A program made the position numbers and the translations under genes. A stretch of DNA of 45,705 nt from Actinomycetota bacterium (GTDB lineage Bacteria > Actinomycetota > CADDZG01 > WHSQ01): assembly GCA_009377815.1 (NCBI GenBank), contig WHTI01000012.1, positions 1 to 45,705 of the forward strand, given 5' to 3'. Shown piece after piece: positions 1 through 45,705 of this stretch. Within the stretch, counting starts at the first letter, position 1, and the number at the start of each line of letters is the position of its first letter. The notes under the pieces were generated by a model, which worked only from the letters and a program-made list of their open reading frames with translations, was not told the origin of the DNA and did no database searches.

Positions 1-903
1 GGGGCCGCCTCGCGCGCCTTCTGCCATACGGCCCAGTACCCGGCCGAGCCGGATGGGGTCGTGTCCGCCGTCCGGTTGGGCCACATCGGCCTTCACGATC
101 TCAACTCCGGTGTGAGCCAGGGCCCGATCGTCGACCGGAACGCCGTCGTGAGGAAGCTGGGGATGCTGGACCAGTGCCGCGTCCACACTGAAAGGTCCGG
201 CGTGTGCGAGAACCGCTTCGATCAGCGAGGCGGCGTCCAGATCCTCGGTCTCCCCCTTCTGCCGGCGCGTGTTGCAGACGAAGACCCTCTGCGCCGAGGT
301 CTGCTGAACCGCTCCCCTGATCCCGGGAACCATGAGCGTTGCGATGAGACTCGTGAAGAGGCTGCCGGGCCCCAGGACGATCTGGTCGGCTATCGCGATG
401 GCCTCCACCGCGGCCTGGTTGGCCTTTGGGTTCGGCGGCTCGAGGTAGACGGCCTGGATCGGCGCGGCGCTCTCGGCCACGGCGACCTGTCCTCGGACCA
501 CCCCACCGGCGATCCTCGCCATGAGGTCGACGAGATCGGTGGTCGCCGGCAGGACCCGGCCGCGGGCCCCCAGCTGCCGACCCGCTTCGGCCACCGCAGC
601 GTTGAAGTCACCGGTCATCTCGGTCAGGGCGGCGATGATGAGGTTGCCGGCCGCATGCCCCGTCAATTCGCCCGACTCGAAGCGGTGCTGATAGAGCTCC
701 GCCATGTCCTCGTTCTCGGCCATCGCTACGAGACAGTTGCGGATGTCTCCGGGAGGAGGGATCCCGAGTTCGCGCGTGAGACGACCCGAGGACCCACCGT
801 CGTCGGCAACGGTCACCACGGCGGTGACGTCGTCCGCGTAGCCGAGTGCCGCTTCCAGGGTGACCGCGAGACCATGGCCACCCCCGATCCCAACGACCTT
901 CAC
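1..903 (-). CDS. yvcK: YvcK/CofD-family gluconeogenesis factor, 3' end off the window
   Basis: The reading frame starts at a GTG at 903 and stays open to base 1, so 301 codons are visible and the C-terminus is missing. The start overlaps the rapZ stop in a GTGA. The N-terminus carries the nucleotide-binding loop [14 protein letters not shown], followed by [11 protein letters not shown]. The middle has [18 protein letters not shown] and then [12 protein letters not shown]. All are signatures of the YvcK branch of the CofD fold. In other bacteria YvcK proteins bind UDP-sugars and influence peptidoglycan synthesis and growth on gluconeogenic carbon sources. The rapZ-yvcK pair is normally followed by whiA, which would lie beyond the left edge. 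This is not the F420 enzyme CofD, despite the shared fold. The family assignment is firm; the role in this organism is inferred. Confidence 0.93.
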
Positions 904-1799
904 ACCGGGACCGATTCTCTCTCTATGTCTCGGTGGATCACGCGCACGCCGACCCCCTGCTCGCCGATCAGGCCCCCCAAGCGTTCCGCGAGAACAACCG
1001 AACGATGTCGTCCGCCGGTGCACCCCACCGCGATCGTCAGGTAGTGACGTCCCTCGCCCTGATATCCCGGGATGATGACGTTGAAGAGATCTCCCGTCCG
1101 ATCGAGGAAGTCGGATGTCGATGGCTGGCCCATGACGTAGTCGATGACCTCCTGGTCCACTCCGCTCTGAGGCCGAAGGTGATCGATCCAGTGAGGGTTG
1201 GGAAGGAAGCGGACGTCGAACACGACATCGGCGTCGAGGGGCAACCCGTACTTGTAGCCGAACGAGACGATCGTGATCTGGAGTCCCCCTTCGGACACGG
1301 CCCGCTCTTCGAAGTACGCGCCCATCTTCGCCCGGAGCTTCCGGACGGTCAGGTCGGTGGTGTCGATCAGGAGGTCGGCTCCGTCCCTGAAGGGGCTCAT
1401 CAGCTCCCGCTCTCGCTGGATCCCGACCGCGACGTTCTCCTGCGGAGCCAGGGGATGCATCCTCCGGCTCGCGTCGAAGCGCCGCACGAGGACCTCATCG
1501 GAGGCTTCGAGGAAGACGAGCCTGAAGTTGCTCATATCGCGGCGGAGTTTCTCGAGCTCCTTCATCGCCTCGGTGAAGAAGGTCCCCCCGCGAGCGTCGA
1601 TGACTAGTGCCACGCGCTTGATACCGGAACTGGGCGCAAAGACCAGCGACATCATCTTCGAGATCAGAGCCGGCGGCAGATTGTCGATGACGTACCAGCC
1701 GAGATCCTCGAGGGCTTTAGCGGCCTCGGAACGACCCGCTCCCGAGAGACCGCTGATGACGGTTACGTCAACGTCTTTGGCGCGGCGTCTTGTCGCCAC
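900..1799 (-). CDS. rapZ: RapZ/YvcJ P-loop nucleotide-binding protein
   Basis: A 299-residue protein with an N-terminal P-loop, GLSGAGRSEAAKAL, in which Arg replaces the usual Lys of GKS. A kinase-like central region includes VIDARGG. The conserved C-terminal domain contains SFGYKYGLPLDADVVFDVRF and GCTGGRHRSVVLAERL. RapZ-family proteins bind nucleotides; in Escherichia coli RapZ is an RNA-binding adaptor for GlmZ decay, while the role in Gram-positives is less clear. I chose the GTG at 1799 because it lies one base after the uvrC stop and directly precedes the conserved domain. A longer frame from 1937 would run 46 residues into uvrC without family similarity. The gene sits tightly between uvrC and yvcK, so the three are probably co-transcribed. 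The Lys-to-Arg change could lower nucleotide affinity. Confidence 0.93.
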   Translation of the reverse strand: MATRRRAKDVDVTVISGLSGAGRSEAAKALEDLGWYVIDNLPPALISKMMSLVFAPSSGIKRVALVIDARGGTFFTEAMKELEKLRRDMSNFRLVFLEASDEVLVRRFDASRRMHPLAPQENVAVGIQRERELMSPFRDGADLLIDTTDLTVRKLRAKMGAYFEERAVSEGGLQITIVSFGYKYGLPLDADVVFDVRFLPNPHWIDHLRPQSGVDQEVIDYVMGQPSTSDFLDRTGDLFNVIIPGYQGEGRHYLTIAVGCTGGRHRSVVLAERLGGLIGEQGVGVRVIHRDIERESVPV

Positions 1800-1800
1800 T

Positions 1801-3681
1801 TCATCCTCTCCCGTTCTGGGGGCCCGGTGAGTCCGCGTGGAGGACGGAGTGCACCGCTTCGGCGACCGCCGCCGGAATCCCGGGGATGGCGGCCAACTCC
1901 TCGAGCGAAGCTTCGCGCATCCGCTTGACCGAACCAAAGACCCTCAGCATTTTCTTCCGTCGGGCAGGCCCCAAACCGGGCACATCGTCGAGGATCGAGC
2001 GGGTCATGCTCTTGCCGCGGCGCTTCCGGTGGTAATCAAGGGCGAAGCGGTGAGCCTCGTCACGGATCTGTTGAAGCAGGTAGAGGGCCTCGGAACCGCG
2101 CGGTATGACGATCGGGTCCGGGCGATCGGGAAGGAAGACCTCCTCCATACGCTTTGCGAGCGACACGGTGGTGACGTCCTGGATCCCCAGGTCCTCCATC
2201 GCTTCGACTGCACGGCCGAGCTGACCCTTGCCGCCGTCGATAACAACGAGGTTCGGCGGATAGGCGAACCGTCGCTTGGTTTCGGTCGGTGTGTCGCGTT
2301 CCTCTTTGAAACGGGCGAACCGCCGGGAGATGACCTCGTGCATGTTGGCGAAGTCGTCCTGGCCCTCTCCCCATTTGATCGCGAAGCGCCGGTAGTCGGA
2401 GCGCTTGGGCAGACCGTCCTCGAAGACGACCATAGAACCGACCGCCTCGCTCGTACCCGTGTTCGAGATGTCGTAGCACTCGATCCGCAGCGGTGCCTCG
2501 GACATACCGATGGCGTCCTGCAGCTCCTTCAGCTGGCGACTCCGCGCCGCAAAGTCGCTCGATCGCTTGAGCCGGTGCCGCGAGAACGCCTGCTTGGCGT
2601 TCTCGGTGACGGTGTCTAGCAGTGCTCGTTTCTCGCCGCGTAGCGGAACACGCACCGAGACCTTCGAGCCCCGCTGCTCGGCCATCCACTTCTGGATCAG
2701 ATCCAACTCGTCGGGATCGTCCGGAACCAGGACCTGCTTGGGGATCTCGTTGTCGACATACAGGCGTTCCACGAATCGGGCGAGCAGCTCCGGGGTGCTG
2801 AGGTCCTCGACCTTGTCCACGATGAACCCTTTGCGTCCGGTGACCCGACCGCGCCGCACGAAGAAGACCTGGAATGCAGCCTCGAGGTCGTCCTCGACGA
2901 AGCCGATGACGTCCATCTCCTCCTTCTCGTTCGAGACCATCTGCTGCCGCTCGATCGCCTTGCTCACGTTCACGAGCTGGTCCCTAAACTTGGCCGCGAC
3001 CTCGAACTCTTCGCGGGATGCGGCCGACTTCATCTGCTCCTCGAGTCGCTTCAGCACCGGCTTGGTGTTCCCATCGAGGAAATCGCACAGTTCATCGACG
3101 ATCCTGCGGTGCTCCTCCGGGTCGACCGCTCCGACACAGGGGCCTGCGCAGCGCTCGATGTCGTAAAGAAGGCAGGGGCGATTCCGCCGCCGGCAGCGAT
3201 CGAAAACCCCTTGCGAACAGGTCCGCATGGGGAACGTCCGCAGGAGGAGGTCGAGGGTGTCGCGGATGGCGTAGGCGTGCGCGAACGGCCCGTAGTACCT
3301 GACGCCCTTGCGTTTCGCTCCGCGCATCACTCTCGCCCGGGGGATGTCCTCGTTGAGGGTGATAGCCAGGTACGGGTAGCTCTTGTCGTCCCGGTAGCGG
3401 ACGTTGTACCGGGGACGGTGTTCCTTGATCAGGTTCAGCTCGAGATGGAGGGCCTCGACCTCGCTGTCGGTGACGATCCACTCCACGTCCGAGGCTGCCT
3501 CGACCATCGCCATCGTGCGCGGATGGAGATCCGTTGCGAAGTAGTTGGACAGGCGCGAGCGGAGCGTCTTGGCCTTCCCCACGTAGACCACCCTGCCGTG
3601 AGGGTCGCGGAATAGGTAGACGCCCGGCTTCGTGGGGATCGAGCCCGTCTCCGGCCTCTGGATGCGAGTAGCTGAGATCAT
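1801..3681 (-). CDS. uvrC: Excinuclease ABC subunit C
   Basis: A 626-residue UvrC, full length for the family. It makes the two incisions flanking a bulky DNA lesion after UvrAB loading. The N-terminal GIY-YIG nuclease is visible near residues 18-45 (GVYLF then VVYVGKAKTLRSRL). A UVR motif near residue 210 (EFEVAAKFRDQL) contacts UvrB. The C-terminal RNase H-like nuclease includes IECYDISNTGTSEAVGSMVVF and VVIDGGKGQL, and the last 60 residues form helix-hairpin-helix motifs (LDDVPGLGPARRKKML, ELAAIPGIP). The start is the ATG at 3681, 48 bp after the end of the mce operon. I looked for a LexA box in that gap and saw none. It is probably co-transcribed with rapZ, which begins one base after the uvrC stop. 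Confidence 0.97.
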   Translation of the reverse strand: MISATRIQRPETGSIPTKPGVYLFRDPHGRVVYVGKAKTLRSRLSNYFATDLHPRTMAMVEAASDVEWIVTDSEVEALHLELNLIKEHRPRYNVRYRDDKSYPYLAITLNEDIPRARVMRGAKRKGVRYYGPFAHAYAIRDTLDLLLRTFPMRTCSQGVFDRCRRRNRPCLLYDIERCAGPCVGAVDPEEHRRIVDELCDFLDGNTKPVLKRLEEQMKSAASREEFEVAAKFRDQLVNVSKAIERQQMVSNEKEEMDVIGFVEDDLEAAFQVFFVRRGRVTGRKGFIVDKVEDLSTPELLARFVERLYVDNEIPKQVLVPDDPDELDLIQKWMAEQRGSKVSVRVPLRGEKRALLDTVTENAKQAFSRHRLKRSSDFAARSRQLKELQDAIGMSEAPLRIECYDISNTGTSEAVGSMVVFEDGLPKRSDYRRFAIKWGEGQDDFANMHEVISRRFARFKEERDTPTETKRRFAYPPNLVVIDGGKGQLGRAVEAMEDLGIQDVTTVSLAKRMEEVFLPDRPDPIVIPRGSEALYLLQQIRDEAHRFALDYHRKRRGKSMTRSILDDVPGLGPARRKKMLRVFGSVKRMREASLEELAAIPGIPAAVAEAVHSVLHADSPGPQNGRG

Positions 3682-3729
3682 CTGTCCTGATTCTCTCAGG
3701 CCAACCGGGCTACCGGCGTTACTCGGCGG

Positions 3730-5379
3730 TTATGGTCCCGAGGCCGAGCTGACGCCGTCGTACTGAGATGTGTCGGCCTCCCTCGTCACGCTGTGTGCGT
3801 AGAGCCGCCCGCCCGGAAGGTAGAGGAGCGGATCGACCGGGGTGGCGTTGATCCTCACCTCGAAATGGAGGTGATCGCCGGTGCACGAACCGGTGCACCC
3901 AACAAGTCCGAGCACATCTCCCTGCTCGATGACGTCACCGGCCCGGACCGCGAAGCCGGAGAGGTGGGCGTACAGGGTTGCCATGCCGTCGCCGTGGTCG
4001 ACCACGACCGTGTTGCCGTAGTCGGCGTAGTAGTCGGCTCTGATCACCGTGCCCTCGGCGGCCGCGATGACCGGGCTGCCGGTGGCCCCGTCGATATCGA
4101 TGCCCTCGTGCATCCTGTCGTCACGTGGCCCGAAGACGGATGTGATGGGTCCTCTCAGCGGCCAGATAAGCCGGCCGTCGACATCCCCGACATCCGGAAC
4201 CTCGGGGATCTCGGCAAAGGCTTCCAGTGGGTTGGCCGCGGCCCACTGCTCCAGGGCGTTCACCAGCGACCGAACCGTGGCCGAAGAGTTCTTGGGCTCG
4301 CACTTCGTCGGCGCGAACGGATCGCGCTCGCCCCGCTGGTGCGGGAATCGCTCGTACTCGAAGGGGACCTTGTACTTGCACGGCCAGCTGGCCTCGACGT
4401 TGTCGGTGATGAGGCCGATCCTGATCCGGTAGAGGCGGCTGCCGTCCGGGTTCTCCCACGGGATCGACGCGTCCTCTACCGCCTTCAGGAACTGGGGCAC
4501 GTACTTGAGCGACTTGATGATGAGTTCGTCCTTGTTCACTTTCTGGAACGTTGTGAAATCGGCCAGCTCCGCGATCCCCCCCGCCAGGTCCCCCCTGTGC
4601 TCGGTGAAGAAGGCGATCCCCTCACGTGCGAGCCGGTCGTTCGCGGCGAAGAACGCCCGCAGTTCCTCGGGCTCGTCCCCGAGCCCCGCCAGGACCGTGT
4701 CGGCCGCTTTGATCGCCGCGGTGAAGTTCTCCTTGGTCTTGAGGAACGCGGCGCCCGACTTGGTAGCCGCGTCGAGAAGGCTCTTCTGCTCGGGAGCAAC
4801 GTCGGCGAACGTCTCGGACAAGGTCCCGAGAGATTCGAGGAGTACCCTGATGTCGTCGCTGGAATCTCCGATGCCCTCGTTCAGATTCTCCACCAGGTTC
4901 GCCGTCTGATCCGCCGGGACGTCGGCCAGGACGCGGTCGAGCGTCTTGAGTAGTGCCTGGAAGTCGACGGGAAGGCTGGTCTGCTCCCGTTCGATGACCT
5001 CGCCATCCGCGAGCATCTCATCGCCGGCGTCATCAAGAGGGGTCAGGTTCACGAACTGTTCGCCCACCGCGCTCTTGCTCTGGACGTTCGCCTCGAGGTC
5101 GGCCGGGATCCTGTCGCGCCACTCGGAATCGATCAAGAGCGTGATCGACACCCCGTCTTCCGTGAGCTCTAGATCCCCGACGCGACCGACCAGCACTCCA
5201 CGGTAGGTCACTTCCTGGTTGGTGAATACGCCGCCGGTGTCGGCGAAGTCCGCGGTGACGACCAGCGGGTTGGCGAAGAAGGTCGACCCGACGACCTGCG
5301 TGACAACCCAGCCGAGCATGAGTATGCCGAGAAGAACGACGCTGATGAGGTTGATCCGAAGCCGGCGGTCGATCCTCAT
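3730..5379 (-). CDS. MCE protein fused to a C-terminal M23 (LytM-type) peptidase
   Basis: The last gene of the six-gene mce operon, 549 residues. Residues about 8-30 are a membrane anchor (INLISVVLLGILMLGWVV). Residues about 38-120 are the MCE/MlaD domain, with VTYRGVLVGRVGDL and GEQFVNLTPL. A helical stretch runs to about 300, followed by a linker with two cysteines. From about 405 to 520 there is an M23 metallopeptidase: WPLRGPITSVFGPR, then MHEGIDID (His424 and Asp428), YAHLS (His472) and GDHLHFEVR (His503 and His505). These match the zinc ligands and catalytic histidines of LytM-like endopeptidases, so activity is plausible. The ATG overlaps the stop of the lipoprotein gene. The inferred job is to open or bind peptidoglycan around a lipid-transport tunnel. 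A usual MceF-type protein has no such domain, so I regard the architecture as unusual. Confidence 0.93.
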   Translation of the reverse strand: MRIDRRLRINLISVVLLGILMLGWVVTQVVGSTFFANPLVVTADFADTGGVFTNQEVTYRGVLVGRVGDLELTEDGVSITLLIDSEWRDRIPADLEANVQSKSAVGEQFVNLTPLDDAGDEMLADGEVIEREQTSLPVDFQALLKTLDRVLADVPADQTANLVENLNEGIGDSSDDIRVLLESLGTLSETFADVAPEQKSLLDAATKSGAAFLKTKENFTAAIKAADTVLAGLGDEPEELRAFFAANDRLAREGIAFFTEHRGDLAGGIAELADFTTFQKVNKDELIIKSLKYVPQFLKAVEDASIPWENPDGSRLYRIRIGLITDNVEASWPCKYKVPFEYERFPHQRGERDPFAPTKCEPKNSSATVRSLVNALEQWAAANPLEAFAEIPEVPDVGDVDGRLIWPLRGPITSVFGPRDDRMHEGIDIDGATGSPVIAAAEGTVIRADYYADYGNTVVVDHGDGMATLYAHLSGFAVRAGDVIEQGDVLGLVGCTGSCTGDHLHFEVRINATPVDPLLYLPGGRLYAHSVTREADTSQYDGVSSASGP

Positions 5380-6389
5380 GAGCCCTCACCGGGGACGTCC
5401 CCTTGCTCTCCGTTCGTGTCGCAGCTGGCGAGGATCTCACACAGGACCGCGTCGGCCTGGATGTAGTCCCCCTGTCCGTTCGAGCCCGGACCTCCACCGA
5501 AGCTCTTCGGGAAGAGGGCGAAGAACCTCGTGAGCTTCTTCAGATCGGACCGGAGGACTCCCTCGTTCGAAGCAAGGGCACGGAGGATCGGCTCGAGAGC
5601 GATGAATTGGCGATTGATGGCCGACTGGTGTTTGGTGAGGAACCTGGCGTTGACCTCGCCGAACCGGTTCAGCGAACTGAACAGAGGACCGAGGCGGTCG
5701 CCTTGCTCGGCGAGGAGCGCGTTGGCGGTCTCGAGCGAGTCGAGGAACGAGTTTAGGGTTGACTCGTTCGCGTCGAGCGTCTGACTCGCAGAGCCGAGGC
5801 TGTCGATCGCGGCCGCGATGTCGTTCCGGCGATCGGCGAGTACACCGGTGAACTTCTCGAGCTCCTCGAGCGTGTCCCCGAAGCGCTCGCCGCGTCCCTG
5901 GAGGATGAGGGCCTGGGCGTGCGTGAACCGGTTGAGGTCCTCGAGTCCACCCCCACCGATGAGCCCAGCGACGTCCGCGAGGAAGGTCTCGACGTCGACG
6001 CGCTTCTGGGTCATCGCGAGCGGGATGGTGGCCCCCGACTCGTCGAGGAACGGCGGACCCTGGGTCGATGGAAGGAGCTCGATGAACTGCTCGCCGAGGA
6101 GTGACGTCTGCCGAGCTATCGCCTGGAGCCCCTCGATCGGCACATCTACCCCCTCCTCGATCATCATCTCGACGCGGGCGACCATGTCGCCGTCCTGCAG
6201 CACGAGCGAGATATCGGTCACGAGGCCGACCTTCACGTCCTGGATCTGGACCGTGCCCCTCTCGACCAGGTCTCCGACGTCGGAGAAGTAGGCCACGATC
6301 TCGTTCCCGGCAACGGGCCCCACGAGCCCGCCGCACGACGACGTGACGAGAGCGGCTCCGAGGGTTGCGATCAGGAGGCGGGTTCTCAT
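5376..6389 (-). CDS. MCE-family lipoprotein (MceE position)
   Basis: A 337-residue MCE protein and the fifth gene of the operon. The N-terminus MRTRLLIATLGAALVTSSCG is a lipoprotein signal with the candidate lipidated Cys19; the lipobox is slightly atypical, with Thr at -3. The MCE domain follows at about 28-110 (VQIQDVKVGLVTDI and LLGEQFIELLP), and then a long helical region. In mycobacterial mce operons the fifth MCE gene is likewise the lipoprotein (MceE/LprK), so position and type agree. I set the start at the ATG at 6389, which overlaps the upstream stop in an ATGA; the frame extends upstream but without a signal peptide. The protein would be anchored on the outer face of the membrane and contribute one subunit to a hexameric lipid-transfer tunnel. 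Confidence 0.92.
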   Translation of the reverse strand: MRTRLLIATLGAALVTSSCGGLVGPVAGNEIVAYFSDVGDLVERGTVQIQDVKVGLVTDISLVLQDGDMVARVEMMIEEGVDVPIEGLQAIARQTSLLGEQFIELLPSTQGPPFLDESGATIPLAMTQKRVDVETFLADVAGLIGGGGLEDLNRFTHAQALILQGRGERFGDTLEELEKFTGVLADRRNDIAAAIDSLGSASQTLDANESTLNSFLDSLETANALLAEQGDRLGPLFSSLNRFGEVNARFLTKHQSAINRQFIALEPILRALASNEGVLRSDLKKLTRFFALFPKSFGGGPGSNGQGDYIQADAVLCEILASCDTNGEQGDVPGEGS

Positions 6390-7672
6390 CGGCCCGCTCC
6401 CTTCACGAACCATTGCGCGAGCAGTTCGGCAAGTTGCTTCTCCCCCACCTGCGCGGCGAGGTCGAGCACAGCTTGCTGTGCCGACGCGTCCAGGGTGGAG
6501 GTGATGCCGGGGAGATCGGCACAGATCGGGATCAGCGCATCCACGAGATACGCGAGGTCGTCTTTGTAGGTCTCGGGGAAGAACGCCATCAGCGTGTCCC
6601 GAAGCTGCTGAAGGGTCGCCTGTGGGCTGAGAACCAGGAACGACTGGATCAATGCATCGATACGGTTGCAGGCGATCGTGTCTCTCGTGTCGATGCGGTA
6701 GTTGTACTCGGACCCAGGAGCGCCCGGGGCGACCTGGCGACCGCTGTACGCGAAGAGCCCCTTGCCACTCGAGTTCGTTGCGCCGAGCCCCTGCGCGACC
6801 ACGTTGCTCCACTTGACGCCGCGGAGTAGTTCTCCCTGCTTCGCGTTGACCCGTCGCAGGACCCTCGCGAGGTTCCCGAATGCGTCACCGAGATCGTCTC
6901 CGGAGTCGGCGATCAGTTGCGACGCTTCCTCGGAGAAGAACGCGAGGTTCTCGATCGTCCCCTCCAGGTTCTCCTGGTCGCCGACGAGGGCTTCGGTCAC
7001 CAGCTGCAGGCGCTCGTTCACGATCACGATCTCACTCGATCGATCGGCCAGGGCCACGAACAGCTGATCGAGGTTCTCGATCAGTCCCGTTATGTCCTGG
7101 TTGGAATCGGCGAGGTTCTGCAGAACCGAGGACGACGACTCGAGTGCTTTGGCCAGGTTTCCCGACTTGCCATCGATCGTCTCGTCGAGGTTGATGATCA
7201 GCTCCGCGAGCGGGCCGTGCTCCTCCCCTTCCTTCGGCTCGAGCGCCGAGAGCAACCCCTGCAACTGAGTCAGGACGTCGTCGAGCTCGGCGGGGATCTG
7301 GGTGCGATCGAGGGGGATGTGGTCTCCGTCGGCCAGGGCCGGGCCCCCCTCGTACGCGGGGAACAGCTGCACGTAGCGGTCGGCGATGACCGTGATCGGG
7401 ATGATGCCCAGCGTCGCAGCGGCCGGGATGCGAACGTCCTCGTCGATCTCCATGGTCAGGTGAACGGCATCCGGTCCCGGCTCGACACCGGTGATGACTC
7501 CGACCTCGACCCCGCGGACCATTACTCGTCCTCCCTCGAAGAGGTTGGGGGCTTGTTCGACCTCGGCGGTGACCTCGTAGGTCCCGTTGGAGGACGCCAC
7601 GGCCTGATATCCGAAGAAGGCCGCGACGAGCACGGCGAGGACGACGGCGATGGAAGTCACTCTTGTCCTCAT
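6386..7672 (-). CDS. MCE-family protein, fourth in the operon
   Basis: A 428-residue MCE/MlaD protein. The N-terminal anchor lies at about 4-25 (VTSIAVVLAVLVAAFFGYQAVA). The MCE domain spans about 30-110, with VMVRGVEVGVITGV and ADRYVQLFP. A long helical region of repeated short leucine and acidic patterns follows to about 300, then a C-terminal part with two cysteines (DTIACNRIDAL, IPICADLPG). The ATG at 7672 overlaps the preceding stop in an ATGA, as elsewhere in this operon, which decides the start. The helical region is expected to form part of the needle that carries lipids across the periplasm-like space. The substrate cannot be read from the sequence. Confidence 0.92.
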   Translation of the reverse strand: MRTRVTSIAVVLAVLVAAFFGYQAVASSNGTYEVTAEVEQAPNLFEGGRVMVRGVEVGVITGVEPGPDAVHLTMEIDEDVRIPAAATLGIIPITVIADRYVQLFPAYEGGPALADGDHIPLDRTQIPAELDDVLTQLQGLLSALEPKEGEEHGPLAELIINLDETIDGKSGNLAKALESSSSVLQNLADSNQDITGLIENLDQLFVALADRSSEIVIVNERLQLVTEALVGDQENLEGTIENLAFFSEEASQLIADSGDDLGDAFGNLARVLRRVNAKQGELLRGVKWSNVVAQGLGATNSSGKGLFAYSGRQVAPGAPGSEYNYRIDTRDTIACNRIDALIQSFLVLSPQATLQQLRDTLMAFFPETYKDDLAYLVDALIPICADLPGITSTLDASAQQAVLDLAAQVGEKQLAELLAQWFVKGAGR

Positions 7673-8769
7673 CGGAGCGGCCCCGGAGCGTAGGCGGGTA
7701 CGGACAGCGGCTGGGTTCCCTTCACGGGAACCTCCGGGACCTCGGGGGTGCCCCACGGGACGCAGACGTCTTCGGTCGTGATCGCGCAGACGTGGCCCTC
7801 GACGAAGCGGCCGAACTTGAGCGGGCGCCCGAAGAGTTCCTGGGAGACCGCAAGCTGACCGAGGGCCGTGTCGATGGAGGCGTACTCCTGATTGAGAACG
7901 GAAAGCACCGAGCTGAGGTCGCTGACGCCGGCGTCGAACGAGCCCCGCGCCACCTGCAGAAGGAGTCCGAGGTTCTTGGTGAGGTCGTTCGTCGCTGCAA
8001 GCAGCGAGCTCGTCGTCGCCCGCTCATCGGCAAGCGTGTCGAAGACCTCCGCCGAACTCTTCAGGATCGCGTCGAAGTCCTTGTCGCTCGCGGCCAGCGT
8101 GTCCGAGACCTTCTCCGCGTTCCTGAGCAGCGCCGAGATCTCGGGGCCCTTGTCCTCGAGTACGACGCCCGCCTCGTCGAGGCTGACGATCAAGCGTCCG
8201 AGCTCCTCCTTGGACGCCCCGACCGTGTTGGCGAGGACCCCCAGCATCTTGCGCAGCGCCCTCTTGTCGATGGCGGCGAGCTTCTCGGTCCCCTCCGTGG
8301 CGGCCTGGTGGATCTCGTAGGGGATGCGCGTTTGATCGAGCGGGATCACGTCTCCGGACGAGAGATAGCCGCCGGTCGCCGAAGCCGGGTTTCCTTCTCC
8401 AGCGGCGGCCGTGAGGTAGGACTTCGGCATCTGAAGGTCGATGAACTTCTGCCCCAGAAGCGTCTTGAGCTTGACCTCCAGCCGGGTTTCCTCCGGCAGC
8501 TGGACGTCTCTTTCGATCTCCATCTTGATCCGGGCGGCGTCTTCGGTGAGGACTATCTGGGTAACCGTTCCGACCTTTACTCCGGCGACCCGAACCTCGT
8601 TCCCCGGGATCAATCCGGCGGCATCCTGGAGGTCGGCGTAGATGGGATACACGCCCTTGATGAAGCTGAACCTGTTGACCGAGAACGCGAGGCCGACACC
8701 GAGTCCGATCGCGAGGATCGAGATGATCCCCACGATCCACGGAGACCTCTCCCTGACCGATTTCCTCAT
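7669..8769 (-). CDS. MCE-family protein, third in the operon
   Basis: A 366-residue MCE/MlaD protein. The start MRKSVRER at 8769 overlaps the previous stop in an ATGA. The membrane anchor is at about 10-32 (WIVGIISILAIGLGVGLAFSV). The MCE domain at about 38-115 has EVRVAGVKVGTVTQI and LLGQKFIDLQMP. Helices with heptad-like leucines occupy about 150-300. A short C-terminal tail carries two cysteines (HVCAITTEDVCVPWG) and ends in a proline-rich stretch. The pattern of anchor, MCE barrel, helices and cysteine tail is shared with its neighbours and fits a hetero-hexameric assembly built from all six genes. Confidence 0.92.
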   Translation of the reverse strand: MRKSVRERSPWIVGIISILAIGLGVGLAFSVNRFSFIKGVYPIYADLQDAAGLIPGNEVRVAGVKVGTVTQIVLTEDAARIKMEIERDVQLPEETRLEVKLKTLLGQKFIDLQMPKSYLTAAAGEGNPASATGGYLSSGDVIPLDQTRIPYEIHQAATEGTEKLAAIDKRALRKMLGVLANTVGASKEELGRLIVSLDEAGVVLEDKGPEISALLRNAEKVSDTLAASDKDFDAILKSSAEVFDTLADERATTSSLLAATNDLTKNLGLLLQVARGSFDAGVSDLSSVLSVLNQEYASIDTALGQLAVSQELFGRPLKFGRFVEGHVCAITTEDVCVPWGTPEVPEVPVKGTQPLSVPAYAPGPLR

Positions 8770-9761
8770 GGCACGTACCTCGTGCCGCACGTGCCGGAAT
8801 CGTCCCTACAGACATTGATCAGATGCTGGTTGCCCCATTCCCCGTAGTTGGTCGTCCGCTGGACGGCCTCCAGGAATGTCGGCAAGCGCTTCACGATCTT
8901 GCGGAGATCGTCTCGCCGGTCGTTGATCGCGTCGAGCAGGATCGCGAGGTCGTCGATCTCGGCCTCGATCAACTCGTCGTTGTCGCGAACGATCTGCCCG
9001 AGCTTCCGCGCGGACACGTCGAGGTTGACCAGCGCCCCTCTAAGATCCTCCCGGCTCGCCGAGAGGTCGGTGAGGAACGAGCCCATGTCCTCGAGAGAGG
9101 CGCGGAGTTGAGCGTCTCTAGACGACAGGTTCGATGTCACGGCGGTGACACCCTCGAGGAGAACGTCGAGCTCTTGATCCTTGGATGCCAGCGTGTCGGA
9201 TATATCGGCGAGGTTGGTGAACAGGCTCGCGGTGACGTCCTCTCGACCCTTGAGGGCGGCTAGGACCTCTTTGGTGACGATGTTGATGTCCTCGGAACTC
9301 GTCGAACGGATCAACGGGCGCAGGCCGTTGAAGAGGATCGAGAGGTCGAAGGCCGGCTCGGTACGTTCAAGGGGGATGAGATCGCCGTCCTGGAGAAGTC
9401 CCGAAACGCTCGACTCCGGGTCCTCGACGAGGGAGATCATCCGCTGCCCGATGAGGTTGCGGAAGCGGACCTCTGCACCAACCCCCGCAGGCAGCTCGGT
9501 ACCCTCATCGATCGACAGTTCGACCAGCGCCATTCCCTCGTCTACCGAGATCTCCTCCACCCGGCCTATCGTTACCCCGGCGGCTTTGACGACATCTCCC
9601 TGAAGCAATCCGGTGGCGTCCTCGAACTGCGCGGTGATCGTGTAGGGCGACGCGAAGAACTGGAAGTTACCGATGATCGCGGCGAGCCACGACGTGACGA
9701 TCAACGTCACGATAGTGAAGATCCCCAGTTTGACGGCCGTCCAGCGGAAGCCCGGGATCAT
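8766..9761 (-). CDS. MCE-family protein, second in the operon
   Basis: A 331-residue MCE/MlaD protein, starting at the ATG at 9761 inside an ATGA overlap with the first mce gene. The anchor lies at about 8-30 (AVKLGIFTIVTLIVTSWLAAIIG). The MCE domain spans about 36-115, with VVKAAGVTIGRVEEI and LIGQRMISLVEDP. A helical region runs to about 300 (repeats such as LEDMGSFLTDLSASREDL), and a short tail carries two cysteines (NVCRDDSGTCGTRYVP). It has the length and organisation of mycobacterial MceB-D-type subunits. It is co-transcribed with the other five genes; no promoter is visible at its start. Confidence 0.92.
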   Translation of the reverse strand: MIPGFRWTAVKLGIFTIVTLIVTSWLAAIIGNFQFFASPYTITAQFEDATGLLQGDVVKAAGVTIGRVEEISVDEGMALVELSIDEGTELPAGVGAEVRFRNLIGQRMISLVEDPESSVSGLLQDGDLIPLERTEPAFDLSILFNGLRPLIRSTSSEDINIVTKEVLAALKGREDVTASLFTNLADISDTLASKDQELDVLLEGVTAVTSNLSSRDAQLRASLEDMGSFLTDLSASREDLRGALVNLDVSARKLGQIVRDNDELIEAEIDDLAILLDAINDRRDDLRKIVKRLPTFLEAVQRTTNYGEWGNQHLINVCRDDSGTCGTRYVP

Positions 9762-11014
9762 CCGTCCCCCCCGGCGTCCAAGAGCAGGCGTTCGGCCGGT
9801 TCCAGCAAGAGATGTGACAGCGCAGGATCCACGATCCGCTTCGTGTACTTGCGGATCAGCGCGGTGAGATCGTCGACCGAGAGGGTGGTCACGGATCCGG
9901 CCCCGAAGGCGTTGGGATCCCCCGGCTCGTCTGTGTGGGGCCCCTCGCCCTTCGAGTACAGCCCGCGGGACTCGAGACCCGGCGGGACGTAGACCTGCCA
10001 GCAGACCATGTTCGCTTCGAACTCGCCGGCGCACGGCTGTGACAGCCCCGAGTTCCAGATGGTTGCGAATGCTTCGAGCTGCCTGATCAAAGACACGAGA
10101 GCGTCTGAGCGCGGAGCCACTATCTCAAGGACATCGGCACCGTCTTCGATCAACCTCCCGAAGGACTCTTCGGTCTGGATCTGGAACGTTGCGAACTGGT
10201 CGAGGAACACCGGGACGCTCGCGTTCGATGCCCGGAATTCCGGAGCGGCACCCACTAATGCTTGGTTCGCGGAATCGAGCGACGAGAGGAACGAGAGCAG
10301 ATCGGTGTCGTTGTCGTCGAGCCATTGAGAGAACTCTCTGAGTTGCCGGAGCGACAGGTCCAGCTCGTCGGAGCGCGAGTTGACCGCTACTAGGGCCCTA
10401 TAGCCGTCATCGATCGCCGTCGCGGCCGACTCTTCGGAACCAGAGAAGCCATCGGCGACGCTCTTGAGCACCCGCGCCAGCTGGTCGAGGGGCACCGAAG
10501 AGATCAGGTCGTGGCCGAGTTGCATGGCTCTTTCGAACTCGAGCGGCTCAACCGTGTTGGCGTCGGGGATCTCGCTTCCTTCACCGAGCAAGTCGCCTGA
10601 GGGGAACTCGGGTGGGATGAGCTCGATCCACTTCTGTCCGAACACCGTCTTGGACCGGATCTCGGCGATCGAGTCGGCGGGGATGTCGTAGGCGGGATCG
10701 AGGAGCATCTCGATGCGGGTGGTGTTGTCCGGTCCGGCGACGATGTCTCCGATGGAGCCCACCAGCACGCCTCGGATCTTGACGTCGCCGCCGACGGGGA
10801 GCTGCTGCCCGACGCCGGGGGCCGAGAACACCGCGTCGACGGGGGTGCCACTGCGGAATCCACCCTTGAGGAACACCCAGGTGAGGCCCGTCACGCCGGA
10901 GAAGAGAAGGATGGCAACGAGGCCGAGCGCGATGCGACGAGGTCTGCCGCGATCCGCGTATGGAGAGTCCTTCACCCCGCCCCCTCGTCCCTTATCCACC
11001 CGTCGCTCCGTCAC
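9758..11014 (-). CDS. MCE-family protein, first in the operon
   Basis: A 418-residue MCE/MlaD protein that opens the operon. An arginine-rich cytoplasmic head precedes the anchor at about 27-49 (RIALGLVAILLFSGVTGLTWVFL). The MCE domain follows (VKIRGVLVGSIGDI, VFGQKWIELIPPEF), then helices and a C-terminal segment with two cysteines (QPCAGEFEANMVCWQV). The start is uncertain. GTG codons occur at residues 1, 6 and 14, and the residue-6 codon has a good GGAG six bases upstream. In classical mce operons two YrbE permease genes precede the first MCE gene. Here the upstream neighbour is an unrelated secreted protein separated by a strong hairpin, so any permeases and the ATPase must be encoded elsewhere. 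Confidence 0.9.
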   Translation of the reverse strand: MTERRVDKGRGGGVKDSPYADRGRPRRIALGLVAILLFSGVTGLTWVFLKGGFRSGTPVDAVFSAPGVGQQLPVGGDVKIRGVLVGSIGDIVAGPDNTTRIEMLLDPAYDIPADSIAEIRSKTVFGQKWIELIPPEFPSGDLLGEGSEIPDANTVEPLEFERAMQLGHDLISSVPLDQLARVLKSVADGFSGSEESAATAIDDGYRALVAVNSRSDELDLSLRQLREFSQWLDDNDTDLLSFLSSLDSANQALVGAAPEFRASNASVPVFLDQFATFQIQTEESFGRLIEDGADVLEIVAPRSDALVSLIRQLEAFATIWNSGLSQPCAGEFEANMVCWQVYVPPGLESRGLYSKGEGPHTDEPGDPNAFGAGSVTTLSVDDLTALIRKYTKRIVDPALSHLLLEPAERLLLDAGGDG

Positions 11015-11041
11015 GATACGACGGCCACTTGACTACGCGCA

Positions 11042-11071
11042 GCAGGGCGCCCCGGTTAGGGGGCGCCCTGC
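11042..11071 (-). terminator. Strong 12-bp hairpin between the secreted-protein gene and the mce operon
   Basis: A perfect 12-bp stem (11042-11053 pairing with 11060-11071, arm GCAGGGCGCCCC) encloses a 6-nt loop. It begins 20 bp after the stop of the secreted-protein gene and ends 28 bp before the first mce start. There is no following U-run on the minus strand, as is common for actinobacterial terminators. It probably separates the two transcription units, although a processing or stabilising role is possible. Confidence 0.65.
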
Positions 11072-11091
11072 GACGAAACTCTTGTTGCTAG

Positions 11092-11655
11092 CTACTGACC
11101 GATGATGACGTAGTCACCACTGCCCTCGCCGCCGTCCCACCCGGTGCAGGTGAAGACGAGCTCCGACGGGAACACGCTGAGACCATTCCCCAGTGCAACC
11201 GAGAAGTTGGGGTTGGTCGCGTCGGTGCGGAAGTTCTGAACCGGTGCCGGACCGATGATGGTATCCAGATCAGGCGCGGTAACCGTCAGCATCGCGTCGG
11301 TCCCCGTGAGCAGGATCCCCGTGATCACGTTGTCGGCTCCGGCGGCCACAGTAGTGCTGAATGGGCGGAAGGGGTGGGTCGTGTTGCAGACCCCGGTGCC
11401 GTAGAAGCCACCGCCGCCACCGTACGTACGAACGTCCACCGCACCGGAGCTACCGGGAGCGGAAAGAAGTCCCATGCTGGCAACCGGCGAAGCCGAGATG
11501 TTCTGGCCGTTGGAGGCCGCGATCTTGACCTTGCCCTTGACCTTGACGCTCTGCGTTGCTGCCTGGACCACCGGAGCGCCGATCAGCGCGATCGCTGCGA
11601 TACCAGCCACCACCGCCAACCACGACTTCCGGGTACTGCGCTTTGTGCTCTCCAC
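11092..11655 (-). CDS. Secreted protein of unknown function
   Basis: A 187-residue protein I do not recognise. Residues 1-33 form a Sec signal peptide: a charged start, a hydrophobic core (AVVAGIAAIALIGAPVV) and an AQA-like cleavage site near AATQS. The mature part is rich in Gly, Thr, Ser and Val, with a poly-glycine patch (YGGGGGFYG) and only two cysteines (GVCNTTH and VFTCTGWDG) that could form a disulfide. It is predicted to be mostly beta-structure. The GTG start at 11655 is supported by a strong Shine-Dalgarno, AAGGGAGGT, six bases upstream. It lies alone between a membrane-protein gene and a hairpin. Function unknown; a surface or envelope role is only inference. Confidence 0.8.
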   Translation of the reverse strand: MESTKRSTRKSWLAVVAGIAAIALIGAPVVQAATQSVKVKGKVKIAASNGQNISASPVASMGLLSAPGSSGAVDVRTYGGGGGFYGTGVCNTTHPFRPFSTTVAAGADNVITGILLTGTDAMLTVTAPDLDTIIGPAPVQNFRTDATNPNFSVALGNGLSVFPSELVFTCTGWDGGEGSGDYVIIGQ

Positions 11656-11745
11656 CCATTACCTCCCTTGGACCGCGCGAAAAACCCTTACAGGGGCGAA
11701 CGTATACACCTGAGCGACCGATGACCAGAGGTTTGCGGAAAATAT

Positions 11746-12153
11746 CTAGCCAAGCAGGGTCCCGCCGCCAGGGGTCGAATGCCTGATGCGACCTATGGTC
11801 GCCATACAGACCCAAACGATGAGAGACGAGACGAATCCGGCGGCGATCAACAGCATGCCGCCCGCCAGCGCCGCGTCCAGGAGTGGAACGATCACGCCGG
11901 CGAGGATGAGGCGCCAGAAGCGGTGGTTGCCCGGTTTCTGAGGGTCCTGGACCCAAGGGGATCCCGGTTCCCGGGCCGCACCCCACATGTAAACGAGGCC
12001 GAGGAGAAAAGCGGCGAGGAAATAGACGCCGGCCTTGAGCCGATCCTCCTGAACGACGGTCGAGATCCTGAAGACGCTTGCGGCGACGAGTCCGGCGAAG
12101 ACCAGTCCCCCGATCCCGAAGAATCTCAAGCGGGCGGCTCCTTGGGTACTCAA
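11746..12153 (-). CDS. Small membrane protein downstream of trmD
   Basis: A 135-residue hydrophobic protein of no recognised family. About four membrane segments can be seen: FFGIGGLVFAGLVAASVF, GVYFLAAFLLGLVYMWG, LILAGVIVPLLDAALAG, and GGMLLIAAGFVSSLIVWV. A polar loop of about 25 residues (REPGSPWVQDPQKPGN) lies in the middle. The start is probably the TTG at 12153, which overlaps the trmD stop in a TTGA and has a G-rich stretch just upstream. The overlap makes it the last gene of the rpsP-khpA-rimM-trmD operon. Function unknown. Confidence 0.7.
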   Translation of the reverse strand: MSTQGAARLRFFGIGGLVFAGLVAASVFRISTVVQEDRLKAGVYFLAAFLLGLVYMWGAAREPGSPWVQDPQKPGNHRFWRLILAGVIVPLLDAALAGGMLLIAAGFVSSLIVWVCMATIGRIRHSTPGGGTLLG

Positions 12154-12824
12154 TCATCCCCCAGGAGGTCGGGGCGGCGTTCCCGGGTGAGCCGGCGGGA
12201 TTCCTCCTCGCGCCACCGTTCCACCTCCTCGTGATGTCCCGAGAGTAGGACGTCGGGAACCTTCGATCCCCGGAACTCCGCGGGCCTCGTGTACTGGGGG
12301 TGCTCCAGGGTTCCCACCGCGTGCGACTCGGTGGTCAGTGACTCCGGGTTCCCCAGAACCCCGGGGACGAACCGGGACAGGGCCTCGATCACCACGAGGG
12401 CGGGGAGTTCTCCTCCGGCGAGGACGTAGTCCCCTATCGAGATCTCCTCGTCGACCAGTTCGTCGATCACCCTCTGATCGACCCCTTCGTAGCGGCCGCA
12501 CACGAGCACGAGATGCTCTCGGGTCGCTAGTCGCTCGGCTCCCCTGTGATCGAACAGTGAGCCCCGGGGGGACATCAAGACCACGTGCGAGTCTTCTGTG
12601 GTCACCGCTTCGATCGCGGCGAACAGTGGTTCCGGTCTCATGACCATCCCGGCCCCACCGCCGAAGGGAGTGTCGTCGACCGAACGGTGCCGGCCGAGGC
12701 CGTGCTCCCGAAGGTCGTTGAGGGTTACCTCGATCACTCCGTCGGCGATCGCCTTTCCGAGAAGGCTCGTGCTAAGTGGATCCACGAACATGGTGGGAAA
12801 GAGCGTGATGACGTCGATCCGCAT
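12150..12824 (-). CDS. trmD: tRNA (guanine-N1)-methyltransferase TrmD
   Basis: A 224-residue TrmD that methylates G37 of tRNAs with SAM, preventing frameshifts. The N-terminus MRIDVITLFPTMF, the SPRGSLFDHRGAERLA stretch, VCGRYEGVDQRVID and SIGDYVLAGGELPALVVIE form the trefoil-knot SAM site and its surroundings. The catalytic Asp region is present as TLEHPQYTRPAEFRG. The C-terminal helical domain is short but complete (GHHEEVERWREEESRRLT). It lies two bases after rimM in the conserved rpsP-khpA-rimM-trmD order, so translation is probably coupled. Confidence 0.97.
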   Translation of the reverse strand: MRIDVITLFPTMFVDPLSTSLLGKAIADGVIEVTLNDLREHGLGRHRSVDDTPFGGGAGMVMRPEPLFAAIEAVTTEDSHVVLMSPRGSLFDHRGAERLATREHLVLVCGRYEGVDQRVIDELVDEEISIGDYVLAGGELPALVVIEALSRFVPGVLGNPESLTTESHAVGTLEHPQYTRPAEFRGSKVPDVLLSGHHEEVERWREEESRRLTRERRPDLLGDD

Positions 12825-12826
12825 GG

Positions 12827-13315
12827 CTAGTCCAGCAGTCCGGCCGGAGGATCGATCACGACCCGACGGGCATCGGTGTCCACCTGAGTCACGATCTCGG
12901 GGACGACCGGGACCAGCTTAGTTCCGCCCGGGGTTTCGATCTCGAGGAGGTCCTGGGCAGAGCCGCTGATGACGTCCGACACCGTCCCGACACTCTCTCC
13001 GGAGGCCAGGACCACCTCGAGGTCCTTGAGGTCCTCGACCCAGTACTCGCCGTCCTCCAGCTCCCTGCGACTTTCTTCGGTGACGTACACCGAGCCGCGC
13101 AGCCCCACTGCGCCCTCTCGTGTCCCCACGCCCTCGAAGCGGACGAGGAAGCGGTCGGCCCCATGCACTCGGGATTCCTCGATCACCAGCTCGCGGCCGT
13201 CCTCATGCATAAGAACGGAACCGGGATCGAAGCGGTGAGGGTCGTCCGAGAGTTTCATCAGGTAGACCTCGCCCCCAAGGCCGTGGGGTTTGCCGATCGC
13301 GCCGGCGAGCAACAC
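12827..13315 (-). CDS. rimM: 16S rRNA processing protein RimM
   Basis: A 162-residue RimM, which helps mature the head of the 30S subunit by binding uS19. The N-terminal barrel has AGAIGKPHGLGGEVYL. The middle carries GLRGSVYVTEESRRELEDGEYW, and the PRC-barrel part follows (VEDLKDLEVVLASGESVGTV, then EIVTQVDTDARRVVIDPPAGLLD). The GTG at 13315 starts the protein directly before the conserved domain; an in-frame stop lies just upstream. It is the third gene of the rpsP operon. Confidence 0.95.
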   Translation of the reverse strand: MLLAGAIGKPHGLGGEVYLMKLSDDPHRFDPGSVLMHEDGRELVIEESRVHGADRFLVRFEGVGTREGAVGLRGSVYVTEESRRELEDGEYWVEDLKDLEVVLASGESVGTVSDVISGSAQDLLEIETPGGTKLVPVVPEIVTQVDTDARRVVIDPPAGLLD

Positions 13316-13333
13316 GGGCTAGTGCGGCACGGG

Positions 13334-13570
13334 TTAGTCGACTACTTCGACGAGGACCTGTCCGCCCTCGCCCTGGGCGGCAACCCTCGAGAGCGAGCGG
13401 ATCGCGTGGATGATGCGACCGCGTTTGCCGATGATCTTGCCCATGTCCTCGGGATTGACCGAGATCTCGTAGATCGTCTGGTCGCCGTCTCCCTCGAGCT
13501 CATCGACCGTGAGGTCCTCGGGATGATCGAGGAGCCAGCCGCCGAGGTACTGGATCAGCTCGCGGCTCAC
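13334..13570 (-). CDS. khpA: KH-domain RNA-binding protein KhpA
   Basis: A 78-residue protein consisting essentially of one KH domain with the GxxG-type RNA-binding loop [17 protein letters not shown]. Small KhpA proteins bind RNA, often with KhpB, and affect ribosome assembly and cell elongation. The GTG start at 13570 overlaps the rpsP stop in a GTGA. Its position between rpsP and rimM is conserved across actinobacteria and firmicutes. Confidence 0.95.
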
Positions 13571-14031
13571 TTAGCGGCCTCGTCGTCCTCTGTGGCATCG
13601 GCGACGTCCTCATCGATCGACGCCGTCTCGGCCGTCTCCTCGGCGGGGGCGGAGTCTGCCTCGAGTCCCTCTTCGGTCTCCGATGCGACGCCCTCGGCCG
13701 AGACCGAGGCGGCGGGGGTGGCCTTCACGGGAGCGGTCTTCTTCGCGGGCGCCTCGCCCAGCGGTGGCGGCGGCGCCTCACCGGAGAATTCCGACCAGGC
13801 ACCGGTGATCCGGAGCAAGTTCTTGACCGTGTTGGAGGGCTGGGCGCCCAACTGGAGCCAGTGGACGGCACGCTCCCCGTTGATCTCGATGACCGACGGA
13901 TCTTCACGGGGGTGGTAATGCCCGATCGTCTCGATGATCCGGCCGTCGCGAGGGCTGCGCGAATCGGCCACAACGACGCGGAACGAGGGCTGCTTCCGCT
14001 TGCCGACACGCATCAATCTGATCTTGACCAT
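13567..14031 (-). CDS. rpsP: 30S ribosomal protein bS16 with long acidic tail
   Basis: A 154-residue bS16. The first 85 residues are the canonical protein ([51 protein letters not shown]). The remaining 70 form a Pro/Ala and Glu/Asp-rich tail ([12 protein letters not shown], later [15 protein letters not shown]) of the kind seen on many actinobacterial bS16 proteins, probably disordered. It is the first gene of the rpsP-khpA-rimM-trmD operon, with a 162-bp gap separating it from ffh upstream. Confidence 0.96.
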
Positions 14032-14122
14032 GACTTCCTAGACTCTCCTTGCGTTCCTTGGGGGTTTCGAGGTGCGCCCAGCGCGGTTGAACCCCGGGCG
14101 GGCCCAGAGATGTTATCAGGTC

Positions 14123-14138
14123 GGGGCCGCGGGGCCCC
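14123..14138 (-). terminator. Short GC hairpin after ffh
   Basis: A 6-bp all-GC stem (GGGGCC pairing with GGCCCC) with a 4-nt loop, about 55 bp after the ffh stop and about 90 bp before rpsP. It lacks a U-run. It could end the ftsY-ffh transcript or merely lie in the rpsP leader; the evidence is weak. Confidence 0.35.
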
Positions 14139-14193
14139 TATCCGATACCGACGTCGGGATGTGAGGCTCCAACATCTCTTCGCCCGCCGGTCC

Positions 14194-15534
14194 TCACATC
14201 CCTCCGGGCGGCAGTTTCATTCCGCCGGGCAGGCGCATCTTGCCCTTGCCGCCCGACATCGACCGCATCATCTTCCTGACCTGATCGAACTGCTTCACGA
14301 TCTTGTTGACGTCCTGCACGCTGGTCCCCGATCCCGTCGCGATCCGGCGGCGGCGGCTTCCGTTGATCAGCTTGGGGTCGTTGCGTTCGTCGGGGGTCAT
14401 CGAGCGGATCATCGCTTCGACCTTGGGCAGCTGAGCGTCCATGTCGTCCCCGGCGGGGAGCTTCGCTCCGCCCGGAAGCATCGACAACACCTGCGACAAC
14501 GGGCCCATCTTCTTGATCTGCTGAAGCTGGCTAAGGAAATCCTCGAACGTGAAGTCCGCCTTGCGGAGCTTCTCCTGCATCTTGATGGCCTCGGCCTCGT
14601 CGAAAGCGCCCTCTGCCTTCTCGATCAAGGTCATGACATCGCCCATCCCGAGGATCCTGGAGGCCATCCGATCGGGGTGGAACGGTTCGAGATCGGTGAG
14701 CTTCTCGCCGACACCGGCGAACTTGATCGGCCGCTGGGTGACGTAGGCCATCGAGAGTGCCGCCCCGCCGCGTGCGTCACCGTCGAGCTTCGTGAGGATG
14801 ACGCCGGTGAGGTCGACCTCGGCGAGGAACGACTCCGCGACGTTGACCGCATCCTGACCGGTCATCGCGTCGCAGACGAGCAGGGTCTCGGCGGGATCGA
14901 CGGCCTTCTCGACCGCCCCGAGCTCGGCCATCAACTCGTGATCGACGTGCATCCGGCCGGCGGTGTCCACGATGAGGTCGGTGAAACCTTCGTCCCGGGC
15001 GTGCTTGAGTGCTGCCGTCGCTACCGCAACCGCATCGTTGGTCCCCGAAACGTCGGCGCTGACCTCGACGCCCGCTTGCTCGCCCAGCAGCTGCAGCTGA
15101 CGGATCGCCGCCGGTCTCCTGAGGTCGCACGCCGCGAGGAGGGGCTTCCTTCCCTGCTTCTTCAGCAGGGCGGCGAGCTTGGCCGAGGCGGTCGTCTTAC
15201 CGGAACCCTGGAGTCCCGCGATCAGGATGACTCTCGGGGGCATGTCGACCGGCCGCAGCCCCACGTTCTTCTCGCCGAGGACGTCGACCAGCGCGAGATT
15301 GACGATCTTGATGATCTGCTGAGCCGGAGTGAGGCTCTTGTGGATCTCGGCCCCCGCAGCTCGCTCCCTGACATCGGTGACGAACGCCTTGACGACCTTG
15401 AGGGAAACGTCGGCTTCCAACAGGGCCAGGCGGATCTCGCGCAGGACCTCATCGACCTGCTTCTCATCGAGGCGTCCGCGGGAGCGGAGCCGCGTGAATA
15501 TGTCGTCGAGTCTGCCGGAGAGGGAATCGAACAT
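14194..15534 (-). CDS. ffh: Signal recognition particle protein Ffh
   Basis: A 446-residue SRP54 GTPase that binds 4.5S RNA and signal sequences and delivers ribosomes to FtsY. The N domain opens the protein. The G domain follows with P-loop GLQGSGKTTASAKLA, DTAGRMHVDHELM and TKLDGDARGGAALS. The M domain begins near 305, with RILGMGDVMTLIEKAEGAFD, and carries the RNA-binding SRRRRIATGSGTSVQDVNK motif. It ends in a methionine/glycine-rich tail (MRLPGGMKLPPGGM). The start is the ATG at 15534, ten bases after the small membrane protein that separates it from ftsY. Confidence 0.97.
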   Translation of the reverse strand: MFDSLSGRLDDIFTRLRSRGRLDEKQVDEVLREIRLALLEADVSLKVVKAFVTDVRERAAGAEIHKSLTPAQQIIKIVNLALVDVLGEKNVGLRPVDMPPRVILIAGLQGSGKTTASAKLAALLKKQGRKPLLAACDLRRPAAIRQLQLLGEQAGVEVSADVSGTNDAVAVATAALKHARDEGFTDLIVDTAGRMHVDHELMAELGAVEKAVDPAETLLVCDAMTGQDAVNVAESFLAEVDLTGVILTKLDGDARGGAALSMAYVTQRPIKFAGVGEKLTDLEPFHPDRMASRILGMGDVMTLIEKAEGAFDEAEAIKMQEKLRKADFTFEDFLSQLQQIKKMGPLSQVLSMLPGGAKLPAGDDMDAQLPKVEAMIRSMTPDERNDPKLINGSRRRRIATGSGTSVQDVNKIVKQFDQVRKMMRSMSGGKGKMRLPGGMKLPPGGM

Positions 15535-15543
15535 GTCTACAGG

Positions 15544-15804
15544 TTACGGGGTCAGGGCGAGAACCAATCCGGCGGCGATGAGGACACCACCGGCGGCAAC
15601 CCCGGGTGTTCCCATCCGGGAGCCGGGCTCTTGGGTGAAGAGGTCGACGACATACCACCCGACCAGGACAACACCGGCCCACAGCGTCACCCCGGCGGCG
15701 ATCCTGTCGTCTCCCAACGCCGAGAACATCAGGTAACCGGCGAACACGATCAGGACGCGGGCGATCATCCGAGGGCGCCCGTCGTCATTAGTGTTTCGTT
15801 TCAC
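15544..15804 (-). CDS. Small membrane protein between ftsY and ffh
   Basis: An 86-residue protein of unknown family. After a charged head (MKRNTNDDGRPR) it has three hydrophobic stretches (MIARVLIVFAGYLMFSAL, IAAGVTLWAGVVLVGWYVV and GVAAGGVLIAAGLVLAL) joined by short polar loops. The GTG start at 15804 overlaps the ftsY stop in a GTGA, and ffh starts ten bases downstream, so it is embedded in an SRP operon. The position suggests a membrane-insertion-related role, but nothing in the sequence proves it. Confidence 0.68.
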   Translation of the reverse strand: MKRNTNDDGRPRMIARVLIVFAGYLMFSALGDDRIAAGVTLWAGVVLVGWYVVDLFTQEPGSRMGTPGVAAGGVLIAAGLVLALTP

Positions 15805-16991
15805 GAGAGCAGAGCGGCGATGAAGTCGTCCGGCACGAAGGGTTCGAGATCCTCGATCCCCTCGCCAACCCCGATAAGCTTGATCGGGAGGCCGAGGGTC
15901 TCCTCGATCGCGATCGCGATCCCGCCCTTGGCGGTGCCGTCCAACTTGGTGAGGACGATGCCCGTGACTCCGGCCGATTCCGCAAATTGCCGTGCCTGGA
16001 CGAGTCCGTTCTGACCCGCGGTGGCGTCGATGACCAGGAGGACTTCATCGACGCTCCCCTCCTTCTCGATCACCCGTCGGACCTTCGCCAGTTCGTCCAT
16101 CAGCGGTGCCTTGTTGTGCAGGCGACCCGCGGTGTCGACGATGAGGACATCGATGCCCTTCGCGCGTGCGTTCTTGACCGCGTCGAACGCAACCGCCCCC
16201 GGGTCGGCCCCTGGCTGGTGCTTGATCAACTGTGCTCCCGCGCGCTCCGCCCAAACCCCGAGTTGCTCGTCGGCGGCGGCTCGGAAGGTGTCGGCCGCGG
16301 CGAGAGAGACGGTCCTCCCGTGGTCCTTGAGGTCGGAGGCAAGCTTTCCGATCGTCGTGGTCTTACCAGTGCCGTTTACACCGACTACCAACCACACGGA
16401 AGTACCGACGTCGGCAAAGGAGAGAGCCCGCTCCCTGTCTCTGTCGAACAGATCCAGCAGTTCCGCGGCGAGCAGCTTCCGGAGGTCCCCCGCAACGGTG
16501 ACCTTCTCGGTCCGGGCACGGTCTCGGAGCCGCTCGACGATCGGGGTGACGACCTCGACCCCGATGTCGGCTTGGATCAGCACGGCCTCGAGGTCCTCCC
16601 ACGTCTCGTCGGTCGGTGTTCCACGCAGGGCATCGAAGAGCTTGTCGCTGAGGAACTTCCGGCTCTTCGCGAGCCGGTCCTTGAGCGTCGGTCGTGTCTC
16701 CGCTGGGGGCGTCGTGGCCCGGGGGCGCGGCGCCTCGACCACGACTTCGGGGGATTGCTCCACCAGGCGGACGTGCCCGCCTCCGGGCCGGGAGGGCCCC
16801 CGGAAACGATCGGCGGCATCGGCCTCGGCGGCCTCGGCAGCCTCCTTCGCTTCTGGGCTGACGAGGGGAGGCTCTTCGTCGATACGGGGAAATGCGGTCG
16901 TCCGCCGAGATCGCCGGGCCACGGCCGCGCCTACCAGCACCACGGCCACGACGGCCAGGACGAGTCCAAGGATCACTAGGAGATCGGTCAT
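15801..16991 (-). CDS. ftsY: Signal recognition particle receptor FtsY
   Basis: A 396-residue SRP receptor GTPase. Residues 1-25 form an N-terminal membrane anchor (LLVILGLVLAVVAVVLVGAAV), followed by an acidic and proline-rich A domain of about 75 residues. The NG domain then begins near 100 (LKDRLAKSRKFLSDKL). It contains GVNGTGKTTTIGKLA, AADTFRAAADEQL, DTAGRLHNKAPLMDEL and TKLDGTAKGGIAIAI. The direct membrane anchor is typical of actinobacterial FtsY. The gene lies 31 bp after smc and overlaps the next small gene by 4 bp. Confidence 0.97.
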   Translation of the reverse strand: MTDLLVILGLVLAVVAVVLVGAAVARRSRRTTAFPRIDEEPPLVSPEAKEAAEAAEADAADRFRGPSRPGGGHVRLVEQSPEVVVEAPRPRATTPPAETRPTLKDRLAKSRKFLSDKLFDALRGTPTDETWEDLEAVLIQADIGVEVVTPIVERLRDRARTEKVTVAGDLRKLLAAELLDLFDRDRERALSFADVGTSVWLVVGVNGTGKTTTIGKLASDLKDHGRTVSLAAADTFRAAADEQLGVWAERAGAQLIKHQPGADPGAVAFDAVKNARAKGIDVLIVDTAGRLHNKAPLMDELAKVRRVIEKEGSVDEVLLVIDATAGQNGLVQARQFAESAGVTGIVLTKLDGTAKGGIAIAIEETLGLPIKLIGVGEGIEDLEPFVPDDFIAALLS

Positions 16992-17022
16992 CCGGTAAGC
17001 CTAGTGCGCACGAGTGATGTGG

Positions 17023-20000
17023 TTAACCCCGCAGGTCCACTTCGGAGGTGTCGCTCTCCGGCAGCCGCACGGTAAGGGATGGGGGCTCGCCGATCCGACC
17101 GACCTCGGACAGATTCTTTGCGACCACCCGGCTCACGCCGTCCTTTGACATCGACACGCCGTAGAGCACGTCGCCCGCTTCCATAGTGCGTTTCTGGTGG
17201 GTCACGATCAGCACCTGGGCGCGCTCTTCGAGCTCACCGACGAGGCCGAGGAATCGCTGGAGGTTGACGTCGTCCAGCGCCGCTTCGACCTCATCGAGGA
17301 GATAGAAGGGCGACGGACGCGACCGGAAGATGGAGAAGAGGAACGCGAGTGCGACCAGCGATCGCTCTCCACCGGAGAGCAGCGACAGCTTCCGCACGTT
17401 CTTCCCTGGAGGGCGCGCTTCGATCTCGATCCCGGTCTTGAGTAGGTCGTCGGGATCGGTCAGCTTGATGGCGCCCGTACCACCGGGGAACAAGCGCTGG
17501 AAGACCGCCTCGAACTCGTGGGCCACGTCCTCGAACGCTTTGCCGAAGACTTCGACGATCGTCTCGTCGACCTCGCGAACAACCTTCATCAGGTCGCGGC
17601 GGGACGACTTGAGGTCTTCGATCTGATCCTCTAGGAACTTCTCGCGTTCGGCCAGTTCGTTGTACTCCTCCGCCGCGTGCGGGTTGACTGCACCTAGCCG
17701 GCGCATCTCCTTGTCCAGGTGTGAGGCACGCGCCAGGGCCGCGGCCTCGTCGTCGGTGGGCAGCACGTCGAGGGTCCGGAGGTCGTCAACCGACATCCCC
17801 CACTCGTCCATCGATCGCTCGCCGATAGCCTCGATGCGAGCATCGTGCTGTGCTTTGCGAACCTCGGCGTCGTTGCGCCGGCGGCCGGCGACTTCGAGTC
17901 CTTCCGACAGCTCGCGCTCCCGATGAACGAGTTCGTCGAGCTTGCGCTCTCCCTCCTCGGCCTCAGCTCGAGCGGTGATGGCACGCTGCTCCGCGTCTCC
18001 GACCCAGGTGGTGCCGCGGCCGGCGATCTCGCGGGCAAGCAGAGCGGTTGCCTCGCAGCGCTCCCGCCTCAGTTTGAGGTCGCTCCTGAGGTCTTCAAGC
18101 CCCGCCAGCGCTCGTTCCGCATCGGCGATGCCGGCCTCTGCCTCTTCGAGCCGTAGCTTGGCCGCCAGGGCACGCTCTTCCGCGCTGCGAGCCTCCATCT
18201 CGACTGCCGTCGCGAGCGATTGTGCCGAGGAACGACGCTCGGACAGTTCCCGTGCAGCGGCTTCGGCGGAGTCCTGCTCGCGCTTCTTCTCTTCGAGGGC
18301 TGCTCTCTGAACCGGCAACTCCGCGCGTTCTTCTGTCGCCGACCGCTCCGCTCGGGCAAGTTCATCTCGCACCCGGGAGAGTTCCTCGTCGAGAGCTGCC
18401 AACTCGACCTCACGCTTCTCGCGTCGCCGGCGCAATCCACCTAGTCGCTCGGCGGCGCCGGACATCAACGCATCCAGGCGGCGCAGTTCCTCGTCGTCGG
18501 CAGCGACTTCCTGCCAGCATTTCTCGCCTTCGTCATCGGCGGCCTTGAGGATCTGGGTCGCCTCGGCTTCACCGGCGCTTGCCAGTTCGGCTCGCTGCCG
18601 GGCGTCGGCGATCAACGGTTCGATCCGGACCGCGGCCGCGGGGACGTCCGACAGCAGAGAAAGGACCTCTTCGAGCGCGCCCAACCTCGCTTCGGCGGAA
18701 GAACTCCGTGCGTGGCTTACACCGAGCGAATCCTTGAGGAGCTCGGCGCGCTCTCGAGCAGCCTCGAGCTTCGTCTCTGCGGCTGCGGCGGCCTCCGTCT
18801 TGGCGTCGAGTTCGGTCTCTAGCGAGCGGACCTCGTTCTCGGCCTCCCCGAGAAGACGCGCGTCGTTCTCGAGCTCTCGTTCCGCAGTGCCCCTGCGCTC
18901 GATGACGGCACTAATGCGCGCCTCGATCGAACCGATGGTTGCCCGGCCGGCAGCCTCGCTGCCTTCAGCGCGCACTACCGCCTGCGCAGCCTGTGTGTGT
19001 TCGGCGCGAGCGCGTGCGAGACACTGCTCGACTTCGTCGATCGCGGCGCGGAGCGACTCGGTCTCGGCCGCGGCCTCCGTTGCCTTGGTGCGGGCTGCGG
19101 ATGCAGACGCTTCGAGTTCTCTACTCTTCGAGTTCCAGCGCTCGCGCTCCGAGTCGAGGAGCCGGATCCGCTCCCGGTAGCCCTCTTCGGTCTCGGCTGC
19201 CAGGCGCGCGGAGATCGTCTCGGCCCTCTCGGCCGCCAGTCGACCCAAACCGGCGACCCGGTCCACCGTTCGGCCCATCCGGTCCGCTCTCGAGCGACCT
19301 TCTTCGGCCGCGCCGGTCAAACGGACGCGCTGCTCGGTTGCGGTAGAGAGACGGGCCCGGACGCTGTCGAGTTCGTCGGATAGCAGTTTCGCCCTCGCGG
19401 CCTCGGCGACGGGGTCGTACGAAGGATCGACGGCCGAAAGCCTCACGACCTCGGTTGCAGCGAGACGCTGTTTCAGGGTGCGGTGCTCGCTGACCAGTTC
19501 GCTGTACAAGGACGCAGTCTTCGCCTGGCGCTTGAGCGGCCGGATGGATCGCCTCAGCTCTACGAGGACGTCGTTGAGCCTGGTCAGGTTGTCGTCGACG
19601 CGCTCGATCTTGCGGAGCGATCGATCCTTGCGCCGGCGGAACTTGCCGACCTGGGCCGCTTCTTCGATGAACGACCGGCGGTCCTCGGGACGCGCCTGGA
19701 GAACGGCGTCCAGCTGGCCCTGGCTTACGACAGTGTGGATGCTGCGACCGATGCCGGTGTCGGACAACAGTTCCGAGACATCGAGCAGCCGGCAGGCCGC
19801 TCCGTTGATGCGGTACTCGGAGGCTCCCGCCCGGTCGGTCATTCGGGTGATCGTCACCTCGCTCAGGTCGAGAGGAAGGATCCGGGACGTGTTGTCGAGG
19901 GTCAGCTCGACCTGGGCCATGCCCAGCCGGCTCCGGCTGTCAGACCCGGCGAAGATCACGTCGTCCATCGATGCCCCTCGCAGCGATGAGGGCGCCTGCG

Positions 20001-20148
20001 ACCCGAGCACCCAGCTCAGGGCGTCGGCGATGTTTGATTTCCCGGACCCGTTCGGGCCGACCACGACGTTCACGCCGGGGGCGAACTCGAGGATCGTCCC
20101 GTCCGCGAACGACTTGAACCCGGCGATCTTCAGGGCTTTTACGTACAT
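17023..20148 (-). CDS. smc: Chromosome segregation SMC protein without a recognisable hinge
   Basis: A 1041-residue SMC ATPase; bacterial SMC is usually near 1180. The N-terminal head has Walker A GPNGSGKSN at 31-39. The C-terminal head has the signature LSLLSGGERSLVALAFLFSI and Walker B FYLLDEVEAALDD. Between them lie two long coiled-coil arms rich in Ala, Glu and Arg. The middle, where a roughly 150-residue globular hinge should sit, holds only a short stretch around ALEEVLSLLSDVPAAAVRIE inside otherwise helical sequence. I found none of the usual glycine-rich hinge motifs. The start is the ATG at 20148; an in-frame TTG three codons upstream is less likely. Synteny with acyP and fpg upstream and ftsY downstream identifies it as the chromosomal smc. 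It would work with ScpA/ScpB encoded elsewhere. Confidence 0.94.
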   Translation of the reverse strand: MYVKALKIAGFKSFADGTILEFAPGVNVVVGPNGSGKSNIADALSWVLGSQAPSSLRGASMDDVIFAGSDSRSRLGMAQVELTLDNTSRILPLDLSEVTITRMTDRAGASEYRINGAACRLLDVSELLSDTGIGRSIHTVVSQGQLDAVLQARPEDRRSFIEEAAQVGKFRRRKDRSLRKIERVDDNLTRLNDVLVELRRSIRPLKRQAKTASLYSELVSEHRTLKQRLAATEVVRLSAVDPSYDPVAEAARAKLLSDELDSVRARLSTATEQRVRLTGAAEEGRSRADRMGRTVDRVAGLGRLAAERAETISARLAAETEEGYRERIRLLDSERERWNSKSRELEASASAARTKATEAAAETESLRAAIDEVEQCLARARAEHTQAAQAVVRAEGSEAAGRATIGSIEARISAVIERRGTAERELENDARLLGEAENEVRSLETELDAKTEAAAAAETKLEAARERAELLKDSLGVSHARSSSAEARLGALEEVLSLLSDVPAAAVRIEPLIADARQRAELASAGEAEATQILKAADDEGEKCWQEVAADDEELRRLDALMSGAAERLGGLRRRREKREVELAALDEELSRVRDELARAERSATEERAELPVQRAALEEKKREQDSAEAAARELSERRSSAQSLATAVEMEARSAEERALAAKLRLEEAEAGIADAERALAGLEDLRSDLKLRRERCEATALLAREIAGRGTTWVGDAEQRAITARAEAEEGERKLDELVHRERELSEGLEVAGRRRNDAEVRKAQHDARIEAIGERSMDEWGMSVDDLRTLDVLPTDDEAAALARASHLDKEMRRLGAVNPHAAEEYNELAEREKFLEDQIEDLKSSRRDLMKVVREVDETIVEVFGKAFEDVAHEFEAVFQRLFPGGTGAIKLTDPDDLLKTGIEIEARPPGKNVRKLSLLSGGERSLVALAFLFSIFRSRPSPFYLLDEVEAALDDVNLQRFLGLVGELEERAQVLIVTHQKRTMEAGDVLYGVSMSKDGVSRVVAKNLSEVGRIGEPPSLTVRLPESDTSEVDLRG

Positions 20149-20196
20149 AAGCAGCAACCTAGCAGGGAGGACTTGCCAGGCCGTGGAATTGAGGGG

Positions 20197-20475
20197 TTAC
20201 TTCTTCTTCTTGAAGGTCTTCTCGTTCTTGGGGGGCTCGCGGTCGACCTGGACGCCGTCCACCTTGGCCCCCTTGGGTCCGGCCCGGCACAGTCCCACGA
20301 CGCGGTAGACCTCATCTCTGGGGCCCTCGAGCACCGCCTCGATCCGTCCGTCGGAGAGGGCCTTGACCCACCCCGTGACGTTCTGTTCCTCGGCTTTGGT
20401 CGCGATCGCGTCGCAGAACTCCTGCTGCGGCAGGTCGCCGTTCACGAATACGTGAACCCGGGTCCTATCTTCCAT
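20197..20475 (-). CDS. Acylphosphatase-fold protein lacking catalytic residues
   Basis: A 92-residue protein with the acylphosphatase fold. HVFVNGDL matches the first strand, TGWVKALSDGRIEAVLEGP the central segment, and CRAGPKGAKVDGVQVD the end. The family's phosphate-binding loop GRVQGVGFR reads GDLPQQEFC here, so the catalytic arginine is a cysteine. The catalytic asparagine of GWVRN is alanine (GWVKA). Both residues needed for acyl-phosphate hydrolysis are therefore absent. A lysine-rich tail (KNEKTFKKKK) is added. In Mycobacterium the acyP gene occupies the same smc-fpg interval, so this looks like an orthologue that lost catalysis rather than a stray paralogue. The frame is intact and the family glycines are kept, arguing for a retained non-enzymatic function. 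Confidence 0.85.
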   Translation of the reverse strand: MEDRTRVHVFVNGDLPQQEFCDAIATKAEEQNVTGWVKALSDGRIEAVLEGPRDEVYRVVGLCRAGPKGAKVDGVQVDREPPKNEKTFKKKK

Positions 20476-20511
20476 TCTTTGACCCTCCTCGGGTAACCCT
20501 CAGGGCGCTCA

Positions 20512-21363
20512 TCAAACCTGGCACTGCGGACAGAAGTACGTGAAGGAACCTGCGAACTTCGCCTTCTCGAGCGGGTTGCGACAGCGGCGGCAGGGCTCCC
20601 CGTCGCGCTCGAAGACCTTGATCTCGTGCTGGAAGGTTCCCATGTCGCCGTGCAGGTCCCGGAAGCCGTCGGGGCCCCAGCTGGTCCCGCGCCCCTTGAT
20701 CGCTTCCATCAGGATCTCGACGAGGGCCCGGTAGAGGCGCCGCACGTCCTGGGAGGAGAGGTCGTTGGACTTGCGGTCGTAGCGGAGCGCCGCGGCCCAC
20801 AGGATCTCGTCGGAGTAAATGTCTCCCAGTCCGAGGATGAATCTCTCATCCATCATCAGTTTCTTCATCTCCTCCGCGCGGTCCTGCAGCAGTGATGAGA
20901 AGTGCTGCCACGTCAGCGGGTTGTGCGGGTCGAGCGGGTCGAGGGCGTCACTCTGGAGTTCCTTGAGGCTGGGGACCTCCGCCGTCGGACAGACGTACAC
21001 ATCCGCCTTCTTGTCGGGGTCAACGAGGCGAAGATGGCCCCCGATCGTCCACTCGATGACGATGTGTGTGTTCTGTGCGATCTCCTCGGTGGCACTCGTC
21101 TTAAGAAGGAGACCCGAGTCGCCGAGCGCGATCACCATCGTCCGGTCGTTGTCGAGCTCGATGAGCAGACGACGTCCGATCCTGGAGACATGCTCGATCT
21201 TGGCGCCGTCGAGCAGCTCCTGGAATTCCTTGCGCCGCCCATGACGGGCGACGATCTTCATCGCGTTGGTGCCGGGTCGGACCTGTGCGTCCTTGATGCG
21301 CCGGCCCACGACCTCCTTCTCGAGATCCCTCTTCAGGACCTCGATCTCAGGAAGCTCGGGCAT
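20512..21363 (-). CDS. Divergent Fpg/MutM-family DNA glycosylase
   Basis: A 283-residue Fpg/Nei-family protein. The catalytic N-terminus PELPEIE is intact. The helix-two-turn-helix reads ILGLGDIYSDEIL, and a C-terminal zinc finger CRRC...CPQC is complete. Several positions conserved in 8-oxoguanine glycosylases differ. The usual HLGMSG reads ALGDSG, replacing the methionine wedge. DPRRFG reads DPDKKA, losing the Arg and Phe of the void-filling triad. The beta-hairpin lysine of RRGKYLL appears as Arg (RIGRRLL). The Asn of GNIY is Asp, and the Arg before the last zinc ligands is replaced (GSFTYFC). The location between acyP and rnc is that of actinobacterial fpg, but the specificity has probably shifted. 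Base-lyase chemistry through Pro is still possible. Confidence 0.88.
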   Translation of the reverse strand: MPELPEIEVLKRDLEKEVVGRRIKDAQVRPGTNAMKIVARHGRRKEFQELLDGAKIEHVSRIGRRLLIELDNDRTMVIALGDSGLLLKTSATEEIAQNTHIVIEWTIGGHLRLVDPDKKADVYVCPTAEVPSLKELQSDALDPLDPHNPLTWQHFSSLLQDRAEEMKKLMMDERFILGLGDIYSDEILWAAALRYDRKSNDLSSQDVRRLYRALVEILMEAIKGRGTSWGPDGFRDLHGDMGTFQHEIKVFERDGEPCRRCRNPLEKAKFAGSFTYFCPQCQV

Positions 21364-22219
21364 CCGATCCCCTTTCGTCTTGATCTTGATCTTGTTCTTG
21401 TTCTTGCTCTTGCTCTTGGTCTGCCTTTTCTCGCACGGATCCTTCGTCTTCGAAGCGTGCGAGGGCGGCCCTGGCTGCGTGGTGTTCGGCTTCCTTCTTG
21501 CTCTTGCCTTCGCCGGTTCCGTACAGAACTCCCGAGACGAAGACCTCGGCCGTGAAACTCTTGTCGTGATCCGGGCCCGAGGAGGTCACCCTGTAGTCAG
21601 GGAAGCCTCCACGGTCTCGAACCACGATCTCCTGAAGAGCGGTCTTGGCGTCGTAGCGGTCGCCCGCTGCAAGGGTGGCCCGCAGTCTGTCCTCGAAGAG
21701 CGGAACCAGCACCTTGGTGGTGGCCTCGATGCCTCGATCGATGTAGAGGGCACCTACGACTGCTTCGAAGGTGTCGGCCAGAACGGAGGTCTTGCTACTT
21801 CCGCCAGAGCCCTCCTCGCCGCGCCCCAATCGGATGTACTCGCCGAGGGCGACTTCCTCGGCGATCGCCGCGAGTGCCTGGGTGTTGACGGCAGAAGCAC
21901 GCAGCCTCGCCATCTCACCTTCGGCGAGTTCGGGATAGGAAGTGAAGATCAGATCGGTGACGATCGCGCCGAGGATCGCATCACCCAGGAACTCCAAACG
22001 TTCGTTGTGCTGCGTTGGGTTTACCTGCTCATACGCATATGACCTGTGCGTGAGCGCCAGGTTGTATATGTCTCCGCCCTCGGGGGGAACCCCGAGACGT
22101 TCCAGTCCCGTGACCGTCGCCTTACTCAGTCTCGATGGCTTGGCGGCCGGCGTAGTAACCGCAGTTCTTGCAAACGATGTGCGGAAGCTTCGGCTGCCGG
22201 CACTGCGGACACGTGGCAT
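21347..22219 (-). CDS. rnc: Ribonuclease III with a repetitive acidic tail
   Basis: A double-strand-specific endoribonuclease for rRNA and mRNA processing. The catalytic domain begins near residue 38, with LALTHRSYAYEQ, the signature HNERLEFLGDAILGAIVTDL and DTFEAVVGALYIDRG. The dsRNA-binding domain follows (TALQEIVVRDRGGFPDYRV, GEGKSKKEAEHHAARAAL). The C-terminus ends in a (QE)n(QD)n run encoded by a hexanucleotide repeat. The start is uncertain. The only standard codon in frame is the ATG at 22219, inside rpmF and overlapping it by 98 bp. A CTG at 22129, touching the rpmF stop, would give a more normal N-terminus. The 3' end overlaps fpg by 17 bp. Confidence 0.93.
   Translation of the reverse strand: MPRVRSAGSRSFRTSFARTAVTTPAAKPSRLSKATVTGLERLGVPPEGGDIYNLALTHRSYAYEQVNPTQHNERLEFLGDAILGAIVTDLIFTSYPELAEGEMARLRASAVNTQALAAIAEEVALGEYIRLGRGEEGSGGSSKTSVLADTFEAVVGALYIDRGIEATTKVLVPLFEDRLRATLAAGDRYDAKTALQEIVVRDRGGFPDYRVTSSGPDHDKSFTAEVFVSGVLYGTGEGKSKKEAEHHAARAALARFEDEGSVREKADQEQEQEQEQDQDQDERGSDARAS
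21381..21422. repeat. Hexanucleotide tandem repeat at the 3' end of rnc
   Basis: Seven consecutive 6-bp units of the form TGNTCT (written on the plus strand; N varies A, A, T, T, C, C, G, the last unit being TGGTCT) encode the alternating Gln-Glu/Gln-Asp tail of RNase III. Because the unit is a multiple of three, slippage would change tail length without a frameshift. Confidence 0.85.
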
Positions 22220-22298
22220 AGGTAGGCGCTTCTGTCTTCCAGTGAGCGCGCCTCATGCGCATCTTGGAACGGGTCTTCCTTCGCTTCGGAACTGCCAT
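22122..22298 (-). CDS. rpmF: 50S ribosomal protein bL32
   Basis: A 58-residue bL32: MAVPKRRKTRSKMRMRRAHW, then a four-cysteine zinc motif CPQC and CKNC around PKLPHIV, ending YYAGRQAIETE. It keeps the zinc ribbon, so this is the Zn-containing form. It sits between DUF177 (yceD) upstream and rnc downstream, the usual yceD-rpmF order. Its 3' third probably overlaps the 5' extension of the rnc frame. Confidence 0.96.
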   Translation of the reverse strand: MAVPKRRKTRSKMRMRRAHWKTEAPTYATCPQCRQPKLPHIVCKNCGYYAGRQAIETE

Positions 22299-22341
22299 GG
22301 TTATCCTTCTCTCCTTCGCTTCACCAATGCCGTGTTGGGCA

Positions 22342-22875
22342 TTAGGTCCGTTCCTCCTGAAGCTTGGCCTTCAGCTCTTCCAGCGGGGCCCACCGTGGGT
22401 CGGTGGCGTCGTCACGGCAATCGCAGGTCCCAACGTTCAGATCCGCGCCGCAGTGGGCGCACAGCCCCTTGCAGTCCTTGCTGCAGATCGGGTTCAGCGG
22501 AAGCTCGAGCCCGAGTGCATCTCTAAGCATGGGCTCGAGGTCGATCTCGAGCCCATCGATCCGGTACGCATCCTCGTCCGGCGCCTCGGTTCCGGGGGCG
22601 ACGAACAACTCGCACACCTCCGAGGCCACCTCGGCCCCGAACGGCTTCAAACATCGAGCGCACTCCAGTTCGAGCGTCGCCACCGGACGACCGGTCACGA
22701 GCACTCCTTCGACCACCGCCTCCACGCGCAATTCGGCGCGAACCGATTCGGGTGCGACGCGCGCGAGGGGACCCTGCAGCCCCTCCAGGGGGGCCACCAC
22801 CGGTATCTCTTTCTGGGTACCCGGCCGCCCCAGGATCTGGGCCACCGAGATCTTCAAGCTCTGCACGCGCGACAT
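22342..22875 (-). CDS. DUF177/YceD family protein
   Basis: A 177-residue DUF177 protein. Members are conserved next to rpmF and are linked to 23S rRNA accumulation in plants and bacteria. The core motif ELECARCLKPF supplies one CxxC. The conserved acidic segment around YRIDGLEIDLEPMLRDAL is followed by ELPLNPICSKDCKGLCAHCGADLN, with four further cysteines suggesting a metal site. I chose the ATG at 22875 (MSRVQSLKI); an in-frame GTG two codons upstream is possible. Co-transcription with rpmF, 43 bp downstream, is expected. Confidence 0.92.
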   Translation of the reverse strand: MSRVQSLKISVAQILGRPGTQKEIPVVAPLEGLQGPLARVAPESVRAELRVEAVVEGVLVTGRPVATLELECARCLKPFGAEVASEVCELFVAPGTEAPDEDAYRIDGLEIDLEPMLRDALGLELPLNPICSKDCKGLCAHCGADLNVGTCDCRDDATDPRWAPLEELKAKLQEERT

Positions 22876-22943
22876 CCCCACCTGCTGGACGACTGTGATT
22901 CGAAGCGCCTGCGCCGCCGCTCTCGGGGCGCCACGCAGAAGCG

Positions 22944-22949
22944 ATGATA
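22944..22949 (-). promoter_or_regulatory. Candidate -10 element for the DUF177-rpmF-rnc unit
   Basis: On the minus strand a TATCAT hexamer lies about 70 bp upstream of the DUF177 start, in the 112-bp gap after the SepIVA-like gene. No good -35 hexamer is visible at the expected spacing. A small inverted repeat, CCCAATAACTGGG, lies just upstream at about 22967-22979. Confidence 0.35.
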
Positions 22950-22987
22950 CCAGAGAGGTCCCTTTTCCCAGTTATTGGGAGGCGTCC

Positions 22988-23596
22988 CTACTGGAAGAAG
23001 GATGACTCCTGATCGTCCTCGGGCGGGTCCGGTTCGGCGGCCGCGTCGAACGGAGCGGCCGGCGGTGGGCTCGCGGCGGCGGGATGTGCGGCTGGGGGTT
23101 CGTGGTACTCCTCGATCGCCGGGGAGGCGACCCCGCCGGCGCCGGCGACCCCGCCTTCGCCTCTGATCTGGGTTCGGCCCCGTGCGACGGTGCCCAGGGT
23201 CTTGTTCAGGAGGATCTCGAAGCCGGCCAGCTTCTGGTCGATGTAGTCCTCGGCTTCTTGCTTCTTCCGGGCACCATTGTCGTTGGCTTCCTGGACGATC
23301 CGGACCGCTTCCTTCTCGGCCTCCTTGACGATCTCAGTGCGGGAGAGGAGCCGATCGCGCTGCTCGCGAGCGTCGGCGATGATTCGGTCCGATTCCTTAC
23401 GGGCCCGGGCGAGCAGCTCGTCCCGGTCCCGGGACATCCAGCGAGCCTGGCGTACCTCCTCGGGGACCTCCTCCTTGAGCTGCAGGAGCAGCTCGATGAA
23501 TTCGTCCCGATTGACGACGACGCTGCTGGACAGAGGAACCGATTTGGCTTCCTCGATGAGTACCTGCAGTTCGTCGATCCGTTCGATGAGATCCAT
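22988..23596 (-). CDS. DivIVA-like coiled-coil septation protein (SepIVA-like)
   Basis: A 202-residue protein with a short N-terminal segment (MDLIERIDELQVLIEEAKSV) and a central coiled coil rich in Glu, Arg and Ala (about 45-125). A Gly-, Pro- and Ala-rich tail follows, ending DPPEDDQESSFFQ. The N-terminal pattern and heptads resemble actinobacterial DivIVA-type proteins. In Mycobacterium the gene in this position (beside DUF177, rpmF and rnc) is sepIVA, a septation factor that also affects intracellular membrane domains. I therefore infer a division or polar-growth scaffold located at the membrane. Sequence similarity in coiled coils is weak evidence, so the assignment rests mainly on synteny. 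Confidence 0.78.
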   Translation of the reverse strand: MDLIERIDELQVLIEEAKSVPLSSSVVVNRDEFIELLLQLKEEVPEEVRQARWMSRDRDELLARARKESDRIIADAREQRDRLLSRTEIVKEAEKEAVRIVQEANDNGARKKQEAEDYIDQKLAGFEILLNKTLGTVARGRTQIRGEGGVAGAGGVASPAIEEYHEPPAAHPAAASPPPAAPFDAAAEPDPPEDDQESSFFQ

Positions 23597-23622
23597 CGCG
23601 TCCCCTTCGTCTTCAGTCGATT

Positions 23623-24123
23623 TCAGGTGTGTTCTGTCGGTGGTGAGACTCTATAAGCCTCTTCCAACGCCTTACCCACAAGGGGAGGAACCAGCCCGTC
23701 GACCGCTCCGCCGTACCGTGCAACCTGCTTGACGAGGCTCGACGACAGGAACGCCCAGTTGGGTTTCGCGGTGACGAACATCGTGTCGAGGCCGGGAAGG
23801 AGGGCGGAGTTCATCTGCGCCATCTGAAGCTCGTATTCGAAGTCGGATACCGCGCGAAGGCCCTTTACGATCACGGAGATGCCGCGCGTGCGGGCGAAGT
23901 CCACGAGCAGGCCGTCGAAGGATGCGATCTCGATATTGTCGAGATGCGAGAGCACATCGACCAGGAGGTCCTTGCGTTGATCCAGCGAGAAGAGTGGCTC
24001 CTTGCTCGGGTTGGCGATGACTGCAACCACAACTTGGTCGAAGTGCTTCGCCGCTCTTTCGATGACATCGATGTGACCGTTGGTTGGTGGATCGAACGAT
24101 CCCGGACAGAGGACAGCCGCCAT
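23623..24123 (-). CDS. coaD: Phosphopantetheine adenylyltransferase CoaD
   Basis: A 166-residue enzyme that makes dephospho-CoA from ATP and 4'-phosphopantetheine, the penultimate step of CoA synthesis. The nucleotidyltransferase signature PGSFDPPTNGHIDVI is at residues 7-21, with VIVKGLRAVSDFEYELQMAQMN and the SSSLVKQVARYGG motif later. Length is normal. The ATG shares one base with the rsmD stop (TGATG), so the rsmD-coaD pair is translationally coupled, as in most bacteria. Confidence 0.97.
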   Translation of the reverse strand: MAAVLCPGSFDPPTNGHIDVIERAAKHFDQVVVAVIANPSKEPLFSLDQRKDLLVDVLSHLDNIEIASFDGLLVDFARTRGISVIVKGLRAVSDFEYELQMAQMNSALLPGLDTMFVTAKPNWAFLSSSLVKQVARYGGAVDGLVPPLVGKALEEAYRVSPPTEHT

Positions 24124-24689
24124 CAGCCGGAACTCTCTTCCTCTTCATCCTCGTGGGTATAGATGAAGAGTTTCGACTGACCGAACTCACGCTCCCAGAC
24201 CATCTGTAAGCCGAACGGTTTCAGAGGGTTCTCCTTGCCGTTGCGCTGGACGACCACGCGCCCGTCATCGGAGAGGTATCCGCCCATCACGAGTTGCTCG
24301 AGATTCCCGAGCACCTTCTCGGCAGGCATGTTGTAGGGAGGGTCTACGAAGATCAGGTCCTTCCTCTCCGTGGCGTGGTTGTCCAGGATCGGCTTGACCT
24401 CGGCCCACAGGACCTCCGACTCGTTATCGAACTCCGTCGTTTCGATGTTCTCCTTGAGCTTCACGACCGCGTCGCGCGCGCTTTCCACGAACGTCGCCTT
24501 CTTGGCTCCTCGGGACAAGGCTTCGAGGCCCAGCGCACCGGAGCCCGCGAAGAGATCGAGCACGACCGCGCCACTTATCTCCCCGAGCGCGGAGAAGAGG
24601 GATTCCTTCATCCGATCGGTCATGGGTCGGGTGCCCGCTCCCGGTGACTTGAGACGTCGACCCTTGGCGGTACCTGCTGTGACGCGCAT
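24123..24689 (-). CDS. rsmD: 16S rRNA (guanine966-N2)-methyltransferase RsmD
   Basis: A 188-residue SAM-dependent methyltransferase of 16S rRNA. MRVTAGTAKGRRLKSP at the start, the TRPMTDRMKESLFSAL motif, the SAM loop VVLDLFAGSGALGLEALSRG and the catalytic FVDPPYN are all present. The C-terminus is acidic (HEDEEEESSG). It lies 18 bp after recG coding sequence ends in a short tandem repeat and overlaps coaD by one base. Confidence 0.96.
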   Translation of the reverse strand: MRVTAGTAKGRRLKSPGAGTRPMTDRMKESLFSALGEISGAVVLDLFAGSGALGLEALSRGAKKATFVESARDAVVKLKENIETTEFDNESEVLWAEVKPILDNHATERKDLIFVDPPYNMPAEKVLGNLEQLVMGGYLSDDGRVVVQRNGKENPLKPFGLQMVWEREFGQSKLFIYTHEDEEEESSG

Positions 24690-24707
24690 ACAACAAAGGT
24701 AGCTTAT

Positions 24708-24749
24708 CCAGACTGGATCACCCAGCCTGAATCACCCAGACTGGATCAC
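24708..24749. repeat. Three tandem 14-bp units spanning the recG stop codon
   Basis: Three adjacent copies of CCAGACTGGATCAC (plus strand): 24708-24721, 24722-24735 (three mismatches) and 24736-24749, the last identical to the first. The third unit encodes the end of RecG; the other two make up most of the recG-rsmD gap. Each unit contains the small palindrome CCAGNCTGG. It looks like a local duplication of the recG 3' end. Confidence 0.85.
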
Positions 24750-26957
24750 GTCGAGAGCGACATCCTCGAAACGATCCCTCATCTCGCGCCTCAAGGCGAT
24801 GTGCTCGTAGGCGGTCAACTCGGGGTCCTCGTCGAGCATCTGGACGGCCAGATCCCGTGCCTGCTTGATCACGTCCTGATGCTCGAGCACTCGGGTCAAC
24901 TTCAGTTGTGGCATCCCCGATTGACGCGCTCCGAAGAGCTGCCCTTCTCCGCGCTGCCTGAGGTCCACAGTGGCGAGTTCGAAACCGTCGGTCGTTCCGG
25001 CGACGGCTTCCAGGCGCTCGAAGGCCGTCGCAGTCCCCTCCTCCTCGCCTTCGGGGTCCAGATCGGTCGCCAGGATGCAATGGGAGGCATGCCCTCCTCG
25101 TCCGATACGTCCACGCAACTGATGGAGTTGCGCAAGGCCGAAGCGTTCGGCGTCCTCGATCAACATGACGGTCGCGTTCGGAACATCGACGCCAACCTCG
25201 ACGACGGTCGTTGCCACCAGGATCTGGGTAACGCCGTCACGGAAGGCGCTCATGGCCGCTTCCTTATCCTGACTCTTCATGTCGCCGTGGACGAGTCCGA
25301 CTCGCAGATCCTGAAAGATGTCGGCCGCCAGCCGCACGGCCTCCGCCTTGGCGTTCCGCAACTCGGTCTTGTTCGACTCGTCTCGCAGCGCGTAGACGAT
25401 GAATGCCTGATGCCCGGCCGCCACCTGACCTCGAATCACCTCGTATGCGTCGCCCCGCTGCTCTTCGCCGAATGCGATCGTGGTGGTGATCGGCTTACGT
25501 CCTGCAGGCAACTCGTCGAGGACCGAGACGTCGAGATCGCCGTAGATCGTCACCGCGAGCGTCCGCGGGATCGGAGTCGCGGTCATCACCAGGATGTCGG
25601 GCTCCCCCATACTCCCCTTGTCGCGCAGAGACTTCCGCTGGTGCACTCCGAAGCGGTGTTGTTCGTCGACGACGGCGACGCCGAGACGAGCGAAGTCTAC
25701 GGAGTCCTGGATCAGGGCGTGAGTGCCGATCACGAGGTCGATGTCGCCCGAGGCAACGCCGGCGACGATCTCGCTCCTCTGGGCTGCGGGCGTCGATCCC
25801 GTTAGCAGGCGCACGACCGGACGGTTGGAGGTGCCGGCGAACAGGTTGGCGCCCTCGTGCTCCCCGAAAGCTCGGTCCAGCAATTCCTTGACGGTGAGGA
25901 AGTGCTGCTCGGCGAGCACCTCGGTGGGGGCCATCAGTGCGGCCTGGCTCCCGCCCGCGATCGCGATCAGACACGCGTACAACGCGACCACCGTCTTCCC
26001 GGAACCAACCTCTCCCTCGACGAGTCGGTGCATCGGGAACGACTTCGCCATATCCGACGCGACCTCGGCGCACGCCTTGCGCTGGGCGCCGGTCAGCTCG
26101 AACGGCAACGCGCTGATGAAACTCTCGGGAAGCGAATCGGGGGCCGGGGTCGGATGAGAGATGCCCTCCACGGTTCGCTCGAGCCGCTTCTTGCGGAACA
26201 CGAGGCCGAGTTGCAGCGAGAAGATCTCGTCGAAGACGATCCTGCGCCGCGCCTTGAGCACGTCGTCCTTGTCGTCGGGGAAATGGATCGAGCGGACGGC
26301 GTCACCGCGTGTCATGTATCCCAAACGCAAGCGCAGGTCGGATGGCAAGGGGTCCATGATCTCCCCCGCTCCTTCGAGCGTCTCCCAGATGAGCTTCCTC
26401 AGCCCGTCGGTCGTGATGTCTGCAGACGCCGGATAGACCGGGATGACCCGGCCAACGTTGAACGGTTCGCGGCCCGTCCTGACGAGCTCGAACCGGGGTG
26501 CGGTCATCTGCAGCTTGCCGCCGTAGACGCCGATCCGGCCGTAGAAGAACGCAACGTTCCCCTCACTCAGGGCCCGGGCGGGCCATTCCTGGTTGAACCA
26601 GACGATCTCCAGGCGACCGGTCTCGTCGCCGATCGTGGCCTTCAGCATGGTGCGCGACTTACCGGTCTTGGTCTTCGTGCGCATCGTGAACGGTCGGCCC
26701 ATCTTGACGACCTTGGCGTGCACGGTGACATCGCCGTCGTGGCCCTGCCCTGCGAGCCTGCCGAGCTCCCGGATCGTGCTGAGCTGGGTTCGGTCCACGT
26801 GGTACCTGGGATAGTGCTGCAGGAGGTCCTGGACGCTCGCGATCCCCAGTTTCCCCAGGGCTTCGGCGCGTTTCCCAGTGACCCGCAATGGGATCCTGCG
26901 ACGCTGTGGGGCATATATCTCGAGCCCTTTGGAGGGTGCTTCGACGACTTCGGCCAT
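24732..26957 (-). CDS. recG: ATP-dependent DNA helicase RecG
   Basis: A 741-residue RecG, which reverses stalled replication forks and processes branched DNA. The N-terminal helices and OB-fold wedge domain are recognisable (VQDLLQHYPRYHVDRTQ, then VVKMGRPFTMRTKTKTGKSR). The helicase core has GEVGSGKTVVALYA (Walker A), VVDEQHRFGVHQRKSL (DEQH box), MTATPIPRTLAVTIYGDL, and motif VI QLHQLRGRIGRG. The C-terminal TRG region is QRGEGQLFGARQSGMPQLK. I chose the ATG at 26957 (MAEVVEAPSKGLEIY). A TAGTCT -10-like element sits eight bases upstream and the longer frame runs into the divergent rpmB gene. It probably heads the recG-rsmD-coaD transcript. Confidence 0.95.
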   Translation of the reverse strand: MAEVVEAPSKGLEIYAPQRRRIPLRVTGKRAEALGKLGIASVQDLLQHYPRYHVDRTQLSTIRELGRLAGQGHDGDVTVHAKVVKMGRPFTMRTKTKTGKSRTMLKATIGDETGRLEIVWFNQEWPARALSEGNVAFFYGRIGVYGGKLQMTAPRFELVRTGREPFNVGRVIPVYPASADITTDGLRKLIWETLEGAGEIMDPLPSDLRLRLGYMTRGDAVRSIHFPDDKDDVLKARRRIVFDEIFSLQLGLVFRKKRLERTVEGISHPTPAPDSLPESFISALPFELTGAQRKACAEVASDMAKSFPMHRLVEGEVGSGKTVVALYACLIAIAGGSQAALMAPTEVLAEQHFLTVKELLDRAFGEHEGANLFAGTSNRPVVRLLTGSTPAAQRSEIVAGVASGDIDLVIGTHALIQDSVDFARLGVAVVDEQHRFGVHQRKSLRDKGSMGEPDILVMTATPIPRTLAVTIYGDLDVSVLDELPAGRKPITTTIAFGEEQRGDAYEVIRGQVAAGHQAFIVYALRDESNKTELRNAKAEAVRLAADIFQDLRVGLVHGDMKSQDKEAAMSAFRDGVTQILVATTVVEVGVDVPNATVMLIEDAERFGLAQLHQLRGRIGRGGHASHCILATDLDPEGEEEGTATAFERLEAVAGTTDGFELATVDLRQRGEGQLFGARQSGMPQLKLTRVLEHQDVIKQARDLAVQMLDEDPELTAYEHIALRREMRDRFEDVALDVIQSG

Positions 26958-26965
26958 GGGTTCCG

Positions 26966-26971
26966 AGACTA
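26966..26971 (-). promoter_or_regulatory. -10 element of recG
   Basis: Minus-strand TAGTCT eight bases upstream of the recG ATG, implying a transcript with almost no leader. It supports the short start. No clear -35 was seen. Confidence 0.45.
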
Positions 26972-27023
26972 ACGACGCTCCGGGGTCGCGTGTGGATTTC
27001 GCGGGCGGAGGGCCGATGTCTGG

Positions 27024-27029
27024 TAGCCT
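27024..27029 (+). promoter_or_regulatory. -10 element of rpmB
   Basis: TAGCCT preceded by TGG (extended -10 type), ten bases before the rpmB ATG. The expected transcript start is within about four bases of the ATG, so rpmB is nearly leaderless. It is back-to-back with the recG promoter in an 82-bp gap. Confidence 0.5.
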
Positions 27030-27039
27030 CCCAGGCGCT

Positions 27040-27231
27040 ATGGCATCCGTATGTGACATCTGTGGAAAGACTCCCGGCTTCGGGAACAAAATCTCTCACT
27101 CGCACCGTCGCTCTCGACGCCGGTGGAACCCCAACGTGCAGAAGATCAGGATCGTCGTGAACGGCTCTCCCAAGCGAATGAGCGTCTGCACGAAGTGCAT
27201 CAAGGCCAATAAGGTCTCCAAAGCTGGCTAG
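27040..27231 (+). CDS. rpmB: 50S ribosomal protein bL28
   Basis: A 63-residue bL28 (MASVCDICGKTPGFGNKISH, later RRWNPNVQKIRIVVNGSPKR and SVCTKCIKANKV). Both CxxC pairs are present, so this is the zinc-binding form. It is transcribed divergently from recG, as in other actinobacteria. Its stop codon lies at the edge of a long imperfect palindrome. Confidence 0.96.
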   Translation: MASVCDICGKTPGFGNKISHSHRRSRRRWNPNVQKIRIVVNGSPKRMSVCTKCIKANKVSKAG

Positions 27232-27394
27232 TGCCGTATCAGACAACGTTTGCCGCGTTCAGGCGGCGAGAGCCTGCGCCTCGCGGCGTTCTCGGTCGGC
27301 GACGTAGTTCCCACTACGCCGCCTCCCTGCGGCCTTGCGATGCTTGCCTTTCACTCGCCTGAACATCACCAACGTCACCTGATACAGCACTTAG
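27228..27394. repeat. Long imperfect palindrome (possible MITE) after rpmB
   Basis: A segment of about 165 bp that folds back on itself. The outer arms start GTGCCGTATCAG (27231-27242) and end CTGATACAGCAC (27379-27390). They continue inward with ACGTT/AACGT and GTTCAGGCG (27257-27265)/CGCCTGAAC (27355-27363). The middle is a tight hairpin, 27298-27308 pairing with 27313-27323 around TCCC with one mismatch. The flanking stem is less perfect. It lies between rpmB and the yihY gene, starting right at the rpmB stop. It could be a terminator-like structured RNA, a miniature inverted-repeat element, or a decayed palindromic repeat. A 43-codon open frame crosses its minus strand (27259-27390) but I do not call it a gene. 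Confidence 0.75.
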
Positions 27395-27462
27395 TTCCGG
27401 TCTCTGCGCTTCGGCGCCTCCGTCGTTTACCGGGCAATAGCTCGCGGTAACCAAAGAAGGCG

Positions 27463-28380
27463 ATGGCGGACGTGAGACGTATAGCGACCGGGGTAAAGCT
27501 CAAGGTCGAGCGCGCCCGCGCCCGGTATGGGCTGGTCGACGTCGTCATCTCGACCTTCCGCCGCTTCTCGGACAACGACGGCGGGGTTCTCGCCGCCGCC
27601 CTCACCTACTACACGTTCTTCTCGATCTTCCCGCTGCTCCTCTTCTCCGCCTCCGCCGTCGGGTATCTCACCTTCCTGTCCGAGGGCTTCCGGGAGAACC
27701 TTCTTCGCTCGGGACTCGAAGGCGTGCTCCTCCTCGACCAGATCCTGACCTTCAACATGCTCGAGTCCCTCAAAGAGAATCGCGGGACGCTTGCCATCGT
27801 CGGTCTGCTTCTCGCCCTCTACTCGGGTTCTGGAGCGGTGGTCGCTCTGAGGCATGGCCTCAACCGGATCGATTGCGTCGAGGACGAGGGGAACTTCTTC
27901 GCCAAGCGCCTCGACTCCCTCAGGTGGCTCGCCTATCTGGGGCTCGCCACGGTGATCTCGTTCACCGCCACCGTGCTCGTGCGCGTTCTAGGAGCGGCGG
28001 CCGGCTCCAGCACGGTGGGGAAGATCATCGTTTCGGTGGCCCTGTCCCTCGTAACGGTCGCCGTGAATACGGGGATCTTCTTGACCGCCTTCAAGTTCCT
28101 CTCGAAGAAGGGGCGCTCGTGGAGAGAGGTCTTTCCGGGGGCTCTCGTGGCGGCCATCGCCTTCGAGGCCCTGAAGCTCGTGGGGGGAGCCTTCCTCAGT
28201 GCGGGCTCTCTGGGGCGCAACCGGACCTTCGGTACGTTCTCGGCGGCTGCGGGTTTGCTCGTTGCGTCGTACCTTTTAGCTCAGGTAACTCTGCTTGCCG
28301 CGGAGCTGAACGCGGTTCTGGCCGAGCGGAGCGAACGACGCACATCCACCAAGGCAGATAAACCAGAGGAGAAGTCATGA
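27463..28380 (+). CDS. YihY/BrkB-family membrane protein
   Basis: A 305-residue integral membrane protein of the YihY/virulence-factor BrkB family, once misnamed ribonuclease BN. The family motif is visible as NDGGVLAAALTYYTFFSIFPLLLF near residues 38-60. About six hydrophobic segments follow, including WLAYLGLATVISFTATVLVRVL, VSVALSLVTVAVNTGIFLTAF and FSAAAGLLVASYLLAQVTLLAAELN. The tail is charged and cytoplasmic (RRTSTKADKPEEKS). The stop overlaps the next gene in an ATGA. It opens an operon of four envelope proteins. The transported or bound substrate of the family is unknown. Confidence 0.92.
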   Translation: MADVRRIATGVKLKVERARARYGLVDVVISTFRRFSDNDGGVLAAALTYYTFFSIFPLLLFSASAVGYLTFLSEGFRENLLRSGLEGVLLLDQILTFNMLESLKENRGTLAIVGLLLALYSGSGAVVALRHGLNRIDCVEDEGNFFAKRLDSLRWLAYLGLATVISFTATVLVRVLGAAAGSSTVGKIIVSVALSLVTVAVNTGIFLTAFKFLSKKGRSWREVFPGALVAAIAFEALKLVGGAFLSAGSLGRNRTFGTFSAAAGLLVASYLLAQVTLLAAELNAVLAERSERRTSTKADKPEEKS

Positions 28381-28811
28381 GAGGAGAAGGTGTGGATCCG
28401 AGCATGGGCAACGGCCACTCCCCAGAGAAATCCGCAGGGCAGCTTCTTAAGGAAGTCACCGAAGACCTCTCGACCTTGGTGCGCAAGGAGGTCGAGCTCG
28501 CCAAGCAGGAACTGGGGCACTCGGTTACCGAGAAGGTCAAGGGCGTGGCGGCGTTCGCCATCCTCGCCACGCTGGGGTTCTTCTCGCTGATCTTCATGCT
28601 TTTCTCGATCAGGGATGGTCTCGCTACCGCTATGAACGGATGGGTGTGGCTGGCCGACATCCTCACCGCGGTGATACTGCTGTTGATCGGCTTCCTGGCG
28701 TTCCTCTTCGCGAAGAAGAAGATGGCGGCGCCGATCTCGGCGGAGAAGACGAAGGAATCGCTCAAGGCCGACGTCGAGATGGTCAAGACCGTCGGTCGCC
28801 GGAGTCCCTAA
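28377..28811 (+). CDS. YqjE-like / DUF1469 putative holin-superfamily membrane protein
   Basis: A 144-residue protein with an amphipathic N-terminal helix (LLKEVTEDLSTLVRKEVELA) and two membrane segments (GVAAFAILATLGFFSLIFMLF and WLADILTAVILLLIGFLAFLFA). A basic-acidic tail repeats the pattern KTKESLKADVEMVK. The layout is that of the actinobacterial holin-superfamily/DUF1469 proteins, distantly like YqjE. It overlaps the yihY-type gene by 4 bp. A second in-frame ATG at residue 10 (MGNGHSPEK) is an alternative start. Such genes usually travel with DUF3618 proteins, as here. Their role may be membrane-associated stress protection, which remains inference. Confidence 0.82.
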   Translation: MRGEGVDPSMGNGHSPEKSAGQLLKEVTEDLSTLVRKEVELAKQELGHSVTEKVKGVAAFAILATLGFFSLIFMLFSIRDGLATAMNGWVWLADILTAVILLLIGFLAFLFAKKKMAAPISAEKTKESLKADVEMVKTVGRRSP

Positions 28812-28832
28812 CTCAGACAGATCGGAGTGAAC

Positions 28833-29027
28833 ATGAGCACCGACCCGAACGTGACACTGGCAGAGATCGAGCAGACCCGAGAGGACCTCGCCCGCAAGGT
28901 CGACGACCTCGTAGGGCGGGCCAAGGTCGAAGCGGCCGAGGCCGGCAAGAAGATGGCCGTGGGCTTGGCCGCCCTCGCCGGCCTGCTGGTGATCGGCTTG
29001 ATCGCCAAGAGACGCGTCGGTCGATAG
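28833..29027 (+). CDS. DUF3618 small membrane-anchored protein
   Basis: A 64-residue protein. The soluble N-terminal half has the DUF3618 signature IEQTREDLARKVDDLVGRAK, and the C-terminal half has one membrane helix (MAVGLAALAGLLVIGLIAKR). The ATG at 28833 is favoured because GGAG lies six bases upstream; a GTG two codons earlier overlaps that Shine-Dalgarno. It resembles the C-tail-anchored YqjD/ElaB proteins in design. It lies between the holin-like protein and a polytopic membrane protein in one operon. Confidence 0.85.
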   Translation: MSTDPNVTLAEIEQTREDLARKVDDLVGRAKVEAAEAGKKMAVGLAALAGLLVIGLIAKRRVGR

Positions 29028-29030
29028 CTC

Positions 29031-29828
29031 GTGACCGGCAACGAGGGAGGGCCTCAGGTGCCCTCCGGGTATCCCGCGCCGACGAGCTTCTCCGGGATGA
29101 TCGCCGACTCCCTACGCCTCTACCGGATGGCCCCACGCACTTTGATGTTGACCTTCCTGGTGCTCGGGTTCTTCGACGGCGTGCTCAGATTCGCGAGCAT
29201 CGTGATCGCCGACGACATGGAAGCGGACCTCCTGGAGCTTGCCTTCGGACTCGTCATCCCGGTGGTGGTCACGGTGACCCTGGGTGGGATCGGTGTCGCG
29301 ATCGGCGGAGCGGTACTGGCGGATCGACTAGCCGGCAAGATGACCACTGCTCGACAGGTGCTGTCGTCGGGATTCCCAACCCGAGAGGTTGTCGCGAGCG
29401 GACTCTTCGCTGCGGCCATCACTTTGGTCCTCGCCGTGGTGCTGGCCCCCCTCATGCTGTTGATCCTGCCCATGTTCTTCGGACCACCCATCGTCGTGCT
29501 GGTGGTCGCTCTCGAGCGCGAACGCCTGCAGCCCGCGCTCAGCCGTGCTCGGTCCCTGACCAAAGGAAGTGCCGGCCGGCTCGTCGGCGCCTTCCTGGTG
29601 ATCGCTCTGGGGATCGGTCTCCTTCAGCTGATGCTGACCCAGATCGGGTTCGGGGTGTCCAACTGGCTCTCCGAAGGCGCGCAGCTTGCGGTCGTCCTTG
29701 CCCTCTTGAGCTTCATCCAGGCGTTGCTTTACCCGTACATCGCGGCCACCGGGTTGATCGCCTACCTCGACGTCAGGGCGCGCAACGAGAACTTTGGAGA
29801 GGAAGAACTGAGGAACCTGCGGGCGTAG
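29031..29828 (+). CDS. Polytopic membrane protein of unknown function
   Basis: A 265-residue protein starting at a GTG three bases after the DUF3618 stop. After a short polar head it has about six hydrophobic stretches: LMLTFLVLGFFDGVLRF, LAFGLVIPVVVTVTLGGIGV, GLFAAAITLVLAVVLAPLML, PIVVLVVALERERLQPALSRA, LVGAFLVIALGIGLLQLML, and LAVVLALLSFIQALLYPYIA. The ALERERLQPALSRARSL stretch resembles loops of glycerophosphodiester phosphodiesterase membrane domains and related DUF proteins. I cannot assign a function. It is the last gene of the four-gene envelope operon. Confidence 0.75.
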   Translation: MTGNEGGPQVPSGYPAPTSFSGMIADSLRLYRMAPRTLMLTFLVLGFFDGVLRFASIVIADDMEADLLELAFGLVIPVVVTVTLGGIGVAIGGAVLADRLAGKMTTARQVLSSGFPTREVVASGLFAAAITLVLAVVLAPLMLLILPMFFGPPIVVLVVALERERLQPALSRARSLTKGSAGRLVGAFLVIALGIGLLQLMLTQIGFGVSNWLSEGAQLAVVLALLSFIQALLYPYIAATGLIAYLDVRARNENFGEEELRNLRA

Positions 29829-29843
29829 GCGCTAGGGCACCAT

Positions 29844-30655
<812 letters not shown>

Positions 30656-30659
<4 letters not shown>

Positions 30660-31639
30660 CTCAGGTGATCCCAACCTTTCTCTTTCAAGGCCCCCAGGTC
30701 GCGGGTTCCGATCGTCCGGGTTCCACTATCCGTCACTTGCCCGATCTTGGTGATCGCGATCCCTCCGGGTGAGGTGGCCGGCAGTTCACGTTCGCCATCG
30801 ACCGTGAAGAGCAACTCGAAGTCCTCTCCTCCGGTCACCGCGGCCGTCAGCGGATCGAGCCCCGACACCGAGGCGACGTCGGGGTCTATCGGGATCAGCT
30901 CCTCTTCGATGTGGCAGCCACGGTCGGACGAGTCGAGGAGCCGGGACAGATCCACGGCGAGGCCGTCGGAGAGATCGATCATCGCGGTAGGCTCGAACCC
31001 AGCGAGCCACAGGGCCGCTTCCAACCGCGGCTCGGGGCGTAGCTGCCGCGCGCGCAGCCGGTCTGCCGCGGGATCGTCGCGATCGGAGCGCGATCCCAAT
31101 AGGACTAGGCCCGCGGCCGCGCCTCCTAGGCTTCCGGTGACGTAGACCGCGTCTCCCGTCACGGCCCCCGAACGCAGCGTGACCGGGTCGCCGGCAGCCC
31201 CGAGAAGGGTGATCGAGACCACCAAGGTTGGCGCCTCGCTGATGTCTCCGCCCACCAGTGCGATCCCCCAGTGGTCCGCCGCGGCGATGAGCCCAGTGAT
31301 GAAGTCGTCCACGAACGCCAGGGGGGTGGAACGCGGGAGCGCCAGCGAGGTCACCGCTTGTGCCGGGCGCCCGCACATCGCCGCGATATCGGAGGCGTTC
31401 GCCGCCAGTGCCTTCCAGCCGACGTCGCTACCGGATGCGTACGAGAGATCGAAGTCGAACCCCTCCACCAAGGTATCGACGGTGACCAGCAGGCGCCCGT
31501 CCGGCCGCTCTAGAACGGCAGTGTCGTCGCCACCCCACACCTCTCCCCCGGCGGGCACCGGCAGCCGCTCCGACAGCAACTTCAGAAGACCTGTCTCTCC
31601 GAGTTCGGATACCGTTCCCTTGCGGTGGTCCTTACTCAT
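30656..31639 (-). CDS. thiL: Thiamine-monophosphate kinase ThiL
   Basis: A 327-residue PurM-like ATPase that makes thiamine pyrophosphate. WGGDDTAVLERPDGRLLVTV, TVDTLVEGFDFDLSYASGSD, VGWKALAANASDIAAMCGRP and LVGGDISEAPTLVVSITLLG carry the conserved acidic metal-binding residues. IDLSDGLAVDLSRLLDSS and AVTGGEDFELLFTVD mark the C-terminal half. It is divergent from the dodecin gene, with only 20 bp between start codons, so their promoters must lie partly inside each other's coding regions. ThiL occupies a comparable place near recG/rpmB in mycobacteria. Confidence 0.95.
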
Positions 31640-31659
31640 AGTCGCTCAGGGGGAAACGA

Positions 31660-31866
31660 ATGGCCGTCATGAACACGATCGATCTGACCGGTGTGTCGAC
31701 CGAGAGTTGGGCAGACGCCGCGCGCCAGGCGATCAAGGAGGCGTCGCGGACCATCCGTCAGATCAACAAGCTCGACATCATCAGCACCAGCGCGATCGTG
31801 GAGGACGGGGCGATCGCCGAGTACCACACCGAGGTGCGCTTGTTCTTCAAGGTGGAAGAGCGCTAA
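31660..31866 (+). CDS. Dodecin flavin-binding protein
   Basis: A 68-residue dodecin, which forms a hollow dodecamer storing or buffering flavins (and CoA in some). The family core is complete: STESWADAARQAIKEASRT with the flavin-stacking Trp, then the IRQINKLDIISTSAIVEDG strand and the end YHTEVRLFFKVEER. A purine-rich Shine-Dalgarno, AGGGGGAAA, precedes the ATG. It is divergent from thiL and convergent with pckA, ten bases downstream. Confidence 0.94.
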   Translation: MAVMNTIDLTGVSTESWADAARQAIKEASRTIRQINKLDIISTSAIVEDGAIAEYHTEVRLFFKVEER

Positions 31867-31875
31867 CCCCACGAT

Positions 31876-33459
31876 TCAGTCGGCCGACGGACCGGCCTTC
31901 GCCACCTCTGCAGGCACGGAGTCCCGGAAGCGTTCGAAGTTCTCTGCGAACATCCCTGCAAGCTCGCGCGCCTGGATCTCATAGGCGTCCTTGTCCGGCC
32001 ACGTCGACTGGGGGTCTAGGACGCCGTCGGGAACACCCGGGCAACTCACCGGCACGTCGACGTTGAAGATCGGGTGGCGAGTGGTCTCGACCTCACGAAG
32101 CGCCCCCGACGTCGCCGCGTTGACCATCGCCCGGGTCAGCGGGAGGTCCATGCGCTTCCCCACTCCGTACGCACCACCCGTCCATCCGGTGTTCACCAGA
32201 AAGACCTCCGCGTCGTACTTCTCGATGCACTCTCCGAGCATGTGCGCGTAGGTGCTCGGTGGCAGCGGCAGGAACGGGCTGCCGAAGCAGGTCGAGAAGG
32301 TCGCCTGAGGCTCGTCGCCGAGACCGGCTTCGGTGCCCGCCAGTTTCGATGTGAACCCCGAAAGGAAGTGGTACATCGCAGCTTCGCGCGAGAGTTTAGC
32401 GATCGGAGGAAGAACACCGAAGGCGTCCGCAGTAAGAAACACGATGGTGCGCGCGTGACCGGCGCGACCTTCCGGAACGAATCCGGGGATCGCCTCAAGC
32501 GGATATGCGGCGCGAGTGTTCTCGGTGAGGCTCGCGTCTTCGAAGTCGACCACCCGTGTCTTTTCGTCCATGACGACGTTCTCGACGACGCTGCCGAAGC
32601 CGATCGCATCCCAGATCTGGGGTTCCTTCTCCGGGGAGAGGTCGATGCACTTCGCGTAGCACCCGCCCTCGAAGTTGAAGACACCCTTGGTGGACCACCC
32701 GTGCTCGTCGTCCCCGATCAGGTGGCGATGCGGATCCGCAGACAAAGTGGTCTTCCCGGTTCCTGAGAGCCCGAAGAAGAGGGCGACGTCGTGCTCATCA
32801 TCGGTGCCGACGTTGGCAGAGCAGTGCATCCCGAGCACTCCGTCGTTCACCGGGAATAGGTAGTTGGCCGACGTGAAGATGGATTTCTTCATCTCGCCTG
32901 CGTAGTGCGTTCCGCAGATCAAAACCTGCTTGCGCTCGAGGTCGAGACCGACGAAGGCGTCTGAGTTGGTCCCGTCGCGTTCGGGAACAGCCTCGAAGCC
33001 GGGGGCCGAAAGGATGGTGAACTCGGGTTCGAAGTCCTGCATCTCTTCGATCGATGGACGACGGAAGAGCTGGCGACCGAACAGCGCGTGCCAGGCCAAC
33101 TCGGCGATCACCCGGAGCTTGATCCGGTGATCGGGATCCGCTCCGACGTAGGCGTCGATCACGAAGAGATCGCGGCCCTCCAGGTGCGCCCTGACTCGCT
33201 CCTGGAGGGCATCGAACACCTCGGGTTCGACCGCTTGGTTGGTGCCGCCCCAATCGATCTTGTTCTTGGATCCCCCGTGGGCAACGAAGAAACGGTCCTT
33301 GGGTGAGCGACCTGTCCGCGCTCCCGTGGTCGCCACGAGCGCTCCTCGCTCGGTCAGCCTGCCCTCTCCGCGAGTTACCGCAAGCTCGATGAGTTCGGGG
33401 ACGCTTGGATTGAGATGAACGGTGCCGGGGTTCCTGATGCCGGACAGGTCCGGGGACAT
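31876..33459 (-). CDS. pckA: ATP-dependent phosphoenolpyruvate carboxykinase
   Basis: A 527-residue ATP-type PEPCK that converts oxaloacetate to PEP at the start of gluconeogenesis. The P-loop reads [20 protein letters not shown], with GDDEHGW following. Substrate-site motifs [27 protein letters not shown] (metal-binding Lys) and [15 protein letters not shown] are intact. The ATP type is notable because many actinobacteria, such as Mycobacterium and Streptomyces, use the unrelated GTP enzyme. The upstream region holds a 27-bp near-palindrome shared with the divergent Lrp-type gene, suggesting metabolite-controlled expression. The ATG at 33459 begins at the usual family N-terminus. Confidence 0.97.
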
Positions 33460-33521
33460 TTCGCGGTTGCTCCTTCTCGGGACTGGGGTTGCAAGACTGG
33501 TCCTAACACTACCAACGGCAC

Positions 33522-33548
33522 CTCAAACCCAGGGTCCCTGCGTTTGAG
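33522..33548. promoter_or_regulatory. 27-bp near-perfect palindrome between pckA and the Lrp-type gene
   Basis: Two 13-bp arms around a central T (33535) match with one mispaired position. The outer arms are CTCAAAC (33522-33528) and GTTTGAG (33542-33548); the inner arms are AGGG and CCCT. It abuts the TAGACT -10 element that faces the Lrp-type gene and lies about 63 bp from the pckA start. The size, symmetry and location between divergent starts fit an operator for a dimeric regulator. Confidence 0.65.
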
Positions 33549-33554
33549 TAGACT
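33549..33554 (+). promoter_or_regulatory. -10 element for the Lrp-type gene
   Basis: TAGACT starts one base after the palindrome, 50 bp before the GTG at 33605. No -35 match is visible because the palindrome occupies that space, so the promoter may depend on a regulator bound there. Confidence 0.45.
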
Positions 33555-33604
33555 CTGCCCACTTCACATGGACACGGTCCGTCGATCGCAGGGAGGCTGA
33601 AGGC

Positions 33605-33844
33605 GTGGCAGACGTTCAGGCATACATCCTCATCCAGACCGAGGTGGGCAAGGCCGCCCAGGTTGCCCAATCGGTTCGCGACATCGGCGGTGTAGATGCA
33701 GCCGAAGATGTCACCGGCCCCTACGACGTGATCGTCAGAGCATCAGCCGCGAATGTCGATGACCTCGGCAAGCTGGTAGTAGCCAGTATCCAGGCGGTCG
33801 ATGGGATCACGCGCACGCTCACGTGCCCGGTGGTCCACCTCTAA
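33605..33844 (+). CDS. Stand-alone Lrp/AsnC ligand-binding (RAM) domain protein
   Basis: A 79-residue protein equal to the effector-binding RAM domain of Lrp/AsnC regulators, with no helix-turn-helix. The beta-alpha-beta pattern is clear: ADVQAYILIQTEVGKAAQVA, VDAAEDVTGPYDVIVRASA, then VDGITRTLTCPVVHL. Such small proteins bind amino acids or modulate full-length Lrp proteins. A GTG start is used. It is divergent from pckA across the palindrome and nearly touches gpsA, with which it converges. Confidence 0.88.
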   Translation: MADVQAYILIQTEVGKAAQVAQSVRDIGGVDAAEDVTGPYDVIVRASAANVDDLGKLVVASIQAVDGITRTLTCPVVHL

Positions 33845-33848
33845 AGAC

Positions 33849-34901
33849 TTAGACCCCCTCGGGCCCCGGGGCGAGCTTCAGGAATTCCTCGACGCCTTCG
33901 AACTCCGAGCGGATCTCTCTACCGAGGAGATCCATCACGACGTCCTCTACCGTCGCGCCCTCATGACAGATCTTCACGACGTTCTCGGTTATCGGCATGT
34001 AGCAGTCACGTTCCCGGCCGAGTTCCAGGATCGGCTTACACGTCTTCACGCCTTCGGCCACCATGTTCATCGATCCTATGATCTCGTCGATCTTGAGCCC
34101 CTTGCCCAGCTCGATACCGACATGATGGTTACGGGACTGAGGGCTCGCGCACGTCGCGATGAGGTCACCCACGCCGGCCAGCCCAAGGAAAGTGAGCGGC
34201 TGCGCGCCGAATAGCACCGACAGACGCGCCATCTCCGCAAGTCCCCTCGTCATGACCGTTGCCTTCGTGTTGTCGCCGTATCCGAGTCCGTCCGCCATGC
34301 CCGCGGCGATGGCGATGATGTTCTTGAAGGCGCCCCCGATCTCGCAACCGACGACATCGCTATTCGTGTAGCAGCGAAAGGTCGGCGCGTGGAAGACATC
34401 CTGAAGGAAGCCCGCCGTCTCGAGATCCCGACACGCAACCGTCGTTGCCGCCGGGAACCCGCGCACGATCTCCTTGGCGAGGTTCGGGCCGGTGAGGATA
34501 GCGATCGACGAGTCCGTGATCCCGTCGACCTCCTCCGCGAGCACCTCGGACATCCGTTTCCGCGTGTCGACCTCGAGGCCCTTCGTGAGGCTGACGTAGC
34601 GCGGCTTCGGCCCCGCTATCTCGGCTACCTCTTTGAGTACGCCGCGGAAGCCATGGCTGGGAACCCCCATCACGATGACCTCTGCTCCGGCTAGGGCCTC
34701 TTCGAGATCGCTGGTCGCGAGCAGTGTCTCCGGCAATTCGAGATCGGGAAGGTACTGCGGGTTCTCGTGATACAGGTTGATCGTCTCCGCAAGCTCTGCA
34801 CGCCGGGCCCAGAGAACCGTGTCGAACTCGTTCTTGCGCGCCACGAGGCTTGCAGTCGCCGTCCCCCAGGATCCTGCGCCGATGAACGCGACCTTCGTCA
34901 C
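33849..34901 (-). CDS. gpsA: Glycerol-3-phosphate dehydrogenase (NAD(P)+) GpsA
   Basis: A 350-residue enzyme that makes sn-glycerol 3-phosphate for phospholipids from dihydroxyacetone phosphate. The Rossmann loop is KVAFIGAGSWGTATASLVA, SLTKGLEVDTRKRMSEVL follows, and the catalytic Lys region is CEIGGAFKNIIAIAAGMADGL. GLAGVGDLIATCASPQSRNH and the MVAEGVKTCKPILELG tail are family hallmarks. The start overlaps the plsC stop by 4 bp, joining precursor supply and acyl transfer in one operon. CofC/FbiD lies nearby, as in mycobacteria. Confidence 0.97.
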   Translation of the reverse strand: MTKVAFIGAGSWGTATASLVARKNEFDTVLWARRAELAETINLYHENPQYLPDLELPETLLATSDLEEALAGAEVIVMGVPSHGFRGVLKEVAEIAGPKPRYVSLTKGLEVDTRKRMSEVLAEEVDGITDSSIAILTGPNLAKEIVRGFPAATTVACRDLETAGFLQDVFHAPTFRCYTNSDVVGCEIGGAFKNIIAIAAGMADGLGYGDNTKATVMTRGLAEMARLSVLFGAQPLTFLGLAGVGDLIATCASPQSRNHHVGIELGKGLKIDEIIGSMNMVAEGVKTCKPILELGRERDCYMPITENVVKICHEGATVEDVVMDLLGREIRSEFEGVEEFLKLAPGPEGV

Positions 34902-35581
34902 GCGGCGGCGCCCCTCTGCGGTCGCCGGCGGTCCGGAACTGCGGGACGAAGGCTCGCGAGGAGGATCCCGATCTCCTCCATGACTTCGGCTCCCACGCGA
35001 GTCCAGTCATCGCGGTTGCGATGGTCCCCCCGAACGGTCATCGGCGTTCCCACTCGCACGAGAACGTCCTGGCGTGGCGGCCACATGTGCTTCTTGTATC
35101 CCTTGGGCCAGATGTTGGCGGTGCCCCACACCGCGGCCGGGATGACCGGAACCCCGGCCTCGAGCGCCATCCTCGCCATGCCGGTCTTGGGGGCCATCGG
35201 ATTGAGATCGCGATCCGTGGTGATCGTCCCCTCGGGGAACACAACCACCACCTCTCCGCGCGACAAGGCTGCGACCGCATGGTCGAGGGCCATGGGCGCC
35301 TCGCGCGTTCCGCGTTTGACCTCGATCTGACCGGCGCCTCGGAGGATCCATCCGACCCGCTTGTCCTGGAACAGTTCCGACTTCCCGAGGAACCGGGGCC
35401 GCCGCCCCGCCTTGTCGACCGCGTAGGCAGCGGCGAACGGGTCGAGGAACGCGATGTGGTTGAACGCGACGATGGCCGGTCCGTCCTTCGGGATGTTTTC
35501 GAGACCCTCGAAGTGGCAGCGGAACCAGAACTTGAGCCAGGGAAGGACGATCGCCTTCGCAAGTCCATAGGTCCGAATCAT
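34898..35581 (-). CDS. plsC: 1-acyl-sn-glycerol-3-phosphate acyltransferase (PlsC family)
   Basis: A 227-residue acyltransferase that would make phosphatidic acid from lysophosphatidic acid. The catalytic NHxxxxD motif is FNHIAFLDPFAAAYAV, the FLGKSELF block follows, and VVVFPEGTITTDRDLNPM holds the glycerophosphate-binding motif. A hydrophobic N-terminal stretch (LAKAIVLPWLKFWFRC) suggests membrane association. The ATG at 35581 has AGGAGA about ten bases upstream. A TAACAT hexamer at 35621-35626 (minus strand) could be its -10. It is in an operon with gpsA. Confidence 0.93.
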   Translation of the reverse strand: MIRTYGLAKAIVLPWLKFWFRCHFEGLENIPKDGPAIVAFNHIAFLDPFAAAYAVDKAGRRPRFLGKSELFQDKRVGWILRGAGQIEVKRGTREAPMALDHAVAALSRGEVVVVFPEGTITTDRDLNPMAPKTGMARMALEAGVPVIPAAVWGTANIWPKGYKKHMWPPRQDVLVRVGTPMTVRGDHRNRDDWTRVGAEVMEEIGILLASLRPAVPDRRRPQRGAAA

Positions 35582-35662
35582 CGAGTCCCCGTCTCCTGAT
35601 CGAAAGATCGCTGGAGTCGGATGTTACAGGCGAGAAGGCTCGGGCCGCATCTTCCGCTCGCC

Positions 35663-35668
35663 TATGAT
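35663..35668 (+). promoter_or_regulatory. -10 element of the phosphoesterase gene
   Basis: TATGAT ends seven bases before an ATG at 35676. The spacing fits transcription that starts at or next to that ATG, a leaderless mRNA. It overlaps the alternative ATG at 35664, which could not then be translated. Confidence 0.5.
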
Positions 35669-35675
35669 GCTCCGG

Positions 35676-36515
35676 ATGAAGGGCAACCATCTTGTCGTCG
35701 TGCAGATATCCGACACGCATTGTGGTCATCCCTACTTCGATGGGGAGCTGTTCGACCACGCGCTGGACGAGATCCTTGCCATCCAGCCTGACCTCGTGGT
35801 GGTCGCCGGCGATCTAACCGCCGAGGGATATGCCCCCCAGTTCCGTCAGGCGAAGAAGTACCTCGATCGTCTCGCGGACCTCGAGATGGTCATCATCCCG
35901 GGGAACCACGACCTCATGAACGTGGGTTTCCTTCACTTCCGCGACGCGTTCGGGAAATCCGAGCGAAACATGCGAGTGCCTTTCCGCATGGCCCCCGACG
36001 GGGCCGAGGAGACGCACGCAACCGTCGTCGCGGTGAACTCATCCAAGCCGGACTTCGCCGAGGGGGAGGTCGGTCACTACCGCTACGACTGGATCCGAAA
36101 GGCGTTCTACGAGTATCCCGACGACTACCGCATCTTCGTCCTTCACCATCACCTCGTGCCGCTGCCGGGTACTGGGCGCGAGCGCAACATCGTTTGGGAC
36201 GCCGGTGACGTCCTCGCCCTGATGACCGAACTCGAGGTCGACCTCGTTCTTTCGGGACACAAGCACGTTCCCAACGTGTGGCAGTTCGGCGAGATGCTCC
36301 TGGTCAACTCGGGTACGGCAACTAGCTACCGGGTCCGCGGCTACACCCGCCCTTCTTACAACGTCATCGAAGTAGACGAGGAACGCGTTCGGATCATCCA
36401 GAGATACCCGGGGCTTGGCGAGATCATCGCCGCCAACTACACGCGCAACGAACGCCGGCTGTCTCTGAACCCGCAGCTCGCCGGGATGTTCAACCGAGGA
36501 GCTTGGAGCGTATGA
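35676..36515 (+). CDS. Calcineurin-like metallophosphoesterase (CpdA-like)
   Basis: A 279-residue metallophosphoesterase. All dimetal motifs are present: ISDTHCGHPYFDG, VVVAGDLTAEGY, IIPGNHDLMNV, FVLHHHLVPLPG and LVLSGHKHVPNVW. The nearest well-known relatives are 3',5'-cAMP phosphodiesterases of the CpdA type, but the substrate could be another phosphodiester. No signal peptide is present, so it acts in the cytoplasm. The start is ambiguous: ATG codons occur at 35664, 35667 and 35676. I prefer 35676 because a TATGAT -10 element ends seven bases before it. It is divergent from plsC and followed 16 bp later by a small ABM-fold gene. Confidence 0.9.
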   Translation: MKGNHLVVVQISDTHCGHPYFDGELFDHALDEILAIQPDLVVVAGDLTAEGYAPQFRQAKKYLDRLADLEMVIIPGNHDLMNVGFLHFRDAFGKSERNMRVPFRMAPDGAEETHATVVAVNSSKPDFAEGEVGHYRYDWIRKAFYEYPDDYRIFVLHHHLVPLPGTGRERNIVWDAGDVLALMTELEVDLVLSGHKHVPNVWQFGEMLLVNSGTATSYRVRGYTRPSYNVIEVDEERVRIIQRYPGLGEIIAANYTRNERRLSLNPQLAGMFNRGAWSV

Positions 36516-36531
36516 ACCCTTGGAGGGAAAC

Positions 36532-36834
36532 ATGATCGTCCGGATATTCGGGACCGCGATACACCCCGATGACATCGAACAAGCCAAGGACCTGTTCCGG
36601 GCCGATGTTCGCCCCGCGTTCGAAGCGTTCGACGGCTGCGCCGGGATCGAGATGTGTATCGGTGTTGGTGAGCACAGCGGAGAGCTGGTCGAGGTCGCTG
36701 CGATCTCGAGATGGGACTCCATCGAGGCGATGGAAACGGGCATCGCCACCAATGAGTATGTCGTTGCCATGACCGAACTGCGGCAGTTGTTTGCGCAGGC
36801 CCCCATCGTTCGCTTGTTCGAGTCGGTCGACTGA
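36532..36834 (+). CDS. Dimeric alpha/beta-barrel (ABM-like) protein
   Basis: A 100-residue protein predicted to have the ferredoxin-like dimeric barrel of antibiotic biosynthesis monooxygenases and stress-responsive barrel proteins. The beta strand MIVRIFGTAIHPDDIEQAKD is followed by a helix with DGCAGIEMCIGVG, then the ELVEVAAISRWDSIEAMETG segment typical of the family. The ATG at 36532 has GGAGG eight bases upstream, which decides the start. It probably shares a transcript with the phosphoesterase. The family includes enzymes and non-enzymatic sensors, so its function is open. Confidence 0.75.
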   Translation: MIVRIFGTAIHPDDIEQAKDLFRADVRPAFEAFDGCAGIEMCIGVGEHSGELVEVAAISRWDSIEAMETGIATNEYVVAMTELRQLFAQAPIVRLFESVD

Positions 36835-36862
36835 CATCTAAGTTTCGCTAGCCCGGGAGCGG

Positions 36863-36868
36863 TACCCT
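36863..36868 (+). promoter_or_regulatory. -10 element for the methyltransferase gene
   Basis: TACCCT is followed by six bases and then the GTG start at 36875, so transcription should start at the start codon (leaderless). Confidence 0.55.
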
Positions 36869-36874
36869 CCGAAC

Positions 36875-37606
36875 GTGGCCACACCTTCGTCTTACGATCC
36901 CCTCGCGTTCATCTACAACACCCATTGGGCTCAGCCAGAGCGCTTGATGCTGCCCCTGGATCGCTTCATCCTTCCAGAACTCGATCCTGGCGATCAGATC
37001 CTCGACCTCTGTTGCGGGACCGGACAGACCGCGGCGATGTTGAGCGAGCACGGGTTCGAGGTCACCGGGATCGATGGATCGGAGTCGATGCTCGTGTTCG
37101 CGCGCGAGAACGCTCCCGACGCCGTCTTCGTCACCGGCGACGCCCGGGCTTTCTCGATGCCCGGTCGATTCAAGGCGGTCGTTTCGCAGTACGACAGCCT
37201 CAATCACATCCTGAGCGTTCAGGAATTGCTGACCGTGTTCCGAAACGTCCACGACGCCCTGGTGTCCGGAGGGGTCTTCCTGTTCGATCTCAACACCGAG
37301 GAGGGTTACCTCCAGAGGTGGCGAGCTACTTCGATCGGTCATGTCGAGGACGACCACGCGTACATCACTCACCCGAGCTACGACCGCGAGACGCGCACGG
37401 GCTCGTACAACGTGGCGATGTTCTTCCTCAACAACGGGGTCTGGGAGAGGACCGATGCAACGCTCCTGGCCCGCTGCCATTCTGAGGAGGAGGTCCTAGA
37501 CTCTCTCAGTGCCGCGGGATTCTCGGAGCGCAAGGTCTACGGCGCCGAGAGTGATCTCGGGATGGAAGCCCCGGGCCGAAACTTCTACTTCGCGCGCAAG
37601 GCCTGA
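36875..37606 (+). CDS. Class I SAM-dependent methyltransferase
   Basis: A 243-residue methyltransferase. The SAM-binding loop is ILDLCCGTGQTAAMLSEHG, the acidic end of the next strand is VTGIDGSESML, then VTGDARAF. SQYDSLNHI and VFLFDLNTEEGYLQRW match the small-molecule methyltransferase group. The substrate is unknown. The start is a GTG with no Shine-Dalgarno, consistent with the leaderless promoter just upstream. Its last 22 bp overlap the end of the convergent FrhB-family gene. Confidence 0.85.
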   Translation: MATPSSYDPLAFIYNTHWAQPERLMLPLDRFILPELDPGDQILDLCCGTGQTAAMLSEHGFEVTGIDGSESMLVFARENAPDAVFVTGDARAFSMPGRFKAVVSQYDSLNHILSVQELLTVFRNVHDALVSGGVFLFDLNTEEGYLQRWRATSIGHVEDDHAYITHPSYDRETRTGSYNVAMFFLNNGVWERTDATLLARCHSEEEVLDSLSAAGFSERKVYGAESDLGMEAPGRNFYFARKA

Positions 37607-38796
37607 GCCTCGGCGACCTTGGTCGCTTTGGCGGCAGCCTTCTCCGCAGCTTTCTCCGCTTCGTACTCGTAGGCCGCGTCGAGCGCCTGTTGGGTGGGAT
37701 ACGCCGCAGTCGCGTGCGGGTCCCAAGGCTTGGCCCTCGTGCGCTGTTTGGTCGCGAGCTTCTCCAAGACCCTGAGAGCGTTCGGCTCCTCGTCGGCGTC
37801 CCGAAGCTCGACGATCCCGGCAGCGACGCCTCGCTCGAGGAAGTCCCTGCCTTTCTCGGTTCGAACCATGACCAAGGTCCATCCCTCCATCCCCAGTCCG
37901 CCGCACGATAGATCGGCGTGTTCGGCTGAGAAGTCGGGACAGTGGTGACACCACTCGTTGGCGGTGGGACGAGCGTGTTTGAGCGGGAGGATGATCTCGC
38001 GCCCGTCCCTCATGGTGATGATGACGTTGCCTTTCACGTTGATCTTGACGATGTCGTCGAGGTTGAGTCCCATCTCGCCCTGGAGTTTGCCGACGACGAA
38101 CGCGTCGTAATCGAAGGTCTCCGTGCACATCAGGCCGATGACGAGTTTGACCGGACGGGTCCAGCGCTTGATCCCCTCCGCGGCGAGGTTCCTAACCGCG
38201 GTCGATTCGCACGACACTCCGACGATCGCCACGTTCTTGAGCTTCTTCTCGGCGGCCTTCTTCAGCCCAAGCGGTGTGGCGCAGTAGGTGTATCGGGAGC
38301 CCGCGGCGGCGAGCAGCTCTTCCTTGGTGGTGACCACGCGAGGTTCATCGAGCCATGGGACGCTCTCCGACGGACCAGCGACGACGGCTCCGTCGAGCTC
38401 GCCCTCTTCGAGAGCCCAGCCGAGCAGCGCCGAGACGGCTCCCCCATCCTGGCCCACCTCCAGCATGCCCTTCTCGGTGGCGCGAACGAGCGTCTTGTAG
38501 AAGTACTTGCCGTAGATCTCATCCACCTGTCGCCGGCGCCCGTAGATGAGCTCCTCGATGACATCGACCTTCGGGTCGAGCCGGAGGCACGCCATGGCGC
38601 ACAGGGAGCACCCCTCCTCGCCGTGGACGCAGTTGTCGAACGGCGAGTTCGGATCGGTCTGGATCGGATCGAAATCCTGGAGCTCGAGCACTTTGTGAGG
38701 ACAGGCCACGATGCACGCCGAGCACCCGCAGCAGATCTCGGTGGAGATGACCTCTTCGTAGAGGTGTTTCCAGTGCTTTCGTTCACTGACGGCCAT
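37585..38796 (-). CDS. FrhB-family (coenzyme F420 hydrogenase beta subunit-like) ferredoxin flavoprotein
   Basis: A 403-residue protein. Residues about 20-70 form an iron-sulfur domain: CCGCSACIVACP gives a CxxCxxCxxxCP cluster motif, and NCVHGEEGCSLCAMAC adds further ligands. The FrhB N- and C-terminal domains follow (GGAVSALLGWALEEGELDGAVV; ATPLGLKKAAEKK; VGVSCESTAVRNL; LMCTETFDYDAFV; CHHCPDFSAEHADLSCGG). Such subunits use FAD and FeS clusters to pass electrons between F420H2 and a partner. The C-terminal tail is an Ala/Lys repeat (AEKAAEKAAAKATK). The start MAVSERKHWK at 38796 gives the FeS motif its normal position. The divergent neighbour CofC supports an F420 connection. The partner enzyme is not in the window, and FrhB-like proteins also act on glutamate synthase or sulfite, so the exact reaction is open. 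Confidence 0.9.
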   Translation of the reverse strand: MAVSERKHWKHLYEEVISTEICCGCSACIVACPHKVLELQDFDPIQTDPNSPFDNCVHGEEGCSLCAMACLRLDPKVDVIEELIYGRRRQVDEIYGKYFYKTLVRATEKGMLEVGQDGGAVSALLGWALEEGELDGAVVAGPSESVPWLDEPRVVTTKEELLAAAGSRYTYCATPLGLKKAAEKKLKNVAIVGVSCESTAVRNLAAEGIKRWTRPVKLVIGLMCTETFDYDAFVVGKLQGEMGLNLDDIVKINVKGNVIITMRDGREIILPLKHARPTANEWCHHCPDFSAEHADLSCGGLGMEGWTLVMVRTEKGRDFLERGVAAGIVELRDADEEPNALRVLEKLATKQRTRAKPWDPHATAAYPTQQALDAAYEYEAEKAAEKAAAKATKVAEAQALRAK

Positions 38797-38897
38797 GCTT
38801 CCCCTTCGGTTGCGGCGACCGGCCGGATCTCTCGGGTCGGCCCGGCAGGCGGCTGCGTCGGCGCGCCGGGGATGCGGGGCATGGTATCCCGTGACCG

Positions 38898-39530
38898 GTG
38901 GACGCCGGACTTCTTGCAGTAAAGCGACTCGACGCGGCGAAGAGCAGGCTCGCGTCGCGATTCTCCGATCAGGACCGCCTCTCGATAGCGCGGGCATTGT
39001 TCGACGACGCTCTCGAGTTGTGCCGGGGAACGACGCATCTCCGCTGGTGGATCGTCAGCGACGACCAGGACGTCGTCGATCAAGCCAGGGGTCGGGGATT
39101 CGAGACGATGAAAGACACTGGGAGTGGTCTCAACGACGCGATCACAACCTCGGCGCGCGCTCTGACCGAGATGGGAGCGTCATCGGTGACCGTCTTGCCC
39201 TGCGATATCCCGCTGGCCACACCTGAGGATCTCCTCGACATCGCCGACACGGGTGAGCTCTCCGACATCGTGGTCGTCCCATCGGAAGGAGATGGCGGTA
39301 CCAACGCGCTCTATCTCCGGCCACCCGAAGTGATCACTCCCCTGTTCGGGCCCGGGAGCCTCACCCGCCACATACGCGCCGCGGAGCGCGCCGGACTCCG
39401 TTGCTCAGTGCTCCCCCTGGAACGCCTGGAGCTCGATCTCGACACGCCGGCCGACATCGACACGTTCCTGCGCGCCGATCCACCGACCACGCTGAAGACC
39501 GCGGAGTTGCTTCGGAAGCTGACCGCCTAA
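38898..39530 (+). CDS. cofC: F420-precursor guanylyltransferase CofC/FbiD
   Basis: A 210-residue nucleotidyltransferase of the CofC family, which activates phosphoenolpyruvate (FbiD in actinobacteria) or 2-phospho-L-lactate (archaeal CofC) with GTP during F420 biosynthesis. LLAVKRLDAAKSRLASRFS holds the nucleotide loop. TVLPCDIPLATPEDLLDI carries the metal-binding Asp, VVPSEGDGGTNALYLRPP and LELDLDTPADIDTFL finish the fold. A GTG start at 38898 follows a TATCCC -10-like element with seven bases between. It is near gpsA and HU, as FbiD is in Mycobacterium. The GTG-initiated frame is short and normal for the family. Confidence 0.93.
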   Translation: MDAGLLAVKRLDAAKSRLASRFSDQDRLSIARALFDDALELCRGTTHLRWWIVSDDQDVVDQARGRGFETMKDTGSGLNDAITTSARALTEMGASSVTVLPCDIPLATPEDLLDIADTGELSDIVVVPSEGDGGTNALYLRPPEVITPLFGPGSLTRHIRAAERAGLRCSVLPLERLELDLDTPADIDTFLRADPPTTLKTAELLRKLTA

Positions 39531-40672
39531 GTTCCAGCAAGTACCAGTTCCTGCTGAGTTTCCTCGAACCATTCCTCCGGCGGGGAGGGTGGGGGGCGGG
39601 GCGGATCGGGCCCGGGGGCGTACTCACTCCCGTCGGGCCGGAACCATCTCGCCTTGCCGAGGAACAACTCCACCTTCCAGTTGTGCTCGTGGACCAGCTT
39701 GTGATGGAAACTGCACACGAGTAGCAGGTTGTCGATATTGGTCAGTCCGCCGTCGATCCACCACTTGATGTGATGGGCATCGACGAAGCGCTTGTGCTCG
39801 CACCCGGGGAAAGTGCAGCACTTGTCCCGCCAACGCAGCAAACGCATCAGCTTGGGAGGCACGTTGCGCGAGATGCGGTCGATGCCGACCGGCTGCCCAC
39901 CTTCGTGAAGCACGGTGTGCAGACTGCAGTCACACAGCAACCGCTCGAGGATCGCAGGGTGAATCGCACCTCCGCCCTCGAGCGCCACGTGCTTGTCCTG
40001 AAGGCTCAGGGTCTCGATGTCGGCGTGGACCACGACCGTGGCCCGGTCCCGGGACCCATCCTCGGCGAGCTGCTGCTTGGCCAGCAGCACGAGGGCATCG
40101 GCGCGACGCTCTTCGATCGATCCGTAGTCCTCGGGGGAGACCGGAAGCCGCTCGGCGATCAGGTCGAGCGCCTTGAAGGCCAAGTCGCCCTCGGCCGCCG
40201 GCAGCCTGCCCGAGAATCCCAGGACGCTCCCGCCTTCTTCCAACCAACGGGTCAGCGAGCGCGTCTTGTCGATGTTCTGAGCCTCTTCCAACGACGGCTT
40301 GGTCTCGAGATCGGCCTTCCATTTGATCTGTCCGAAGGTCTTGCCATCGGCCCACTCGAGGATCTTCTCCTCGGTCTCTGGGGTCGCGAAACGGCACAGC
40401 TCGACCACCCGGTCGACCTCGAGGGTCCCGTCTGAGAGAGATTGGGAGATGAGCGGCAACTTCGAGATCGAGTGCCCGGCCCCGACGTAACGGTTGGCCC
40501 GGTAACAGGAGAACCCGTAGCGCCCGGCAACCCACTGGGCCATATCCAGGCAGCCGTCTGACTCCCAGATCTCTCTGCGGTCGAGTTCGGCGAAGCCTTT
40601 GAGGCGCCTCAGCCACTGCTCGCCCGCGCTGACATGGATCGAGTCCAACTCGAAGATGATCTCTTCGTTCAT
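39527..40672 (-). CDS. DUF222/13E12-type HNH endonuclease, SOS-linked
   Basis: A 381-residue protein. The N-terminal two-thirds is the DUF222 helical region (WVAGRYGFSCYRANRYVG; LPLISQSLSDGTLEVDRVVELC). The C-terminus has an HNH nuclease domain: RDKCCTFPGCEHKRFVDAHH, then GGLTNIDNLLLVCSFHHKLVH. The family is multi-copy in actinobacteria and includes the mycobacterial 13E12 repeat proteins, several of which belong to the LexA regulon. The ATG at 40672 is chosen as the first methionine before the family core. A LexA-box promoter lies about 80-110 bp upstream. The C-terminal tail is proline-rich (PPRPPPSPPEEW). Its exact target is unknown. It converges with cofC, overlapping by 4 bp. Confidence 0.93.
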   Translation of the reverse strand: MNEEIIFELDSIHVSAGEQWLRRLKGFAELDRREIWESDGCLDMAQWVAGRYGFSCYRANRYVGAGHSISKLPLISQSLSDGTLEVDRVVELCRFATPETEEKILEWADGKTFGQIKWKADLETKPSLEEAQNIDKTRSLTRWLEEGGSVLGFSGRLPAAEGDLAFKALDLIAERLPVSPEDYGSIEERRADALVLLAKQQLAEDGSRDRATVVVHADIETLSLQDKHVALEGGGAIHPAILERLLCDCSLHTVLHEGGQPVGIDRISRNVPPKLMRLLRWRDKCCTFPGCEHKRFVDAHHIKWWIDGGLTNIDNLLLVCSFHHKLVHEHNWKVELFLGKARWFRPDGSEYAPGPDPPRPPPSPPEEWFEETQQELVLAGT

Positions 40673-40752
40673 AACCACGTACCGCCCGCCTACTGCTCTG
40701 CTCGCCCCCGCCTTGGGTTTCAACCCTTCGGGGTTCCGATATTGAGGAATCA

Positions 40753-40782
40753 ACCCTATCGAACGTATGTTCGCCTTGTCAA
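40753..40782 (-). promoter_or_regulatory. SOS promoter: consensus -35/-10 with LexA box in the spacer
   Basis: On the minus strand a TTGACA -35 (40777-40782) is followed by an 18-bp spacer and a TAGGGT -10 (40753-40758). Positions 40759-40774 of the spacer read TCGAACGTATGTTCGC on the plus strand. This matches the actinobacterial LexA consensus TCGAACNNNNGTTCGA at all but the last base. LexA bound there would cover the whole promoter. It faces the DUF222-HNH gene. Confidence 0.85.
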
Positions 40783-40810
40783 GCCATGGGCGGTATGCCT
40801 GGGCCCCCCT

Positions 40811-40873
40811 TCTTCGTCCCGAGGTTCGGCGGCCATCTGCTCGGCTCGCCGGACCGCGGCTTGCTCGGCTCGG
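40811..40873. repeat. Direct repeat copy A downstream of the sulfatase
   Basis: A 63-bp segment matching 42361-42423 at 58 positions in the same orientation. It encodes, on the minus strand, the remnant EQAAVRRAEQMAAEPRDEE, which corresponds to the C-terminus of the small membrane protein at 42351. It is a gene fragment without a start, lying 12 bp after the sulfatase stop. Confidence 0.88.
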
Positions 40874-40885
40874 TACCTGTTCGTC

Positions 40886-42283
40886 CTAACGAAGACAGTT
40901 CCGACCTGCACAGATTGCGAAGTCCCTGAGCTCGCGACTAAGGGCACCGAGTCCTGCTTGTCGACCGAGGAGATTGGTGAGTTGCCACGGGTCTCGTTCG
41001 AGGTCGTAGTACTCCCGGGCGATCCGGAGCCCAGTCTCGTCGTAGTACTCGATGTACTGGTAGCGATCGGTCAGAAGCGATTTCCATGCGGGAAGCACGC
41101 CCCGGCGCGGGTCCTTGTAGTACTCGAGCAGCAGCGTCTCGCGCTCTTCGTCTCCCAGCATCGACAGCCCGTCCCACCGGTCGTCGTCGATCTCGAGCCC
41201 GGCGGCCTCGGCGATCGTGGGAGCGAAGTCGATGTTGGCGACGAGGCGATCGTCGGACACGCCCCCTTCGAGACGTCCCGGCCACGACATCAGCAAGGGG
41301 ACGTGGGTGGCCTGGAGATAGGGCACACGCTTCCCCTGACGGCCATGTTCACCCCAGATGTCTCCCTGATCGGACGTGAAGATCACCAGAGTCTCTCTGG
41401 TTTCGTCAAGCGCCTCGAGCCTCTCCCTCAGATCTGAGACGAGGACGTCGACCGGCGCGAGCGCGACGAGTTGTTCGTCGCGGAGCTTCTTCGCTCGTTT
41501 CTCGGACGCATGTAGCCGGGTGATGAAGTCGGGCTTGTCGCTCGTGTCGGCCTCGAGGATCGCCGGGTTGGGTCGCCAGTGCCGCGACGGAGTGAAAGCG
41601 CCCGACGGGGGTGGCGAGTACGGCGCGTGCGGCGCGGTCGGATGCACGAACATCAACCACGGAGCGGCGTCGTCGCGCTCGAAGTCTTCGAGGTACTCGA
41701 GTGACTTGTCGCCGATGAAACTCGTTGCGTACTGAGAGACCCGGCGGACGTGGCCGTCGATGTTGAACTCGGCGTCGTAGTAGCCGTACCTGCTGATCGA
41801 CCAGCGGTCGAAGAACGGAGGGTCATCCTCCGGGTCCCACAGGTTGAAGTACTTGCCGACGATCGCCGTCTGGTAACCGCGACCCTTCAGCAGGGCCTGG
41901 ATCGTGGTGGATTGATCGAGTGGACTTGGGTCGAAATTGGTCTTCACGCCGTGGTTATGAACGTATCGGCCCGAGAAGATCGACGCCCGCGAGGGACAGC
42001 AGAGTGGAGTCGTTGCGTACGCCTCGGTGAATTCGACGCCCTCGGTCTCCAACCACCGCTTCGTCCGGGGGAGCGCCTGCATCGTCCCCTTGCCCCTCTG
42101 ATCATCGGTCATCACGATCAGGATGTTGGGTGGCGTACTCCCATCCCGCTTCTCGATGGGTTTGTATGACTGCGCCCCAGGGACGAGAGGCCCAACCAGG
42201 GCCAGTAGAGCCAGCGACGTGTAGAGGCCGCGGCGCCTAAGAGCCGTCCGAACGAATGACCGGAGCGTCCCATCGGTTCTCAT
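40886..42283 (-). CDS. Secreted type I sulfatase, GlcNAc-6-sulfatase-like
   Basis: A 465-residue sulfatase. A twin-arginine-containing head (ALRRRGLY) precedes a hydrophobic signal segment (SLALLALVGPLVPGAQS). PNILIVMTDDQRGKG supplies metal-binding Asp60/Asp61. TTPLCCPSRASIFSGRY holds the CxPSR formylglycine motif with Cys95 as the modified residue, and FTSDQGDIWGEHGRQGKR gives later metal and substrate residues. The LCCPSRAS...YVHNHGV stretch resembles N-acetylglucosamine-6-sulfatases, though arylsulfatases share it. It hydrolyses sulfate esters outside the cell and needs a formylglycine-generating enzyme encoded elsewhere. It lies between two copies of a 63-bp direct repeat and next to a CEMIP-like gene. 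Confidence 0.93.
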   Translation of the reverse strand: MRTDGTLRSFVRTALRRRGLYTSLALLALVGPLVPGAQSYKPIEKRDGSTPPNILIVMTDDQRGKGTMQALPRTKRWLETEGVEFTEAYATTPLCCPSRASIFSGRYVHNHGVKTNFDPSPLDQSTTIQALLKGRGYQTAIVGKYFNLWDPEDDPPFFDRWSISRYGYYDAEFNIDGHVRRVSQYATSFIGDKSLEYLEDFERDDAAPWLMFVHPTAPHAPYSPPPSGAFTPSRHWRPNPAILEADTSDKPDFITRLHASEKRAKKLRDEQLVALAPVDVLVSDLRERLEALDETRETLVIFTSDQGDIWGEHGRQGKRVPYLQATHVPLLMSWPGRLEGGVSDDRLVANIDFAPTIAEAAGLEIDDDRWDGLSMLGDEERETLLLEYYKDPRRGVLPAWKSLLTDRYQYIEYYDETGLRIAREYYDLERDPWQLTNLLGRQAGLGALSRELRDFAICAGRNCLR

Positions 42284-42350
42284 CGCCCCACAGACGGGTG
42301 GGAGAGGAGAAACGCTGCATGGTGCCTAGGGCCAGGAGGTGAAGAGGTCT

Positions 42351-42722
42351 CTAGGCGGGATCTTCGTCCCGAGGTTCGGCGGCGATCTCCTCGGCGCGCT
42401 GGACCGCGGCTTGCTCGGCCCGGCCCACGAGCTCCTCGAGGCGGGCGGGGGTTGGGATCCTCACTCCGGAGCGCCCTCCCAGGGCAGCGGCCGCAGCGGT
42501 GGAGCCTCCCGCCAGGATCACGAGCACGATCGGCTGCATGACCCCGGGATCGTGGCTGCCTCCTAAGGGCTCGCCGTCCGGTGACCCCAGAGTCGCGATC
42601 ACGTAGGCCACTAAGCCGGCGGCGATCAGCACGAAGAGCAGCTGCATGAACCTGATGGTCCGCTTCTGGCGGCCGTGGGCTACCGGTCCCCGGAGGGCGC
42701 CGCCTCCCATGCTCCGTTTCAT
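42351..42722 (-). CDS. Small membrane protein of unknown function
   Basis: A 123-residue protein with two hydrophobic segments, FMQLLFVLIAAGLVAYVIATL and MQPIVLVILAGGSTAAAAALGG. A short acidic C-terminal helix follows (LEELVGRAEQAAVQRAEE). The ATG at 42722 is preceded by TAGATT and six bases, the pattern of a leaderless transcript. The in-frame GTG at 42728 touches the -10 and is unlikely. No family recognised. The C-terminal coding sequence is copied beyond the sulfatase gene (see the repeat at 40811). Confidence 0.72.
   Translation of the reverse strand: MKRSMGGGALRGPVAHGRQKRTIRFMQLLFVLIAAGLVAYVIATLGSPDGEPLGGSHDPGVMQPIVLVILAGGSTAAAAALGGRSGVRIPTPARLEELVGRAEQAAVQRAEEIAAEPRDEDPA
42361..42423. 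repeat. Direct repeat copy B, 3' end of the small membrane-protein gene
   Basis: The intact copy of the 63-bp direct repeat whose partner is at 40811-40873. It encodes the last 22 or so residues of the membrane protein (GRAEQAAVQRAEEIAAEP and beyond). The pair brackets the sulfatase gene, so the interval looks like a duplication or insertion joint. Confidence 0.88.
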
Positions 42723-42728
42723 GAGCAC

Positions 42729-42734
42729 AATCTA
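42729..42734 (-). promoter_or_regulatory. -10 element of the small membrane-protein gene
   Basis: Minus-strand TAGATT followed by GTGCTC and then ATG at 42722. The six-base spacing means the transcript should begin at the ATG (leaderless). Confidence 0.55.
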
Positions 42735-42754
42735 CCGGGTGCCTTCAGAAGCCC

Positions 42755-42768
42755 TCGACGTATGTCGA
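42755..42768. promoter_or_regulatory. Inverted repeat between divergent genes
   Basis: TCGAC and GTCGA arms around GTAT lie midway in the 83-bp divergent gap. It resembles the LexA box at 40759 but lacks the AAC/GTT core. It could be an operator shared by the membrane-protein and CEMIP-like genes. The evidence is symmetry only. Confidence 0.3.
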
Positions 42769-42805
42769 TAGTGAGGACTCCAGCCACCGGGGGAAGAGGA
42801 ACCAC

Positions 42806-45217
42806 TTGTCTCGATCGAGACGCACCGCGCTTCTACTTCTGATCGTCACCATGCTCCCCTTCCTTCCCTCCACTTCCGCAGCGGCTCGCGCGAAGACCCT
42901 GACGGCCCGTTCGGGCCGATGGTCGGAACCCTCAACCTGGGGTGGGAAGCTCCCCTCCTCCGGCGACAAGGTGCGCATCCCTCGCGGGGCGAACGTCCTC
43001 CTCGATACCGATACCGCGTCGCTTGCCGGCCTTCGGGTCGATGGAACGCTGCGGTTCGCCCGCAAGAACCTCGATCTCACGGCCAGATGGGTGATGATCC
43101 ACGGAACCCTACGCATCGGGACCGAGGCGAAGCCGTTCGAGCAACGCGCGACCATCACGCTTACCGGTGCCAAGTCGTCCCGAGACGTTATGGGTATGGG
43201 AACCAAGTTCCTCGGGGTCATGGGCGGCACGCTCGATCTCCACGGCGCTGCGGCTCGAGGCTGGACCCGCTTGGCGGCGACCGCAGCGGCAGGCGACGAC
43301 AGCATCCAGGTTGGCGACGCCTCCTCGTGGGAGACCGGTGACCAGATCGCGACCGCGTCCACCGATTACTGGAGTATCCACGACGAGGTCCGCACGATCA
43401 CCGGCGTCGAGGGGAACACACTCGTCCTCGACAAACCTCTCCGCTACCAGCACTGGGGCACGATCCAGGACATCTCCGGACACCCGGTGGACGAGCGCGC
43501 CGAAGTCGGCCTCCTCACGCGCAACATCGTGGTGCAGGGCGACGCGTCGTCATCCGAAAGCGGTTTCGGTGGACACACGATGTTCATGGGCGACAGCACC
43601 GTGCGGATCGATGGAGTGACGTTCGACAACATGGGCCAGCGTAAGAAGCTCCGCCGCTACCCGGTTCACTTCCACATGGACGGTTCCGCCGACGGCTCGT
43701 ACGTTCGGAACTCGGCGATCGCCAACAGCTTCAACCGCTGCCTTGTCATCCACGGCACGAACCGGCTCGTGATCGACGGGAACGTCTGCCACGACCATCT
43801 GGGACATGGGTTCTTCCTCGAGGACGGCGCCGAGGTCGACAACGTGATCACCAACAACCTCGGGTTCGGAACCAGGTCGGTCGAAGACGGTCTACTTCCC
43901 TCCGACCGTCGACCGGCGACCTTCTGGATCACCAACCCCGACAACGTCGTAAACGACAACGTTGCCGCCGGGTCCGAGGGGGCAGGTTTCTGGTACGCAC
44001 TGCCGGAGCACCCGACGGGACCTTCCGCAACGAGTTCGATCTGGCCCCGGCGCACGCCGCTCAAGAGCTTTAGGGGCAACGTGGCGCACTCGAACGGAGA
44101 CCGCGGGCTCAACGTCGACGATGGTCCCCGACCCAACGGGACGACCCAGAGCACCTTCTACAACCCGCGGATCGATCCGGCCGACGAGGATTCGGATCCC
44201 GTAACCGCACGCTTCGAAGACTTCACCGCATACATGAACCGGGACCGTGGCATCTGGTTGCGCGGCACGAGTGAGTTGGTCACCGGCGCGGTGCTGGCCG
44301 ACAACCGCGCGGGAGCGACGTTCGCCTCCGACGGAGCTTTCATCGAGGACTCGTTCATCGTCGGTGAGACCGCCAACATGGGGACCGCCGAGGACTGGGA
44401 GGAGACCGGCTACAACGGACGAGCTCTCCCCTTCTTCTGGGACCCCAACACGCCGATCCTCGGCTTCGAGTTCTACGACGGCCTCGTCGGTGTCAGCAAC
44501 GTGACGTTCGCCGGGCTCAATCCGAACCCGGTGCGAGAGTCGGGAGCGCTCGGTTACCTGGCCCCCGACGCGTTCTCGATCGATCCCAACAACTACGCCG
44601 AGAACATCACCGTCCTCGACTCCAACCCGGTCTACCTGACCCCGGTCGAGCCCGGCATGGATGGTGACGCGTCCAAGGTCTTCGTCGATTCCGATGGCTC
44701 GGTGACCGGCACCCCCGGGCGCGCCGTTGTGGTCGACAACCCCTTCCTCCTGAGCGACCGCTGCACGCGAGTCGACGAGTGGAACGCCCATATCTGCGAC
44801 GAGGACTACGTCTCCCTCTACGCCTACACGAACGGCGGTCCCACGGCGATCAAGCCGCTGGTGCTAACCCGCGACGACGGCGTCGAGCAGATATTGATGG
44901 GTTGCTGTGAGGACTCCTCCGATATCCAGACCAGCCTCATCCCGGGGCGCAGATACGGAATGAAGTTCACCAGCGGCGCTCCCAGCGACACGCACCTCGT
45001 TCTATGGCGCGGCTCGGGTCGCTGGATCCAGTTGTCCCTCAAGGCACCGGCCGCCGCGGAGGTGACCCGCTGGGGTCAGCCGCTCAAGGAGGTCGCCGGC
45101 CCGGCGGCGCTGGCCGCCCAGGACAAGTCGGCTTACTTCTACGACTCCGGCACCAAGACCGTCCATATCAAACTCGTCGGAGACGGCGACTGGGAAGAGA
45201 TCCGGATCCGGTCCTAG
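42806..45217 (+). CDS. Secreted G8/beta-helix protein resembling CEMIP/TMEM2 hyaluronidases
   Basis: An 803-residue secreted protein. Residues 1-27 are a signal peptide (TALLLLIVTMLPFLPSTSAAA). Residues about 30-150 form a G8 domain (SGRWSEPSTWGGKLPSSGDK, then VDGTLRFARKNLDLTARWV). The long middle has right-handed beta-helix repeats. The stretch RYPVHFHMDG (284-293), SFNRCLVIHGT (308-318) and GHGFFLEDG (333-341) closely resembles the core of animal CEMIP and TMEM2, which depolymerise hyaluronan. Further beta-helix turns and a C-terminal region with DTHLVLWRGSGRWIQL follow. The TTG start at 42806 has AGAGGA about five bases upstream. Next to a GlcNAc-6-sulfatase-like gene, a glycosaminoglycan-related substrate is plausible. 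Activity itself is not shown by the sequence. Confidence 0.88.
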   Translation: MSRSRRTALLLLIVTMLPFLPSTSAAARAKTLTARSGRWSEPSTWGGKLPSSGDKVRIPRGANVLLDTDTASLAGLRVDGTLRFARKNLDLTARWVMIHGTLRIGTEAKPFEQRATITLTGAKSSRDVMGMGTKFLGVMGGTLDLHGAAARGWTRLAATAAAGDDSIQVGDASSWETGDQIATASTDYWSIHDEVRTITGVEGNTLVLDKPLRYQHWGTIQDISGHPVDERAEVGLLTRNIVVQGDASSSESGFGGHTMFMGDSTVRIDGVTFDNMGQRKKLRRYPVHFHMDGSADGSYVRNSAIANSFNRCLVIHGTNRLVIDGNVCHDHLGHGFFLEDGAEVDNVITNNLGFGTRSVEDGLLPSDRRPATFWITNPDNVVNDNVAAGSEGAGFWYALPEHPTGPSATSSIWPRRTPLKSFRGNVAHSNGDRGLNVDDGPRPNGTTQSTFYNPRIDPADEDSDPVTARFEDFTAYMNRDRGIWLRGTSELVTGAVLADNRAGATFASDGAFIEDSFIVGETANMGTAEDWEETGYNGRALPFFWDPNTPILGFEFYDGLVGVSNVTFAGLNPNPVRESGALGYLAPDAFSIDPNNYAENITVLDSNPVYLTPVEPGMDGDASKVFVDSDGSVTGTPGRAVVVDNPFLLSDRCTRVDEWNAHICDEDYVSLYAYTNGGPTAIKPLVLTRDDGVEQILMGCCEDSSDIQTSLIPGRRYGMKFTSGAPSDTHLVLWRGSGRWIQLSLKAPAAAEVTRWGQPLKEVAGPAALAAQDKSAYFYDSGTKTVHIKLVGDGDWEEIRIRS

Positions 45218-45223
45218 ACAGCC

Positions 45224-45251
45224 GAAAGGCCCCGGTTGCCCGGGGCCTTTC
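45224..45251. terminator. Bidirectional terminator hairpin
   Basis: A perfect 12-bp stem (45224-45235 with 45240-45251, arm GAAAGGCCCCGG) and a 4-nt loop lie between two convergent genes. It begins seven bases after the CEMIP-like stop and ends 18 bp before the HU stop. The plus side ends in CCTTTC; there is no long U-run. It can serve both genes. Confidence 0.82.
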
Positions 45252-45269
45252 AAGTTCTGTGGTGGCCGG

Positions 45270-45545
45270 TTACTTGTTGACGGATTGCTTGAACGCAGAC
45301 CCGGCCTTGAATGCGGGAACCTTGGCGGCTGCGATCTGGATCGGCTCGCCGGTACGGGGGTTGCGGGCGGTGCGAGCGGAACGCTGACGCCGCTCGAAGG
45401 TACCGAAACCGGGAAGCGACACACGGTCGCCGTTAGTGACGGCCGTCTGGACCGTACCGATGAAAGCGTCTACGAGGTCGCCTGCAACCTTCTTGCTCTG
45501 TCCGGTCGCCTCGGCTACCGATTCGATCAATTCCTTCTTGTTCAC
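45270..45545 (-). CDS. hup: HU family DNA-binding protein
   Basis: A 91-residue HU protein that bends and compacts DNA as a dimer. VNKKELIESVAEATGQSKKV starts it, VSLPGFGTFERRQRSARTAR gives the beta arm base, and NPRTGEPIQIAAAKVPAFKAG is the IHF/HU signature arm. It lacks the long Lys/Ala C-terminal tail of mycobacterial HupB, so it is the short form. The GTG start at 45545 has GGAGGAG about five bases upstream. It lies near CofC and gpsA, as in mycobacteria. Confidence 0.95.
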   Translation of the reverse strand: MNKKELIESVAEATGQSKKVAGDLVDAFIGTVQTAVTNGDRVSLPGFGTFERRQRSARTARNPRTGEPIQIAAAKVPAFKAGSAFKQSVNK

Positions 45546-45603
45546 TAACTCCTCCTCCAGGTCGTCCTGCTGCTTGCTCTGCTCTGCCTGAGCCGGTGGC
45601 CAC

Positions 45604-45632
45604 CCTATAGGCCTAGGAGCCCACCGCGGTGG
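45604..45632 (-). promoter_or_regulatory. Palindrome-rich promoter region upstream of HU
   Basis: A 12-bp perfect palindrome, CCACCGCGGTGG (45621-45632), and the octamer CCTATAGG (45604-45611, containing a TATAGG -10 candidate on the minus strand) lie 60-90 bp before the HU start. They look like a promoter with an operator. Farther upstream an inverted repeat (CCGCCCC at 45670-45676 and GGGGCGG at 45691-45697) could be the terminator of the next gene. Confidence 0.4.
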
Positions 45633-45705
45633 CAATCCGTGGTTCAACGGGCGGTGGTATTCGGCCGTTCCGCCCCTGTTTAGTCCCTCTGGGGCGGTCG
45701 CGCAA

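Follow-up and report, generated by a model that had tools for sequence, protein, structure and literature searches.

The mce system closest to the locus described here encodes the Mce1 complex, in which a distal portal, some 225 A away from the membrane, is built by six C-termini, and the Mce1F subunit has a disordered end beyond this portal (PMC9882608). Four architectures account for over 97% of 17,282 surveyed MCE proteins; the type II actinobacterial proteins combine MlaD with DUF3407/CUP1 and, as the accessible part of the survey describes them, carry no further Pfam domain, while its rarer architectures may include MCE-M23 proteins (PMC5561183). Peptidases of the LytM and lysostaphin type (2b13, 1qwy, 4qpb) are free or LysM/SH3b-linked enzymes, and a second group of proteins with a LytM domain, the regulators DipM, EnvC and NlpD, lacks the catalytic residues.

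The window, i.e. the whole stretch of 45,705 nucleotides that was analysed, contains a gene in which an MCE subunit and an M23 domain are joined (Table 1). As the preliminary description of this DNA had claimed, one continuous frame, 549 aa long (ATG at 5379, stop at 3730-3732, minus strand), connects a membrane anchor, an MCE domain, a needle and an M23 domain. The plus strand of 3730-5379 was ruled out as the gene, the coding frame being that of the minus strand. The preliminary description had placed the locus correctly; it mentioned neither the strand nor the lack of permease genes nearby, nor that the fusion is very narrowly distributed. MlaD and Peptidase_M23, the two profiles by which it had proposed to check the fusion, match above their curated Pfam cut-offs, and the same is true for Mce4_CUP1; the TIGR00996 match lies above its cut-off as well. 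With MlaD, Mce4_CUP1 and an N-terminal membrane helix, the protein has the features of an actinobacterial MCE subunit, and its domain pair is identical to that of the type II proteins in the accessible part of the survey, to which it adds M23. The domain matches are not due to chance, because of their E-values and because full-length orthologues of the fusion exist in two other assemblies, G001 (82% identity; L053, record JAENWQ010000066.1) and G008 (58% identity; L054, record CALMBW010000018.1).

Table 1. Features of the mceF-M23 gene and its surroundings (positions of the window)
Feature	Position	Strand	Basis or remark
mceF-M23 fusion gene, 549 aa	3730..5379	-	ORF translation, Pfam and TIGR00996
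N-terminal membrane helix, residues about 3-34	upstream of the MCE/MlaD domain	-	hydrophobic sequence and AlphaFold2 model
MCE/MlaD domain, residues 39-114	5038..5265	-	Pfam MlaD 1.2e-15
Mce4_CUP1 helical needle region, residues 121-277	4549..5019	-	Pfam 7.5e-9; collinear with Mce1F up to 313
Portal-like region and linker, residues about 305-402, with Cys334 and Cys360	4174..4467	-	boundaries approximate
Peptidase_M23 domain, residues 422-517, with His424, Asp428, His472, His503 and His505	3829..4116	-	Pfam 3.6e-33, full model
mceE, lipoprotein-like N-terminal signal	5376..6389	-	4-base overlap with mceF
mceD	6386..7672	-	Pfam and junction overlap
mceC	7669..8769	-	Pfam and junction overlap
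mceB	8766..9761	-	Pfam and junction overlap
mceA, first of six; GTG start at 10975 is a guess	9758..10975	-	Pfam and junction overlap
uvrC, 48 bases downstream of mceF; outside the transporter, marks the conserved chromosomal slot	1801..3681	-	
trmD, upstream edge of the mce slot	12150..12824	-	

The earlier assignment of the protein to the MceF type is supported by two results. When the MCE parts of six MceF proteins are combined into a profile, its top match is Mce1F from the solved structure of Mce1 (PDB 8fed chain F), with an E-value of 1.2e-38 compared to 3e-19 for the next subunit, so that Mce1F is the nearest of the six Mce1 subunits; and the gene is the sixth of its cluster, just as that of Mce1F is the last of six. 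The profile aligns residues 2-313 with residues 2-313 of Mce1F without a large gap. Membrane helix, MCE domain and the whole needle are therefore collinear, and the match ends at the short strand that enters the portal past the needle. Where Mce1F continues with its disordered tail, MceF-M23 instead has a folded domain, and the best explanation is that the usual disordered C-terminal tail of MceF has been replaced by a LytM-type M23 domain. Since the alignment is collinear up to the portal, the published Mce1 structure implies that each complex should carry a single M23 domain right beyond the portal, at the distal tip of the tunnel. Homology is the basis for this position, because the single-chain AlphaFold2 model is poor outside the M23 part (pLDDT <50 over most of residues 28-401). 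The expected location at the distal end is supported in this way; that the transport of lipids is linked to remodelling of the wall, as proposed previously, we infer.

The genes mceA to mceF lie at 10975-3730 on the minus strand and every junction between them is a four-base overlap. The stop of mceE and the start of mceF share ATGA, which bears out that the fusion gene is the last one of an mce operon. All six products contain MlaD and CUP1, and an extra domain is present in MceF only. MceE proteins of the LprK type begin like lipoproteins. Between trmD and mceA, a secreted-looking protein of 187 aa without a Pfam match is encoded (11092-11655, minus strand), which has an orthologue (44%) at the equivalent place in G008 (L054:3736-4290). 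Ordinary chromosomal genes are found on the minus strand between 1804 and 42283, namely uvrC, trmD, rimM, ffh, ftsY, smc, mutM, rnc and recG, together with genes for a PEP carboxykinase, an FrhB-like protein and a sulfatase. In G001, a large ORF on the opposite strand (L053:4335-6794, minus) lies between mceF and uvrC, and co-transcription of these two genes is accordingly not a conserved trait.

Whereas the Mce1 cluster has a yrbE pair upstream, no yrbE gene adjoins the mce cluster of the window, whose upstream neighbours are trmD and two unidentified ORFs; it is hence not a complete mce operon in the sense of a yrbE pair lying directly upstream. All four yrbE genes of the window genome are located in tandem on contig C358. 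This contig (L063, G000:C358:1-13245) has the gene order mceG-yrbEA1-yrbEB1-yrbEA2-yrbEB2, followed by a second, M23-free mceA-F set. In the genomes G007 and G019, mceG-yrbEA1-yrbEB1 is directly followed by mce genes that best match the set of the window, and in G028, yrbEB1 at a contig edge directly precedes mce genes that likewise best match this set. In G008, the second mce set comes after yrbEA2-yrbEB2, and mceG-yrbEA1-yrbEB1 has no mce genes after it within the stretch read. Judged by this comparison of gene order, YrbEA1/B1 and MceG are most likely the partners with which the Mce subunits of the window would work. It is also most likely that the six mce genes were relocated together into the slot between trmD and uvrC, before or around the gain of the M23 domain. 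YrbE, MceG and the six mce genes are all present in the genome, and a heterohexamer that moves lipid together with YrbE and MceG is predicted from them. The yrbE genes of G007 (L055:1642-4255) are split over several frames, which suggests frameshift errors or gene decay in this assembly.

AlphaFold2 models the M23 part with confidence (block pLDDT about 80-93). This part superposes on LytM (2b13_A) with an rmsd of 1.6 A and a TM-score by target of 0.82, and on lysostaphin (4qpb) with 1.9 A. A misfit to LytM had been named in the preliminary description as a reason to give up its reading; fold and residues do fit, and together with the full-length Pfam match they identify the domain as a Peptidase_M23. 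The five active-site residues sit exactly at the positions named there. They are shared with the LytM and lysostaphin peptidases, which differ in that MceF-M23 is part of a transporter. The motifs of a competent M23 domain (HxxxD, a further His and HxH) are complete in the window protein and in G001. In G008, the first His of HxH, which we take to correspond to the catalytic His291 of LytM, is lost (H to N) and the three predicted zinc ligands are kept. The stretch in question (L054:11500-11530) reads GDNLHF, HxH being replaced by NLH with the codon AAC (a change of the CAC to AAC type). Because of this loss, peptidase activity is not conserved across all three fusions, and from their residues the M23 domains of the window protein and G001 look competent, that of G008 like a binder.

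The nearest fusion-free relative is the mceF gene of G010, which is 55% identical, lies directly before uvrC and ends in a Pro/Ser-rich tail without M23 (L064:289-1884, G010:C174). The contigs G010:C174 and G010:C72 (L064, L065) carry two similar, non-identical mce clusters, which might reflect a strain mixture or a duplication. A concatenated tree favours grouping G008 with G010 (85-90% support), i.e. a gain of M23 with a later loss in G010; the data do not reject the alternative, a gain after the separation of G010 (AU 0.165, few replicates).

In our opinion, the best explanation, held with middling confidence, is an MceF protein with an M23 tip that cuts or grips the wall. In a heterohexameric MCE transporter for lipids, six Mce subunits would together make up the ring, the needle and the portal. 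The C-terminus of MceF would leave the portal distally and place one M23 domain per complex within the peptidoglycan, where it might cut, or at least grip, the peptide cross-links around the tunnel tip. A tunnel of roughly 200 A could thereby be seated in the wall of an apparently monoderm cell and traverse it, with energy and membrane passage provided by MceG and YrbEA1/B1, encoded elsewhere. The window organism likely has a monoderm wall; in line with this, no match to Omp85 was found in its 96.6% complete genome, and control genomes with an outer membrane did give matches. The chances that the M23 domain is catalytically active and remodels the wall in this organism appear about even. As to the wall-opening or wall-anchoring enzyme that the preliminary description ascribed to the transporter, the fusion, the residues and the operon position hold, and wall opening is what we infer from them. 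Since the catalytic His is lost in G008 and a close relative does without M23, the domain might also have a wall-binding or a lineage-specific accessory role.

It is conceivable, if rather unlikely, that the M23 domain serves as a peptidoglycan-binding anchor or as a regulator of another hydrolase, comparable to EnvC, NlpD and DipM, and that catalysis is not under selection. These three are its nearest relatives in fold and sequence, with no sequence relation to MceF-M23 outside the LytM domain; the best structural match of the model is the LytM domain of DipM, a non-hydrolysing protein, and the LytM domain of EnvC is likewise coupled to an ABC-type membrane complex, FtsEX. The fused domain of G008 suits such a role, as it keeps the predicted zinc ligands without the catalytic His and is still 63% identical to the M23 domain of the window, with dN well under dS. 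However, the window protein and G001 retain every catalytic residue despite a divergence like that of the needle, and DipM and EnvC miss residues that are present in the window protein (the alignment was made for DipM). With all five residues kept, the latter does not resemble a degenerate LytM regulator; the G008 protein lacks one of them.

MceF might also do no more than secrete a resident M23 enzyme and hold it at the membrane, the job of this enzyme being unrelated to lipid transport. A group of M23 proteins in this class is recognisable by the sequence CTGSCTGDHLHFE, and when 39 M23 domains are placed in a tree, whose inner forks are partly weak, the three fused ones fall into a single clade (98/91) within a stand-alone group from the same genome family. 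This makes a resident paralogue the most likely donor of the domain and a single fusion event its most likely origin in MceF. Descent from a class-specific stand-alone group would be expected of a tethered enzyme, as would the occurrence in only two genera and the fact that G010 manages without M23. But M23 proteins of the stand-alone kind are already exported in their own right, and the domain is attached past the portal of a subunit that needs five partners, in a fully overlapping operon. We therefore consider a simple tether unlikely.

Neutral accretion, in which M23 would have replaced a disposable Pro/Ser-rich tail without any selected function, is largely contradicted by the substitution pattern. 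Between the window genome and G001, dS of the M23 part is 0.95 and dN 0.115; dN/dS amounts to 0.12 for M23, 0.11 for the needle, 0.17 for the MCE domain and 0.21 for the linker, compared to 0.61 for the relaxed free tail after M23. The M23 part is thus constrained and about as slow-evolving as the needle. The narrow distribution, the lack of M23 in G010 and the mutated catalytic site of G008 would fit such an accretion, which nevertheless seems very improbable. An assembly or sequencing join of two genes, as might be suspected since all three fusions come from metagenome-assembled genomes, can be dismissed with near certainty, because the same junction occurs in three separate assemblies, without stop or frameshift and with a conserved linker.

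Only three MceF-M23 fusions were detected among 24 genomes of the class and 397 sampled genomes of the Actinomycetota, and they are confined to two genera. Within the phylum, M23 is in frame in three of 32 MceF-like loci, which are exactly the known fusions; the architecture whose genome count had been called for is rare among these genomes. As the best three to five candidates per genome were scored in the large searches, the rarity appears well supported for MceF and less firm for other Mce subunits or distant fusions. Phyla beyond the Actinomycetota were covered by a pattern-based scan and a plasmid search, in which not one of the 72,556 records reaches 80% coverage of the MceF-M23 protein. 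The open-licence literature yielded no published MCE-M23 protein, so the novelty that the preliminary description had made dependent on such reports stands within this literature.

To our knowledge, the role of MCE proteins in those actinobacteria that lack a mycolate outer membrane and the coexistence of a tunnel of >200 A with the wall are open questions. A peptidoglycan-enzyme domain at the portal is a natural fusion and gives a direct indication, open to testing, that the wall is where the tip works, its significance being limited by the very narrow distribution and by one orthologue (G008) that looks inactivated. A dedicated wall-remodelling MCE transporter of a monoderm actinobacterium, whose portal endopeptidase would open the peptidoglycan where the tunnel crosses it and in which lipid transport and cutting would be mechanically coupled, is a tentative and still doubtful extension. 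The fusion suggests that, in a small uncultured lineage of the Actinomycetota, the tunnel acts on the wall with its outer tip or that this tip is held in the wall. If this is true, it would be a rare link of lipid traffic and wall hydrolysis within one polypeptide.
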